From assembly GCF_024807845.1 (NCBI RefSeq), contig NZ_JANUEQ010000003.1, forward strand, positions 496,001 to 560,000: DNA of 64,000 nucleotides, in the 5' to 3' direction. The DNA comes from Klebsiella sp. BIGb0407. GTDB taxonomy: Bacteria; Pseudomonadota; Gammaproteobacteria; Enterobacterales; Enterobacteriaceae. Positions within the stretch are counted from its first letter, which is position 1. Each line of letters starts with the position of its first letter. The notes under the pieces are model-generated. The model saw nothing but the letters and a program-made list of their open reading frames with translations. It did no database searches and was not told the DNA's origin. Positions 1-64,000 of this stretch are shown here, piece by piece. The translations under genes and the position numbers were made by a program.

Positions 1-165
1 ACCTGCCCCTTCCCGCGACCAAAAATAGATATACCCGCTGTGCTCCTGACGAAGCACCGCATGAAGCGCGGCTAATAAAGAAGGATTATCACCCGGCCAG
101 AAACTGGCAAAGGTTTCGTCATCAGGCAAATAAAGTGGCAGCGAAAGCTGCGCTGGCGTATTCAG
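1..165 (-). CDS. hda: Hda, DnaA-regulatory inactivator (5' part only, runs off the window)
   Basis: Hda is an AAA+ protein that, with the DNA-loaded sliding clamp, stimulates ATP hydrolysis by DnaA and prevents re-initiation of replication. The 55 codons present match the E. coli N-terminus, including the clamp-binding motif QLSLPL near the start and [15 protein letters not shown]. The start is taken as CTG (complement of 163-165), as known for E. coli Hda: a GAGG Shine-Dalgarno lies just upstream of it. An in-frame ATG at 178-180 would add five residues but has no ribosome-binding site, and the GAGG falls inside that extension. The AAA+ motifs lie outside the window. Next to uraA on the same strand, as in E. 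coli. Confidence 0.9.
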
Positions 166-344
166 AATTACCTCAACCATAATCGGCAGAAAATCCGCAA
201 CAGTCTACCACAGAATCCAGGCGTTTTCGAAGCACGTAACACAATATGAGGTAGATTCTACTGCTGAAGAAAAAATGTCAGCGCTTTATTCGAGGAAGGG
301 AAAGTTCAGGGCAATCATCTGATTTTACCGTTCGGTTTACGTAT

Positions 345-370
345 AAAGGCTCGTAAGTTTACGAGCCTTT
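345..370 (-). terminator. Hairpin downstream of uraA
   Basis: Twelve-base arms (AAAGGCTCGTAA and its complement) meet around a two-base centre. The stem ends in short T runs on both strands, so it can stop transcription leaving uraA towards hda. Confidence 0.65.
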
Positions 371-397
371 ATCATCATTCAGTGTCAGAGCAACGTA

Positions 398-1675
398 TTA
401 GTCGACATCATGCGCATCGAGCACTTCTTCTTCCGGAATAACCAGACTAATTACGTGGAACAGTAAGCTAAGAATAACCCCAACAATTGTTGCCAGCGCC
501 ATGCCTTTCAGCTCTGCTGCGCCAATGTGTATTTTAGCGCCACTGACCCCAATAATCAGGATAATTGAAGTCAGGATCAGGTTTTTGGCCTTACTGAAAT
601 CAACTTTAGACTCAATTAAAACCCGGATACCCGAAGCGCCTATTACTCCATACAACAAGAGCGAAACGCCTCCCATCACTGGAACCGGGATAACCTGAAT
701 CGCTGCTGCCAGTTTACCAATACAGGAAAGCAGGATAGCGAAAATCGCCGCACCGCCGATAACCCAGGTTGAGTAAACGCGCGTGATGGCCATGACACCA
801 ATATTTTCACCATAAGTGGTGTTCGGCGTTGAACCAAAGAACCCGGAGAACACGGTTGAAATGCCGTTGGCAAACATAGAGCGATGCAGGCCAGGGTTAT
901 GGAGTAAGTCCTTTTTAACGATATTCGCCGTGACGACCAGATGCCCGACGTGCTCAGCAATAACCACCAGGGCGGCGGGTAAAATAGTGAAAACAGCAAA
1001 CCATTCAAAGCGTGGCGTATAGAAGGTTGGAAGAGCAAACCAGTGAGCGTCACGGATTGCCGTGGTATCAACTATGCCCATCCCAAAAGAGAGCGCGTAG
1101 CCGACCAGGACTCCGATAAGAATCGGAATAATAGCCATAAAGCCACGGAATAATACCGACCCTAATACCGTAACGCTAAGGGTTACCAGCGAGATAAAAA
1201 TGGTCGTGCCATCAGGGGCGACACCATCAGCGGGTAATAATCCCGCCATATTTGCCGCGACGCCTGCCAGTTCCAGGCCGATAACAGCAACAATAGCGCC
1301 CATTGCCGCAGGTGGGAACATCACGGTCAGCCAGCCGGTACCGGCAACTTTAACGATAAGCGACACCAGACAAAACAATACCCCACACATAATAAAGCCG
1401 CCAAGAGCGACTTCATATCCGAGTGGTAGCAGTAACAGTACCGGGGAAATAAAGGCAAAGCTCGACCCCAGATAAGCGGGTATTTTGCCCTTACAAATAA
1501 ATAAGTACAGCAGAGTACCAATACCGTTAAACAGCAGAACTGTAGCTGGGTTTATCTGAAACAGAATGGGAACCAGAACGGTTGCCCCAAACATCGCAAA
1601 CAGATGCTGAAGACTCAACGGAATCGTTTGCAATAATGGTGGTCTTTCACTTACCCCGATAGCGCGGCGGGCCAT
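398..1675 (-). CDS. uraA: Uracil:proton symporter UraA
   Basis: Inner-membrane uracil importer of the NCS2 family (nucleobase:cation symporter 2; 14 membrane segments in a 7+7 inverted repeat). At 425 aa it is close to the 429 aa of E. coli UraA. The residues that bind uracil and the proton in the E. coli structure keep their numbering: E241 and H245 in the segment EHVGHLVV, and E290 in NTTYGENIG. It lies 84 bp downstream of upp, which converts the imported uracil to UMP. A strong terminator hairpin sits between them and probably sets the upp to uraA expression ratio. Confidence 0.97.
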   Translation of the reverse strand: MARRAIGVSERPPLLQTIPLSLQHLFAMFGATVLVPILFQINPATVLLFNGIGTLLYLFICKGKIPAYLGSSFAFISPVLLLLPLGYEVALGGFIMCGVLFCLVSLIVKVAGTGWLTVMFPPAAMGAIVAVIGLELAGVAANMAGLLPADGVAPDGTTIFISLVTLSVTVLGSVLFRGFMAIIPILIGVLVGYALSFGMGIVDTTAIRDAHWFALPTFYTPRFEWFAVFTILPAALVVIAEHVGHLVVTANIVKKDLLHNPGLHRSMFANGISTVFSGFFGSTPNTTYGENIGVMAITRVYSTWVIGGAAIFAILLSCIGKLAAAIQVIPVPVMGGVSLLLYGVIGASGIRVLIESKVDFSKAKNLILTSIILIIGVSGAKIHIGAAELKGMALATIVGVILSLLFHVISLVIPEEEVLDAHDVD

Positions 1676-1722
1676 GATGCTTTCCTCTAAGTATTATTAT
1701 GACGTGTATTGTTGTTATAAAA

Positions 1723-1753
1723 ATCAAAAAAAAGCCGACTTCTCAGTCGGCTT
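1723..1753 (-). terminator. Rho-independent terminator/attenuator between upp and uraA
   Basis: Read on the minus strand, a 9-bp stem AAGCCGACT/AGTCGGCTT with loop GAGA is followed by a run of T. It lies directly behind the upp stop codon, so uraA is reached only by read-through or from its own promoter. Confidence 0.85.
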
Positions 1754-1759
1754 ATTGAA

Positions 1760-2386
1760 TTACTTGGTACCAAATATCTTATCGCCTGCGTCACCGAGGC
1801 CAGGGATGATGTATCCGTGTTCGTTTAACCCTTGGTCAATCGATGCGGTATAGAGCTCAACATCCGGATGCGCTTTCTCCAGCGCTTCAATACCTTCCGG
1901 TGCGGCAACCAGCACCAGGACCTTGATACTGACGCAACCTGCTTTTTTCAACAGATCAATAGTGGCTATCATTGAGCCACCGGTAGCGAGCATCGGGTCA
2001 ACGACCAATGCCATACGCTCTTCTATATTAGAAACCAGCTTCTGGAAGTAAGGAACAGGCTTGAGCGTTTCTTCATCACGGTAAATGCCGACAACGCTGA
2101 TACGTGCACTTGGGACATTTTCCAGCACGCCTTCCATCATGCCAAGACCAGCACGCAGAATAGGCACAACGGTAATTTTCTTACCCTTGATCTGTTCTAT
2201 CTCAACCGGACCGTTCCAACCGTCAATAGTCACGGTTTCTGTTAGTAAATCCGCAGTAGCTTCATAAGTCAGCAAACTGCCGACTTCTGAGGCGAGTTCA
2301 CGAAAGCGCTTAGTACTGATGTCATTCTCACGCATCAGGCCTAACTTATGTTTGACGAGTGGGTGTTTCACTTCCACGATCTTCAT
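1760..2386 (-). CDS. upp: Uracil phosphoribosyltransferase
   Basis: Cytoplasmic enzyme of pyrimidine salvage: uracil + PRPP gives UMP + PPi. At 208 aa it has the family length. The PRPP-binding loop is seen as [11 protein letters not shown] (about residues 128-138), and the uracil-binding C-terminal part contains the motif [12 protein letters not shown]. The start codon follows a purine-rich GGGGAGAAAGAG. It is the first gene of the upp-uraA unit and is transcribed divergently from purM. Confidence 0.97.
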
Positions 2387-2506
2387 ACTCTTTCTCCCCG
2401 AGATAGTCTGGCATAAAAAAAATCGCCGGATTATACCGCTTTTTGACGGTTGTGCTACATGTATTGCATCAGGTTCTGGTTAATCATTCAGAATAGTCGA
2501 GATTGA

Positions 2507-3642
<1,136 letters not shown>

Positions 3643-3643
<1 letters not shown>

Positions 3644-4281
3644 TGAAAAATATTGTGGTGCTGGTATCCGGTAGTGGATCTAATCTACAGGCAATTATTG
3701 ACGCCTGTGAGCAACAGAAGATTAACGGCACCATTCGCGCGGTGTTCAGTAATAAGGCCGATGTTTTTGGTCTTGAGCGAGCGCGTGATGCCGGTATCCC
3801 GGCTTTTTCATTACAGCCTCGTGACTACGCAACCCGTGAAGCATTTGATAATCAGCTCATCACTGAAATTGACGCCTGGGATCCTGACCTCGTGGTTCTG
3901 GCAGGATATATGCGTATTTTGAGCCCGGTTTTTGTTACGCACTACAGTGGACGGCTGTTAAATATTCATCCGTCCTTGTTACCGAAATATCCCGGGCTGC
4001 ATACCCATCAACAGGTACTAGAGAATGGCGACCAGGAACACGGCACTTCAGTGCATTTTGTCACTGAGGAGCTGGATGGCGGGCCGATTATTCTGCAGGC
4101 TAAAATCCCGGTATTTCCTGAAGATGAAGAAAGCGACATTTTTGCCCGCGTTCAGCATCAGGAGCACGCGATTTATCCCTTAGTGGTTAGCTGGTTTGTC
4201 GATGGTCGCTTAGCGATGCGGGATAACGCCGCATGGCTCGATAATGTGCGTCTTCCACCGCAAGGTCACGCTGCCGACTGA
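3643..4281 (+). CDS. purN: Phosphoribosylglycinamide formyltransferase 1
   Basis: Third step of purine synthesis: transfers a formyl group from 10-formyl-THF to GAR. 212 aa, as in E. coli. Visible motifs are the N-terminal VLVSGSGSNLQAII phosphate-binding loop, the catalytic NIHPSLLPKYPG (Asn and His) and the substrate/folate loop HFVTEELDGGPII with the conserved Asp. It overlaps purM by one base and is followed by a strong terminator. Confidence 0.97.
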
Positions 4282-4294
4282 TGCGTCTGTTCTC

Positions 4295-4325
4295 TTTTTA
4301 ACCCCCCTTGCCGGGGGTTAAAAAT
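4295..4325 (+). terminator. Terminator of purMN
   Basis: Twelve-base arms TTTTTAACCCCC and GGGGGTTAAAAA around a six-base loop. A/T runs flank both sides, so it may work in both directions. Confidence 0.9.
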
Positions 4326-4444
4326 CTCGGCTACCCAGTATTGCTAACTAATAAATTTATTTTCACTGTTGCCCCCCTCCCTCTTACTCACCAAAGCTTT
4401 CAATCTATTAAAAAAATTCATTTTTTTACTTTTTTCTCATCTTA

Positions 4445-4462
4445 CTGTCATAATTCTGTCAG
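4445..4462 (+). promoter_or_regulatory. Pho box upstream of ppk
   Basis: CTGTCATAATTCTGTCAG carries the two CTGTCA direct repeats, 11 bp apart, that form a PhoB site (consensus CTGTCATAWAWCTGTCAY). It ends 104 bp before ppk, implying induction of polyphosphate metabolism on phosphate limitation. Confidence 0.8.
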
Positions 4463-4566
4463 ATACTTTAATTAATGAAGTTGGACATTTTTTTTGAAAG
4501 CTCGCCATAATAAGTAACGTGACGATGACAATATTGTCGTCTCTACGTAAGAGAATGTGAGGACTA

Positions 4567-6627
4567 ATGGGTCAGGATAAGTTGTATATCGAAAAAGAGC
4601 TGAGTTGGTTAACCTTTAACGAACGTGTTCTGCAGGAAGCGGCAGATAAAACCAATCCGCTTATCGAACGAATGCGCTTTCTCGGCATCTATTCCAATAA
4701 CCTCGATGAGTTCTACAAAGTACGATTTGCTGAGTTAAAACGACGGATATTGATTAGTGAAGAGCAAGGATTGTCGTCTAATCAACGCCATTTGCTGAAT
4801 AAAATTCAGGCTCGCGTACTTAAAGCTGACCAGGAGTTTGACGGCCTGTATAACGATCTGTTGCTGGAAATGGCGCGTAACCAGATTTTCCTGATCAATG
4901 AACGTCAGTTATCGCTCAACCAGCAATCATGGTTACGCAGCTTCTTCAAACATCAATTACGTCCTTATATCACCCCTATTCTGATCAATCGTGACACTGA
5001 CTTGGTGCAGTTTCTGAAAGATGACTACACCTATCTGGCCGTTGAAATTATGCACGGCGAAGATATTCGTTACGCTTTACTCGAAATTCCGTCAGATAAA
5101 GTTCCGCGTTTTGTTAACTTGCCGCCGGAAGCCCCACGCCGTCGCAAGCCAATGATTTTGCTTGATAACATTTTACGTTACTGCCTTGATGATATCTTTA
5201 AAGGGTTCTTTGATTATGATTCGCTGAATGCGTATTCAATGAAAATGACCCGTGATGCTGAATACGACTTGGTGACCGAAATGGAATCCAGTCTGCTGGA
5301 GCTGATGTCTTCAAGTCTGAAGCAGCGTTTAACTGCTGAACCGGTGCGTTTTGTTTATCAGCGTGATATGCCAAAAGCTCTGGTTGAACTACTGTGCGAA
5401 AAACTGACCATCTCAAATTATGATTCCATCATCCCTGGTGGTCGTTATCATAATTTTAAAGATTTCATTGGTTTCCCGAATGTGGGCAAGGCTAATCTGG
5501 TAAACAAACCGTTACCACGGCTACGTCATACTTGGTTCGATCATTTCCGTAATGGCTTTGATGCTATTCGGGAGCGTGATGTATTGCTTTACTACCCCTA
5601 CCATACGTTTGAACACGTACTGGAACTACTACGCCAGGCCTCTTTCGATCCTAGCGTGTTAGCGATTAAAATTAACATCTACCGGGTAGCAAAAGACTCA
5701 CGCATTATCGAGTCCATTATCCACGCCGCCCATAACGGGAAAAAAGTTACGGTAGTGGTAGAGTTACAGGCACGCTTTGACGAAGCGGCGAATATTCACT
5801 GGGCCAAACGCCTGACAGAAGCCGGGGTACACGTTATCTTCTCCGCTCCAGGTCTGAAGATTCATGCCAAGCTGTTTCTTATTTCGCGTATGGAAGGTGA
5901 CGAGATTGTACGCTACGCGCACATCGGTACCGGTAACTTTAACGAAAAAACAGCGCGAATTTATACCGACTATTCGTTACTCACCGCAGATTCACGTATT
6001 ACCAACGAAGTTCGTCGAGTATTCAACTTCATAGAAAATCCTTATCGCCCGGTAACCTTTGACCATTTGCTTGTTTCGCCGCAAAATTCACGTCGTCTTC
6101 TCTATGATATGATTGATCGCGAAATTACCAATGCGCAGAATGGACAACCAGCCGGAATTACGCTTAAACTCAATAATCTGGTCGATAACGGCCTGGTAGA
6201 CAGACTGTATGCAGCATCAACTGCAGGAGTGAAGATTAACCTCCTGATCCGAGGAATGTGCTCATTAATTCCTGAGCTGAGCGGTGTCAGTGATAATATC
6301 AGTGTTATTAGTATTGTTGACCGTTTCCTCGAACATGACCGAGTCTATATCTTTGAAAACGGTGGCGATAAAAACGTCTTCCTTTCTTCTGCTGACTGGA
6401 TGACGCGTAATATTGACTATCGTATAGAGGTTGCTGTTCCGGTCCTCGATCCACGACTGAAAAAGCAGATGCTGGATATCATGGATATTCTGTTTAGTGA
6501 TACGGTGAAAGCACGCATCGTTGATAAAGAACTGAGTAATCGCTATGTACCGCGCGGCAACCGCCGTAAAGTACGTTCTCAATTAGCGATTTACGATTAC
6601 CTTAAATCTCTGGAACAACCTGAATAA
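4567..6627 (+). CDS. ppk: Polyphosphate kinase 1
   Basis: Membrane-associated enzyme that reversibly polymerises the gamma phosphate of ATP into polyphosphate. 686 aa against 688 in E. coli. The autophosphorylated histidine is H433 in GLKIHAKLF, and the second essential histidine is H590 in [12 protein letters not shown]. These lie in the two phospholipase D-like C-terminal domains; residues 1-105 form the N-terminal helical domain ([14 protein letters not shown]). ppx starts 6 bp after its stop, so kinase and exopolyphosphatase form one operon under the upstream Pho box. Confidence 0.97.
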
Positions 6628-6633
6628 CGTACT

Positions 6634-8172
6634 ATGCCGCTATCAAACCCAACTCCCCGACCGCAGGAATTTGCTGCGGTTGATCTAGGTTCCAATAGTT
6701 TCCATATGGTGATTGCCCGTGTGGTTGATGGAGCGATGCAAATTATTGGTCGCCTCAAACAACGAGTACATCTGGCCGATGGTCTGGGCCCGGATGGCCG
6801 ATTAAATGAAGAGGCCATGGAGCGTGGGCTTTCGTGTCTGGCGCTTTTTGCTGAGCGCCTGCAAGGATTTAATGCTGATAATGTCTGTATTGTTGGAACG
6901 CACTCGCTGCGTGAAGCCAGCAATGCTGACGAATTTTTGCAGCGTGCTGCACAGGTTATTCCCTACCCAATAGAGATAATATCCGGAAATGAAGAAGCCC
7001 GGCTTATCTTTATGGGGGTTGAACATACTCAACCCGAGCGTGGGCGTAAGCTGGTAATTGATATTGGTGGTGGCTCCACTGAACTGGTCATAGGGGAAGA
7101 TTTTGAGCCCCTGTTAGTTGAAAGTCGTCGTATGGGCTGTGTCAGTTTTGCCCGACAATTCTTTCCTGATGGCAATATTACCGAAGCCAGTTTTAAACGC
7201 GCACGAATGACGGCAGTACAGAAGCTGGAGAATCTTGCCTGGCAGTTCCGCCTGAAAGGCTGGAAAGTTGCTCTTGGCGCTTCTGGCACCATCAAAACTG
7301 CCCATGAGATTTTGGTCGAAATGGGTGAAAAAGATGGCATGATCACCATAGAACGTCTGGAAATGTTGCAACGTGAAGTTCTGAAGTTTAAGAACGTTTC
7401 CGCGTTAAGCCTGCCAGGTCTTTCTGAAGAGCGTAAGTCGGTATTTATCTCCGGACTGGCGATTCTCTGTGGCGTTTTTGATTCTCTGGCGATTCGTGAA
7501 CTCCGCCTTTCTGACGGTGCGCTGCGTGAAGGTGTACTCTACGAAATGGAGGGACGCTTCCGTCATCAGGACGTGCGCATTCGTACGGCGCAGAGCCTGG
7601 CTGGGCAATACCATATCGATAGCGACCAGGCCAGACGCGTGCTGGAAACGGTTGAAAATCTTCATCAGCAATGGGAAGTGCAAAATCCGAAACTTGCCAA
7701 CCTGCAGCTGACCGCGCTGCTGAAATGGGCGGCTATGCTGCATGAAGTCGGGCTGAGCATTAATCACAGCGGATTACATCGTCACTCAGCCTATATTTTG
7801 CAAAACAGTAATCTGCCGGGCTTCACCCAGGAACAGCAGTTACTGATGGCTACTATGGTGCGTTATCATCGCCGAGTCGTCAGACTGGATGATTTCCCAC
7901 GCTTTACCCTGTTCAGAAAAAAATACTTCCTGCCATTGATTCAGATCCTGCGTCTGGCAGTCTTACTGAATAACCAGCGCCAGTCGACGACGACCCCGCC
8001 GACACTGACACTTGTCACTGATGAAAACCACTGGACGCTGCGTTTTCCTCATGACTGGTTTAGCCAGAATGCACTGGTTCAGTTAGATCTGGAAAGAGAA
8101 CAGCAGTACTGGGAAACCGTCCTTGACTGGAAACTCAGTATTGAAGAAGCGCCTCACATTCTCGATTTCTGA
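6634..8172 (+). CDS. ppx: Exopolyphosphatase
   Basis: Processively removes phosphate from polyphosphate ends and belongs to the Ppx/GppA branch of the actin/Hsp70 ATPase fold. 512 aa against 513 in E. coli. The phosphate-1 loop is [17 protein letters not shown], the second phosphate loop is [14 protein letters not shown], and the C-terminal HD-like helical domain carries [15 protein letters not shown]. Second gene of the ppk operon. Its terminator overlaps the end of the convergent pdeF. Confidence 0.97.
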
Positions 8173-8201
8173 AAACCGCTCCATGATCAACAGGCCTTTC
8201 C

Positions 8202-8240
8202 AGGCCCATCGCTCTGATTCAGTGTGATGGGCCTTTGTTA
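8202..8240 (+). terminator. Terminator of ppk-ppx, overlapping the pdeF 3' end
   Basis: Nine-base arms AGGCCCATC and GATGGGCCT followed by TTGTTATTT. The right half lies inside the last codons of pdeF on the other strand, so the same bases encode the C-terminal residues GPSH of PdeF. Confidence 0.75.
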
Positions 8241-10480
8241 TTTAGCAGGCTATCCAGCGGCTGAGGGTAACTGACCTGATGGCCCTGAATATAATCAACG
8301 CCCAAAATAATCACCGCATCTTTGATGGCTTCTGTCTCTACACATTCCGCGATAATCTGCATTTTCTTGATCCGTGCCAGCTGACAGATAGAACTGACAA
8401 CCTGATAATCAAGACTGCTGCTGAGAATGTTACGGATAAAGTTGCCGTCTATTTTCAAAATGTCGGCATTCAGCTCTTTCAGACTGCTATAACTTCCGTA
8501 GCCGGTTCCAAAATCATCAATCGCTATGCGACATCCCATACTTTGCAACGCACTTAAGGTAACATTCGCCTGCGCCATATTAATCAGAGAATCACATTCT
8601 GTTATCTCAAAGATAATCTGCCACGGCTCAATATGATAATGGTCAAGTAATCGCCTGACTTCCTGAGGGAAATTTTCCCGGCATACTGATACCGGTGTCA
8701 GGTTAATAGAAAAACGACAACCGGGTAGCTGTTTACGATGCATGGCCATAAACGTTAAGGTGGCATTGAGAACCCAGCGATCAATTCGGGCAGATAAGCC
8801 AAACTCCTGAGCAACCGGCATAAACTTATTAGGCAGCAGCAGTTCATTATTGTCTCCCTGCATCCGGAGCAGAATTTCATAATAAATATCCCCCCGGACG
8901 CCTTCTATCGACTGTGCCATCAGCACAAAACGGCCATTATCCAGGGAGTACTGCAGGCGATTCATCATGTCGACTTTGTACTTCACATCATTCTGAACCG
9001 GGCTCGAACCTTGTGTTTTCAAGATTTCCGGACGGAATGTTGTCAGTGAACGCTCAGCCATGGTGCTCAGTTCACCCAGCAGTAAATAGAGATGAGAGAC
9101 AGGATGGCGGACATAGCAATAACTCAGCCCTATCTGTGGCTGGAGAGGCAATCCGTTCCAGATAAACCTGAACTTCCTTGCCCGCTGATAGAGTGCTTCA
9201 ATTTTATTCGGGGAAAATACCGGCTGTACGGGCTGATTACTGTGTTTCAAGCGCAGCACTAAACTCGATCCTGACAGGTGATAAACCAGCTCCTTTGGCA
9301 TCAGCTCTTTACGTAAAAATGCAGCCAGTTGCTGTTTGTACTGAATACGCAACATCACACCATAATTACGTCCAAGCAACTCCAAATCAGGGATAGTAAT
9401 TAAAGCAATAGCTGACCAGCTGTGCTGTTCTAAATCCCGGTTTAATGCCCGTAGATTAGGCATCTGCAAAACAGGATCGATATAGGCCAGTCGCCTGGCT
9501 TTATTATGCAAAATACGCTGACGCGTCGTGACTGCTGACACCAGATAAATTGTGACTGAAAAAACAGCGTTACAAGATGAGACTATCGCTAAATGCAGCT
9601 CAATGCCGATATCAGGCGACAGGTAATGATGGAATTGTGATGAAAGCAGGATCAGTAATAAGGTCCAGACATTGATAATAAAAAGAAAACCAAACCGCAT
9701 GGCCCCCCATAACATGACGGGAAGCATCAGAATCAAGGTGTAATCAGTATTAAAAATAGTACTCTCTTCACCGATTGGATTCAGGAGTAATACCATAAAA
9801 AAAACAATCAGGGCGCCCCAGAGGAGCATCTCAGCTAACGTCACGCCTTGTTGTTTCTGTGCCAGCATACGGCACCAAAAACTCTTTACAAACATTGGAT
9901 TAACAATGATTCGTAATAGATAATAGAAAAATGGCAACCCGGTCAGACAGCCCACTAAGACAGCCTGATAGTTGATTAACGTTCGAACCGTCCACAACAT
10001 TTCAGGGAAAGTTAAAAACTCCCGGTCGTACAAGCCCAGCAGTAAACCCGCTTCATAGAACAGCAAAAATAAGGTTCCATTCACCCAGACCAGCCAGAAC
10101 ATTCGCGCCAGTACCAGATTCAGCATATCGAAACGCACAGCACGACGCCGTGGTACAAAGACATGATAACAAAACCAGCTAATACTCAGTGGCACTAAGC
10201 AATGAAGTGTATAGATAAGAACGATCAGCTCGCCCTTTACGGGCAGATAACGAATCAGTAACGCAAGCGCTATACCCGGTAAAGCTGCCCAGCCGAACAG
10301 CATGACAAAAGCGGTCATCAGCGCCAGTGGCATATAGAGCAAGAAAACACGGCTACCATCAAGAAGAGTCTGGGCGCTTAAACCGGCGACGAGTGGCAGC
10401 AAGAGGCTTGGCAGGATAAGCGGCAGCGCCCACCAGTTATTTTTTGAACGTTGATACCAAAGAAATAAACGCATGCTCAT
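8219..10480 (-). CDS. pdeF: Cyclic di-GMP phosphodiesterase PdeF (MASE1-GGDEF-EAL)
   Basis: Inner-membrane protein that hydrolyses c-di-GMP. An N-terminal block of about eight hydrophobic segments (MASE1-like) is followed by a degenerate GGDEF domain (YIDPVLQMPNLRAL, with SGSS where GGDEF is expected, so not a cyclase) and an EAL domain. The EAL domain keeps the metal and catalytic signature: E in YYEILLRMQ, N in FSINLTPVS, E in FEITECDSL, IDDFGTGYGSYSSL and a K in DILKIDGNF. The start ATG at 10480 is chosen because GGAAGGGA lies 9 bp before it; a GTG at 10525 would add 15 residues. The length (753 aa) fits E. coli YfgF (747). Same position, convergent to ppx, as in E. coli. Confidence 0.92.
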   Translation of the reverse strand: MSMRLFLWYQRSKNNWWALPLILPSLLLPLVAGLSAQTLLDGSRVFLLYMPLALMTAFVMLFGWAALPGIALALLIRYLPVKGELIVLIYTLHCLVPLSISWFCYHVFVPRRRAVRFDMLNLVLARMFWLVWVNGTLFLLFYEAGLLLGLYDREFLTFPEMLWTVRTLINYQAVLVGCLTGLPFFYYLLRIIVNPMFVKSFWCRMLAQKQQGVTLAEMLLWGALIVFFMVLLLNPIGEESTIFNTDYTLILMLPVMLWGAMRFGFLFIINVWTLLLILLSSQFHHYLSPDIGIELHLAIVSSCNAVFSVTIYLVSAVTTRQRILHNKARRLAYIDPVLQMPNLRALNRDLEQHSWSAIALITIPDLELLGRNYGVMLRIQYKQQLAAFLRKELMPKELVYHLSGSSLVLRLKHSNQPVQPVFSPNKIEALYQRARKFRFIWNGLPLQPQIGLSYCYVRHPVSHLYLLLGELSTMAERSLTTFRPEILKTQGSSPVQNDVKYKVDMMNRLQYSLDNGRFVLMAQSIEGVRGDIYYEILLRMQGDNNELLLPNKFMPVAQEFGLSARIDRWVLNATLTFMAMHRKQLPGCRFSINLTPVSVCRENFPQEVRRLLDHYHIEPWQIIFEITECDSLINMAQANVTLSALQSMGCRIAIDDFGTGYGSYSSLKELNADILKIDGNFIRNILSSSLDYQVVSSICQLARIKKMQIIAECVETEAIKDAVIILGVDYIQGHQVSYPQPLDSLLNNKGPSH

Positions 10481-10804
10481 ACGCGATAGTCCCTTCCGGA
10501 CTGGATTTTCTGCCACAAGTAACACCGACTCATTTTTTCATCCATGTCATATTGATACGCATAAGAGGCAGAAAATTGTAACCGGAAAAGGATGATTATA
10601 AGAACTTTAAAGTATTACCAAATATGCCCTGTTTTACCAGAAAGGAATACTCTGGCAGTCTCGTTCTTCCCGGTCTAAAATTGATGGGAAATTTAGCGTC
10701 CCAGGCTCGCGAAAAATTGACCTGAGATGTTCCCTGTGACTAAATACTCATATTCCCAGAACAATGGACTAATTCACAGCGCCCTTCAGGCGGTACAGGA
10801 TACA

Positions 10805-10993
10805 ATGATGCGAAACCGAAACAGATTCAATAGTCGTATGACGCGCATTATCCTTCTGATTAGTTTCATATTTTTATTTGGTCGTTTCGTATACTCTTCG
10901 ATTGGTGCCTGGTATCATCACCAGGATAAAAAAGAGCAAAATCAGCAACCTCAACAAAGCAGCCAATCCGTAGAACGTAATGATTCGTTATAA
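10805..10993 (+). CDS. yfgG: YfgG family small membrane protein (DUF2633)
   Basis: 62 aa with one membrane segment (IILLISFIFLFGRFVYSSIGAWY) and a polar Gln/Ser-rich tail. It closely follows E. coli YfgG (63 aa; RFNSRMTRI...SFIFFFGRF), which has been linked to nickel/cobalt tolerance. Two adjacent ATG codons (10805, 10808) follow AGGA; an ATG at 10727 would add 26 residues not found in E. coli YfgG and lacks a ribosome-binding site. It marks the left end of the conserved backbone before the accessory block. Confidence 0.85.
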   Translation: MMRNRNRFNSRMTRIILLISFIFLFGRFVYSSIGAWYHHQDKKEQNQQPQQSSQSVERNDSL

Positions 10994-10997
10994 GTTT

Positions 10998-11801
10998 TCA
11001 AGGCTCATCCAGAATCGTTCTCGCATAGAAAACCAGTCTCAGATGTTTGTCTTCATCAACAATAAATGAAGTATGATTAAAGGCAACCTCACCTTCTTCT
11101 GCCGTTCTGAATATTCGCACGCCTTCACAGCGCCCATGAACATCATGCTGGCTCCACAAGGTTTTAAAATCCCCCGAAATCTCGCTCAGCATAGCAACAA
11201 GATTTATCATATCTTCATCTTCCGGTGCCCGGGCAAAATCGCGTCGAAAGCTCGCTAACACCTGAGGAGCCTGAGCCGACCAGTCAACAATTGTGCTATT
11301 TAACTGGTCATCAGAAAATAGCATCCACAGCATATTTCTTTCCGACTCCGGGCGTTCAGTGAAACCAAAAAGAGAATCAGCGGCGGCATTCCAGCCCAGC
11401 ACATCCCAGCGCAAGTTGAGAATATAGGAAGGACGCCGGGTCAAATCGTCCAGTAACAGGCGGATCATCGGTGATAGCTGACAGCCTGTCTGGGCAGTCA
11501 TCGCCGGCGGGCGTTGGTGTGCCAGCAGAAACAGGTGGCGCCGTTCAATTTCGTCCAGTTTCATTACCCTGGACAGACTATCAAGAAAACTCGTGGATAC
11601 CCGAATACTGCGCCCCTGTTCAAGCCAGGTATACCAGGTAATACCAACCCCTGCGAGAGCCGCGACCTCTTCGCGACGCAAGCCTGGAGTCCGCCGCCGT
11701 TTTCCGGCAGGTAACCCGACATCCAGCGGGGAAAGAGATTCACGCCTGCTACGTAAAAAATCACCCAGCGCGCTATGTGTTCTGTCCAGTCGGTTACTCA
11801 G
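10998..11801 (-). CDS. XRE-type regulator with MmyB-like ligand domain
   Basis: Helix-turn-helix regulator of the family in which an N-terminal HTH (TPGLRREEVAALAGVGITWYT, roughly residues 40-100) is joined to an MmyB-like PAS-fold sensor domain (RPSYILNLRWDVLGWNAAA...) thought to bind a small hydrophobic ligand. The reading frame stays open well upstream of the first standard start (TTG at 11681) and encodes the usual family N-terminus (ALGDFLRSRRESLSPLDVGL). It has no ATG, GTG or TTG there. The best candidate is a CTG (complement of 11799-11801), six bases behind AGAGGT. Divergent from the MFS exporter, which it probably controls. Confidence 0.75.
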   Translation of the reverse strand: MSNRLDRTHSALGDFLRSRRESLSPLDVGLPAGKRRRTPGLRREEVAALAGVGITWYTWLEQGRSIRVSTSFLDSLSRVMKLDEIERRHLFLLAHQRPPAMTAQTGCQLSPMIRLLLDDLTRRPSYILNLRWDVLGWNAAADSLFGFTERPESERNMLWMLFSDDQLNSTIVDWSAQAPQVLASFRRDFARAPEDEDMINLVAMLSEISGDFKTLWSQHDVHGRCEGVRIFRTAEEGEVAFNHTSFIVDEDKHLRLVFYARTILDEP

Positions 11802-11824
11802 AATATCACCTCTAGTAATAGTAT

Positions 11825-11855
11825 AATTAGTTATATAGTAACAGGTTAACTAATT
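11825..11855. promoter_or_regulatory. Inverted repeat between regulator and MFS exporter
   Basis: AATTAGTTA and TAACTAATT are perfect 9-base inverted arms with a 13-base spacer. They lie in the divergent promoter region, so an operator for the adjacent XRE/MmyB regulator is likely. Confidence 0.5.
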
Positions 11856-11895
11856 TGCGACACTCCGACAAGTTTCTTAAAACACCGGAGTTTTT

Positions 11896-13347
11896 ATGAC
11901 TGATACACCGTTATCTGCAACCAGTACAGCAGAGTGCATGGCTCCGCGCCCTGTCTCCTCGCTGGCGCTTTTTATCCTGTTACTCGGTGGATTCATCACC
12001 ATCTTTGATCTCTTTGTCGTCAATATTGCAATTGCTTCCATTCAGGAAAGTCTCGGGGCAAGCTTCGCCGATATTGCCTTTGTTATCGCCGGGTATGAGC
12101 TCGCATTTGGCGTATTACTGATAGCCGGGAGCCGACTTGGCGATCGTCATGGTCGACGTCGACTGTTTATCCTTGGCATGCTGGCCTTTACCTTGTCTTC
12201 TCTACTCTGCGGTATTGCTTCTTCAGCCAATATGCTCATCGCTGCCCGCTTGAGTCAGGGCGCTGCAGGAGCGCTTTTGTTCCCACAAATATATGCCTCA
12301 CTACGGGTCATTTATGATGAGAAGGGGCGTAGCAGAGCCTTTAGTTTACTCGGCATGACTCTTGGACTCGCCGCCATAGCAGGACAAGTGATTGGTGGCT
12401 TACTGGTTGAAATGAATCTGTTCGGGCTTGGCTGGCGGGTGGTTTTTTTAATCAACATTCCGATTGGAATGCTGGCCGTTATCGGCGCTCGCACGATCCC
12501 AGAGTCAAAAGCGGAGACAGGGTCAGATATCGACTGGCCCGGAGTATTGCTGGTCAGCAGCGGATTATTACTGTTATTACTGCCGCTTCTTGAAGGGCCC
12601 AATATTGGCTGGCCGCTCTGGACGGGATACAGCTTTATCGCCGGCCTTGCTCTGATAGCCATTTTCCTTATCTGGCAGCACCGCCTCACAACTCTGGGGG
12701 GAACGCCGATTATTTCGCTAACCTTATTTCGCCATCCGGCCTTTTCCATCGGCTCCCTGTGCGTATTACTGATTTACTCTACCGCGACGTCACTGTTTCT
12801 ATGTTTTGCCCTGCTGCTACAGTCAGGACTCGGGCTTTCTCCCTTTGCTGCCGGTATGCTATTTGCCCCTTGTAGTATCGGATTTATTGCTGCCTCACTG
12901 TCCGCACCTAAACTGGTCTCTCGCTTTGGTAACAAAATTATTGTCCTGGGTGCCACGCTCTATGCCGCGGGTATTGGCGGATTAATGATGATGACCTGGA
13001 ACTTCGGTTCACAATCGAACGTCATCCAGCTTATCTGGCCGTTAATCATCCTGGGCTTTGGTCAGGGAATCGCCATGACACCAATGCTGAACCTGGTTAT
13101 TGGCTATGTGGAAGAGAGACATGCAGGTATAGCCGCGGGGTTTATTTCGACTATGCAACAAGTGGGAGGCGCTTTTGGCGTTTCTGTTGCCGGTATTTTC
13201 TTTATGACTATTTTGACCCATGACGCCAGCCTGGCAACAGCGACACGCTATCTGGATGCTTTTTCAGGAGCGATGATCTACAACCTGGCTGCCGTCGTGA
13301 TAGCAACCCTGCTGATTAGCCAGCTGATACGGCATAGTCGTGGCTAG
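11896..13347 (+). CDS. MFS drug-type exporter (DHA2, 14 membrane segments)
   Basis: 483-aa major facilitator protein of the EmrB/QacA branch: proton-driven efflux of drugs or other small molecules across the inner membrane. The DHA2 hallmarks are a short N-terminal tail, FDLFVVNIAIASIQ in the first segment (motif D1), GSRLGDRHGRRRLF (motif A) and the proline-containing GLGWRVVFLINIPIG (motif C region). CGGAG sits five bases before the start. No membrane-fusion partner is adjacent, so it probably acts alone. Its TAG stop shares a CTAG palindrome with the stop of the convergent RpiR gene. Confidence 0.88.
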   Translation: MTDTPLSATSTAECMAPRPVSSLALFILLLGGFITIFDLFVVNIAIASIQESLGASFADIAFVIAGYELAFGVLLIAGSRLGDRHGRRRLFILGMLAFTLSSLLCGIASSANMLIAARLSQGAAGALLFPQIYASLRVIYDEKGRSRAFSLLGMTLGLAAIAGQVIGGLLVEMNLFGLGWRVVFLINIPIGMLAVIGARTIPESKAETGSDIDWPGVLLVSSGLLLLLLPLLEGPNIGWPLWTGYSFIAGLALIAIFLIWQHRLTTLGGTPIISLTLFRHPAFSIGSLCVLLIYSTATSLFLCFALLLQSGLGLSPFAAGMLFAPCSIGFIAASLSAPKLVSRFGNKIIVLGATLYAAGIGGLMMMTWNFGSQSNVIQLIWPLIILGFGQGIAMTPMLNLVIGYVEERHAGIAAGFISTMQQVGGAFGVSVAGIFFMTILTHDASLATATRYLDAFSGAMIYNLAAVVIATLLISQLIRHSRG

Positions 13348-14114
13348 CCGGTAGCCTCCAGCAACAATAAGTCCATCAGTAAGACCAGATTTGACTCAAA
13401 GGAGGTGACGCCTGCTGCCTCCGCCGCATAATGAACCGCTTCGTCATACAAAGCAAAATGCAGGTCTGCCATGCCAGCCAGACTATTGGCAGAAGCGCGC
13501 GTAAATGCCACCACCGTCATACCAATGTTTTGCGCAATCCTGGCTTTATCCAGCACTTGTTCCGTTTCACCGCTGCGCGAAACGGCAATAAAAACCTGGT
13601 AACGAGCCGCATTGCTCAAAAAGATATTACGGCTATCACCCGGACCTGAAATAAAGGCGGTCTTACCAAGTACTTGTAATTTTTTTGTCAGGTACTCGGC
13701 AAACAAATAGGAAAAACCCGCTCCGTACAGAAAAAAGCTCTCTTTTTCCCGCAATAGGCGGGTAAAGGTATGGCGTTTTTCTTCGGTTGCCCACTGGAAG
13801 GTTTGCTGATAATTGGCGACAAACTGCTTAAAGAGCGCGGGAAGCTCCGGGACATTATCCGTTCGTACCGCCAGCAGGGGTGTTTCTGATAACAGTTGCT
13901 TGCAGTGCCAGATAAGCTCACTAAAGCCACTAAAACCGAGCTTCTGCGCTAAGCGCATAATCGTGGCAGTTGAAACGTAGGTCACTTCGGCCAGTTCCCG
14001 GACGGTAATATGCCCCACCCGTAAAGGGTGCTCCATTAACCAGGACAGAATGCGATATTCCGCACGCGTTAAGCTGGCATCACGCGTTAACAGGGATGAA
14101 AGACGAGTATCCAT
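13344..14114 (-). CDS. RpiR/MurR family transcriptional regulator of the alpha-glucoside operon
   Basis: 256 aa: an N-terminal RpiR helix-turn-helix (about 1-77, ITVRELAEVTYVSTATIMRLAQKLGF) and a C-terminal SIS sugar-phosphate-binding domain (FFLYGAGFSYLFAEYL and VFIAVSRSGETEQVLDKA). It is the last gene of a PTS-GH4-regulator set, 193 bp behind the GH4 gene with a terminator hairpin between. It probably senses a phosphorylated disaccharide and controls this operon, as GlvR/AglR-type proteins do. Confidence 0.85.
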   Translation of the reverse strand: MDTRLSSLLTRDASLTRAEYRILSWLMEHPLRVGHITVRELAEVTYVSTATIMRLAQKLGFSGFSELIWHCKQLLSETPLLAVRTDNVPELPALFKQFVANYQQTFQWATEEKRHTFTRLLREKESFFLYGAGFSYLFAEYLTKKLQVLGKTAFISGPGDSRNIFLSNAARYQVFIAVSRSGETEQVLDKARIAQNIGMTVVAFTRASANSLAGMADLHFALYDEAVHYAAEAAGVTSFESNLVLLMDLLLLEATG

Positions 14115-14249
14115 TAGTCTACCCGCCCTATCACTGACACCAGATAACCAGAATATGGTTTCAGGAAACGCCCGTCACAGCGCGTTTTTAGGTGCCCATT
14201 AATAAGATTCAAATGACCTGATGACATGCATATCCCCGGGCGTATTAGT

Positions 14250-14287
14250 CAAAATAAGATTGTCGGTGTTTTTTCTCACACCGACAA
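14250..14287 (-). terminator. Terminator of the PTS-GH4 genes
   Basis: Ten-base arms TTGTCGGTGT/ACACCGACAA with an eight-base loop. On the minus strand the stem is followed by AATCTTATTTTG. It separates the GH4 gene from the regulator. Confidence 0.65.
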
Positions 14288-14307
14288 GTCGTCCGGGGTT
14301 TTAGTCG

Positions 14308-15675
14308 CTAATTGTTGATGGCCTCGCCATCACGCCAGGCCTGTTGTAAAGCCGGCCAGTAATCACTATTCGCTTCAATCATCTCATCGAGAATTAATTT
14401 TGCGTGTTCCATCGTCGGTACCGTTCTGTTCAGCGTAAAGGCCTGAAGTGCTTTTTCGTAACTTCCCTCAATCGTCGCCTCAACCAGCAATTGCTCAGAT
14501 GCCAGCTGTTGCTGGAGCAATGTCTGATGGAACAATGGCACCTGACCAATACGAACGGGTTCCGGTCCTTCACTGGTGATATAGGCAGGTACTTCAACCA
14601 TCGCATCGTAAGGCAGGTTAGTAATCGCCCCTTTGTTCTCCACCATCACTAAGTGACGCTGACGTAAGTTAAAGGCCAGTGAACAGGCCACATCAACAAT
14701 AAATTCACCGTGCACGCCAACATGGAAAGCATCGGACAGAATTCCGGTTCGCTTATACTCGGCGGCTGCGGCAAACAGTTTTTTCTCCCGGCCATCCATC
14801 ACTTCATTGGCCCGGGTATACTCCGGATTCTGGTGCTCGACAATCTGATTAGGCATCAGATAATACTGCAGATAGGGGTTCGGCAAATACTCAGGGAAGT
14901 TATCCATAATCGGCTTGATGTTACGCCAGGTTTTAACCCATGAGGGATCTGAGTGCTGAGGATCGGTTTTCGCCGCATCTTCAGTGAGTAAACCAAAACG
15001 GGCAATATGGCGACGCAGCTCTGGCAGTCTGTCTTCGCCATCCACCAACACCCGGGTAAACCAGCCAAAATGATTCAGTCCAAAATATTCCACTTCCAGC
15101 TTATGCCGGTCAACGCCCAAAATTGCGCCCATATTGCGCATCGCCGCGACCGGCATATCACAGATATTCAGTACCCGGGCGTTAGGGCGCAGGCGACGAA
15201 CGCCTTCCGCGACAATCGCCGCCGGATTAGAGTAGTTAACAATCCAGGCTTTTTTATCTGCATAACGGTCAACCATGTCTATCAGTTCGACCATAGGTAA
15301 AATGGTACGTAAACCATAAGCCAGACCGCCTGGTCCACAGGTTTCCTGGCCAACAACACCGTGGCGTAAAGGAATTTTCTCATCCTGCTCACGCATTTTG
15401 TACTGCCCGACACGCATCTGAGCAAAAACAAAATGTGCACCGCTAAAAGCCACTTCCGGGTTATCGGTGACGGTAAATTTAATCGTCTGGCTATGGTCGC
15501 GAATCACTTTTTCCACGACCGGAGCAATGGTGTTCTGCCGCTCGGCATCAATATCATAGAGACGGATTTCCGCGAGTGGAAAATCTGCCAGTCTGACCAT
15601 CAGACTTTTTACAATACCTGGCGTATAGGTGCTGCCGCCACCGGCAATAGACAGAATAAATGGGGGTGTAAACAT
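14308..15675 (-). CDS. aglB: 6-phospho-alpha-glucosidase, glycoside hydrolase family 4
   Basis: Cytoplasmic NAD+ and Mn2+-dependent GH4 enzyme that splits phosphorylated alpha-glucosides such as maltose-6'-phosphate or sucrose-isomer phosphates. 455 aa. The Rossmann NAD motif is SIAGGGSTYTPG (9-20). The metal and catalytic segment ICDMP (C172-P175) is the CDMP form seen in phospho-alpha-glucosidases, against CNVP in phospho-beta-glucosidases. NYSNP (147-151) and GQETCGPGG (109-117) are conserved, as is GLNHFGW. It follows the PTS permease gene by 11 bp. Homologous to Klebsiella AglB and E. coli/Bacillus GlvA; the exact disaccharide cannot be read from sequence. Confidence 0.9.
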   Translation of the reverse strand: MFTPPFILSIAGGGSTYTPGIVKSLMVRLADFPLAEIRLYDIDAERQNTIAPVVEKVIRDHSQTIKFTVTDNPEVAFSGAHFVFAQMRVGQYKMREQDEKIPLRHGVVGQETCGPGGLAYGLRTILPMVELIDMVDRYADKKAWIVNYSNPAAIVAEGVRRLRPNARVLNICDMPVAAMRNMGAILGVDRHKLEVEYFGLNHFGWFTRVLVDGEDRLPELRRHIARFGLLTEDAAKTDPQHSDPSWVKTWRNIKPIMDNFPEYLPNPYLQYYLMPNQIVEHQNPEYTRANEVMDGREKKLFAAAAEYKRTGILSDAFHVGVHGEFIVDVACSLAFNLRQRHLVMVENKGAITNLPYDAMVEVPAYITSEGPEPVRIGQVPLFHQTLLQQQLASEQLLVEATIEGSYEKALQAFTLNRTVPTMEHAKLILDEMIEANSDYWPALQQAWRDGEAINN

Positions 15676-15686
15676 AATTGTCTCCT

Positions 15687-17231
15687 TCAGAGAAACGTCT
15701 CTACTGCTTCTCGCATTTTTTTGACATGCAGCCCGTAGACCACCTGAACGTTATTACCTTGTTTAATAATGCCTTTGGCACCGGTTGCCTTGAGTCCTGA
15801 CTCATCAATCATGGCAACATCTTTTACTGTGACGCGCAGCCGGGTGTAGCAGTTATCCACCACATCGATATTGTTCGCGCCACCCAGCCCGGCAATAATT
15901 GATTTACCGATATCCTGGTTATTTCCCTTGGCCTGATACTCTTGCTTGCTATAAAGACGTGTCTCAGCGTCGTCATCCTCACGCCCTGGCGTCTTCATAT
16001 TTAATTGCAAAATCAACAGGCGGAAGGTGATGAAATAAAGCGCGAACATGATGAGACCGACGAGGATATACATCGGCCAGTTGGACTTCTCGATACCCAA
16101 CGGCAAGTTATAGAGAATAAAATCGATAAAACCGTTAGCACCGATGGCGTGGACACCAAACAGTGAGAACAACACCATGCCTATTCCCGTCAGCACCGCA
16201 TGAACGACAAACAGCAGTGGTGCAACAAAGAGGAAAGCAAACTCGAGGGGTTCGGTGACCCCTACCAGCATGGCGGTTAGGGCCGCAGGTAATAAAATGG
16301 CTTTCGCCTGGCTTTTACGCTCTGGTTTGGCTGTGACATACATCGCGAGAGCGACAGCAGGCAGACCGAACATTTTGCTGATACCACGCGCATCCCATAC
16401 CACCGTGCTACTCAGCTGTTTAACATCCTGACAGGCCATTTCGGCGAAATAGATGTTACGCGCGCCATGGTACAGGGTTCCGCAAACCTCTTTTGATCCA
16501 CCCAGTTCGGTGTAGAGGAAAGGGGTATAGACCAGATGATGCAGCCCGGTAGGTACCAGAATACGTTCAAGGAAACCGTATATCGCCACGCCAAATGGCC
16601 CTGAGTCTTTAATCGCCAGCGCCATCGAGCTAATACCGTGCTGAACATAAGGCCAGACTTCGCTCATTACCACGCCAAGCAGGATAGAGACCGGTAGCAT
16701 AATAATGGCGACAAAACAGTGTCCGGAGTAAATCGCCATTACCCCAGAGAACTGAACGCCGGAATACTTGTTATACAGATAGCCTGACAGCGCACCCGTC
16801 AGAATACCGGCGAAAACCCCCATCTCGAGAACCTGGACACCCAGCACCATGGCCTGCCCGCCCATTCGCATCTGGTCTGCGGGTAACAGCTGGCCCTGAA
16901 TCTGCAGCATCACATTCATAGCATTAATAAATACGACAAAGGTCACCAGCCCTATCAGAGCCGCGTATCCTTTATCCCGCGTCGCCAGGCCAATCGGTAT
17001 ACCGACAGCAAATACCAGGCCTAAGTTAACCAGCAGTGAAACCGCTGATTTAGCAATCAGCTGTCCGGTATGTTGAATAAAGGGATGGCCAAGAAACGGA
17101 AGATACTCCGCTAAGTTGCCATTACCCAGCACGTTACCGAAGGCAATAAATAGCCCGACGATAGGCAAAATAAGCACCGGTCCGTAGAGCGATTTTCCAA
17201 AATTTTGTAGGGCATTAACGGCTCGTTTCAT
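15687..17231 (-). CDS. aglA: PTS alpha-glucoside transporter subunit IICB
   Basis: 514-aa fused EIIC-EIIB of the glucose/alpha-glucoside PTS family: imports a disaccharide and phosphorylates it at C6. EIIC is the N-terminal membrane domain (about 1-400), with conserved GFLERILVPTGLHH and VTEPLEFAF. EIIB is the C-terminal 80 residues with the phosphorylated cysteine C461 in DNCYTRLRV. There is no EIIA domain, so the general glucose EIIA (Crr) must supply phosphate. First gene of the minus-strand operon; its product would feed the GH4 enzyme behind it. Confidence 0.9.
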   Translation of the reverse strand: MKRAVNALQNFGKSLYGPVLILPIVGLFIAFGNVLGNGNLAEYLPFLGHPFIQHTGQLIAKSAVSLLVNLGLVFAVGIPIGLATRDKGYAALIGLVTFVVFINAMNVMLQIQGQLLPADQMRMGGQAMVLGVQVLEMGVFAGILTGALSGYLYNKYSGVQFSGVMAIYSGHCFVAIIMLPVSILLGVVMSEVWPYVQHGISSMALAIKDSGPFGVAIYGFLERILVPTGLHHLVYTPFLYTELGGSKEVCGTLYHGARNIYFAEMACQDVKQLSSTVVWDARGISKMFGLPAVALAMYVTAKPERKSQAKAILLPAALTAMLVGVTEPLEFAFLFVAPLLFVVHAVLTGIGMVLFSLFGVHAIGANGFIDFILYNLPLGIEKSNWPMYILVGLIMFALYFITFRLLILQLNMKTPGREDDDAETRLYSKQEYQAKGNNQDIGKSIIAGLGGANNIDVVDNCYTRLRVTVKDVAMIDESGLKATGAKGIIKQGNNVQVVYGLHVKKMREAVETFL

Positions 17232-17340
17232 GGCTGTTTCTCTCAGTATGCGCGCACTTTCTGTGCGTCTTACTCGCCAAGCTAACAGGAGTCAGCAAGC
17301 AATATCCAGCTATCTTATTGTTTTTAAAATAAATGACTTT

Positions 17341-17360
17341 AAAGGTTACATGTAACCTTT
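17341..17360. promoter_or_regulatory. 20-bp perfect palindrome, candidate operator of the RpiR regulator
   Basis: AAAGGTTACATGTAACCTTT is a complete palindrome about 110 bp upstream of the PTS gene. RpiR-type regulators bind such sites; assignment to the local regulator is inferred from position. Confidence 0.6.
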
Positions 17361-17365
17361 AGAGC

Positions 17366-17381
17366 TGTGATCAAGGTAACA
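17366..17381 (-). promoter_or_regulatory. CRP-like site
   Basis: TGTGATCAAGGTAACA fits TGTGA-N6-TCACA with one mismatch. It lies next to the 20-bp palindrome upstream of the PTS operon, as expected for a catabolite-controlled sugar system. Confidence 0.5.
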
Positions 17382-17452
17382 GCAGGGATTAACAGACGGA
17401 CTCGTCCACTACCAGGTAATCCGAAGAACATAAATTTAAGGCGAAGATTGCT

Positions 17453-17471
17453 GATATTAATTATCATTACC
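17453..17471 (+). promoter_or_regulatory. Fur box upstream of chaN
   Basis: GATATTAATTATCATTACC matches 15 of 19 positions of the Fur consensus (GATAATGATAATCATTATC). It lies 66 bp before the start of the ChaN-like gene, suggesting iron repression. Confidence 0.65.
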
Positions 17472-17536
17472 TTTTAGCGGCGATAAAAATGCCATCCCGG
17501 ATAACCCTATAAAATAAACGTACCCTGTTAATTAAA

Positions 17537-18406
17537 ATGAAAAAAAACAAATCGATCCTCTCATTACTCGTGGTATGTAGCACCCTGGTGTTAACGGCTT
17601 GTCAGAATCAAACCGCGCCTAACACAACCGACCCATTGGTTCCTGAAGGGTCACGTATTGAAAATACCCGGACCGGCGCCTTGCTGACGCCTCAACAACT
17701 GCTTAAGGTGCTGAATGATGCCCCGATGGTGATTGTTGGTGAAGAGCATACCAATGTCGCGCACCACCAGATTGAACTGTGGCTGCTGCAAAACCTGCAA
17801 CAGAAACGTCCTCAGGGTAGTGTATTGCTGGAAATGATTACGGAGGATCAACAACCCGCTATCAATGAAGCCAGACAATCTCTGGCAAGGGATGCATCCC
17901 TGAGCGAGTCGAGGGTACAAGAAACTATTCACTGGAATAAAAACTGGCCATGGCCGATGTATGGCGACCTGGTGATGACAGGTCTTAAGGGCTCCGCCCC
18001 TTTGCTGAGTGCCAATATTTCACGAGCCAGAATTACAGAGATTTATCAGAACCCGACCTTCCCTACAGGTGAACACAGTTCACAAGACGCTGTCCGGACT
18101 AAAATATCTGACACCATTACAGTGATGCATGGCGGCAATATAGCTGCCGATCAGCTCACTGCTATGCTGGCTATCCAGCAGCATCGTGACAGATTTATGG
18201 CCGAGCAATTACTGAATGCCCCACAGCCTGCTCTGTTATTTGTCGGCGGCTACCATGCTGCTAAAGATGTCGGCGTACCGCTGCATATTCAGGATCTTAA
18301 CGGTAAGCCTGCCGTAGTGTTGATGCTTTCGACCCAAGGAACCCACGTCACGGCTGAACAGGCTGATTTCGTCTGGTCTGTTCCCGCGGCTGAAAAAGCA
18401 AAATGA
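17537..18406 (+). CDS. ChaN-family haem-binding-type lipoprotein
   Basis: 289 aa with a lipoprotein signal peptide ending at LTAC (C22). The remainder is a ChaN/DUF399 domain: VIVGEEHTNVAHHQIELWLL (about 63-82), MITEDQQP and the C-terminal VGGYHAAKDVGVPLHI. ChaN of Campylobacter binds stacked haems, and relatives such as PhuW lie in iron-uptake loci. The Fur box upstream agrees with a role in haem or iron handling. The stop overlaps the start of the next gene (ATGA), so the two are translationally coupled. Confidence 0.85.
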   Translation: MKKNKSILSLLVVCSTLVLTACQNQTAPNTTDPLVPEGSRIENTRTGALLTPQQLLKVLNDAPMVIVGEEHTNVAHHQIELWLLQNLQQKRPQGSVLLEMITEDQQPAINEARQSLARDASLSESRVQETIHWNKNWPWPMYGDLVMTGLKGSAPLLSANISRARITEIYQNPTFPTGEHSSQDAVRTKISDTITVMHGGNIAADQLTAMLAIQQHRDRFMAEQLLNAPQPALLFVGGYHAAKDVGVPLHIQDLNGKPAVVLMLSTQGTHVTAEQADFVWSVPAAEKAK

Positions 18407-20442
18407 TCAAGTCATTAATGAGTGCCGTATCCCTGATTATCGGGATCGGCGGCAGCCCTGTTAGTGCCTCAGCCGATGAGAATAGATTGCCGTTTTACCA
18501 AGGCAAAACTCTGGCACATCCGATAATTTCAGGGGCGCGTTATAGCACGGCTATTCTGGCTTTTATTCAGGAAAAAGGTGAAGTTGAGGGTTATTACTGC
18601 TTTTGTGACGAAGATGACTCCAATGCTAATCACACACCGCAATTACTCGGCACCTTTCCTGACTCAACCATCGAGTCTGTCTTTTATGTTGACCTTGATA
18701 GCGGCGGACAAATCACGCTGGTATTAAGTAAAAGCCATAATCAGTATGCTTTACGCGGCTGGCGTTATCAGGGTGAAAACTATTATCAACCGTTACCCCA
18801 TTTACAGCCGGTACTGGATAAATTAGTCGCACAGCATAAAACCTTAAATGCCACACTCATTAAACAGCAACTCAGCAAATTACCACCCTATGATTACAGC
18901 ATGGAATATCCCAAAACAGGTAATGCTGACGTCGATAATCTCGACTTTACCGAAGGTAAATTGATTGGCTGGTATCGGGATAGCGGTGAGCAATTGCCGG
19001 TGAATACTCCGCTAACCGATTCTCTGTTTTTCTATAAAAAAACCTTTGCTGAAAAAGACGGACTCTTTCTCACCGCAACTTACCAGCGCCAGCAAGAGGG
19101 TGAATCGCCAGGTTTTATGGTGACCACCGTGAGCTGGCAGTCTGACCCCTCCCAGTTTAATGGCACTGAAAACGGGGCCTATATCCTTTACGAACCGGGA
19201 GCGGGCTTTTCCAGGGGGCATTATAAACAGGGTGTGGCTGATGGCCCCTGGGTGACCCATAACGCTGACTACCAAAGTGCAGGTAACTTTGTACTGGGAC
19301 AGCAACAAGGGCAATGGACCTTCCGTGATCTGCAAGAAAGCGCCACCGGTTTGATGGAAAACAATCAGCGCGAGGGACGCTGGGAGGTCAGTGAAGGTCT
19401 GGATGGGGCACAGCAAGGAATAAGTGGATTCGATACCTGGCAGCATAATTTGCGTAACGGCCCCAGCGAACGATTACGGGCAGGACATCTGTGGCAAAAA
19501 GGTAACTACGTTAATGACTTACGCGAAGGGATGTGGATAACCGAGAATGGCGAAGGCCCGTACAGTAAAGGCATTGCCAGCGGCGTCTGGAAATTAAGAA
19601 CATCTGATGGTGAAACCCAGCAAGTTTCTCTGGTTAACGGTAAAAAACAGGGAGAAATGATTTGGCGCGACGGCAATGGTAAGCTTCTGTATATCATCAA
19701 TTATAAAGACGATATTCCTGAAGGGCTCTATCAGCGCTATAACGCCAGCGGGAAAATGGTCTATCAGGCCCATTATCATCAGCAAAAATTGCATGGCCGC
19801 GAAACAGAATATTACGACGATGGTGTCACCCTGCGCGCGGATCGCGGCTACCTTAACGGTGAGCTGGATGGCGAGAATCGTTACTATTTCCCGAACGGGA
19901 AACCTCAGTCTATTTCTACATTTAACCAGGGCCGTGAAGTGGGGTTGATGCAGGAGTTTACCGCCAATGGTGTCAAAATTATCGAACGTAATACCTGCCC
20001 TCCTCCTTCAAACGGACGCTGCGGTAAACAACAAACCTTTAATCCGGATGGTACTCCTCTGACCGATAACGACTATCTGTTCGGCCACCAGCAAACGAAT
20101 AATAGCTGGTATCCCAGCGGGCAGCGCGAGGAAGAAACTCGTATTGGGGATGATGATAGTTACACTCAAATCAGCTATTACCCTGACGGCCAGATAAGCT
20201 GTATTGTCCGCGCCCGGGGCTTCACGCCAGTACAGTTCGAGGGTAAAGAATATAAAGATTACCAGGGAGCTAAACGCGAGGGTGAAAGCGCCTGTTATTA
20301 CCAGACCGGAAAACTGAAAAGCAGTGCTACCTGGAAAGCTGGTAAGCTGATTTCTGGTTGTGAAAAACGTTTTGATGAAAACGAAAAACAAATATTCCCA
20401 GGCCCGGAAGGCTGCCCGAAACCTAAATGGCAGTATGATTAA
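18403..20442 (+). CDS. Exported MORN-repeat / YwqK-like protein
   Basis: 679 aa with an N-terminal signal peptide (cleavage likely after ASA near residue 24). From about residue 220 it consists of MORN-like strands of the type found in YwqK proteins (EGLYQRYNASGKMVYQAHYH, HGRETEYYDDG, GENRYYFPNGKPQ, NNSWYPSGQREEE, ISYYPDGQ). Such repeats form extended beta sheets that bind proteins or membranes; no enzyme motif is visible. Coupled to the ChaN lipoprotein by a 4-bp overlap, so the pair probably acts together at the cell envelope under Fur. The function is unknown. Confidence 0.75.
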   Translation: MIKSLMSAVSLIIGIGGSPVSASADENRLPFYQGKTLAHPIISGARYSTAILAFIQEKGEVEGYYCFCDEDDSNANHTPQLLGTFPDSTIESVFYVDLDSGGQITLVLSKSHNQYALRGWRYQGENYYQPLPHLQPVLDKLVAQHKTLNATLIKQQLSKLPPYDYSMEYPKTGNADVDNLDFTEGKLIGWYRDSGEQLPVNTPLTDSLFFYKKTFAEKDGLFLTATYQRQQEGESPGFMVTTVSWQSDPSQFNGTENGAYILYEPGAGFSRGHYKQGVADGPWVTHNADYQSAGNFVLGQQQGQWTFRDLQESATGLMENNQREGRWEVSEGLDGAQQGISGFDTWQHNLRNGPSERLRAGHLWQKGNYVNDLREGMWITENGEGPYSKGIASGVWKLRTSDGETQQVSLVNGKKQGEMIWRDGNGKLLYIINYKDDIPEGLYQRYNASGKMVYQAHYHQQKLHGRETEYYDDGVTLRADRGYLNGELDGENRYYFPNGKPQSISTFNQGREVGLMQEFTANGVKIIERNTCPPPSNGRCGKQQTFNPDGTPLTDNDYLFGHQQTNNSWYPSGQREEETRIGDDDSYTQISYYPDGQISCIVRARGFTPVQFEGKEYKDYQGAKREGESACYYQTGKLKSSATWKAGKLISGCEKRFDENEKQIFPGPEGCPKPKWQYD

Positions 20443-20613
20443 ATAAAGAGACAATGCTCCGGGGAATGTATCGCGCAAGCCCCGGAAGAACATACCGCTT
20501 TAGTTATCCTGGAGATGCAAGATGACCCGTGCTCAGGTGAAGTGATATTTTGTTAACCTCACCCTGACACCGACCCGGGTACGCTTTCTGCTGAGAGTTC
20601 AGCTCACTCCGAA

Positions 20614-20627
20614 GGTTAACGTTAACA
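20614..20627. promoter_or_regulatory. LacI-type palindromic operator 1
   Basis: GTTAACGTTAAC (20615-20626) is a perfect 12-bp palindrome with the central CG typical of LacI/GalR-family operators. Confidence 0.6.
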
Positions 20628-20680
20628 AAATCAGCCGATAAACGGCATTTTTAATCATGATCAAACTCACAAATCGACAA

Positions 20681-20693
20681 TGTTAACGTTACC
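20681..20693. promoter_or_regulatory. LacI-type palindromic operator 2
   Basis: TGTTAACGTTACC is a near-copy of operator 1 in inverted orientation. The centres are 67 bp apart, a distance that could allow looping. Confidence 0.55.
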
Positions 20694-20792
20694 TTTCGTG
20701 ATTAACATCCCAAAATCATCAGGTTTTGCGTTATTGATGCAATTCGAAACTGCTAGTGTTGTTTGACTAATAGCCCTGTGAGCTTCATTGAG

Positions 20793-22025
20793 ATGAAAAT
20801 ATTAAGCATCGATATTAATTTTAAAAACCCCTACTATCGCTATGCCTCTGGCTACTCATTTTTCTTTTTTATCACTTGGTCGTTATGGTGGTCGCTTTAT
20901 GCAATATGGCTAAAAAATACTATTGGTTTGACTGGCGCACAGCTGGGAATACTGTATTCATTAAATCAATTTACCAGTATTCTGTTCATGGTGATTTACG
21001 GTATTGTGCAAGATAAACTGGGCTTGAAAAAAAATATAATGTGGCTGGTATCATTCACATTAGTCCTCACCGGTCCTTTCTTAATTTATTTTTACGAACC
21101 TTATCTGAAAGATAATTTTTACCCTGTTGTGACTATCGGTTCGTTATTCTTTGGTCTCGGTTACCTTGCAGGATGTGGTTTAGTTGATAGCTTCATTGAA
21201 AAAATGAGCCGCTCATTTCGATTCGAATTTGGCACCGCACGTCTATGGGGTTCTCTTGGCTATGCGATAGGTGCATTCGTTGCCGGAATAATGTTTAGCA
21301 TCAATCCTCATATTAATTTCTGGGCCGTAAGCGTAATGGGGCTATGCTTTCTGGCTATAAACACTCTCTTTAATGAAACCAAATCCCAGGGCTATATCCC
21401 TGAACGTACAGATAAACCGACCAAAGAAGATTTCTTCGGGCTGATTAAAGATAAAAACTTCTGGATATTTGTCATCTTTATCATTGGCACCTGGTCTTTT
21501 TATACTATTTACGACCAGCAGATGTTCCCAGTGTTCTACGCCGGACTGTTCTCAACGCCGGAACTGGGTACACAAGTTTACGGTTATTTAAACGCGGCTC
21601 AAGTCGTGTTAGAAGCAATATGTATGGGATTAGCGCCTTTTGTCGTTAATAAAATCGGACCGAAAAAAGCGCTGGTGATTGGTGCCACCATCATGCTGGC
21701 ACGTATACTATTGGCGGCTATTTTCACCGATCCTTATATTATTTCATTCGTTAAAATGTTCCATGCTTTAGAGGTACCTTTATTTATTATTGCAATATTT
21801 AAATATGCAGTGACAAATTTTGATAAACGCCTTTCATCAACAATTTTTTTAATCGGTTTTCAAATCGCCAGCTCTATCGGCATAATTCTGCTCTCAATGC
21901 CCCTGGGCGAACTGTTCGACAGAGTCGGCTATCAGAGCATTTTTTATATGATATCTGCGGTTGTTAGCATTATGGTTATCTTCGGAGCCTTTATGCTCAG
22001 CGGTAAAATGCAACGATTACCTTGA
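20793..22025 (+). CDS. CscB-like oligosaccharide:proton symporter
   Basis: 410-aa MFS protein of the LacY/RafB/CscB family with 12 membrane segments. It follows E. coli sucrose permease CscB closely along its length: NPYYRYASGYSFFFFITWSL, SLWWSLYAIWLK, NQFTSILFM, YGIVQDKLGLKK, FFGLGYLAGCGL, FDKRLSSTIFLIGFQIASS. The ATG at 20793 is preferred over an upstream TTG (20763) because it matches the CscB N-terminus. No invertase, kinase or LacI regulator is adjacent, so the sugar is uncertain: sucrose or another alpha-disaccharide is likely. It is preceded by two palindromic operators. Confidence 0.85.
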   Translation: MKILSIDINFKNPYYRYASGYSFFFFITWSLWWSLYAIWLKNTIGLTGAQLGILYSLNQFTSILFMVIYGIVQDKLGLKKNIMWLVSFTLVLTGPFLIYFYEPYLKDNFYPVVTIGSLFFGLGYLAGCGLVDSFIEKMSRSFRFEFGTARLWGSLGYAIGAFVAGIMFSINPHINFWAVSVMGLCFLAINTLFNETKSQGYIPERTDKPTKEDFFGLIKDKNFWIFVIFIIGTWSFYTIYDQQMFPVFYAGLFSTPELGTQVYGYLNAAQVVLEAICMGLAPFVVNKIGPKKALVIGATIMLARILLAAIFTDPYIISFVKMFHALEVPLFIIAIFKYAVTNFDKRLSSTIFLIGFQIASSIGIILLSMPLGELFDRVGYQSIFYMISAVVSIMVIFGAFMLSGKMQRLP

Positions 22026-22152
22026 CCCTCATTTTCTTTCTTGTCTGAGTCCGCCTCCTGGTGGGCTCAGGACTTCAATGCCAGATTAATCTCACACACT
22101 TGGGATATAACTGACTCCAAATCACGTTCCCTCCAGTAGTCATTCCACAAAA

Positions 22153-22166
22153 TTGCGCTAAATCAA
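22153..22166 (+). promoter_or_regulatory. FNR-like site upstream of hcp
   Basis: TTGCGCTAAATCAA fits TTGAT-N4-ATCAA with two mismatches in the left half. hcp is FNR-activated in E. coli. Confidence 0.5.
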
Positions 22167-22224
22167 ACTCACTGCAAATAGCCACAAAATCCTCTGGTCA
22201 GTCTGCAAAATTAGGCCTAGCTTA

Positions 22225-22247
22225 AAGATGTATTTCAAATACAACTT
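22225..22247 (+). promoter_or_regulatory. NsrR operator of hcp-hcr
   Basis: AAGATGTATTT, one base, then AAATACAACTT: an 11-1-11 inverted repeat with one mismatch. It is very close to the NsrR consensus (AAGATGYATTT and its complement), implying derepression by nitric oxide. Confidence 0.85.
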
Positions 22248-22265
22248 ATAAAAATAGGTGAAATT

Positions 22266-23918
22266 ATGTTTTGTGTGCAATGTGAGCAAACTATTCGTAC
22301 GCCAGCAGCTAACGGCTGTGCATACGCGCAAGGTATGTGCGGTAAAACCGCCGAGACATCCGACTTACAAGATCTGTTAATTGCTACGCTACAAGGGCTT
22401 TCCGCCTGGGCCTGTAAAGCACGTGAATACGATATTATTGATCATGATGTCGACAGTTTCGCCCCACGTGCCTTCTTTTCAACGCTGACTAACGTCAATT
22501 TTGATTCAATACGTATCGTCGGCTACGCGCGCGAAGCCATCGCCAAACGCGAAATGCTGAAAGCCATCTGCCTCACGCTTGATGCCAATGTCAAAGTCGA
22601 TCACCCAATGGCGGATTTACAGCTGGTGAGTGGCGATCTCGGCGATTTGCAAAAACAGGCGATGGAGTTTGTTCCTAACCGTGATAAAGCCGCCATTGGC
22701 GAAAATATTCTGGGTCTGCGCCTGCTCTGCCTGTACGGCCTGAAAGGTGCCGCGGCCTATATGGAACACGCCCATGTGCTGGGTCAGTATGACAATGCTA
22801 TCTATGCCCAGTATCACAAGATTATGGCGTGGCTTGGCACCTGGCCTGCGGATATGAACGCATTGCTTGAGTGTTCCATGGAAATCGGTCAGATGAATTT
22901 CAGCGTCATGCGCATTCTTGATGCCGGTGAAACCGACGCTTACGGCCACCCAACGCCTAATCAGGTCAACGTCAAAGCGGTCGCGGGTAAATGTATTCTT
23001 ATTTCCGGCCATGACCTGAAAGATCTCTATCATCTGCTTCAGCAAACCGAAAATACCGGCGTTAACGTCTATACGCATGGCGAAATGCTTCCCGCACACG
23101 GTTACCCTGAACTGCGTAAATTCAAACACTTGGTCGGTAACTATGGCAGCGGCTGGCAGAACCAACAAGTTGAGTTTGCCCGCTTCCCGGGCCCTATCGT
23201 GATGACCTCCAACTGCATCATCGACCCCCATGTCGGTTCTTATGATGACCGTATCTGGACCCGCAGTATTGTCGGCTGGCCGGGTGTGAATCATCTTGAA
23301 GGTGATGATTTTAGCCCGGTAATAAACCAGGCATTACAGCTCGGTGGGTTCCCCTACAGCGAAATAGAACATCTGATAACCGTTGGTTTTGGTCGCCAGA
23401 CGCTGCTTGGTGCTGTGGATACGCTGATTGATTTGGTCAGCCGGGAAAAACTGCGTCATGTCTTCCTGGTCGGTGGCTGTGATGGAGCCCGCGGTGAACG
23501 TAATTACTTCACTGATTTCGCGACTCAAGTTCCCGAGGATTGCCTGATCCTGACGCTGGCATGCGGTAAATATCGTTTCAATAAACTCGACTTTGGTAAC
23601 ATTGAAGGGCTGCCTCGCCTGATTGATGCCGGGCAATGTAATGATGCTTATTCAGCTATCATCCTGGCCGTTACCCTGGCAGAAAAACTGGGCTGCGGTG
23701 TCAACGAACTCCCTCTGTCATTAGTGCTGTCATGGTTTGAGCAGAAAGCGATTGTTATCCTGCTTACGCTGCTGTCTCTGGGCGTCACGAATATTGTGAC
23801 CGGTCCAACTGCCCCTGCTTTCCTGACCCCAGATTTACTCGCGGTGCTCAATGAGAAGTTCGGCCTGCGTCCTGTTACTACCGTTGAACAAGATATCCAA
23901 CAGATGCTGGGTGCATAA
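22266..23918 (+). CDS. hcp: Hybrid-cluster protein, hydroxylamine/NO reductase
   Basis: 550 aa, the class II enterobacterial form. Hcp reduces nitric oxide to N2O at low NO levels and takes part in S-nitrosylation; it can also reduce hydroxylamine. The N-terminal Fe-S ligands are C3, C6, C18 and C25 ([10 protein letters not shown]...[11 protein letters not shown]). The hybrid-cluster ligands lie further on ([43 protein letters not shown]). Controlled by an NsrR site and probably FNR; hcr follows 9 bp downstream. Confidence 0.97.
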
Positions 23919-23927
23919 GGAGATACC

Positions 23928-24896
23928 ATGACGATGCCAACGTCCCAGTGCCCGTGGCGCATGCAGGTTCATCACATTCATCAGGAAACACCGGATGTCT
24001 GGACTCTGTCGCTGCTCTGCCACGATTATTACCCCTATCGTGCAGGTCAGTACGCGATGGTCAGTATTGGTAATGGTAAAGATACCCTGCGCGCTTATAC
24101 CCTGTCTTCAACGCCGGGTGTCAGCGAGTACATCACTCTGACCATACGCCGTATTGATAATGGTGCCGGTTCGGGCTGGCTGACCCAGAATGTTAAACGA
24201 GGTGACTATCTCTGGCTATCCGATGCCCAGGGCGCGTTTACCTGCGATCACATCACCAGCAGTAAAGTATTATTACTGGCTGCGGGCTGCGGCGTAACGC
24301 CAGTGATGTCGATGCGCCGCTGGCTGGCGGCGTTTCGTCCTGAAGTGGATGTCGAGGTTATCTACAGCGTACGTTCCCCGCAAGATGTTATCTTCGCCGA
24401 TGAATGGCAAGGCTATAAGGTAACCCTGGTTGCGGAAAACGATGCCAGCGAAGGATTTGTACCAGGACGTCTGACGGAAGCGATGCTAAACGCGGTGCCA
24501 GACCTCACAGAACGAACCCTATTCTGCTGCGGCCCAGCCCCTTATATGGACTGGGTTGAAGGTGCGGCACATAAGCTGGGCGTCACCGATTTCTATAAAG
24601 AGCAGTTCTTTACGCCGGTTGCAGCTCCTGTGACTGAAGGTCTCAAGTTCACTAAGCTGTCACCTGAAAAAACCTTCTTTGCGGCACGGGGCCATTCCCT
24701 GTTGCAAGCGATGGAAAGCAATCAGGTACCCGTGAATGCCGCCTGTCGCGAAGGGGTGTGTGGTTGCTGTAAAACACAGGTTATTTCCGGTGAATACAAT
24801 GTCAGTAGCACGATGACACTCACCGAGCAGGAAATAGCCAATGGCTATGTACTGGCCTGTGCCTGTAAGCCGGTGAGTGATTTAGTGCTCGCCTGA
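23928..24896 (+). CDS. hcr: NADH oxidoreductase Hcr (HCP reductase)
   Basis: 322 aa. It passes electrons from NADH to Hcp. Domains in order: FAD-binding (GQYAMVSI, LRAYTLSSTPG), NAD-binding (LLLAAGCGVTPVMSM, CCGPAPYMDWV) and a C-terminal plant-type [2Fe-2S] ferredoxin domain (NAACREGVCGCCKTQ plus a later Cys in LACACKP). AGGAGAT precedes the start. The gene ends in a strong terminator that also marks the left border of the darobactin-type island. Confidence 0.96.
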   Translation: MTMPTSQCPWRMQVHHIHQETPDVWTLSLLCHDYYPYRAGQYAMVSIGNGKDTLRAYTLSSTPGVSEYITLTIRRIDNGAGSGWLTQNVKRGDYLWLSDAQGAFTCDHITSSKVLLLAAGCGVTPVMSMRRWLAAFRPEVDVEVIYSVRSPQDVIFADEWQGYKVTLVAENDASEGFVPGRLTEAMLNAVPDLTERTLFCCGPAPYMDWVEGAAHKLGVTDFYKEQFFTPVAAPVTEGLKFTKLSPEKTFFAARGHSLLQAMESNQVPVNAACREGVCGCCKTQVISGEYNVSSTMTLTEQEIANGYVLACACKPVSDLVLA

Positions 24897-24897
24897 G

Positions 24898-24936
24898 AAA
24901 AAAAGGCCCTTCCATTAGTGGAAGGGCCTTTTTCTT
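24898..24936 (+). terminator. Terminator of hcp-hcr
   Basis: Thirteen-base arms AAAGGCCCTTCCA/TGGAAGGGCCTTT with loop TTAG, an A run before and a T run after. Probably bidirectional. Confidence 0.92.
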
Positions 24937-25332
24937 AACAAGTTATCCTCGTAATAAAAATACCTATTCCCTTAATCGTCGCCTTTTAGAACCGACAGAT
25001 AAATCAAGAAGTTCACCGCTCTAATCGCAAATAACTCATATCGATATAAATCCATTATATTGGTTCTTAATATCAATTATTAGCAATGAAACACAATACA
25101 ATTAAAAAATGACCAGCCTCTGATTATAACTCTATTTTAATCCTTGCAGAGATCGAATAAATCATTTAATGAATGCAGAATGAAATAATTCACACGTATA
25201 ATTATACAACCTGCATTTTAATATAGGATTATATTGATTGACTAAAATAAAATCAGCTTTAAGATGGTATTTGAAAATGATGACTCACTTATATTTATTC
25301 TCATCTCTTAAGCAAAAAGACATGGAGGTTAT
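24937..25332. other. AT-rich leader region of the darobactin-type cluster
   Basis: 396 bp with no convincing gene and clearly lower G+C than hcr before it. A perfect palindrome GTATAATTATAC at 25196-25207 contains a consensus -10 hexamer TATAAT. No good -35 hexamer was found at the right distance, so promoter placement is tentative. Confidence 0.5.
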
Positions 25333-25521
25333 ATGGATACAATCATCGATCAAAAAACAATATTATCATCAAGTCAGTTACATGAGCAATTAACAATATT
25401 AAATCAAAGTGTAAAAGGAATGCTTCCAGCCATTAACACCAAGAATATTGATGACATATTACACTTACCTCAACAAACAACCGCGCTGGCCTGGAATTGG
25501 TCAAAGGGCTTTAATTATTAA
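25333..25521 (+). CDS. darA: Darobactin-family RiPP precursor peptide
   Basis: 62-aa precursor. Residues 1-53 are a leader rich in Gln, Leu and Ile. Residues 54-60 are W-N-W-S-K-G-F, which differs from the darobactin A core (WNWSKSF) only at position 6, Gly for Ser. Residues 61-62 (NY) form a short tail to be trimmed. The residues cross-linked in darobactin (W1 to W3 by an ether, W3 to K5 by a C-C bond) are all present. GGAGG lies four bases before the ATG. The order precursor, permease, fusion protein, ATPase, radical SAM enzyme is that of darABCDE. The gene is too short for composition statistics; assignment rests on core and context, which agree. Confidence 0.93.
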   Translation: MDTIIDQKTILSSSQLHEQLTILNQSVKGMLPAINTKNIDDILHLPQQTTALAWNWSKGFNY

Positions 25522-25589
25522 CAAAAGCAATTAAAGTCACATGATAAAACGTTTACGTTTTGAATAACGCAAAGCTCTGTTTCATCAGG

Positions 25590-25613
25590 ACGAGACTCAT
25601 TTATGAGTCTCGT
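25590..25613 (+). other. Hairpin between darA and darB
   Basis: Perfect 10-bp stem ACGAGACTCA/TGAGTCTCGT with loop TTTA, 68 bp after the darA stop. There is no T run, so it is more likely an mRNA-stabilising or attenuating structure that keeps precursor transcript in excess than a full terminator. Confidence 0.6.
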
Positions 25614-25616
25614 ATC

Positions 25617-25712
25617 GCGGCAAGTCGGAGAATCTTGATGAGCTTATGCAGATAAGAATTCGGATGAATGAATGCCGCCAACACGCATACAACTTGAAGT
25701 ATGGCGGGTATA
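25617..25712 (+). repeat. Truncated ERIC element between darA and darB
   Basis: About 96 bp match the central and right part of an ERIC repeat: GCGGCAAGTCGGAGAATC, GAGCTTATGCAGATAAG, the GCCAAC block and the end AACTTGAAGTATGGCGGGTA with TA. The left end of the usual 127 bp is missing and the hairpin described above takes its place. Confidence 0.7.
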
Positions 25713-25745
25713 TCTAAGTAATTAAACTAACAGGCACCGCTGCTG

Positions 25746-28133
25746 ATGAATTTAAATATATTCATTAATGACTTAAAACTAAAACCGGCTGCGGCTATTT
25801 TAGCTCTGATGATTACTGTTATTGGTTTAGCTACGACAGTTCTGGTTATTATGCTTTATATTACTGACCGTAGTATTGATCGGGGTCTCTCTGAATCTGA
25901 ACAACTATACCGAATTGAAAGCCAGTTTAATCTCCCGAATGGCGATACTGTACGTTCGGCAAAAATTCCGCTTCCATTAGTCGAAGCACTACAAAAACAT
26001 CCCGATATTGAAAGCGTGGGCTATACCTGGCGGCTGGATGCCCAACTCAATCATCAAGGGCGCATTATTCCCCATATATCTGTATTTGCCGTTACACCTG
26101 CATTTATGGAACAACTGCATCCTTACCGTAATCATTTACCGGCTCCAGGACCGAATGAAATCTACATCACTGCGGATTTTAATCGCAAGTATCTCGGACT
26201 TGACGATCCTCTTGGTAAAATAGTTAATCTGGGGGAAAGTGGGCAGTTTATTATCAAAGCGATTGTTGAGCCTCAGCCCAGCAGCAGCCTTAATTTTCCG
26301 GCCATTATTGCCTTCACTCCAGAGCGAGTTGAGGGATATCAGGATAAACGGCTCGACTGGTACGATACCCACGTCTATACCTTTGCTCGACTTCATTCTG
26401 GTCACTCACATTTTAATCAGCAAATACTGTCTGATATCGTCACCCATAACGCACCACAACTCGCGGGCGTACCTTTTACGCCGTCATCATTTCTTACGTT
26501 TAGTGCCCGACCTATCCAGGATATGCACTACAACCATGGCTATGCCGATGAGCTTGCTACCACGCGTGAAAAATCCTTACTTTATATTCTGTATATTGCC
26601 GCGCTGTTTGTCCTGCTTTCTACCACTATCAATTTTTTCAACATCAACGGTATTCTCAATGCCGCCAGGCTACCAAGCCTGCATATCAAGCGTAGCGTTG
26701 GTGCTTCAAATACTCAGCTCCTGACTGAATCATTGAGTCTGTTATTACCCCAATTCCTGATAACGGTGACATTAGCTGGCTTGTTCCTCTGGGGGCTGGT
26801 ACAGCTCTCACCCGATATCAATAACCTGTTCGCTCATCAGTCAGTCATGCAAATATTGGCGATATTTACCGGCATAGCGCTGTTTACTGGCTTGATTATG
26901 CTGAGCTCACATTTGCTCAATCTTTCACTCTTTATCTACAGTAAGCAGGCCTCACATAGCCTGAGCCGCTATCAAAACAGACAAACTAATTACAATAATC
27001 GAATAATGATGGTGATACAGCTGGTGGTAACAGGGATCACTGTTTATCTGTGGGCTGGGGTAATGACCCAAAATTACACAGTAGAAAATACCGATTTTGG
27101 TTATCAGAAAACGCACCGTTTAACGTTCTCACTGGATGAGAGTTTCTATTCGTCGGGTAGCCTGCATGAGTTACGGCAGAGACTCAAATCAATAGATAAC
27201 GCCTCAAACCTCAGTCTAAGTAGCTGGCAGCCCTTTGATATGTCGCGCCAGATACTCAGCGTGCAGCACGCTCAGCAGTCGGTACATAACCAATTTACTA
27301 CCGTTAATGCCCTTTATGGTGATAAAAACTTTAGCGATGTCTGGGGCTTAACCGCGCTGGCAGGCCGGAAAAACAGGCTGTTAGCGAGCTCAGATGACCA
27401 CGTATCGCATGCTATCGTCACCCGGGAATTTATGCATGCTATGGGGCAAAAGAGCTTCGATGAGGTGCTGAATACTCGCTATTACATCCCCTATCCAGAA
27501 CAACAACAGGAGCTGCGCGTATTGCAGATAGTGGAGGATTTTGACCTCGGAGAACACCTTCCCTCCCCACAGCCGCTAATCATTTTTATCAATGACCGTC
27601 TGGAAAAATTTGCAACACTGTCATATTCGCATCAGCAGTATTTGCCAGCCCTTTACACACTGCTTAAACGCTATGGCCCCCCAGGTCTGTCAATACAAAC
27701 GGTCGAGCAAATTCATAACCACCATTTTCAGAACGCTCAACTGATGCTCAATGTCATTATGCTTACCGCGATACTGGCGCTGGTCGTTATGGTGATAAGT
27801 ACCCTGATCATCAGTATTTCAGAAGCGCAACGGTTAAACGGCACGCTAAAAATCATGGAGGCAGTGGGAGGCTCTGTTGCCACCAGCATGGTTTTTTTTC
27901 TACGACTTTATGTCCTGCCAATCGTGCTTTCGTTAGCCGTAGCACTTCTCTCGGGTAGCCTGCTATTAAGAAGCTGGTTACAGCAGTATCAGTCTGTGAG
28001 CGGAGTGGTTTACATCAATGCGTTTGGCTCTCTGTTACTCCTGGGCCTCGTGGTTGTTTCCATCATGGCGATAGCCTTGGTGCTGTGTAATGTTCAAGGC
28101 ACCAGATGCCAGTTAAAGCAGAAGGCTGCCTGA
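25746..28133 (+). CDS. darB: ABC transporter permease of the darobactin-type cluster
   Basis: 795-aa FtsX/MacB-type permease with eight membrane segments in two blocks: about 18-40, 279-300, 330-352 and 368-397, then 420-440, 667-690, 716-740 and 757-782. Each block holds a large extracytoplasmic domain between its first and later segments. In the darobactin system DarB forms the inner-membrane channel of a tripartite exporter with DarC and DarD. A clear ribosome-binding site is lacking before the ATG. The TGA stop overlaps the darC start (TGATG). It could in principle be a MacB-like exporter of something else; the neighbours argue for the modified peptide. Confidence 0.88.
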   Translation: MNLNIFINDLKLKPAAAILALMITVIGLATTVLVIMLYITDRSIDRGLSESEQLYRIESQFNLPNGDTVRSAKIPLPLVEALQKHPDIESVGYTWRLDAQLNHQGRIIPHISVFAVTPAFMEQLHPYRNHLPAPGPNEIYITADFNRKYLGLDDPLGKIVNLGESGQFIIKAIVEPQPSSSLNFPAIIAFTPERVEGYQDKRLDWYDTHVYTFARLHSGHSHFNQQILSDIVTHNAPQLAGVPFTPSSFLTFSARPIQDMHYNHGYADELATTREKSLLYILYIAALFVLLSTTINFFNINGILNAARLPSLHIKRSVGASNTQLLTESLSLLLPQFLITVTLAGLFLWGLVQLSPDINNLFAHQSVMQILAIFTGIALFTGLIMLSSHLLNLSLFIYSKQASHSLSRYQNRQTNYNNRIMMVIQLVVTGITVYLWAGVMTQNYTVENTDFGYQKTHRLTFSLDESFYSSGSLHELRQRLKSIDNASNLSLSSWQPFDMSRQILSVQHAQQSVHNQFTTVNALYGDKNFSDVWGLTALAGRKNRLLASSDDHVSHAIVTREFMHAMGQKSFDEVLNTRYYIPYPEQQQELRVLQIVEDFDLGEHLPSPQPLIIFINDRLEKFATLSYSHQQYLPALYTLLKRYGPPGLSIQTVEQIHNHHFQNAQLMLNVIMLTAILALVVMVISTLIISISEAQRLNGTLKIMEAVGGSVATSMVFFLRLYVLPIVLSLAVALLSGSLLLRSWLQQYQSVSGVVYINAFGSLLLLGLVVVSIMAIALVLCNVQGTRCQLKQKAA

Positions 28134-29389
28134 TGGATATTCAACTGGATAACAAAAATACGGCGCATCGATTAGCAAAAGGGCTAGTCGCTCTGGCGCT
28201 GATTCTATTTGCTCTGTTATGCCTGTGGTTGATAACACTTTTCAGAACAGAAAAAGTGACACGAATCCCCTTAGCCAGCATCACTCTCCATTCCGTACAA
28301 CGAGGTACATTTACTGACAGGCTGGTAACTCGGGCAGTGGCAATACCCGGCAAAAGTGTGATGGTAACCTCTGAACGCGGCGGCACGATAACAGCTATCC
28401 GCCAGACTGAATCCAGTGAGATTAAAACAGGCGACCTTATTGCTCAACTGTCCAATGATGACTTTGTTTTACAGGTGACATCGCGAATTGCCGATGTCAC
28501 TGAACAAATCAATAACCTGCGTAATATTCGGCGATTGCTGGAAAAAGATGACCTTGAAACTCGCCTTGCTCAGCAAGATGCACAGCATCAAACAGATAAA
28601 CGCCATAAAGAGGTGGTGCGCAAAAAGATATTGTACGAACGCGGTATTATGGAAAAGGCCACCTATGAACAGCTGCTGGATGAACTGGCATACTGGAAAA
28701 AACGCGACAGGGTTTTAACCACTTATCAGACACAGCAAGAAAGCGTACATCCGTTCCGGCTTACAGAAATAGAGTCTTCACTCAATTATCTGGAAAAACT
28801 GATAACGCAGACAGAAAAAAGCCTGGAGAAACTCACCATCACCGCTCCAATCGACGGCATTCTCTCACCCTTAACAATGAAAATTGGCCAGCAAATTAAA
28901 GCCGGAGAACAAGTCGCCACCTTAGATAATACGGAGAGTTATTATTTTGAAACCTCACTGAGTGAATACTATCTGGACAAAATCAAACCCCGGGACAGGG
29001 TTAGCGCACATTATGCTGGTATAGATATTCCTCTCGTTATTATTTCGGTCTCATCTCAGGTAGAAAATGGCAAATTTATTGCGAGACTTGCTCTTGCTCA
29101 CCCACAACCCTTGTCGTTAAAACGCGGGCAGTCTGTCGATCTTCAGATTTCATTAGCCACAATGCCGGATGTATTACATATCCCTTCCAGTGCCGTTTTT
29201 ATCGAAGAAAACAGTACCTCCGTTTATCTCTATGATGAGAAACAGCACCGCGCTATTAAAACCGCGGTTGTGATTAAACGTCAGGGAGAAACCGAGTCGG
29301 AAGTCGTCAGTGGGATATCGCCAGGGCAACAGGTCGTGGTCTTTACTGACAGCCACATAGCCAAATCTAACATTATCGAGTTTGAATAA
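28133..29389 (+). CDS. darC: HlyD-type membrane fusion protein of the darobactin-type cluster
   Basis: 418 aa: a short cytoplasmic N-terminus, one membrane segment (about 17-38), a lipoyl half-motif, a coiled-coil hairpin (about 115-230), the second lipoyl half (KLTITAPIDGILSPL) and beta-barrel domains. This is the periplasmic adaptor that links DarB to an outer-membrane channel, probably TolC encoded elsewhere. The ATG at 28133 is preferred because AAGG lies eight bases before it and it overlaps the darB stop; an ATG at 28106 would add nine residues. Confidence 0.88.
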   Translation: MDIQLDNKNTAHRLAKGLVALALILFALLCLWLITLFRTEKVTRIPLASITLHSVQRGTFTDRLVTRAVAIPGKSVMVTSERGGTITAIRQTESSEIKTGDLIAQLSNDDFVLQVTSRIADVTEQINNLRNIRRLLEKDDLETRLAQQDAQHQTDKRHKEVVRKKILYERGIMEKATYEQLLDELAYWKKRDRVLTTYQTQQESVHPFRLTEIESSLNYLEKLITQTEKSLEKLTITAPIDGILSPLTMKIGQQIKAGEQVATLDNTESYYFETSLSEYYLDKIKPRDRVSAHYAGIDIPLVIISVSSQVENGKFIARLALAHPQPLSLKRGQSVDLQISLATMPDVLHIPSSAVFIEENSTSVYLYDEKQHRAIKTAVVIKRQGETESEVVSGISPGQQVVVFTDSHIAKSNIIEFE

Positions 29390-29390
29390 T

Positions 29391-30050
29391 ATGATAAATC
29401 TGGAACATGCTGAAAAGGCTCACGCCACGCGAACAATCAAAACGCTGGCACTGCGCGATATTAACCTGCGTGTCGAAGCTGGGGAGTTTGTCTCTATTAT
29501 GGGGCAATCCGGATCAGGGAAAACAACATTACTTAACGTTCTGGGGATGTTTGAAACACTGGATACAGGCAAATTACAACTGGCTCAGCAAGAAGTGACT
29601 CAAATGGGTTACAGCCAAAAAATAGCACTTCGTCGCCAGCTGATTGGTTATATCTTTCAATCCTTCAATTTGATTGATTTTATGTCGGTATATGAAAATA
29701 TCGAGCTCCCCCTTAAGTATCGCAGTGTACCCAAGGCTGAGCGCAAAAATCGCGTAACACAAACTCTTGAACAGTTCGGATTATCCGCCAGAAGTACCCA
29801 TTATCCGGCACAACTTTCCGGAGGCCAGCAACAGCGAGTGGCCATTGCTCGCGCTATGATATCCCGGCCAAAGCTCATTTTAGCTGATGAACCCACGGGG
29901 AATTTAGACAGTAAAAACAGTAAGATAGTTTTAAAGCAGCTAACGGAAATTAATCAGTCTGGAACCACCGTTATTATGGTCACCCATTCTTTAGAAGCCG
30001 CAGATTATGCCGGGAGGCACCTGATAATGAAGGATGGTTATCTCACATGA
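29391..30050 (+). CDS. darD: ABC transporter ATPase of the darobactin-type cluster
   Basis: 219-aa MacB/LolD-type nucleotide-binding protein. It has Walker A GQSGSGKT, a Q-loop within [10 protein letters not shown], the signature [14 protein letters not shown], Walker B LILADEP, the D-loop GNLD and the switch histidine VTHS. It powers export by the DarB-DarC complex. The ATG at 29391 lies one base after the darC stop; a TTG at 29382 would add three residues. Confidence 0.9.
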
Positions 30051-30069
30051 TAGAGTAAGGAGATTATAA

Positions 30070-31395
30070 ATGAATGGACTCATACCTGTTATTCAGCTCG
30101 AGACAGATCCAACATCAACGCTAAATGCAAGCGAGCTCGAAAAAATCGCCACCCAAGATTATCGACAAATGAGTGCTTACCTACTTGGTCAAATATCTGA
30201 ACTAGATTTATTAGATACTGAAGAGCAAAATATTTTTTATATTGAGAATCAAAGAGAAATCACAGTACAACCACTGATTGCAAAAAAATTAGTTATCGTG
30301 TTAAAAGTGACTCGTTTATGTAATTTACGTTGTACTTATTGCCACTCCTGGGCTGAAGGCCCTAACCAGACAATGTCATTTGAGATAATGGCAAGAGTTA
30401 TCCATAAAATCTTATCAATTCCGAATATTAAACGATTTGAATTTGTCTGGCATGGTGGTGAAGTAACACTACTTAAACCATTACTCTTTCAGAAATTAAT
30501 ATGGCTACAGCAAAAATTCAAGAAACCAGAACATTATATTACTAACTCAATGCAATCAAATGCAGTGAATATTTCAGATGATTGGTTATCCTTTATCAAA
30601 GGAATTGGAATGCATGTTGGTATTAGCCTGGACGGTATCCCTGCTATCCATGATTCTCGTAGAGTCGATTATAGAGGTATAGGAACTTCACAACGTGTTG
30701 CATTGGGAATTGAAAAACTTAAGCAACATAATATACCTTTTGGAGCCTTGATCGTTGTTGATAAACAAGTATATAAAACAGACCATCGAAAAATGTTCGA
30801 TTATTTCATAAAAATAGGTCTTAATAATATCGAATTCCTTAATATCGTCCCTGATAATCGTACTCCTGCCGGAGGTAAAATCGATGATAGTTACATTAGT
30901 TATGCTGATTTCATTTCCTTTCTGACTCAAACATTTAGAATTTGGTGGAATGAATACCGCACCACAATGCTTATTCCACAATTTAGTGATTTTATCCACG
31001 CAATAAAATTTCCAGGTGCTCAATTAGCTGCCTGTTACTGGTCAGAAAATTGCTCACAAGAAGTTATTACAATTGAGCCAAACGGAGATGTCTCACCCTG
31101 TGATAAATATGTGGGTGACGCAGGTAGTCAGTATGGTTCATTGATAAAAAACGATCTGGCAGATCTACTGGCCAATTCAGTACATAACCAAATAGCAGTA
31201 CGTGAAGAACAAGATGCTTTTAATAAAATGCGCCAATGTCGCTGGTTTTCCATCTGCCAGGGAGGGTGTCCTCATGATCGTGTGATTAATCGACGGCATG
31301 TCATTGGTTACCAGGATCATTGCTGTGGTACAGGTAAACTATTGGCGGTGATTGCAGAGTGTCTGAATAAGGAACAAAATGCCGTCTCATCATAG
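30070..31395 (+). CDS. darE: Radical SAM/SPASM peptide cyclase of the darobactin-type cluster
   Basis: 441 aa. The radical SAM cluster is bound by C84, C88 and C91 in RLCNLRCTYCHSW. The C-terminal SPASM domain has Cys-rich segments for auxiliary clusters (CYWSENCSQEVITIEPNGDVSPCDKY and RWFSICQGGCPHDR...HCCGTGK, given in part). In darobactin, DarE alone makes both the aryl ether between W1 and W3 and the C-C bond between W3 and K5. AAGGAG precedes the start. Codon choice and G+C are more AT-rich than in the transporter genes. Confidence 0.92.
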   Translation: MNGLIPVIQLETDPTSTLNASELEKIATQDYRQMSAYLLGQISELDLLDTEEQNIFYIENQREITVQPLIAKKLVIVLKVTRLCNLRCTYCHSWAEGPNQTMSFEIMARVIHKILSIPNIKRFEFVWHGGEVTLLKPLLFQKLIWLQQKFKKPEHYITNSMQSNAVNISDDWLSFIKGIGMHVGISLDGIPAIHDSRRVDYRGIGTSQRVALGIEKLKQHNIPFGALIVVDKQVYKTDHRKMFDYFIKIGLNNIEFLNIVPDNRTPAGGKIDDSYISYADFISFLTQTFRIWWNEYRTTMLIPQFSDFIHAIKFPGAQLAACYWSENCSQEVITIEPNGDVSPCDKYVGDAGSQYGSLIKNDLADLLANSVHNQIAVREEQDAFNKMRQCRWFSICQGGCPHDRVINRRHVIGYQDHCCGTGKLLAVIAECLNKEQNAVSS

Positions 31396-31438
31396 ATACT
31401 TGTCACTTCATAAGTGATAAAAGAATAGGAATCGAGAT

Positions 31439-31777
31439 ATGGACCCAGCTAACCTGATACTTCCTGATGCCCCGCAAAAAGCAGTATGTGCTAAGTATAA
31501 TTTACCCCTATCTCCGCCTGAAGAAATGGTCGCGATAGCGCTGGATTCATTGCATAAATCCCCCATTTACGGAACCCGGATCGAGCTTCCTGAGAATGGT
31601 ACTATAAGCTGGTTTATCCATTGCGGGGAACATTCAGCTGCAAACGATTTTTATCAACCGCTTCATCTTCATCATTTAGCAGAAACACTCCCGGAAGTAA
31701 TTAAATATTTGTTCCTACCTGCCGGGGCTAAATTTATAATAGATCGAGAGGGCTATGAGGATGTATGGATAAGCTAA
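31439..31777 (+). CDS. Imm33-like protein downstream of darE
   Basis: 112 aa. The second half resembles the Imm33 (DUF2185-like) family: ISWFIHCGEHSAANDFYQP, LHLHHLAETLPEVIKYL, and the ending FIIDREGYEDVWIS. Such proteins occur as predicted immunity proteins near toxins but also alone. AGGA lies eight bases before the ATG. It follows darE by 43 bp on the same strand and may be co-transcribed. Whether it protects the producer against the peptide is not known; BamA-targeting antibiotics act outside the cytoplasm, and this protein has no signal peptide, so another role is quite possible. Confidence 0.6.
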   Translation: MDPANLILPDAPQKAVCAKYNLPLSPPEEMVAIALDSLHKSPIYGTRIELPENGTISWFIHCGEHSAANDFYQPLHLHHLAETLPEVIKYLFLPAGAKFIIDREGYEDVWIS

Positions 31778-31800
31778 TTATATCGACTGGCGAATAATTC

Positions 31801-31820
31801 AAGACATTGAAGTCTTTTTT
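31801..31820 (+). terminator. Short hairpin with T run after the Imm33-like gene
   Basis: AAGAC/GTCTT stem with loop ATTGAA followed by T residues. The stem is only five base pairs, so it is a weak candidate for the end of the dar transcript. Confidence 0.35.
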
Positions 31821-31957
31821 ATCGTCGCCTGTCACTCCTGACCTCTTCCTTTATTTAAAAGCGAATACTGATATTGGGTAAGTTGTAATCGCCCTGGTTA
31901 CTCCGTAAAATCATCTTTAAGGGAATCAATTTTTAATTAAATGGTAAGGAGGCCTGT

Positions 31958-32146
31958 ATGAGTTGCAACATAATCAGCTTTATCAAAACAATGCTAGCAG
32001 GTGCTGGTGCTGGTTTTGCGCTGACAGGCGGTTTATCTATTGCCATTCCAGCATTAACGGTAACTACCAAGTTTGCATTAGAAATGGCAGGTATCGGTGC
32101 TATTACACTAGCAGTTATCTACATTAAGAAAAAACTGGTGGGTTAA
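31958..32146 (+). CDS. Small hydrophobic Gly/Ala-rich peptide, two membrane helices
   Basis: 62 aa. It has two hydrophobic stretches with small-residue packing motifs (LAGAGAGFALTGGLSIAIPA, about 13-32, and about 42-56) and a lysine-rich end IKKKLVG. The very strong ribosome-binding site AAGGAGG supports a real gene. It was not recognised as a known family. Size and composition fit a pore-forming bacteriocin-like peptide, a holin-like or toxin peptide, or a small membrane protein. The next gene starts two bases after its stop. Confidence 0.6.
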   Translation: MSCNIISFIKTMLAGAGAGFALTGGLSIAIPALTVTTKFALEMAGIGAITLAVIYIKKKLVG

Positions 32147-32147
32147 A

Positions 32148-32471
32148 TTGCAGGAGTCGCTTTGGTATCTTCCACAAAATACTGAGCAGTTAACACACTT
32201 TTATTTCTACATATGTTTTGTTTATATGATAACCCACTTGGTATGGGATCACTTTGCTAAGAATACGCCTGCACTTAGATTTGATAAGTTACCAGGTAAA
32301 GTCAGTGTGTTATATTCTTCTACAACTTTTGCGACGAGTGTATTTTTTATCGTTATTTTATTCGATATAAAGAATCCATTAAGAACATCTGATGCATTTA
32401 TTTTTCCTTTAATCATTTCTTGCGGAACTGGACTATTAATATCATTAGCCGACTTAGCACCTAAAAAATAA
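32148..32471 (+). CDS. Small membrane protein, three predicted helices
   Basis: 107 aa starting with TTG at 32148, right behind the stop of the 62-aa gene. Hydrophobic segments lie at about 17-34, 53-72 and 80-99. An internal ATG (32226) is the alternative start. No known family was recognised. The tight spacing suggests that it is co-translated with the peptide gene, in the manner of a peptide/immunity pair, but this is an inference from layout only. Confidence 0.5.
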   Translation: MQESLWYLPQNTEQLTHFYFYICFVYMITHLVWDHFAKNTPALRFDKLPGKVSVLYSSTTFATSVFFIVILFDIKNPLRTSDAFIFPLIISCGTGLLISLADLAPKK

Positions 32472-32597
32472 TATAATTATCTACGTTCCGGATTCCTCAC
32501 CAGCATCATACTGAAGATTAGCCCAGCGTTATCCTCCACCACATACTGGACTTCATTCATTGAACTTTATCTCTACGGATTAATAAGGCCTCTCGCC

Positions 32598-32990
32598 TTA
32601 TAACGGCAATGCTGTTTCATGCAGATGACGCCATATGATCTGACTATCTTTATCTGATTCAAAAATCACGGTCGAAAAACGCAGAGTTTCAGCAAGGCCA
32701 GGCATTTTATGACGTTCCAGATAAGTCACTGTCGCCCCCGTAGCACTTTCAGCGATCAGCTGCATATTTTCGATTTCAATCTCTAGCCCCGATCTCTGAC
32801 CACATTGTGAACGAAAAAAAGTCACCAGCGACGAGTAATCCAGCTTGATACCGCCAGGAGTCACCATTGAATAAGCAGGGCTAAAGCGCGCCAGTAATTG
32901 ATCGCAGACATCTGGGGAACAACTGGTATCACTCAACCAGCGACCTATCAATACGTGAGCATCTAAAACTTCCTGGAAATAACGATTCAT
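32598..32990 (-). CDS. Hypothetical protein with NTF2/DUF4440-like features
   Basis: 130 aa, soluble. The pattern (VLIGRWLSD...LLARFSPAYSMVTPGGIKLDYSSLVTFFRSQCGQR...TVTYLERHKMPG...RFSTVIFE...IIWRHLHET) fits the SnoaL/DUF4440 type of NTF2-like fold, in which a cone-shaped barrel binds small ligands. AAGGA precedes the start. It is transcribed towards the dar island and marks its right border. No function can be assigned. Confidence 0.6.
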   Translation of the reverse strand: MNRYFQEVLDAHVLIGRWLSDTSCSPDVCDQLLARFSPAYSMVTPGGIKLDYSSLVTFFRSQCGQRSGLEIEIENMQLIAESATGATVTYLERHKMPGLAETLRFSTVIFESDKDSQIIWRHLHETALPL

Positions 32991-33499
32991 TATTTTTCCT
33001 TGTTAAGGGTAAGAATAATTTTATAATCTATAGCTATCACCGTATCATATTTTATTATAGAAGGAATAGATGAGTAAACGCAAGAAAGCACAAGTGATGC
33101 TTCTTGTAGCCATGGCTGTCTTTTTTGCCACCCTATTATGATCTGAGACTCCCATGAGAATACGCAAAATGTATACCTCCATAACACCTGTTTATTCAAT
33201 TTATTATTGACCTCTTTGTTATACCGATTATTCCCATCACGCAAGGAAATATCTTACTACTCCTCATGAAAATAAGATATTTCCAACTAAAACATAGCCG
33301 AGAGAAGGTATTTTACATATTATTTATCCGTGACATTAAATAATAACAACAAGACCTAACCCCTCGTAATACAATGTGTTTTTTTGTCACCTGTATAAAA
33401 CTCACCCGCTGATTGTGCTTTTAATTTAATAAATAGATTGCGCATAACTAAAAATGGTTTAAATTTATCTACATAGCTTATATATAAGGAACTCTTTAT
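32991..33499. other. AT-rich intergenic region with one candidate small gene
   Basis: 509 bp. Apart from the 23-codon frame at 33070-33141, nothing with good support was found. An 84-codon frame on the minus strand is not convincing. Confidence 0.5.
33070..33141 (+). CDS. Candidate 23-aa single-helix membrane protein
   Basis: Frame with a basic N-terminus (SKRKKAQ) and one hydrophobic helix (VMLLVAMAVFFATLL), preceded by GAAGG five bases before the ATG. It has the shape of the many small membrane proteins of enterobacteria, but no specific family was recognised. Confidence 0.4.
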   Translation: MSKRKKAQVMLLVAMAVFFATLL

Positions 33500-34186
33500 A
33501 TGGATATGTATCAGCTATCTAATTCCGTTATTGGATTAACCGCTGCATTTGTCATGGGTGGGTGTATTGGTATCGAGCGTCAGTACCGGCAAAGAACGGC
33601 AGGGTTAAGAACGCATATATTGGTCACCCTTGGCGCAGCCATCTTCGTTAATTTAGCAAAAAGTATTGATGGGTATGATGGGGCTGTAAGAGTCATCGCC
33701 TATGTCGTTTCAGGCATTGGTTTTCTTGGTGCGGGTGTGATTATGCGGCAAGATGGTGGCATCCAGGGACTCAACACCTCGGCGACTATCTGGTGTTCCG
33801 GCGCAGTGGGTGCTGCTGCGGGCGCTAATATGTATACAATCGCAATCCTTGCCACGGCATTTGTTTTATCTATAAATATATTGCTGAGACCGATAGTTAA
33901 TATCATCGATAGAAAACCTATAAATAACCAAACTGAAATAACGCATAATATTAATATAATCACTAATATAAAAGACACCAAAAAAGTCATTCAACATATG
34001 AGGGATGTTCTGGCGGTCATTAATATCCAGATGCAAGATTTCTCAATAAATGCATTTGGTCAGGATGAGGTTATCATAAAAGCCGTCTTAGTCGTGACCT
34101 CAATTACTCAGGAGGAGATGAACGATATCTTAAATGAACTTAATAACGTTGCTGAAGTTGAATATGCATTTTGCTCACTAATGTGA
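33500..34186 (+). CDS. MgtC/SapB family membrane protein
   Basis: 228 aa, close to the 231 aa of Salmonella MgtC. The N-terminal membrane domain has the family motifs [31 protein letters not shown] and [17 protein letters not shown]-terminal soluble ACT-like domain follows (about 140-228). MgtC lowers ATP levels by acting on the F1Fo ATP synthase and supports growth in low Mg2+ and in macrophages. No mgtB is adjacent. AAGGA lies before the ATG. Only 62 bp separate it from the DUF417 gene behind it. Confidence 0.87.
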
Positions 34187-34248
34187 GTAACCGAAAAAGA
34201 TGAAAAATTACTGATACATTTAAATTTATTCTTTCAGGAGGATGCCTT

Positions 34249-34752
34249 ATGAGTTATTTTTTAAATAAATTAAATTTTGTTGTCGCTGAAAAAAACTCAG
34301 GGTCATATAAGCATTTGTCTTTTTTAAGATGGTCACTGGTTGTGGTTTTTTTTTGGTTCGGAGGCATGAAATTTACCGAATATGAAGCGCTAGGCATTGC
34401 TCCATTTATTGAAAACAGCCCTATTATGAGCTGGTTACACGTTCTTTTTGGTGTACAAGGCGCTAGCTATTTTCTTGGGGCCGCTGAGTTAACGACCGGG
34501 GTTTTACTCATCACGGGCGCTTTTAATGCTTTATTCTCAGCTCTGGGTGCCTTCATGTCATCTATGACATTCCTGGTCACTATCACTTTCTTTATTACTA
34601 CACCGGGCGTTTTTGAAAGTTCTTTAGGTGGGTTCCCTGCCATCTCTGCTGGCATAGGACAATTTCTGTTAAAAGATCTGGTTCTGCTAGCGGCATCTCT
34701 GTGCCTGTTAATCTCATCGGTAAAAAGCAGGGATCCTGTTCTTGAAAAATAA
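34249..34752 (+). CDS. DUF417 (YkgB/RclC-like) membrane protein
   Basis: 167 aa with four hydrophobic helices. Family motifs are RWSLVVVFFWFGGMKFTEYEA, given in part (WFGGMKFTEYEALGIAPFI), followed by NSPIMSWL and FFITTPGVFESSLGGFPAISAGIGQFLLKD. E. coli RclC, a member, protects against reactive chlorine. Here no RclA/RclB is adjacent, so the role is open. AGGAGG precedes the start. Last gene of the accessory block before guaA. Confidence 0.82.
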   Translation: MSYFLNKLNFVVAEKNSGSYKHLSFLRWSLVVVFFWFGGMKFTEYEALGIAPFIENSPIMSWLHVLFGVQGASYFLGAAELTTGVLLITGAFNALFSALGAFMSSMTFLVTITFFITTPGVFESSLGGFPAISAGIGQFLLKDLVLLAASLCLLISSVKSRDPVLEK

Positions 34753-34792
34753 GAACAGATAGCGCCGCCAGAAGTCGTAGAACATGACATAC

Positions 34793-34819
34793 AAAAAAGC
34801 CCGTATTTAAACGGGCTTT
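34793..34819 (-). terminator. Terminator of guaBA
   Basis: Nine-base arms AAAGCCCGT/ACGGGCTTT with a six-base loop, followed on the minus strand by a T run. It may also stop the convergent DUF417 transcript. Confidence 0.88.
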
Positions 34820-34852
34820 GAAGTCTTTTACAGCTTTATATGCAGAGCTGTA

Positions 34853-36430
34853 TTATTCCCACTCAATCGTCGCAGGCGGTTTACCCGAGATGTCATAGAC
34901 TACGCGTGAGATGCCATCCACTTCATTGATGATACGGTTGGAAACGCGGCCGAGGAAGTCATACGGCAGGTGTGCCCAGTGTGCGGTCATAAAGTCGATG
35001 GTTTCGACTGCGCGCAGGGAAACAACCCAGTCATATTTACGACCGTCGCCCATTACGCCAACGGAGCGGACTGGCAGGAATACGGTGAAGGCCTGGCTCA
35101 CTTTATTGTAGAGATCTGCTTTATGCAGTTCTTCAATAAAGATAGCATCTGCACGACGCAGCAGGTCACAGTACTCTTTTTTCACTTCACCCAGAACACG
35201 TACACCAAGGCCCGGGCCCGGGAATGGGTGGCGATAGAGCATGTCGTAAGGCAGGCCTAACTCCAGACCAATTTTACGCACTTCATCTTTAAACAGCTCT
35301 TTCAGCGGTTCAACCAGGCCCATCTTCATCTCTTTCGGCAGACCACCGACGTTGTGGTGAGATTTGATGACGTGAGCTTTACCGGTAGCAGAGGCAGCGG
35401 ATTCGATAACGTCCGGATAGATAGTACCTTGCGCCAGCCATTTAACATCTTCCAGGCGCAGAGCTTCTTCATCGAAGACTTCAACAAAGACGCGGCCGAT
35501 GGTTTTACGTTTGGCTTCTGGCTCGTCGATTCCTGCCAGCTGGCTCAGGAAGCGTTCTTCAGCGGCAACGTGAACGATATTCAGGCCAAAATGGTCACCG
35601 AACATGTCCATAACCTGCTCTGCTTCATTCAGACGCAGCAGGCCGTTATCCACAAAGACGCAGGTCAGATTTTTACCAATGGCACGGTGCAGCAACATGG
35701 CGGTGACAGAGGAGTCAACGCCACCTGACAGACCCAGAATCACTTTATCGTCACCCACTTGCACGCGGATACGTTCAATGGCGTCTTCAATGATTTTGGC
35801 TGATGTCCACAGCGCTTCACACTGGCAGATATCACGGACAAAGCGCTCCAGCAAACGCTGCCCCTGACGGGTATGGGTCACTTCCGGGTGGAACTGTACG
35901 CCATAAAAACGTTTTTCTTCGTTCGCCATAATGGCAAACGGGCAGCTTTCGGTGCTGGCAACGGTGACGAAGTCTGCCGGAATAGCGGTGACTTTATCAC
36001 CATGACTCATCCATACGTCCAGCAGAGACTCGCCGTTAGCGCTGACTGCATCTTCAATACCACGAACTAATGCACTATCAGTTTTGATTTCAACTTGTGC
36101 ATAGCCAAATTCACGCTCAGTTGATCCCTGAACATGGCCACCCAGCTGCATCGCCATGGTCTGCATGCCATAACATACGCCCAGAACCGGAACGCCAGCT
36201 TCAAAAACGTATTGTGGAGCACGCGGGCTATTATCTTCAGTGGTACTTTCCGGGCCACCGGAAAGTATAATGCCGCTTGGGTTGAATTCACGGATTTGTT
36301 GTTCAGTGACATCCCATGCCCACAGTTCACAGTAGACGCCTAATTCGCGTACGCGACGAGCAACAAGTTGTGTGTACTGAGAGCCGAAGTCGAGGACAAG
36401 AATGCGATGTTTATGGATATTTTCCGACAT
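34853..36430 (-). CDS. guaA: GMP synthase (glutamine-hydrolysing)
   Basis: Converts XMP to GMP with glutamine and ATP. 525 aa as in E. coli. An N-terminal class I glutamine amidotransferase carries C86 in GVCYGMQT and the H/E pair in [11 protein letters not shown]. The ATP pyrophosphatase domain has the P-loop LSGGVDSSV, and the C-terminal dimerisation domain ends KPPATIEWE. Second gene of guaBA, 68 bp behind guaB. Confidence 0.98.
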
Positions 36431-36498
36431 TGACGCTAATTCCGAGGCAAGTGAAAAAGAAAATAGAGTCGTCCGGCCCGAAGGCCGGACGAGAGAAA

Positions 36499-37965
36499 TC
36501 AGGAACCCATACGGTAGTTCGGGGATTCTTTAGTGATAGTCACATCATGAACGTGGCTTTCCTGAATACCTGCACCACTGATACGCACGAACTCTGCCTG
36601 GGTGCGCAGTGCTTCAATAGTACCACAGCCAGTAAGACCCATACAGGAGCGCAAACCGCCCATCTGCTGATGAACTATCTCTTTCAGATGGCCTTTATAG
36701 GCAACGCGGCCTTCAATTCCTTCCGGAACCAGTTTGTCGGCTGCGTTATCGGTTTGGAAATAGCGATCTGAAGAGCCTTTTGACATCGCGCCCAGCGATC
36801 CCATACCACGATAGGATTTAAATGAACGGCCTTGATAAAGCTCGATTTCACCCGGTGATTCTTCTGTACCAGCCAGCATGCCGCCAACCATGACCGCTGA
36901 AGCACCCGCAGCAATCGCTTTAGCAATATCACCAGAGAAACGAATACCGCCATCAGCAATAACCGGAATACCGGTACCTTCAAGCGCTTCTACAGCATCT
37001 GCTACGGCAGTGATTTGTGGAACCCCTACGCCAGTAACAATACGAGTAGTACAGATAGAACCTGGGCCGATACCCACTTTAACCGCGCTGCAACCGGCAT
37101 CAGCTAAAGCACGAGCACCCGCAGCAGTGGCCACGTTACCGCCAATAATCTGCAGCTCAGGGTATTTAGCACGGGTTTCACGAATGCGCTGTAATACGCC
37201 TTCAGAGTGTCCGTGAGAGGAGTCAATGAGTAACACATCAACACCAGCAGCAACCAAGGCATCTACACGCTCTTCGTTACCCGCTCCGGCGCCAACGGCA
37301 GCTCCGACACGCAGACGACCATGTTCGTCTTTACAGGCGTTTGGTTTACGTTCTGCTTTCTGGAAGTCTTTTACGGTAATCATACCGCGCAGATGGAAAT
37401 TCGCATCAACTACAAGCGCTTTCTCAACACGTTTTTCGTGCATTTTGGCCAGTACGATATCGTGAGATTCGCCTTCTTTGACGGTTACCAGACGCTCTTT
37501 CGGCGTCATGTAAACACTGACTGGCTGATTCAGGTCAGTCACAAAACGCACATCACGTCCAGTCACAATACCAACCAGTTCATTATTTTCGGCAACGACC
37601 GGGTAACCAGCAAAACCATTACGTTCAGTTAACTCTTTAACTTCACGCAGAGTGGTAGTTGGCAATACAGTTTGCGGGTCAGTCACTACGCCACTTTCAT
37701 GCTTTTTAACACGTCTGACTTCTTCAGCCTGACGTTCAATAGACATGTTTTTATGAATAAAACCAAGTCCACCCTCTTGTGCCAGAGCAATAGCCAGGCG
37801 ACCTTCAGTAACGGTATCCATTGCTGCTGAAAGCATAGGAATGTTAAGGCGAATGGTTTTTGTCAGTTGGGTGCTGAGGTCTGCAGTGTTAGGCAAGACA
37901 GTAGAGTGGGCTGGAACGAGGAGAACATCATCAAAAGTCAGAGCTTCTTTGGCAATACGTAGCAT
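36499..37965 (-). CDS. guaB: IMP dehydrogenase
   Basis: Oxidises IMP to XMP with NAD+, the first committed step to GMP. 488 aa as in E. coli when started at the ATG 37965 ([19 protein letters not shown]); a longer frame to 38043 runs into the promoter. The catalytic Cys is in [15 protein letters not shown], the paired CBS domains occupy about 95-205, and the mobile flap contains [10 protein letters not shown]. Transcribed divergently from xseA and controlled by a PurR box. Confidence 0.97.
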
Positions 37966-38017
37966 AGCAATATCCCAACCTGGAGGTGAATGAGAACAGA
38001 TAAAATATTGCCGTGGC

Positions 38018-38043
38018 ATTATACAGAGCGTAACCGATTGCAT
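38018..38043 (-). promoter_or_regulatory. guaBA promoter with PurR box
   Basis: On the minus strand ATGCAATCGGTTACGC (38028-38043) matches the PurR operator known at E. coli guaBA. A consensus -10 TATAAT lies just after it (complement of 38018-38023). Confidence 0.8.
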
Positions 38044-38134
38044 CTACTTTTTTTTACTAAAAACCTTGATAATCACGTCACTCAAGGTAGTATCGATCGG
38101 ATAACCTGCTGATTTAAAATTTGATCTGGGTCAC

Positions 38135-39520
38135 ATGTCGATACCTAATAGCTCTGCCATTTTTACTGTTTCCCGCCTCAATCAGACGGTTCGACTGCTG
38201 CTGGAAAAAGAAATGGGCCAAGTGTGGATACGTGGCGAAATTTCAAATTTTAGCCAACCCTCCTCCGGTCACTGGTACTTCACGCTAAAAGATAATACCG
38301 CTCAGGTTCGCTGTGCGATGTTCCGCAATAGTAATAATCGCGTGACTTTCCGTCCTCAAAACGGGCAGCAGGTTGTAGTGCGTGCCAATATGACGCTTTA
38401 CGAACCACGAGGTGATTATCAAATCATCGTGGAAAGTATGCAGCCAGATGGCGCAGGGTTATTACAACAGCAATATGAACAGTTGAAGCAACGGCTTCTG
38501 GAAGAAGGACTATTTTCCCCGGATTATAAGCAGTCGTTGCCTAACCCAGCTCGTCAGTTAGGGTTAATTACCTCCAAAACCGGTGCCGCTCTGCATGATG
38601 TATTGCAGGTTCTGGAACGCCGTGACCCTTCGTTACCGATAATTATTTATCCGACCGCGGTACAGGGTGCAGATGCGCCACTGCAAATCGTCAGGGCCAT
38701 TGAACTGGCTAACTTGCGCGGTGAGTGTGATGTTCTGATTGTCGGGCGTGGCGGTGGCTCGCTTGAGGATCTCTGGAGTTTTAATGATGAGCGTGTGGCC
38801 AGAGCTATTTTTGCCAGTAAAATTCCGATAGTCAGTGCCGTCGGACATGAAACTGATGTCACCATCGCCGATTTTGTCGCCGATCTGAGAGCCCCGACCC
38901 CCTCTGCTGCAGCTGAAATTGTCAGCCGTAATCAGACGGAGTTATTGCGCCAGTTACAAGCCCAGCAACAGCGAATGGAAATGGCAATGGACTATTATCT
39001 GGCTCAGTGCTCACAGCAGATAACTCGCCTTCAGCATCGTCTGCAACAGCAGCATCCACAGTTACGCCTGGCCCGTCAGCAAAACTTACTGGAACGCCTG
39101 CGTCAGCGCTTACTCACAGCGACCGAAAATCATATTCGCCGGGGCACAACGCAACAGCAGCGCCTGGCAAGTCGCCTTAATCAGCAGCAGCCCCAACAGC
39201 GTATTCACCGTGCCCAGTCGCAGCTTTTACAGCTTGAACATCGCTTAACGCAGTTAGTCAGTGCTCAGCTTGGCGAATCAAAACAGCGATTTGGCAGTAC
39301 AGTCGCACAACTTGAAGGCGTCAGCCCATTGGCTACCCTTGCCCGTGGTTATAGCGTGACAACAGCGGATGATGGCAAAGTACTGAAGAAGACTCGGCAG
39401 GTAAAATCCGGCGATAAACTCACTACCCGCCTGGATGATGGCTGGGTAGAAAGTCAGGTGCTCAGGATTACACCGCTGAAAGCACCCCGTAAGCGTAAAC
39501 CGGCAGTAACGGGTGAATAA
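38135..39520 (+). CDS. xseA: Exodeoxyribonuclease VII large subunit
   Basis: Single-strand-specific exonuclease with XseB, used in mismatch repair and DNA damage processing. 461 aa. An N-terminal OB fold (about 10-105, [21 protein letters not shown]) is followed by the catalytic domain ([23 protein letters not shown], given in part as [45 protein letters not shown], given in part as [10 protein letters not shown]) and a long Gln-rich coiled coil (about 265-370). Same place as in E. coli, divergent from guaB. Confidence 0.97.
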
Positions 39521-39521
39521 A

Positions 39522-39743
39522 TCACTCGCTGACGGGAATAAACTCAACGCGCTTTTTAGAAATCAAACCATGCCCGTTCTGACAGAAGTAATCAACTGCA
39601 CCACAAGCTTTTAATACCTGTAACGGCTTGTGGCAGTCCGGGCAACGAGCCTCTAGCTTAAAATCCTGATGACAATGCTCGCAACGTACCCCAGCCTCAA
39701 CCGGGACCAACTCGTTCTGACAAATCGGACAGTTAACAGACAT
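39522..39743 (-). CDS. yfgJ: YfgJ zinc-ribbon protein
   Basis: 73 aa with three CxxC pairs (CPICQ, CEHCH, CPDCH) and a later C-x2-NGH, so one or two zinc ribbons. It matches E. coli YfgJ in size and position between xseA and der; the function is unknown. It converges on xseA with one base between the stops. An accessory insert separates it here from der. Confidence 0.88.
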   Translation of the reverse strand: MSVNCPICQNELVPVEAGVRCEHCHQDFKLEARCPDCHKPLQVLKACGAVDYFCQNGHGLISKKRVEFIPVSE

Positions 39744-39966
39744 TAAAACCTCCTGAATCGATCAATAGAAAATATCCTTCCCGCTTGCCATATTATCGTC
39801 ATTTATAAAAATAAAAAACAGCTCTATTACTTGAACTATTTATCAAGATCATGCCAATAAAATTGAATAATGACAGGTATAAATGCGTTTTTAGGTAGTA
39901 TTCCCACATTTCAACCGTACTATAAATACAACTATAAACATATATTTAATTCTTATAAGAGATACT

Positions 39967-40785
39967 ATGATTAACTCTATATCAGATACTATATCTTGCA
40001 CTCAGACTCCATCGACATCTCAGATTAAAGCATTACAACAATATAATTTAACAGACAACATTACCAATTTACTTAATTTACCCGAAGAGCTTCACCGTAA
40101 AATCGCCTGGAATCTTGATGCCAAAAGTTATGCCTGTCTGCGTGAAACTTGTTCAACATTAAGTGAGAACTTACATTCCTTTGCTATGCTCGATAGTATA
40201 TTAACAAAAGAAACCTGTACTGGGGAGTTCAAGGAAAAAAGTGGATTGATATTAAAAGATAATTCAATTAATAGCATTTGTAAGCAGGAACATCTACTTT
40301 GGGCAATAAAAACGCTACGTTCAATATATTTCAACGAAGAAAAAAATATCACTGCTCTTGATTTATCTATACCCATAGATGTAGAGCCAGAAAAAAAGAT
40401 GGCTTTATTTTTAATGGTTGAGTCCATTTCTGAGGAGATAAACAATAATTTTTTCAAATATTTCATTAATATTATAGAAGAACACAATATTCATGTTTTA
40501 AGTTTTATTTTAGATATTAACTCAGATAACACCCAACCTGGAGAGTCTTTTCCCGCCGAGTTGTTTTTTAAAACACTACAAACTATTTTTGATAAAACGG
40601 CCAGCGCTAATAAATACTTCATTGCTGTTTTAGCATCCGAACTGATGCAGCGCTGGAATGACAGACCACCACGCGGCGTAGATAAAACAACAATAGAGAC
40701 AATGAATATCCTGTATCACAATTTAGTCAGTACCGGAGAAACAGCCAGACGTATCGCCATGGAAGCAAGTTTGAAACTATATTGA
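39967..40785 (+). CDS. F-box-like protein, putative effector
   Basis: 272 aa, AT-rich. The N-terminal 35 residues are rich in Ser and Thr without a hydrophobic signal. Residues 38-69 fit the eukaryotic F-box pattern: LPEELHRKIAWNLDAKSYAC followed by LRETCSTLSENLH (LP-E-L-x-K-I-x-x-x-L-D, then L-R-x-x-C). The rest is helical and without known repeats. In eukaryotes and in secreted effectors of Legionella, Agrobacterium and Ralstonia, the F-box binds Skp1 of SCF ubiquitin ligases. A Ser-rich N-terminus is compatible with type III secretion, but no secretion system is in the window. Horizontal origin is likely; it could also be an unrelated protein with a chance match. Confidence 0.6.
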   Translation: MINSISDTISCTQTPSTSQIKALQQYNLTDNITNLLNLPEELHRKIAWNLDAKSYACLRETCSTLSENLHSFAMLDSILTKETCTGEFKEKSGLILKDNSINSICKQEHLLWAIKTLRSIYFNEEKNITALDLSIPIDVEPEKKMALFLMVESISEEINNNFFKYFINIIEEHNIHVLSFILDINSDNTQPGESFPAELFFKTLQTIFDKTASANKYFIAVLASELMQRWNDRPPRGVDKTTIETMNILYHNLVSTGETARRIAMEASLKLY

Positions 40786-40876
40786 ATTATCTCCCATCAC
40801 AGCCTGGTTTTGTCATATTAAATCAGGCACTTCGCACACCAGCTGAAATGCCATTTACAACTGATTATTATATGCT

Positions 40877-42085
40877 TTAATCGGTGCTTCCTGGCCAGTG
40901 TACCTCGCTAATACCGTTCAGGCAGGGTCTGGCAAACAAGTATCCCTGGAATAATCTGACACCAATTGACTGGAGCCAGCACCACTCTTCTAACTTCTCT
41001 ACGCCCTCAGCAACCAGTTTGATCCCCATATCTTCGCAATACTTGACTATCGCAGCAATCATCGCCTGTTTAATGCCATTCTTATGAATATCCACGATCA
41101 GAGCCCGATCCAGCTTAATCTTGTCAGGCTGGAATTTTGACAGTAATGATAATCTGGAGTATCCCGAGCCAAAGTCATCAATCGCTATACCGATACCCGC
41201 CGCCCGGATGTCTTTTAACGAGTTATGAAAATCTTCCATTCTGGTGATTAATTCAGTCTCAAGGACCTCAATGATAACCTGATCGGGTCTGAGATTTGCC
41301 TGTTTGATATGTTCCACCAGCAGGGCAACTGAACCCGGAATGGTATACAGAGAGCCAGGAAAGAGGTTTATAGAAATCTTTTCATCAGTTCGTAATATCT
41401 GACCCGCTTGTTGCAATGCAATAGCTTTTGTCTCAAGGTCGAAAGTATAAAGTGATTCAGGTGGAACCGATGCAAATAGCTCCTCAGGTGATTTTCCTTC
41501 CGGACTCCGGATAAGAGCCTCAAAGGATGAGACCTTGCCGCTCATAGGTTCAACTATTGGCTGAAAGGCAAAGGTACAGATATTTTTCGCAGCAAGAAAT
41601 TGAGCAGATAATTTGCGGGAACAGTTATTACTGACCATCTGCCATTTTGCTGGATTGAAATCCTGAGACAGACGATACCATCCACCTTGAGCAATAAATC
41701 TTTTTAGAAAGCGAAATACCCTGTCATCAGGGAGATCGCGGTTATGACTCATATGATGGAGTTCATCTGCCAGCGCTTCTGTATCTATCTTTTGTAGCTC
41801 AAACAGCGTCATCCCGGTAGCGCTGAACCGCCGGTATGCAGAGTAATCTCGCATTAACTCCACTATTTCGTTATGGCGCGGATCGTCACATATATGTCGG
41901 AAAAGGCTATCCACGACATGCTCTTCACCTTCCAGAACCTGGAAAAATTCAGATCCATTAAACAACAGGATACCTGTGACCTGCATTGACTTATTTTTCT
42001 CGCAGGCTATGCGTGCGAGGAGCCTTAAATCATCATCCGAGCATTCTGCGCTTAGTTGGCTCTGGTAAATCAAAGTGGTTAGCAT
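40877..42085 (-). CDS. BLUF-EAL blue-light-regulated c-di-GMP phosphodiesterase (BlrP1-like)
   Basis: 402 aa. An N-terminal BLUF domain (1-95) carries the flavin-site Tyr (LTTLIYQSQ), the Gln and Asn region (VTGILLFNGSEFFQVLEG) and DPRHNEIVELMRDYSAYRRF. The EAL domain (about 165-400) has SFEALIRS, INLFPGSL, EVLETELIT, IDDFGSGYSRLSLL, DKIKLD and AEGVE, so all metal and catalytic residues are present. This matches Klebsiella BlrP1, a light-activated phosphodiesterase, rather than E. coli BluF, whose EAL is degenerate. Lies in the insert between yfgJ and der. Confidence 0.9.
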   Translation of the reverse strand: MLTTLIYQSQLSAECSDDDLRLLARIACEKNKSMQVTGILLFNGSEFFQVLEGEEHVVDSLFRHICDDPRHNEIVELMRDYSAYRRFSATGMTLFELQKIDTEALADELHHMSHNRDLPDDRVFRFLKRFIAQGGWYRLSQDFNPAKWQMVSNNCSRKLSAQFLAAKNICTFAFQPIVEPMSGKVSSFEALIRSPEGKSPEELFASVPPESLYTFDLETKAIALQQAGQILRTDEKISINLFPGSLYTIPGSVALLVEHIKQANLRPDQVIIEVLETELITRMEDFHNSLKDIRAAGIGIAIDDFGSGYSRLSLLSKFQPDKIKLDRALIVDIHKNGIKQAMIAAIVKYCEDMGIKLVAEGVEKLEEWCWLQSIGVRLFQGYLFARPCLNGISEVHWPGSTD

Positions 42086-42531
42086 GGATAACCTTTGGCT
42101 TAGCTATTGATTAATGTTTCTTATGCAACTGAATGTTCTCTGCTTCTATAAACAGTAGCGATTATTTTTGTTCGAGTATGGGCATTCAATTATTGTGGGC
42201 ATTTTCACGAACCGCTATCGTTAATAGGGTATTCAAATGACGGGCGGATGAAACTGGCAACAAATACATTAAAATACTGAACTCTCTGACAATATAACCC
42301 AACAGATACTGATTTCATCAGAAATGATGATGAAATAGTAACATCAATCCCGGTAAAATTTTTTGATCTTAGATATAACCTTGGTTTTCAGAAAATCATG
42401 CGCTTTATCGCACCCTTCACGCTATGGTTTTTCCTGTGCTGTGCTGGCAGTAAGGAGGAGACTATCGAGGAGGAAGCTCCTAATCCCCTGCAACACAAAT
42501 GGAGAGGATTAGGAGGAAAGAGAAGTCAAAA
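42086..42531. other. Intergenic region between nucleotidase and BLUF-EAL genes
   Basis: 446 bp. It holds the promoter side of the BLUF-EAL gene and, near the nucleotidase end, a hairpin with perfect 10-base arms CTCCTAATCC (42477-42486) and GGATTAGGAG (42506-42515), possibly its terminator. No supported gene. Confidence 0.45.
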
Positions 42532-44424
42532 TCAATTAATGGCTTGAATAATCGTAATGCTGTCATTCAGCCTTTGTTTAGCCACGGGATCGGTCGCAAC
42601 TTTTACCTGCTGTTGTAGTTCAGTAATCTTCTGTTTCATCTGTTGCGGATCGTTGAACTTGAGTCCTTTGACATTGATCGAAGCGACGTTGGTATAACGT
42701 CCGTCATCAGTAACAGGAATGCTGATTTTGCCTTCATTCAACAATTTTTCGACAATCTTGCGCTCAGGTTCATACCCTTCCAGCCCCGCCAGTTTCCAGC
42801 GTTGTATCGCTTTCCCCTGATACTCACCCTTCTTCTCTTCTGTCAGATAACGAATAGTAAGATTACGGATAGTACCGGCTTCCTCACCGTACTCAGCTTT
42901 GGTATCTGACAGTACCGGGAACTGCATCCCTTCCAGAACGCCGCCTTTTTGCGTCAGATGCCCCATGCGGTAGCTGTTCATTCCCAGACGAATCGGCATC
43001 GTATCCGTGACCGGTGTACCATCATTAAGTTTTAAATCAGTAATACGCTCCCCAACAGGCTTACGCAAATCAATGGTGTAAGTCACGCCATCAAAGAAGT
43101 CATTGGTAGAGTATTTGGAAGCACGCCGTTGTGGATTAAAGCTGTAAGTCACATCGCCATCATGCTGCTGATTAAAGTAGTCTCCTACCCATTCCATGTA
43201 CTTCTTCAGTTCCTTGCCCGTCAGCTGATAAACCGTAATCTCGCCACCCGCATACTGATAGTTGAAAGCAATATCTTTGGCAGCGATAGTACCCACATTC
43301 AGCTTCGGGCTGTCGTTGTCAATCTGCAACGCAATGACCTGGGCTTTAGGTGAGTAGTGACGAACCGCTTCCTGATACAGGGCACTTATACCGGTATCCT
43401 GAACATGCACTTGTGGTATGCCCTTCACCGCATCTGGCGGCACCAGATCCTGACCGGTCAGTTGGGCAATCGGCCGGTTGGCATTGGCGCGCAGGATAGT
43501 ATGGAACGGCTGATAAATCTCCTCCATTTCTTTGTCTGAGGTGATCCCTTTAATCGGATAGGTATAGCTATCTTTATTGATCAGCACATACTTGCCATTC
43601 TGCTGCTCAAATTGCAGGTCGATACGTGATAACGCGCGGCCATATTTATCAGGCTCGGTAATTATTACACCATTGATAATCTCTTTATCGACTTTCACGT
43701 GCATATGTCCGGCGACAATGGCTGCCAGCTCCGGGTTAGCACGGGCAATATCTCCGACACCGGTGCCCGGCCGCTCATTTTCATTATCAATGCCCATATG
43801 GGCGACCAGTACAATCGCATCTACCTGTCCCTGGATTTGTCCAATGACGTCTTTCACCGCTTGTACTGGATTAGTAAATGTCAGACCGTCAATATGGTCA
43901 GTTCCCTTGGCAAACTCGGCGGTCATTGGCGTATCCATACCGATAATGCCTATCTTCACCCCCTGCCGTTCAATGATTTTATAAGCGGGCAGATAAGGTT
44001 TACCGCTTTCCCAGAAAATATTACCCGCCAGAGCAGTACCTTTGAACTGGCTTAATGGTGTAGACAAGACTTTCAAACCAAAATCAAACTCGTGGTTACC
44101 CATGACCCACACATCGTAATTCAGTGCGTTAAAACCCAGAATCATCGGGCTGGTTTTATCATTCTTGAAGGTTTCAACAAAGTTACCCTGAATGGTATCC
44201 CCGGCATCAACCAGAATGACGTTCGGCTGTTGGGCACGTACTTTATGGACTTGAGTGGCAATCTGGCTCAGGCTGCCTGCAAGGTTTTCAGTATCCGTGG
44301 AGTAATCCCAGGGTACGAAAGTACCATGCAAATCAGACGTCCCGAGAATGGTGATATTGACCGGTTCCGCAGCCATAGCAGAGGTACTTAAACAAAGCAG
44401 CAGAGAAAGAAGTGTCTTTTTCAT
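42532..44424 (-). CDS. Periplasmic 5'-nucleotidase / cyclic phosphodiesterase family protein
   Basis: 630 aa with a Sec signal peptide (cleavage after SAMA, residue 18). The metallophosphatase domain has TSDLHGTF, VDAGDTIQGN, GNHEFDFG, HMGIDNE and GHMHVK for the two metal ions. The C-terminal 5'-nucleotidase domain (about 350-560) contains NYQYAGGEITVYQLTGKELK, given in part as GGEITVYQLTG. It probably hydrolyses nucleotides or 2',3'-cyclic nucleotides in the periplasm for salvage; it is related to UshA and CpdB but is not an orthologue of either at its usual locus. A large inverted repeat covers the start codon and no Shine-Dalgarno is visible. Confidence 0.85.
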   Translation of the reverse strand: MKKTLLSLLLCLSTSAMAAEPVNITILGTSDLHGTFVPWDYSTDTENLAGSLSQIATQVHKVRAQQPNVILVDAGDTIQGNFVETFKNDKTSPMILGFNALNYDVWVMGNHEFDFGLKVLSTPLSQFKGTALAGNIFWESGKPYLPAYKIIERQGVKIGIIGMDTPMTAEFAKGTDHIDGLTFTNPVQAVKDVIGQIQGQVDAIVLVAHMGIDNENERPGTGVGDIARANPELAAIVAGHMHVKVDKEIINGVIITEPDKYGRALSRIDLQFEQQNGKYVLINKDSYTYPIKGITSDKEMEEIYQPFHTILRANANRPIAQLTGQDLVPPDAVKGIPQVHVQDTGISALYQEAVRHYSPKAQVIALQIDNDSPKLNVGTIAAKDIAFNYQYAGGEITVYQLTGKELKKYMEWVGDYFNQQHDGDVTYSFNPQRRASKYSTNDFFDGVTYTIDLRKPVGERITDLKLNDGTPVTDTMPIRLGMNSYRMGHLTQKGGVLEGMQFPVLSDTKAEYGEEAGTIRNLTIRYLTEEKKGEYQGKAIQRWKLAGLEGYEPERKIVEKLLNEGKISIPVTDDGRYTNVASINVKGLKFNDPQQMKQKITELQQQVKVATDPVAKQRLNDSITIIQAIN

Positions 44425-44466
44425 AATGTTATTTAATTATAGGTAATTGTAATTAAATAACATTAT
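44423..44466. promoter_or_regulatory. 17-bp perfect inverted repeat over the nucleotidase start codon
   Basis: Arms ATAATGTTATTTAATTA (44423-44439) and its exact complement (44450-44466), spacer 10 bases. The left arm includes two bases of the start codon. It could be an operator or an mRNA hairpin that hides the start. Confidence 0.75.
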
Positions 44467-44547
44467 GAGATCGATATCTCAGTATTTCCAGACTAATTGC
44501 AAAAGAAGCATAGAAAGTGTGAGATGAATCGCTTATGGAGACTTATA

Positions 44548-44576
44548 ACAAAAAAGCCCGCAATATTTGCGGGCTT
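44548..44576 (-). terminator. Terminator of der
   Basis: Ten-base arms AAGCCCGCAA/TTGCGGGCTT with a three-base loop, then a T run on the minus strand. Confidence 0.88.
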
Positions 44577-44611
44577 AGGTTTTTCTAGCAGAAAATAAAT
44601 CCTACTGAGAC

Positions 44612-46099
44612 TTATTTTCCTTTCTTAATATGGCTAATTAAGCGTTTACGTTTACGCAGCTGGTTAGGCGTTAACAGGTTACGCTTATTAGCAAACGGGT
44701 TTTCGCCTTCTTTAAACTGGATACGAATTGGCGTTCCCATCACTTCTAATGATTTACGGAAGTAGTTCATCAGATAGCGTTTATAGGAGTCAGGCAAATC
44801 TTTAACCTGGTTACCGTGGATAACCACGATAGGCGGGTTATAGCCACCGGCATGCGCATATTTGAGTTTAACCCGGCGACCACGTACCAGAGGTGGCTGA
44901 TGGTCTTCTGAAGCCATATTCATAATACGCGTTAACAGTGCGGTACTGACGCGGCGTGTTGAGCTGTCATAAGCCTCACGCACCGATTCAAACAGGTTAC
45001 CGACTCCGCTGCCATATAAGGCTGAGATAAAGTGGATACGGGCAAAGTCAATAAAACCAAGACGGAAGTCGAGGGTCTCTTTAACCTGATCTTTGACTTC
45101 CTGGCTCAGACCATCCCATTTATTCACCACAATAACCAGTGAGCGCCCACTATTCAGGATAAAGCCTAACAGTGAGAGGTCCTGATCGGAAATACCTTCG
45201 CGAGCATCGATAACCAGCAATACAACGTTAGCATCTTCAATCGCTTGCAGAGTTTTAATCACCGAGAATTTTTCTACTGTTTCGGTAATTTTGCCACGTT
45301 TACGTACCCCTGCTGTATCAATCAGGACATATTCCCGCTCATCGCGAACCATAGGAATATAGATACTATCACGCGTCGTTCCTGGCATGTCATAAACGAC
45401 AACACGCTCTTCACCGAGGATACGGTTAGTGAGTGTAGACTTACCAACATTAGGACGTCCGACAATCGCGAGCTTAATGGGCAGGTCTTGTGGATTAAAC
45501 GGTTCTTCCTCTTCTTCTGGCGCATCTTCGTCAACAATGCCGTTCTTAGCATTGAACTCTGCCCAGTAGAGTGCGTCTTCGTCCACTTCCTCAGGAGGAG
45601 CAACATCGTCCATCCACGGCAGGAGTGCTTCTTCCAGCAGGCTGGTTACGCCACGGCCATGAGAAGCAGCAATAGCGTGAATTTCACCTAAGCCCAGTGA
45701 ATAAAAATCGATAACCGCCTGATCGGGATCCATGCCATCGGTTTTATTTGCTACCAGGAAGGTGGCTTTTTGACGAGAGCGTAAATGCTTCGCGATACCT
45801 TCATCTGCGGGCATCAGTCCGGCACGGGCATCCACCATAAATAAAACGACGTCAGCTTCTTCAATGGCCAGTAGCGATTGTTCAGCCATGCGGGTTTCTA
45901 CACCGTCTTCTGTACCATCAATACCACCGGTATCGATACAGATAAATTCGCGACCTTCTACTTCTGCACGACCATATTTACGATCGCGGGTCAGTCCTGG
46001 AAAATCCGCTACCAGAGCATCGCGAGTACGCGTTAATCGGTTAAACAGTGTAGATTTACCGACATTAGGGCGCCCAACCAGCGCGACCACAGGTACCAT
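44612..46099 (-). CDS. der: Ribosome-associated GTPase Der (EngA)
   Basis: Double GTPase needed for assembly of the 50S ribosomal subunit. 495 aa against 490 in E. coli. The first G domain has [11 protein letters not shown] (about 8-18), the second has [13 protein letters not shown] after an acidic linker (EEEEEPF), with NKWDGL as the G4 motif of domain 2. A C-terminal KH-like domain ends in the basic KKGK tail. The ATG at 46099 (MVPVVALVG) is the conserved start; a longer frame to 46168 is not used. Downstream of bamB as in E. coli, but a terminator and an ERIC lie between. Confidence 0.97.
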
Positions 46100-46156
46100 G
46101 ATAAAAGCCTCATTACTCAAAAAAACATGATCAAACAACATCAATCTGCTGTTTGT

Positions 46157-46196
46157 AAAAAAAACCAAAACGGCTCCCTGATAAGGGGAACCGTTT
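46157..46196 (-). terminator. Terminator between bamB and der
   Basis: Stem AAACGG-x-TCCC/GGGA-x-CCGTTT, then TTGG and a run of eight T on the minus strand. Confidence 0.75.
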
Positions 46197-46204
46197 CAAA
46201 CGTA

Positions 46205-46331
46205 TATACCCATCATACTTCAAGTTGCCTGTGCGTTGGCTACGTTCGTTCACCCGAATCACTTACCCGTGTAAGCTCATCGGGATTCTCTCACTTGCCG
46301 CCTTCCTGCAACTCGAATTATTTTGGGTATA
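46205..46331. repeat. ERIC element (127 bp) between der and bamB
   Basis: Starts TATACCC and ends GGGTATA, exactly 127 bp, with the typical inner blocks (read on the minus strand: GAATCCCGATGAGCTTAC, GTAAGTGATTCGGGTGAACG). It is an imperfect palindrome throughout. Confidence 0.88.
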
Positions 46332-46346
46332 GGCTATCCGGCAGAC

Positions 46347-47528
46347 TTAACGCTCGATGGCGTATAGATTACCGTCTTTTGCCTGGATAAGCAGTTTGTT
46401 ACCTGCGACAACAGGGTTAGTCTGGAAGCCGGAACTATCGACTTTCTGCTGAGCAACAAAGCGTCCATCGCTGGTATTAACCCAGTGCATATAACCCTCA
46501 CCATCACCGACGACGATATAACCATCATACAATACCGGGGAAGTCAGTCCACGATGTAACAGGTCGCTTTGTGTCCATACTGTGACGCCGCCGTCTATGG
46601 TCAGTGACATTATGCGGTCATTCTGATCAACCAGATAGATATGATTATCGTTGATCACAAAATCAAGCACGGAACCCAGTTCACGTTTCCACAAAATCTG
46701 GCCGGAACGTAAGTCCAGAGCCGCAAAGTTACCATTATAAGCTAACGCGTAAACTACGCCATTAACGATAACCGGTGTGGTATCAACGTCACTCAGACGG
46801 TCGATTTCAGTGGTGCCTGTCGCCTGAGAGATACGTTGCTGCCATATTAACTGGCCCTGTTGCATCAGTACCGCACTAACACGACCGTTATCACCACCCA
46901 CTAAAGCTGCACCAAAGGCAACCGCAGGGGCAGACTCACCGCGTAATGACAGAGCAGGCATCTCAAGGTTAACAGTCCACTTAATGGAACCATCATTCTC
47001 GTCTAATGCTTGCAGCAGACCATTACCGGTATGGATAAGTACCAGACCTTCACTAATAACCGGGCTTGAAAGCGCTTCGCCTGCAACCGTTGTTTCCCAG
47101 GCTACGCTACCATCCTCAGTATTGAGGGCAAAGACTTTTGCTTTTTCAGTACCAACAAAAATATGAGAGCCTTCAACAGTTAAGCCACCAGATAATAATG
47201 CTGAAATATTACTGGAGAAAAAGCCGGTCTTTTCGGCCAGATTCGTCTGCCAGATTTGTTTGCCATCATCAGCATTAACAGCCTTAACCAGACCATGACG
47301 GTCAGCCGCATAGACTGTTCCCCCCTGCCATGCAGGATGGAGATTAGAGTAAAAATCACCGACGCCATTACCGACAGAGGTCTGCCAGGCTTTGGTCGGA
47401 GTAAACTGGTTTTCAACCGTAGGTAGCGGAGACATTTTAACCACGTCTTCTTCACCGCTAAACAGGGAACAACCGCTGAGCAACGTCAGGGAAATTAACC
47501 CTGGTACGAGTAGTTTACGCAATTGCAT
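46347..47528 (-). CDS. bamB: Outer-membrane assembly lipoprotein BamB
   Basis: 393 aa (E. coli 392). The lipoprotein signal ends at LLSGC (C20). The rest is an eight-bladed beta-propeller with PQQ/WD-like repeats (GKQIWQTNL, GSVAWETTV, GSIKWTVNL, GQILWKREL, GVTVWTQSD). BamB binds the periplasmic domains of BamA and speeds outer-membrane protein insertion. It is part of the complex that darobactin-type peptides block. Ten bases behind yfgM, in the same order as in E. coli. Confidence 0.97.
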   Translation of the reverse strand: MQLRKLLVPGLISLTLLSGCSLFSGEEDVVKMSPLPTVENQFTPTKAWQTSVGNGVGDFYSNLHPAWQGGTVYAADRHGLVKAVNADDGKQIWQTNLAEKTGFFSSNISALLSGGLTVEGSHIFVGTEKAKVFALNTEDGSVAWETTVAGEALSSPVISEGLVLIHTGNGLLQALDENDGSIKWTVNLEMPALSLRGESAPAVAFGAALVGGDNGRVSAVLMQQGQLIWQQRISQATGTTEIDRLSDVDTTPVIVNGVVYALAYNGNFAALDLRSGQILWKRELGSVLDFVINDNHIYLVDQNDRIMSLTIDGGVTVWTQSDLLHRGLTSPVLYDGYIVVGDGEGYMHWVNTSDGRFVAQQKVDSSGFQTNPVVAGNKLLIQAKDGNLYAIER

Positions 47529-47538
47529 CTGGTTCCTC

Positions 47539-48159
47539 TTAGCTCGACAAGTTGTTGATTTTTATCTGGAGCATTTCAATCAGCGCCGGAGATGATTTGC
47601 TCAGCAAGCCTTGACTCCAGGCATCGCGAGCACCTTGTTTATCACCTTTACTGAGTAACGCCTCACCACGTAAATCAGCAACAAGTGCAGCCCAGCTTTC
47701 GCCTTTAATGCTCTCAAGAGTTTTTAACGCCGCATCAGATTGCTTTTGTTGAATCTGAACGCGTGCCAGGCGTAAGTCGATCAGAGCCTGCAAATTCGCA
47801 TCTTTAGCACTTGCCAGGCCACTTTGTAACTGCGCAGCGGCTTTATCCAGCTCATTGTTATCAGCAAATTGCTGAGCCAGCTCAAGAGAAGCCAGTGAAC
47901 CGTAAATGTTGTTATTGTCAGCAGCAAACTTTTGCAATGCTTCCAGGGTTTGTGGTTTGTCCGCCTGGATTTCACTGCTTAGCGTTTGATAAGACAATGA
48001 AGCAGCACCTGCATTCTCTACCTGCTGGTTTCCCCAATAACGCCAGCCAACCAGCGCACCGATACCCAATACCACCCCGACGATCAGCGCTTTACCATTT
48101 TCGGCAAAAAAACGCTTTACCGCGTCAACCTGATCGTTTTCGTTCTCAAATACTTCCAC
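47539..48159 (-). CDS. yfgM: YfgM, ancillary SecYEG translocon subunit
   Basis: 206-aa inner-membrane protein: a short cytoplasmic N-terminus, one membrane helix (about 24-42, ALIVGVVLGIGALVGW) and a periplasmic TPR domain. In E. coli it interacts with PpiD and SecYEG and links translocation to periplasmic chaperones. It lies between hisS and bamB, 35 bp behind hisS. Confidence 0.95.
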   Translation of the reverse strand: MEVFENENDQVDAVKRFFAENGKALIVGVVLGIGALVGWRYWGNQQVENAGAASLSYQTLSSEIQADKPQTLEALQKFAADNNNIYGSLASLELAQQFADNNELDKAAAQLQSGLASAKDANLQALIDLRLARVQIQQKQSDAALKTLESIKGESWAALVADLRGEALLSKGDKQGARDAWSQGLLSKSSPALIEMLQIKINNLSS

Positions 48160-48194
48160 GCAGTCCTTCTCCTTAACGAGTAATTACCTGGTGA

Positions 48195-49469
48195 TTAGCC
48201 CAGTAGCGCCAGCAGTCGAGCATCCACGTCTTGTTGTAATACGGTTTGCTGCTCACCTGTGCGAAGATCTTTAACAACCACTTCACCTTTAGAGACTTCA
48301 TCTTCACCCAGTACCAGAGCCACACGAGCACCCCATTTATCGGCACGGGCAAACTGTTTTTTAAAGTTCCCCCCACCATAGTTCGTCATGAACTTAAGAG
48401 AAGGAAGTTTTTCACGCAGCTTTTCAGCCAACAGCATAGCGGAAACCTGCGTACCCTGACCCGATGAGACCAGGTAAATATCGACAACAGATTCTGCTTT
48501 AAATTCCGGATTGATTTCTTGAACCAGTAAAACAAGACGCTCAAGCCCCATGGCAAAACCTACAGCAGGTGTTGCACGGCCGCCGAGCTGCTCTACCAGA
48601 CCATCATAACGACCGCCGGCACATACCGTACCCTGTGAGCCTAAATGGGTAGTCACCCACTCGAATACAGTACGGTTGTAGTAATCCAGCCCGCGAACCA
48701 GGCGCTGGTTAACTTTATAACTGATTCCTGCCGCATCCAGATACTGGCAGAGCCCGGCAAAGTGTTCCCGCGACTCCTCGTCGAGGTAATCCCCGAGTTC
48801 CGGAGCATCGTTTAATAACAGCTGCACATCCGGATTTTTTGAGTCCAGAACGCGCAGTGGATTGCTGTACATCCGGCGTTTACAGTCTTCATCCAGCTTA
48901 TCCTGGTGCTGCTCCAGAAATGCAATCAACGCATCACGATAACGCGCACGTGCTTCCAGAGAACCAATAGAGTTCAGTTCCAGGGTAACGAATTCAGAGA
49001 TACCCAGAGCACGCCACCAGCTTGCGGTTAGCATAATCAGTTCGGCATCAATATCCGGACCATTCAGACCAAAAACTTCAACACCCATCTGGTTAAACTG
49101 ACGATAACGCCCTTTTTGTGGCCGTTCGTGGCGGAACATCGGACCGACATACCACAAACGTTGTTCCTGATTGTACAGCAGACCATGCTCAATTCCGGCA
49201 CGCACGCAGCCAGCCGTTCCTTCAGGACGCAAAGTCAGGCTATCGCCATTGCGGTCGTCAAAGGTATACATCTCTTTTTCAACGACATCGGTAACTTCGC
49301 CGATAGCGCGTTTGAATAATGCGGTCTGCTCTACAATCGGTAAACGAATTTCGCTATAACCGTAACTTGCCAGCACCTGCTTCAGACGCCCTTCAATACT
49401 TTGCCAGATGGCGGTATCAGCAGGCAGGTAATCGTTCATACCGCGAATGGCTTGGATATTTTTTGCCAC
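48195..49469 (-). CDS. hisS: Histidyl-tRNA synthetase
   Basis: 424 aa class II synthetase. Visible: N-terminal IRGMNDYLP, motif 2 [17 protein letters not shown], the histidine motifs [13 protein letters not shown] and [14 protein letters not shown], motif 3 [13 protein letters not shown], and the C-terminal anticodon-binding domain (about 330-424). The order ispG-hisS-yfgM-bamB is the standard one. Confidence 0.98.
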
Positions 49470-49518
49470 GTTTTTTCTCTAATTTATCTACAAAAAATGA
49501 ACCCGCTATCAGGCGATT

Positions 49519-49645
49519 TATACCCAAAATAATTCGAGTTGCTTGTAGGCGCAAAGTAAATCTTGGCGATGAGCATAGATGAACTATGTGATTCGGCAAG
49601 ATTTATGAAAGCAACACCCAAGCAACTTGCAGTATGACGGGTATA
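49519..49645. repeat. ERIC element (127 bp) between hisS and ispG
   Basis: Bounded by TATACCC and GGGTATA, exactly 127 bp, with ends AATAATTCGAGTTGC and GCAACTTGCAGTATGAC. The inner part is more diverged than in the copy at 46205. It lies where E. coli encodes the small RNA SroE. Confidence 0.85.
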
Positions 49646-49680
49646 ACCGGGTAACTTGTCGCGCGGGCTCAATCATACAC

Positions 49681-49699
49681 GGGAAGCCCGGCGCTTCCC
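49681..49699 (-). terminator. Hairpin behind ispG
   Basis: GGGAAGC/GCTTCCC stem with a five-base loop, 10 bp after the ispG stop. There is no T run, so it may be a processing or attenuation site. Confidence 0.45.
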
Positions 49700-49709
49700 A
49701 TGCTTCGTA

Positions 49710-50831
49710 TTATTTTTCCAGCTGCTGGATCTTAATGCGCTGCGTTTCATCTAACATACTGGCTTTCGCACGAATTCGCGCTTCGAGCTGCGCAATCATA
49801 TCGTCGTTGTCCATACGCTGCTTCTGACGCACACCATCTTCGTACAAACCACTTTTCTTATTGCCGCCGGTCACACCGAGCGTGGATACTAGCGCTTCAC
49901 CCGGACCATTGACCACACAACCAATAATAGAAATATCCATAGGGGTCAGAATATCTTCAAGTCGCTGCTCAAGCGCGTTGACTGTACCGATAACATCGAA
50001 CTCCTGGCGTGAACAGGTTGGACAAGCAATAAAGTTGATCCCGCGCGAACGGATCCGCAGTGATTTCAGGATATCAAAACCGACTTTGATCTCTTCAACA
50101 GGATCGGCTGCCAGTGAAATACGCAGCGTATCGCCAATACCTTCTGATAGCAGCAGCCCCAGACCAATCGCCGATTTAACCGATCCGGCACGCGCGCCGC
50201 CCGCTTCGGTGATCCCTAAATGCAAAGGCTGATCGATGGCTTTCGCCAGTAAGCGATAAGACTCAACGGCCAGGAATACATCAGAAGCTTTTACGCTTAC
50301 TTTAAACTGCGTGAAGTTAAGACGATCGAGATGATCAACATGGCGCATTGCTGACTCAAGCAATGCCTGTGGTGTCGGCTCACCGTATTTTTCCTGCAAG
50401 TCTTTTTCCAAAGACCCCGCATTGACGCCAATACGAATAGGAATATTGTTGTCACGCGCGCAGTCAACAACGCTGCGAATTCGTGCTTCGTTACCGATAT
50501 TACCTGGGTTAATACGCAAACAATCCACGCCGTATTCTGCCACTTTTAGCGCAATACGGTAGTCGAAGTGAATATCAGCGACCAGAGGAAGATTGACTTG
50601 TTGCTTGATAAGCTTAAATGCTTCAGCGGCATCCATCGTCGGAACAGAGACACGAACAATGTCCGCACCCACACGTTCTAACGCTTTAATTTGATTAACC
50701 GTCGCTTCCACATCAGTGGTGCGCGTGTTGGTCATAGACTGTACGGCTATTGGTGCACCATCGCCAATGGGTACATTCCCAACATAAATCCGGGTAGATT
50801 TCCGGCGCTGGATTGGTGCGGCATTATGCAT
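49710..50831 (-). CDS. ispG: 4-hydroxy-3-methylbut-2-enyl diphosphate synthase (flavodoxin)
   Basis: Penultimate step of the MEP isoprenoid pathway: MEcPP to HMBPP with a [4Fe-4S] cluster. 373 aa (E. coli 372). TIM-barrel N-terminal domain ([15 protein letters not shown]); cluster ligands in [13 protein letters not shown] and [12 protein letters not shown]. The ATG at 50831 ([12 protein letters not shown]) is eight bases behind GGAG; a frame to 50846 would add five residues. Downstream of rodZ by 38 bp. Confidence 0.97.
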
Positions 50832-50869
50832 GATAAATCTCCACAATTACGCGTTATCAACGGTGATGC

Positions 50870-51841
50870 TTATTCAGCACTCACCGTAAAACGAGCAACC
50901 TGGTTAGTTCGGATAAAACGACTCATATCAACAGGTTTACCCTGGAATTGAATTTGTACTGCTGCTGGCGCACCTATCTTTAATGTATAGGATGAGTGAC
51001 CGGCTAAATCTAATGTTTCACCTTTGCGCTTTAAGCCGCTAAACAGCTTTTTCCCTGCTGCATCGCTGACTTCTAACCAACAGTCATTGCTAAATGTCAT
51101 ATTCAGAGCATCTGCGGCTGCTGTCTGGGCAGAAACATTGGCATTTTCAGTCGGCAGTGTTGCAGGCGCTGCTGTACCTGGTGCGCTGGTTTGCAGATTA
51201 TCAATCGATGTCTGGCTCTGAGAAACCACGGCATCTGGCTGCGATGGCGTATTCTCAGGTGCAGTATTCAGCGGTACAGATTCACCCGCTGAAGGCGCTG
51301 TTTCAGGCGGAGTATTCGTACTCTGAACAGGGGTATTATCTTGATTGAGTGCAATACCATGTTCATCCTGCGTTGCAGAAAGTTCGACCGATGACTGATC
51401 GTCCATGGTGGTAAGTTCGGCCTGTTGCGCCTTATGATTTTGCCACCACCATGCTCCCGTCAAACCGAGCACGACAAACAGAATAAGCCAGGTAAAGCTC
51501 ATCAGCCAGCCGTCACGCTTTTTACGGCGTTTGCCTAACGAATAGCTATGCATAACCTCGACTTTACTGTCCCGAACCGGCGTCTGTTTTGCCATCATCG
51601 GAAGTAATTCTTCTTCCGGGATATGTACCAGTCGGGCGTAAGAACGAATATAGCCACGCAGGAAGGTCGATGCCAGGTCCTTAGGGGACGTGTCATCTTC
51701 GATATCCCGTACAGTGGAAACCTTAAGACACAGGCGTTCAGCTACAGTTTGCTGGCTAAAACCCAGTTGTTCGCGGGCATGGCGCAGACGTTCGCCCATC
51801 GTTTGTGCTTCATTTGATTCTTTAGTGGCTTCAGTATTCAT
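50870..51841 (-). CDS. rodZ: Cytoskeleton protein RodZ
   Basis: 323 aa. A cytoplasmic helix-turn-helix that binds MreB (about 16-80, [20 protein letters not shown]), a basic juxtamembrane stretch KRRKKRD (104-110), one membrane helix (111-133) and a periplasmic part: a Thr/Ser/Pro-rich linker, then the C-terminal DUF4115 beta domain ([20 protein letters not shown]). It keeps rod shape by linking MreB to the cell-wall machinery. Confidence 0.96.
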
Positions 51842-52272
51842 TAGCTACAATTACGGGTGCTGTTCAATTAAAGAATTAGGTACCAGTTCTGATACACGAC
51901 GTTTTAACACGTCGGATGAACTCGTACCGCGAAAAATCGGCTACCTGAAGAAAGTGCCCGGCAACAAAACCTGGTTAAAACAGGCGAATTTTCACCCACT
52001 TAACTGTTTTTATGGGCTACCGAACTGACCGGTGAGTCAATCATGACTATTTATCATGAGTCATGACTCTAATATGACTAAATTCAGGCAACTACAGGCT
52101 TAACACATCGCTACATACTGCCCTAAAGCAAGCAGAAACGCACCGTAATTATTCACAAGCTTTATGTATTGATAGCTCGATTAAGGCAAGCCGCCACGCA
52201 TTGACGGCTTGCAATCCTTTCCTGCCCTTTAATGGTGCGTATTCAGGGTGAAAACAGGGTCAGATTATCCTA
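51842..52272. other. Intergenic region between rodZ and rlmN
   Basis: 431 bp without a gene. It contains a cluster of TGACT/AGTCA half-sites including the perfect palindrome GAGTCATGACTC (52058-52069) and a hairpin near 52186-52212. Confidence 0.5.
52186..52212 (-). terminator. Hairpin downstream of rlmN
   Basis: GCAAGCCG/CGGCTTGC stem about 60 bp after the rlmN stop. The T run is weak. Confidence 0.45.
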
Positions 52273-53436
52273 TCAGACCGCTTTAACTTCGATAGCCTCA
52301 CCTTGCATACGTTTACGTAACGTACGTTTGGTACGGTCAATAACTTCACCCGCTAACTGACCACAGGCGGCATCGATATCGTCTCCGCGGGTTTTACGCA
52401 CAATAGTGGTAAAACCATAGCCCATCAGCACTTTTGAAAAACGATCGATTCGGCTGTTAGAGCTACGCCCATAAGGTGCACCCGGGAACGGGTTCCATGG
52501 AATCAGGTTTATCTTACAAGGTGTATCTTTCAGACACTCGGCAAGCTGATGTGCGTGTTCCGTATCGTCATTAACGTGATCCAATAACACATACTCTACC
52601 GTGACGCGTCCCTGGTTAGCGTTAGACTTTTCCATATAACGGCGAACCGATGCCAGGAAGGTCTCGATATTGTATTTTTTATTGATAGGCATAATTTCAT
52701 CACGTATTGCATCCGTCGGTGCATGCAGTGAAATTGCCAGAGCTACGTCAATCATATCGCCCAGTTTGTCGAGGGCGGGGACAACACCCGAGGTAGAAAG
52801 GGTAACGCGCCGCTTGGACAGACCAAAACCAAAGTCATCCAGCATAATTTCCATCGCTGGAACCACATTATTGAGGTTCAGCAGAGGCTCGCCCATCCCC
52901 ATCATGACGACGTTAGTTATTGGACGTACGCCGGTTTTTTTCTGAGCGCCAATGATCTTGGCCGCACGCCATACCTGACCAATAATTTCCGATACCCGCA
53001 GGTTACGGTTAAAGCCTTGTTGTGCTGTCGAACAGAACTTACATTCCAGCGCACAGCCAACTTGTGAAGAAACGCATAATGTTGCGCGATCGGCTTCCGG
53101 GATATACACCGTTTCCACCAGCTGATCGGCTATCTTTATCGCCCATTTAATCGTGCCGTCCGCAGAACGTTGCTCTTCCGCAACCTCAGGGGCGCGGATC
53201 ACAGCAACTTCTTTCAACCGGTTACGTAGCACCTTGTTGATGTCTGTCATCTCATCAAAATCATCACTGCAATAGTGATACATCCACTTCATCACCTGAT
53301 CGGCACGAAACGGCTTTTCACCCATTTCAGCAAAAAACTCACGTAATTGCTGACGGTTTAAATCCAGCAGATTAATTTTTTCAGGTTTATTTACAACACT
53401 TACAGATGACATCTCGGACACATTCATTTCAGACAT
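52273..53436 (-). CDS. rlmN: Dual-specificity 23S rRNA (A2503-C2) / tRNA (A37) methyltransferase RlmN
   Basis: 387-aa radical SAM enzyme that methylates C2 of A2503 in 23S rRNA and A37 in several tRNAs. Cluster ligands are C128, C132 and C135 in GCALECKFC. The methyl-carrying cysteine is C358 (DAACGQL) and the resolving cysteine is C121 (LCVSSQ). It also has GMGEPLLNL and SLHAPTD. The N-terminus is slightly longer than in E. coli. Confidence 0.97.
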
Positions 53437-53485
53437 AATATTTTCCGGCCTCGTTATTACACGTTATGGCCCCAGGGAGGGTTAA

Positions 53486-53526
53486 AAAGAAGCGCCCCGG
53501 TGAGCATGATGCTCTTCCGGGGCGCT
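53486..53526 (-). terminator. Terminator of ndk
   Basis: Ten-base outer arms AGCGCCCCGG/CCGGGGCGCT with an inner GAGCAT/ATGCTC stem, then TTCTTTTT on the minus strand. Confidence 0.88.
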
Positions 53527-53613
53527 GTATTGTACAAACTCTCAGGCATGTATGCCACGCCTGAAAGCGAACAATAGAAAATTAAATGTAAGCTTAGTTA
53601 ACTATTTCCAGGC

Positions 53614-54045
53614 TTAGCGAGTGCGCGGGCACACTTCGTTTTCAGCGAAGAAAAATGCGATCTCGCGGGCAGCAGATTCAACAGAATCTGAACCGTGAGT
53701 ACCGTTCTCGGTGAAGCTGTCAGCGTAATCAGCGCGCAGAGTACCTGCCAGTGCGTTGTCAGGATTAGTTGCACCCAGCAGATCGCGGTGGCGTTGAACG
53801 GCATTTTCGCCTTCCAGTACGCTAACCACGATAGGACCTGAAGTCATAAACTCAACCAGGCCGTCGAAGAAAGGTCTGCCTTCGTGCTCAGCGTAGAAAC
53901 CGCGAGCCTGTTCAACACTCAGATGCAGCATTTTCGCACCAACAATTTTGAAGCCAGCAGACTCAAAACGAGAGTAGATGCTACCAATAACGTTTTTTGC
54001 TACCGCATTAGGTTTGATGATGGAAAATGTACGTTCAATAGCCAT
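53614..54045 (-). CDS. ndk: Nucleoside diphosphate kinase
   Basis: 143 aa as in E. coli. Balances NTP and dNTP pools by a ping-pong mechanism through H117 ([10 protein letters not shown]). Start at the ATG 54045 ([15 protein letters not shown]), behind GAGG; a frame to 54060 would add five residues. Confidence 0.97.
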
Positions 54046-54472
54046 GATTACCTCTGTCAATGTACTTTATTTACTGGTGACTCATCACAGTTAAATCCCA
54101 GCCAGAAAAGCCCGGTGTTAAATCAGCCCCTTTAAGCTCACTCAACTAAAAGAGCTGACTTAAATGCTGTGTCACCTTAACTCATCCACCTGCAATTCAA
54201 TTATTTGACATCGTTCCAGTGTGATTTGGCGCAGATTATAATGAGCAAGTTTGCCGTTGCCTATGGATGCAGGTAACATTTCTTTAAAAAATATCCCTTA
54301 ATGATAACAATTATGCCTCCATGTGCTACTTCTTGCTGAACAGAAGCGAGTATTTCAAGATATATGATTGCATTTTAAGAGTTATCTCCCAGCCCGAACG
54401 CGGGTGACTTGTCGAATGCCAGAAAAACACCGACAATTATTGTTTGGTTGATGAAACGGAGGCCTACCCACC
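54046..54472. other. Divergent region between ndk and sseA
   Basis: 427 bp holding only the promoters of ndk and sseA. In E. coli this site carries pbpC and yfhM; neither is present here and no remnant was recognised. Confidence 0.55.
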
Positions 54473-55330
54473 ATGTCCACCTCTTTCTTCGTCTCGGGCG
54501 ACTGGCTCGCAGAACATATTAACGATCCCCAGATTCAAATTCTGGACGCACGTATGGCACCGCCGTCAGGTCCTGATGCACTCCGTGATATACCTGCTGA
54601 GTACCTGGCCGGGCATATTCCGGGCGCCATTTTATTTGATATTGAAGCGCTCTCTGACCATAGCAGCCCCCTTCCGCATATGATGCCCCGCCCTGAAGCT
54701 TTTGCCGTGGCGATGCGCGAACGGGGAATTAATCATGATAAACACCTGGTGATTTATGATGACGGCAACCTGTTTTCTGCCCCACGCGCCTGGTGGATGC
54801 TAAAAAGTTTTGGCGTTGATAACGTCTCTATTCTGGCAGGGGGCTTAAAACGCTGGGTCGGTGAAGACTATGCGCTTGAGCAAGGTGAAGCGGTTATCAC
54901 CGAAGGTGAGTTTGACGTCAGTTTTGATCCACAAGTGATTAAACGCCTGACTGATGTGCTACTCGTCAGCCATGAAGGAACCGCTCAATTAGTCGATGCT
55001 CGCCCGGCAGCACGTTTTAATGCCCTGGCTGACGAGCCTCGCCCAGGCCTTAAACGCGGTCATATCCCGGGAGCGCTTAACGTGCCCTGGACTGATGTAG
55101 TCGAAGATGGCCAGCTTAAGACCCTTGATGAGTTGACAGATATTTTTCAGCAGCAAGGCATCGATTTTGAAAGACCGATTATTGTTAGCTGCGGTTCGGG
55201 TGTCACTGCGGCAGTGGTCGTGCTGGCGCTGGCCACACTGAATGCCAATGACGTCTCAATTTATGATGGTTCATGGAGTGAATGGGGTTCACGTTCCGAC
55301 TTGCCCATTGAACCTGTTGTAGCTGAATAA
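54473..55330 (+). CDS. sseA: 3-mercaptopyruvate sulfurtransferase
   Basis: 285 aa, two rhodanese domains (about 1-135 and 160-280). It transfers sulfur from 3-mercaptopyruvate to thiophilic acceptors. The active-site loop CGSGVTA (C240) is the form typical of mercaptopyruvate sulfurtransferases rather than thiosulfate-specific rhodaneses. GGAGG lies upstream of the ATG. The neighbour katG converges on it. Confidence 0.94.
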   Translation: MSTSFFVSGDWLAEHINDPQIQILDARMAPPSGPDALRDIPAEYLAGHIPGAILFDIEALSDHSSPLPHMMPRPEAFAVAMRERGINHDKHLVIYDDGNLFSAPRAWWMLKSFGVDNVSILAGGLKRWVGEDYALEQGEAVITEGEFDVSFDPQVIKRLTDVLLVSHEGTAQLVDARPAARFNALADEPRPGLKRGHIPGALNVPWTDVVEDGQLKTLDELTDIFQQQGIDFERPIIVSCGSGVTAAVVVLALATLNANDVSIYDGSWSEWGSRSDLPIEPVVAE

Positions 55331-55394
55331 TGACAGGTCAGAATACGCCAGCCGGTAAGGGCTGGCGGTTCTGTATCAATAACAATTAAGAATA

Positions 55395-57596
<2,202 letters not shown>

Positions 57597-57809
57597 TTAA
57601 CTATAGTTCCTACGAACAATCATTAATATCTGGTTGAGTCTACGGATTTGATAGCTATTACCTCTTAAAAGTGAAATTTTACAGCTGTATCCTTTCAGTT
57701 CCGATTCTGTCCGGTACGATAATGAGTGTAAGACTCTCTGGCAGCAGCTGCTGATTTATTTCCAGTAAGGCGGGGAGGAAGGCGTGGGGAATATTTCAAA
57801 AGAGGCAGA

Positions 57810-57837
57810 AGATAACAGGCCTGATTGCCCGTTATCT
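57810..57837 (-). terminator. Hairpin behind sseB
   Basis: Eleven-base arms with one mismatch (AGATAACAGGC / GCCCGTTATCT) and loop CTGATT. T-rich on both sides; it separates sseB from the katG promoter. Confidence 0.6.
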
Positions 57838-57867
57838 CTTTTTGATAAAGCGAATGACCAACGGCTA

Positions 57868-58662
57868 TCAAATAATCCGGTTGGCTTTGAAATCACGCAG
57901 GAAGCTACCCCAACGACGCTCATAAAACGGCGTAATATGTGCAATCATAAAGTGACTGATACCCTTCTCGCCTTCCACAACCTGGCAGATATCAATCGGC
58001 TCGTCGCCCACTAACGTATCTGTTGCCACACTTCCGGTCTGGCGAATAATGGCTTCAATATCGCCATCAGCTTCAATGCCAATTAACAGATTAGGCTGTT
58101 CATCGGCATTTTCTTTAATCGAGCACAGGAAAGCACGTTTCACCGTTTTGAGGTTTTTAAACAGCGTGGTTAGAGAGTCAATCATTTGAGCCGGGGGCTC
58201 AGCCACTTCCGATAGAAGCAATGAAACTCCGCCTTCCAGCACTTCTTGCTGGGTTAAGGCATCGCCCGACGGACTTAACAGATGGCTGATTTCATTTGGC
58301 GTGAACTCTTTACCCGTTGGCAGTCTGGCATTTAAAAATAACGTATTGCCGAGCGTGATTTCAAACAGGGTCCGTACAGGCATGACGACAAAGGACTGCT
58401 CGTCGGTCACGGCACGCTGCAAGGCTTCCAGTGAAGTAAAAAAAGGAATAGCCGAGGTATTGTCGTCTTTTTCCCAGTGCTGTAACTCCACTGAGCTACT
58501 GGCATCTATCGCCTCACCTTCCGCAGCTTTACCGGGTACCCAGACGGTAGAGTCCATCAGTACCTGAAAAAAGACCGGACGGTGAGCCGCCTCAGTAGCC
58601 GCCTGTTCGAGCAGTGTTTCAAGTTCGTTTTTTGATTCTGATTCTGATTCTGATTCTGACAT
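57868..58662 (-). CDS. sseB: Enhanced serine sensitivity protein SseB
   Basis: 264 aa. Two-domain protein: an N-terminal SseB domain (about 12-130, FQVLMDSTVWVPGK and FVVMPVRTLFEI) and a C-terminal SseB domain (about 150-260). Overproduction in E. coli changes serine sensitivity; the molecular role is unknown. The N-terminus is an unusual SESESESES run encoded by a hexanucleotide repeat. Same order pepB-sseB as in E. coli. Confidence 0.93.
   Translation of the reverse strand: MSESESESESKNELETLLEQAATEAAHRPVFFQVLMDSTVWVPGKAAEGEAIDASSSVELQHWEKDDNTSAIPFFTSLEALQRAVTDEQSFVVMPVRTLFEITLGNTLFLNARLPTGKEFTPNEISHLLSPSGDALTQQEVLEGGVSLLLSEVAEPPAQMIDSLTTLFKNLKTVKRAFLCSIKENADEQPNLLIGIEADGDIEAIIRQTGSVATDTLVGDEPIDICQVVEGEKGISHFMIAHITPFYERRWGSFLRDFKANRII
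58634..58657. repeat. Hexanucleotide tandem repeat (GATTCT)4 at the start of sseB
   Basis: Four perfect GATTCT units on the plus strand, coding for alternating Ser-Glu in SseB. Change in copy number would add or remove Ser-Glu pairs without shifting the frame. Confidence 0.85.
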
Positions 58663-58726
58663 GGTGATTCCGGGGCAGCGTTTATGGTCTTCAAAATCAT
58701 GTCCTGAAGACCATAAAGGGAGGTAA

Positions 58727-60010
58727 TTAACTCAGCAATAAATTCGCGATCGCACGAACACCTAAACCAGTGGCACCCGCCGACCATTGCTCAACGCCGC
58801 TTTTGCGGTAAGTTGCTGAGCAGTCAATATGCAACCAGCCCTGACGGTAGTTTTCCACAAAGTGAGACAGGAAACCTGCCGCAGTACTTGCTCCGGCCGG
58901 ATAGGCCGCACCAGCCACGTTGTTCAGTTCAGCAAAGTTAGACGGCAACTGATGACGGTGGAATTCCGCCAGCGGCAGACGCCAGAATGGCTCGTTCTCT
59001 TGCTCGGCACTGGCTAACAGACGGCCTGCCAGTTTATCGTCAAAACTGAACAGTGCGTGGTAATCATTACCCAGCGCAGTTTTTGCCGCACCGGTCAGAG
59101 TGGCGCAGTCGATAATCAGTTCAGGTTTTTGTGCTGAAGCATCAATCAGCCCATCTGCCAGAACCAGACGCCCTTCGGCATCGGTATTCATGACTTCAAC
59201 GGTTTTTCCGTTGCGATAGGTAATAATATCGCCGAGTTTAAAGGCGTTGCCGCTGACCATATTATCGGCACAGCACAGATAGAGTTTAACGCGTTTGTTT
59301 AAACCACGCGTGATAGCAAAGGCCAGTGCGCCAGTAATAGTGGCAGCGCCGCCCATATCGGACTTCATCGAGTCCATAAATGCGCTTTGTTTCAGGCTGT
59401 AGCCGCCGGTATCAAAGGTGATCCCTTTTCCGACCAGACAGGCATAAACAGGCGCATCCGGATTACCTGTTGGGTTGTAGTCTAACGCCAGCAATACAGG
59501 GTTACGATCCGATCCGCGTCCGACAGTATGGATCCCCATATAGTTCTGCTCACGAAGATCTTCACCTTTGGTGATGCGATAAGAGATATGATCGCAAGCA
59601 ACCGCACAAAGCAGATCAACGGCACGAGAGGCCAGACGTCCCGGGCTCAATTCTTCCGCCGGGGTATTGATAGTATGGCGAACCCAGTCGATAACCTTCA
59701 GGCGGTTATTCAGTTCAGTTTGCTGTTCTTCGCTCAATACTGCCCAGTCAACTTTGCCGGTGTTTTTTGGTGCCCGGTAACCTTGCCAGAATGCCCAGCT
59801 TTTTTCTACATCCCAGCCGTCACCCGCTAACTCGACATGCTTGATGCCTTGTCCGTCAATTTTACGTCCTGCACGCTGAATTCTGTCTAAGCTGTCGTTT
59901 GCCGTCAGGTGCAGTGTAATGCCTTCATTATTAATACTGTACAGCGCTTTCTCGCCCCAGCGAGCATCCGCAGGCTGTGTGGAAAGTGTGATTTTCATGG
60001 CTTCTGTCAT
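58727..60010 (-). CDS. pepB: Peptidase B (leucyl aminopeptidase family)
   Basis: 427 aa, identical in length to E. coli PepB. M17 aminopeptidase with two metal ions that releases N-terminal residues from peptides. Metal-site motifs are [22 protein letters not shown] and [14 protein letters not shown]. The ATG at 60010 follows AAGGA by seven bases; a longer frame to 60058 crosses the upstream terminator region. Confidence 0.96.
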
Positions 60011-60040
60011 TTTCTTATCCTTTTCGTTCGTTACCGCCAA

Positions 60041-60070
60041 TAAAAAATGGGCCGCCACAGGCAGCCCATT
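60041..60070 (-). terminator. Terminator of the isc operon
   Basis: Stem AATGGGC-x-GCC/GGC-x-GCCCATT with a three-base loop, followed by six T on the minus strand, between iscX and pepB. Confidence 0.85.
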
Positions 60071-60176
60071 ATTGACAGTTCAGAGAGAAAATCAAATTCC
60101 CTCTTTATGATTAAGGGCATAAATTAATCCGCGGGCTATCCGGGTTTATTTACGGCCTTAACAGAATACAGAACTT

Positions 60177-60377
60177 TTATTGCGCTTCGTCTAGCCATAC
60201 CAATAAAATTGCTTCGAGTATTTTTTCGCTGGAAGCATCAGGCTGGTCGTCAAAATCTTCCAGCTCACAAACCCATTGGTGCATATCGGTAAAGCGTACA
60301 GTTGTCGGATCAACATCCGGACGGCTGTCATACAGTGCCTCACCAATTTCACGGCTATCGGTCCATTTTAATCCCAT
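60177..60377 (-). CDS. iscX: IscX, Fe-S assembly adaptor
   Basis: 66-aa acidic protein that binds IscS and iron and tunes cluster assembly together with frataxin CyaY. Motifs [15 protein letters not shown] and [13 protein letters not shown]. Eleven bases behind fdx, last gene of the isc operon. Confidence 0.97.
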
Positions 60378-60388
60378 AGTCGCCTCTG

Positions 60389-60724
60389 TTAGTGTTCGCG
60401 TGCATGGTTAATGGTGTAGCGCGGCATTTCGACCACCAGGTCTTCATCCGTCACTCGTGCCTGGCAGCTTAAACGGCTTTCAGGTTCCAGACCCCAGGCT
60501 TTATCCAGCATGTCGTCCTCATCTTCAGTGCTTTCCCGAAGTGAGTCGAAACCTTCACGCACAATGCAGTGACACGTGGTGCAGGCGCAGGATTTTTCAC
60601 AAGCGTGTTCAATTTCAATTCCGTTACGCAGGGCAACGTCGAGAATAGTTTCACCTTGCTGTGCTTCCAGTACTGCGCCATCCGGACAAAGATCCTGATG
60701 AGGCAGAAAAACAATCTTTGGCAT
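60389..60724 (-). CDS. fdx: [2Fe-2S] ferredoxin of the ISC system
   Basis: 111 aa as in E. coli. Adrenodoxin-type ferredoxin that supplies electrons for cluster assembly. Cluster ligands C42, C48, C51 and C87 ([14 protein letters not shown] and RLSCQAR). One base separates its start from the hscA stop. Confidence 0.98.
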
Positions 60725-60725
60725 A

Positions 60726-62576
60726 TTAAACCTCGTCCACAGAATGACCGGTCAGCGCGGTACGGATTGATAAATCCATACGGCGAGCCGCAAATTCTTG
60801 GGTTTGCTTGTCTACGTTTTTGATTTCATTTGCAATGGCGCTGGTATCATCAGACTGCGCAGCAGCGACTAATGCCGCGATAGCAGCGTCAATCACCGCA
60901 CGTTCAGTTTCGTTGAGTAACACCGCGTCTGCTTTCAGCGCACTTTGCAGGCTTTCCAGCACACGTGCAGCCTCAACTTTTTGTTCTGCCAGCATACGTG
61001 CTTTGACGTCATGCTCGGCATAGCTCATGGAGTCCTGAATCATACTGGCAATTTCGCCATCGCTCAGGCCATAAGAAGGTTTTACCTGAATGGATGACTC
61101 GACACCGGTCGATTTTTCCATTGCTGTCACATTAAGTAAACCATCCGCATCAACCTGGAAAGTAACGCGAATATGCGCAGCACCGGCTGCCATTGGCGGA
61201 ATACCCCGTAAGGTAAAACGAGCCAGCGAACGACAATCCTGTACCAACTCACGTTCACCCTGCATAACATGAATGGACATGGCGGTCTGTCCATCTTTAA
61301 AGGTGGTGAACTCCTGAGCTTTCGCAACCGGAATAGTGGTATTACGGTTAATCACTTTCTCTACCAAACCGCCCATAGTCTCAAGCCCGAGTGACAGCGG
61401 GATGACATCCAGTAACAGCATTTCACTGTCTGGTTTATTGCCCACCAGGATATCAGCCTGAATGGCGGCTCCGATAGCAACGACTCTGTCAGGATCAATT
61501 GAGGTCAGTGGTTCGCGACCAAAGAATTCGCCGACCCGCTCACGTACTAAAGGTACTCGGGTCGAACCGCCAACCATGACCACTTCAAGGACTTCTTCCG
61601 CTGTCACGCCCGCATCTCTTAAGGCACGACGGCAAGAAAGCAGAGTGCGTTTAACTAAGGCAAGAATAAGCTCTTCCAGCTGTTCACGCGTGACTTCAGT
61701 CTGCTGGCCTGCCAGCTCAACCTTAACGCTTTGCGCATCACTCAGCGCAATTTTTGCCGCTGTCGCGGCATCCAGCAACTGGCGCTGTAAGCGAAGATCG
61801 CCCTGGACATTAATGCCCAGTTTTTCACACAGGAAGTCAGCAAGCAGATGGTCAAAATCATCCCCGCCCAGAGCCGAATCGCCACCTGTAGCGAGGACTT
61901 CAAATACGCCGCGACTCAAGCGCAGAATAGATATATCAAAGGTACCGCCACCCAAATCGTAGACAGCGATAACACCTTCCTGGCCGGAGTCCAGACCATA
62001 GGCTATGGCGGCAGCAGTAGGTTCATTAAGCAGGCGTAATACATGCAGACCTGCCAGACGGGCAGCATCTTTCGTTCCCTGGCGCTGGGCATCATCGAAA
62101 TAGGCAGGGACAGTAATCACCACACCATCGAGAGGACCTGCCAGGCTTTCCTGCGCACGCTGGGCAAGATGGGCCAGAATATCGGCCGAGATACGTACCG
62201 GATTAAGTAAACCCGCTGGCGTATTGATCAGCGGCAGGCCATTTTCACTGGCGCTGAACTGCCAGGGAAGCTGAGGATAACGCGTCTGGATATCAACCAG
62301 TGAGCGCCCCATCAGGCGTTTTACGGAGCTTATCGTATTGACCGGATCAAGTGCGGCTTGAGCACGTGCTTCGTAGCCTACCCGATGACCCTGTGACTGG
62401 TAGTGCACCACAGAAGGAAGGAGGTGTTGCCCCTGACTATCAGCCAGAGTTTGCGCCTGCCCGCTGCGCACAGTTGCCACCAGAGAGTGAGTGGTACCCA
62501 GATCAATCCCCGCGGCCAGTCTGCGCTGGTGCGGTTCTGCCGCCATTCCAGGCTCACTAATTTGTAATAACGCCAT
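60726..62576 (-). CDS. hscA: HscA, Hsp70-type chaperone for Fe-S cluster transfer
   Basis: 616 aa. With HscB it releases the cluster from IscU to acceptor proteins, using ATP. Nucleotide-binding domain motifs [26 protein letters not shown] and [14 protein letters not shown]; the substrate-binding domain (about 385-616) binds the LPPVK motif of IscU. Follows hscB by 36 bp. Confidence 0.97.
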
Positions 62577-62612
62577 ATTAAACTTCCAAAAATCCAGGCC
62601 CGAAATCAGGCA

Positions 62613-63128
62613 TTAAAAATCGCTCAGTTTTTCTTCGAGTTGTTCTATGTGATGCTGTAATTTATCGAGAAAACGCAGCTTACGCACGGTATCCGCCGCC
62701 TGTTCCCACTGCAAACTGTCCAGTTGCTGCACCATTTTCACGCTGCGATTTTTTATCATCGTGGTGACTTTGGCTGCAAAGGTTTCCAGTGCGCTACTGT
62801 CTGCAGACTGTTCGATGCTATCCAGCTCTTCACGTAACTCAAGCTGTTCCATCAAAAATGCGGTATCGCGTACCGTATGCTGTTCATTTGCCAGGTCAAA
62901 ACCATTCAGTAACAGTAAATACTCAGCACGTAGCAGCGGATGGCGTAGTGTTTGCCATGCCTGATTAATAGTCGCCGATTGATTTACTGCCAGAAGCTGT
63001 TCCGCCTGAGGGCGGCTGGCATATTTGTCAGGGTGGAACTGCCGCTGCAATTCCTGGTAACGCGTTGCCAGTTGCTGAGTGTCAACCACATAGCCTGGTG
63101 TCAGTCCAAACAGAGTAAAATAATCCAT
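62613..63128 (-). CDS. hscB: HscB, J-domain co-chaperone
   Basis: 171 aa. The N-terminal J domain has the HPD motif at 32-34 (QFHPDKYAS), which stimulates the HscA ATPase. The C-terminal three-helix domain (about 75-171) binds IscU. Confidence 0.97.
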
Positions 63129-63178
63129 AACAGACTCGAGTTTTTGTCAGGTAAATGCTGTATTGGTCATGCAGAGTC

Positions 63179-63208
63179 ACACGCCATCTACATGCACAGA
63201 TAGCGTGT
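63179..63208 (-). other. Hairpin between iscA and hscB
   Basis: ACACGC-x-ATCT/AGAT-x-GCGTGT stem with an eight-base loop in the iscA-hscB gap. Without a T run, so more likely an RNA-processing or stability element within the operon. Confidence 0.4.
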
Positions 63209-63216
63209 TGTATAGA

Positions 63217-63540
63217 TCAGACGTGGAAGCTTTCGCCACAGCCACACTCATCTTTCACGTTAGGATTAGTAAACTTAAATCCTTCGTTAAGACCTTCTTT
63301 GACAAAGTCGAGCTGAGTTCCGTCTAAAAATTGCAGGCTTTTACCATCAACTACGACCTTTACACCTTTATCTTCAAAGATGGTATCGCCGTCATCAGGT
63401 GCGTCTACGAACTCCAGGACATAAGCCATACCGGAGCAACCAGAAGTGCGAACACCTAAGCGTAAACCAAATCCTTTTCCACGATTAACCAGGAAAGAAT
63501 TCACACGATGTGCAGCACTATCGCTAAGGGTAATCGACAT
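63217..63540 (-). CDS. iscA: IscA, A-type Fe-S carrier
   Basis: 107 aa. Carries Fe-S clusters or iron between IscU and targets. The three ligand cysteines are C35 ([10 protein letters not shown]), C99 and C101 (DECGCGESF). Confidence 0.98.
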
Positions 63541-63565
63541 ACTACAACCTCAATCAGATATTATC

Positions 63566-63682
63566 TCTTGTCATACCTCAAGTTGCATGAATACATAACA
63601 TACTCATGCAACTCCACTTACCTGAGTAAGCTTTCAGGGGTTCTTTAACTTACCGCCTGACCGCAAACTCGTCTTATTTCTA
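63566..63682. repeat. Degenerate ERIC-like element between iscU and iscA
   Basis: About 115 bp with ERIC landmarks (CATACCTCAAGTTGC at one end, GCAAACTCG near the other, ACTTACCTGAGTAAGC in the middle). The TATACCC ends have decayed. It reaches the iscU stop codon. Confidence 0.55.
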
Positions 63683-64000
63683 GTGAGAATCACGCTTACT
63701 TTTGTAATCCGCGATAGCTGCTTTGATAGCATCTTCAGCCAGGATTGAGCAGTGGATCTTCACTGGTGGCAGCTCAAGTTCGTCTGCGATATCAGTATTT
63801 TTAATTGCTCCAGCTTCGTCCAGTGATTTACCTTTAACCCATTCGGTCAGTAAAGAACTGGAGGCAATGGCAGAGCCACAGCCATAAGTCTTGAAGCGTG
63901 CGTCTTCAATGATACCTTCATTGTTAACTTTAATCTGCAATTTCATTACGTCGCCACAAGCTGGTGCACCCACCATGCCAGAACCAACGCTGGTATCATC
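63680..64000 (-). CDS. iscU: IscU, Fe-S cluster scaffold (5' end outside the window)
   Basis: The 106 C-terminal codons of the usual 128. IscU is the scaffold on which IscS builds [2Fe-2S] clusters. Present here: the first ligand region GAPACGDVMKLQI, YGCGSAIASSS, the HscA-binding LPPVKIHC with the third ligand Cys, and the end IADYKSKRDSH. The frame stays open to the last base of the window (DDTSVGSG before the internal Met), so the true start and iscS lie beyond it. Confidence 0.97.
   Translation of the reverse strand, partial: DDTSVGSGMVGAPACGDVMKLQIKVNNEGIIEDARFKTYGCGSAIASSSLLTEWVKGKSLDEAGAIKNTDIADELELPPVKIHCSILAEDAIKAAIADYKSKRDSH

Follow-up and report, generated by a model that had tools for sequence, protein, structure and literature searches.

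Organization of the locus

Positions 25333-31395 of the window (the whole 64,000-nucleotide stretch from Klebsiella sp. BIGb0407 that was analyzed) hold five genes on the forward strand in the order darA-B-C-D-E, all with open reading frames (Table 1). This confirms, in place, strand, and order, the initial annotation of a complete and apparently intact darABCDE cluster. Three of the five products (DarB, DarC, and DarE) exceed the cut-offs of their darobactin-specific NCBIfam models, and DarA and DarD match the right models at scores below cut-off; the E values against these models argue that the five-gene match is not due to chance. DarA falls short of the NCBIfam criterion (34.8 of 45 bits), and the darobactin model is its sole family match. 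Because this criterion is a score threshold, the shortfall lowers the darobactin label without excluding it. The order of the DarBCD exporter genes is kept, with DarD slightly under its cut-off (361.7 of 375 bits) and its Walker A, LSGGQ, and Walker B strings all found. The likely start of darC is the ATG at 28133, which shares one base with the darB stop, and that of darD is the ATG at 29391, chosen by start context.

Table 1. Features of the dar locus and its flanks (positions in the window).
Feature	Position	Strand	Evidence
Terminator-like hairpin after hcr	24900..24933	+	sequence reading; folding z -4.52
Likely darA promoter, TTGACT-16-TAAGAT	25238..25265	+	9/12 consensus
darA, 62-aa precursor	25333..25521	+	NF038004, 34.8 bits (cut-off 45), E 1.3e-8
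Core WNWSKGF, then NY	25492..25512	+	sequence reading
Stem-loop in darA-darB spacer	25590..25613	+	sequence reading, folding
darB, MacB/FtsX-type permease	25746..28133	+	NF038008, 886.9 bits (cut-off 700), E 9.7e-267; MacB_PCD and FtsX domains
darC, HlyD-type periplasmic adaptor	28133..29389	+	NF038010, 452 bits (cut-off 450), E 1.7e-135
darD, ABC ATPase	29391..30050	+	NF038007, 361.7 bits (cut-off 375), E 1.2e-108
darE, radical SAM/SPASM maturase	30070..31395	+	NF038005, 725.5 bits (cut-off 650), E 1.9e-218; CNLRCTYC; tree
Imm33-like gene downstream of darE	31439..31777	+	PF24719, E 6.8e-35

The upstream flank is hcr, as first annotated, but the downstream gene that had been called hypothetical encodes an Imm33-like protein (PF24719). 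The terminator-like hairpin parts dar from the upstream genes; its folding score was obtained for the 110 nt after hcr, and it is absent from the list given by the terminator scan. Promoter-like matches in the region showed no excess (13 seen, 18.3 expected), so our call of the darA promoter rests on the conservation of the element, which is kept in all five loci of the clade. The stem-loop in the darA-darB spacer was considered as a special element and set aside because it does not stand out, the mean z being -2.40 in 13 dar spacers and -2.04 in 16 true control spacers (the full control set held 22 stretches, mean z -1.69, six of them in coding sequence).

DarE phylogeny and the core peptide

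The initial annotation had pointed to a DarE placed among unrelated SPASM maturases as grounds for giving up the family assignment. In our tree, the window DarE and 12 other DarEs instead form one clade apart from seven other radical SAM/SPASM maturases, with support of 100/100. The rows comprise 12 of the 14 DarEs over cut-off, two having been dropped for a stop inside darE, and that of Vibrio crassostreae; the outgroup is 7 of 16 loci, with nine minus-strand matches left out. Eleven Cys are common to all 13 aligned DarEs. The gene order is also that of V. crassostreae and of the 11 further enterobacterial loci that were examined, a core lies beside darB in 12 other loci of this order, and DarA can be aligned with 12 other precursors. 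NCBIfam models, tree, gene order, and precursor alignment all agree on the darobactin-type family that was first proposed. Read from its sequence, the locus is supported as a complete darobactin-type RiPP cluster, a member of a known antibiotic family with a core that is new relative to the literature searched.

DarA ends in ...ALA-WNWSKGF-NY. The cross-linked residues of darobactin A are W1, W3, and K5, and WNWSKGF has the W1, W3, and K5/R5 near the C terminus by which a darobactin-type core is recognized. The core had been read correctly from the start, but its departure from the published natural cores had passed without mention; position 6 is Gly, where darobactin A has Ser. We found no occurrence of WNWSKGF in the literature searched; among genomes, it is also present in one further species of the genus and in g23, a different genus, where two species have it. 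A pattern search for a second precursor in the genus gave six matches in four genomes, three of which are known darA cores and three of which are not precursor-like.

Relation to known clusters

The cluster resembles that of Photorhabdus khanii darobactin A in gene order, precursor plan, and core residues W1, N2, W3, S4, K5, and F7. It differs in Gly6 (Ser6 in P. khanii), in the follower (NY, not QEI), and in the end of the leader (LA, not TA). The window DarE is about 54% identical to those of L048 and L049, loci taken as Photorhabdus by their DarA, and DarB and DarC are only about 30% identical. After four extra residues, the L049 precursor is identical to that of P. khanii darobactin A in table 1 of PMC8694152. 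The Yersinia darobactins A, C, D, and E in the same table share the WxWS(K/R)xF core and a short follower; unlike the window, their cores end in SF and their followers are TQQ and similar. The window DarE is about 61-63% identical to those of L042-L044.

L002 (DarE 90% identical) and g23 (L046 and L047; 75-76%) have the identical core, the NY follower start, and the same promoter element. The g23 clusters lie at other chromosomal sites than that of the window, and L047 has an early in-frame stop in darB. Darobactins are among the few new leads against Gram-negative bacteria. Darobactin D16, WNWSKAF, described as non-natural in PMC10107326, likewise has a small residue at position 6 (Ala, where the window has Gly), and its core occurs naturally in L045. 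Position 6 affects potency (PMC10107326), and for this position two genera whose precursors set them apart from Photorhabdus, Yersinia, and Vibrio supply a new data point, a Gly6 core that occurs in nature.

Host and distribution of dar

The description of the chromosome as E. coli-like proved loose, as guaB is 82.7% identical to that of E. coli and the host belongs to the Enterobacteriaceae but is not E. coli. Among 5,426 complete E. coli genomes, neither megablast with the whole cluster nor blastn with darE alone returned a match. A DarE over cut-off was found in 14 of 392 genomes. Searches for viral carriage turned up 13 candidates in viral_contigs, not one of them a relative, and 21 matches in phage records, none above 80% coverage and all below 60% identity; among the five listed, three are annotated as sulfatase maturases and two have no annotation.

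Between the window and L002, dN/dS is 0.10-0.21 across darA to darE (Nei-Gojobori, own script; the L046 darB row starts one codon late), which argues that the dar genes have been kept. The comparisons of darA with G003 and darD with G252 were saturated and so carry no ratio. Several g23 genomes carry only a broken or incomplete cluster, and the presence of dar therefore does not guarantee its use. More than one entry of dar into the host genus is suggested by synonymous divergence together with gene order, and the clusters show signs of repeated arrival and decay. A speculative and rather unlikely extension is that a separate daropeptide lineage (LA-WNWSK(G/S)F-NY), marked by a conserved promoter element of its own, spread between two or more enterobacterial genera and entered one of them repeatedly. 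Its Gly6 product would then be a darobactin naturally tuned to be weaker or narrower in action, tolerated by a producer whose BamA is unchanged; if so, self-protection in darobactin producers could be put to the test.

BamA and self-protection

We scored BamA in 12 dar carriers and in 17 genomes with no DarE over cut-off, 29 genomes in all, at positions taken from PMC10476194, with 705 left out. The host BamA is single copy and has none of the scored resistance changes. G429, T434, E435, G443, and Q445 are found in 29 of 29 genomes. The fourth residue from the end, which we take to be 807 from the length of the E. coli protein, is Gly in every one, and position 394 is Tyr throughout. In E. coli, position 394 is Phe, as the change F394V implies (PMC10476194). 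V430 and L426 of the window BamA also occur in non-carriers. Y432F is present in 6 of 12 carriers and 0 of 17 others. A DNA pattern for Y432F (matched by pattern, its placement in bamA being assumed) has matches in 82 of the 392 genomes; these include 8 of the 14 DarE carriers and also members of genera g141 and g138 that are non-carriers. Being so widespread, it was dropped as a carrier mark and taken for a lineage trait. Target-site self-resistance was therefore considered and rejected. The host BamA without these changes argues that self-protection is probably by export, and makes it a direct experimental question.

Proposed pathway and alternatives

The sequence shows the genes with their open frames, the family to which they belong, the clade, and the core; from the family we infer the cross-links, trimming, export, target, activity, and a self-protection that may come from export or from low output. 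Transcription from the cluster's own promoter would give the DarA precursor, in which DarE would form the W1-W3 ether and the W3-K5 C-C bond inside WNWSKGF. A host protease encoded outside the cluster would then cut off the leader and the two-residue follower, and DarBCD, a MacB-like ABC exporter with its adaptor, would send the peptide out. The product, a predicted bicyclic Gly6 analogue of darobactin A (computed mass 935.3926 Da), would bind the BamA of competing Gram-negative bacteria at strand beta-1. We give this reading of a complete darobactin-type RiPP cluster a probability of roughly 0.93. Counted against it are the sub-cut-off scores of DarA and DarD, the absence of Gly6 from the literature searched, the failure to detect a compound from five other predicted producers (PMC8694152), and the broken dar loci of g23.

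A cluster that looks intact but is silent, held by recent arrival with no darobactin made in nature, is a possibility to be taken seriously, though unlikely. No compound could be detected from five bacteria predicted to make other analogues (PMC8694152), GC3 of darE is low (0.277), and g23 has broken copies; the dN/dS values and the conserved promoter element, however, suggest that the genes were in use until recently, if not still.

The Imm33-like gene could be the cluster's immunity gene, as it lies on the same strand 44 nt downstream of darE, adjoins darE in each of the two genus members in which it occurs (of the three dar carriers of the genus), and has a dN/dS of 0.07. We consider this improbable: the third carrier of the genus lacks it, of the 10 genomes in the family with an Imm33-like gene, 8 are without a DarE over cut-off, and its dS, 1.41 over a small number of codons, is unlike the 0.34-0.48 of dar. 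The gene occurs in 10 of 392 genomes (nine over cut-off; two with a DarE over cut-off) and is probably outside the cluster.

The predicted bicycle could also be replaced by a monocyclic, ether-only product like those of WT(F/Y)RF daropeptides, since the DarE of another clade yields such products (PMC9055067), but with W1, W3, and K5 all in place, and WNWxKxF precursors giving the bicycle (PMC9055067), this is very improbable. That the locus is an unrelated SPASM maturase cluster merely resembling dar is scarcely credible, because DarE, which also matches the models for DarW (NF041300; 507.4 bits, cut-off 650), sulfatase maturase (228.1 bits), and the dynobactin enzyme DynA (193.7 bits, cut-off 450), scores best and over cut-off with the DarE model (725.5 bits), separates from seven other SPASM maturases in the tree, and has a DarA-like precursor and DarBCD alongside.

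Gene content and core peptide

The locus is a complete darobactin-type cluster, as the initial annotation had proposed. Five co-directional ORFs lie in the order precursor, permease, fusion protein, ATPase and radical SAM enzyme (darA to darE), all five reading frames are open, and the top NCBIfam match of each is its own darobactin model. Families were assigned with per-model bit-score cut-offs, which three of the five Dar proteins passed. Given the likely darD start and the likely darC start, which overlaps the darB stop by one base, the genes from darB to darE are closely spaced; the darA-darB gap is 224 nt.

Features of the dar region and of two related loci, with NCBIfam bit scores
Feature	Position	Strand	Model	Score	Cut-off
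yfgF-like gene to guaA	10526-34852
Terminator-like hairpin 3' of hcr	24900-24933
darA-darE	25333-31395	+
DarA			NF038004	34.8	45
Part of darA-darB spacer	25680-25716
DarB			NF038008	886.9	700
DarC (likely ATG)	28133	+	NF038010	452	450
DarD (likely ATG)	29391	+	NF038007	361.7	375
DarE			NF038005	725.5	650
Imm33-like gene	31439-31777	+
272-aa protein	39967-40785	+
L041 precursor (own locus)	5344-5532
L045 precursor (own locus)	12578-12781

The predicted darobactin core was also confirmed: DarA ends in ALA-WNWSKGF-NY, which keeps the three residues that carry the cross-links of darobactin A (W1, W3 and K5). Natural cores in Table 1 of PMC8694152 are WNWSKSF, WNWTKRF, WSWSRSF, WNWSRSF, WSWSKSF and WKWSKNL; of the classes given in PMC9055067 (WNWxKxF, WNWx(K/R)xF, WT(F/Y)RF), WNWSKGF fits the general WNWxKxF pattern. 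The cluster is a further member of the darobactin family, with a core spelled out nowhere in the body text of the open-licence PMC papers searched. The mass computed for the predicted bicyclic product is 935.3926 Da ([M+2H]2+ 468.7036); the same calculation on darobactin A gives 965.4032 and 483.7089, the values printed in PMC8694152.

Relatives of the cluster

DarE was found at high score in three of the four genomes examined of the window's genus and over the cut-off in 14 of 392 genomes drawn from the family, in six genera (three in the window's genus, g1; four in g23; three in g41; two in g138; one each in g5 and g141). The three found among 394 genomes drawn from the order all belong to the family set. 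G318 and G374 (genus g23) were excluded from the 14 for a stop inside darE. The other 11 loci besides the window hold darB-darE and a precursor, that of L041 chosen by eye among small ORFs. Their cores are WNWSKGF-NY (L002), WNWSKSF-NYQHK (L040), WNWSKGF-NYRPQ (L046), WNWSKGF-NYKPQ (L047), WNWSKAF (L045), WNWSFRF (L041), WSWSKSF (L044) and WNWSKSF (L042, L043, L048, L049). Bar a few extra N-terminal residues, the L042, L044 and L049 precursors equal those of Y. frederiksenii A, Y. bercovieri E and P. khanii A in PMC8694152.

In a tree of 13 DarE and seven other SPASM maturases, the DarE rows form one side of a branch with 100/100 support; the grouping with unrelated maturases that would have counted against the annotation was thus not seen. 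The software flagged a meeting of long branches between the DarE and the other maturases. The window joins L002 (100/100), then L040 (100/98), then genus g23 (98/99). Eleven cysteines, including CNLRCTYC, are common to all 13 DarE.

Several loci deserve separate mention. The L041 precursor (G007, genus g5) lies next to intact darBCDE and has no follower; Phe replaces the cross-linked Lys or Arg at core position 5, its DarE keeps all 11 common cysteines, and WNWSFRF was absent from the full text of the open-licence PMC papers searched. In L045 (G237, genus g141), WNWSKAF occurs naturally beside darBCDE; this core is D16, termed a non-natural derivative in PMC10107326. Vibrio crassostreae plasmid p1 (L083, NZ_AP025478.1), typed as conjugative (MOBF, MPF_F), carries dar with an additional ABC transporter gene 3' of darE. 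Genus g23 shows both intact copies and signs of decay (L015, L019, L020, L047): in two genomes darE is interrupted by a stop, a third gives a partial match to DarE, and L047 has an in-frame stop early in its darB.

Chromosomal place and history

In all three carriers of the genus, dar adjoins hcp-hcr on the ppx/yfgF side, to the right in the window and L002 (genome G002) and to the left in L040 (G003). It lies about 75 kb from guaA in G002 and on a different contig from guaA in G003; the whole yfgF-guaA stretch of G001 holds neither hcp-hcr nor dar. NCBIfam backs the identities of hcp, hcr, guaA and bamB. The flanking gene that we take to be yfgF encodes a protein matching c-di-GMP phosphodiesterases below every NCBIfam cut-off. 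The interval from this gene to guaA is long, varies in content among the genus members examined and looks like an insertion hotspot.

Between the window and G003, dS is 1.65, 1.03, 1.01 and 1.13 for darB to darE, compared with 0.62 (ppk), 0.67 (ppx), 0.81 (yfgF), 0.65 (hcp) and 0.69 (hcr); between the window and G002 it is 0.34-0.48 for darA-darE and 0.47-0.96 for 11 other genes. From these contrasts we read dar as having entered the G003 line separately from the line of the window and G002, a reading that depends on a small set of genes and on a simple estimator. The DarE tree alone gives no sign of separate arrivals, its three rows from the genus forming a clade. GC3 is 0.277 for darE and 0.381-0.559 for 12 neighbouring genes, from which darB-darD (0.43-0.48) are not distinct. 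For dar, horizontal acquisition was proposed earlier from low GC (PMC11547657).

Farther along the window, the 272-aa protein matches an F-box weakly (E 0.033, short of the cut-off) and has no NCBIfam match; G001 has a 32%-identical counterpart in the same place after xseA.

Self-protection and predicted action

One protein exceeded the BamA cut-off. Among the resistance positions listed in PMC10476194, 705 aside, 429, 434, 435, 443, 445 and the residue taken as 807 were unchanged in 29 of 29 genomes, and 394 was Tyr in each. The scored positions thus show no mark of target-site self-resistance. Of the ideas left for self-protection, the simplest is export by DarBCD or a low output, and the Imm33-like gene downstream of darE is probably unrelated to the cluster.

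By analogy with the family, DarE would form both cross-links (PMC9055067) and the product would bind BamA strand beta-1 chiefly through backbone contacts (PMC8694152, PMC10476194); trimming by a host protease and export of the peptide are likewise predicted. Because the residue-6 side chain of darobactin B faces into the lumen of the barrel (PMC8694152) and residue 6 influences potency (PMC10107326), we would guess that the Gly6 product may be weaker.

Selection and regulation

Between the window and L002, dN/dS is 0.21, 0.11, 0.10, 0.13 and 0.13 for darA to darE. Since the region holds 13 promoter-like matches where 18.3 are expected, a consensus match alone is meaningless. Upstream of darA in five loci (the window, L002, L040, L046 and L047), a TTGAC element recurs, with a TAA(A/G)(A/G)T box following after a 16-nt spacer; it lies 95, 95, 219, 104 and 106 nt from darA, and the bases in between are likewise similar. 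The stem-loop 3' of darA was not distinct from those of the other spacers compared. Part of the darA-darB spacer, CAACTTGAAGTATGGCGGGTAT, has a similar stretch in L002 and resembles a repeat that is widespread between the genes of related bacteria.
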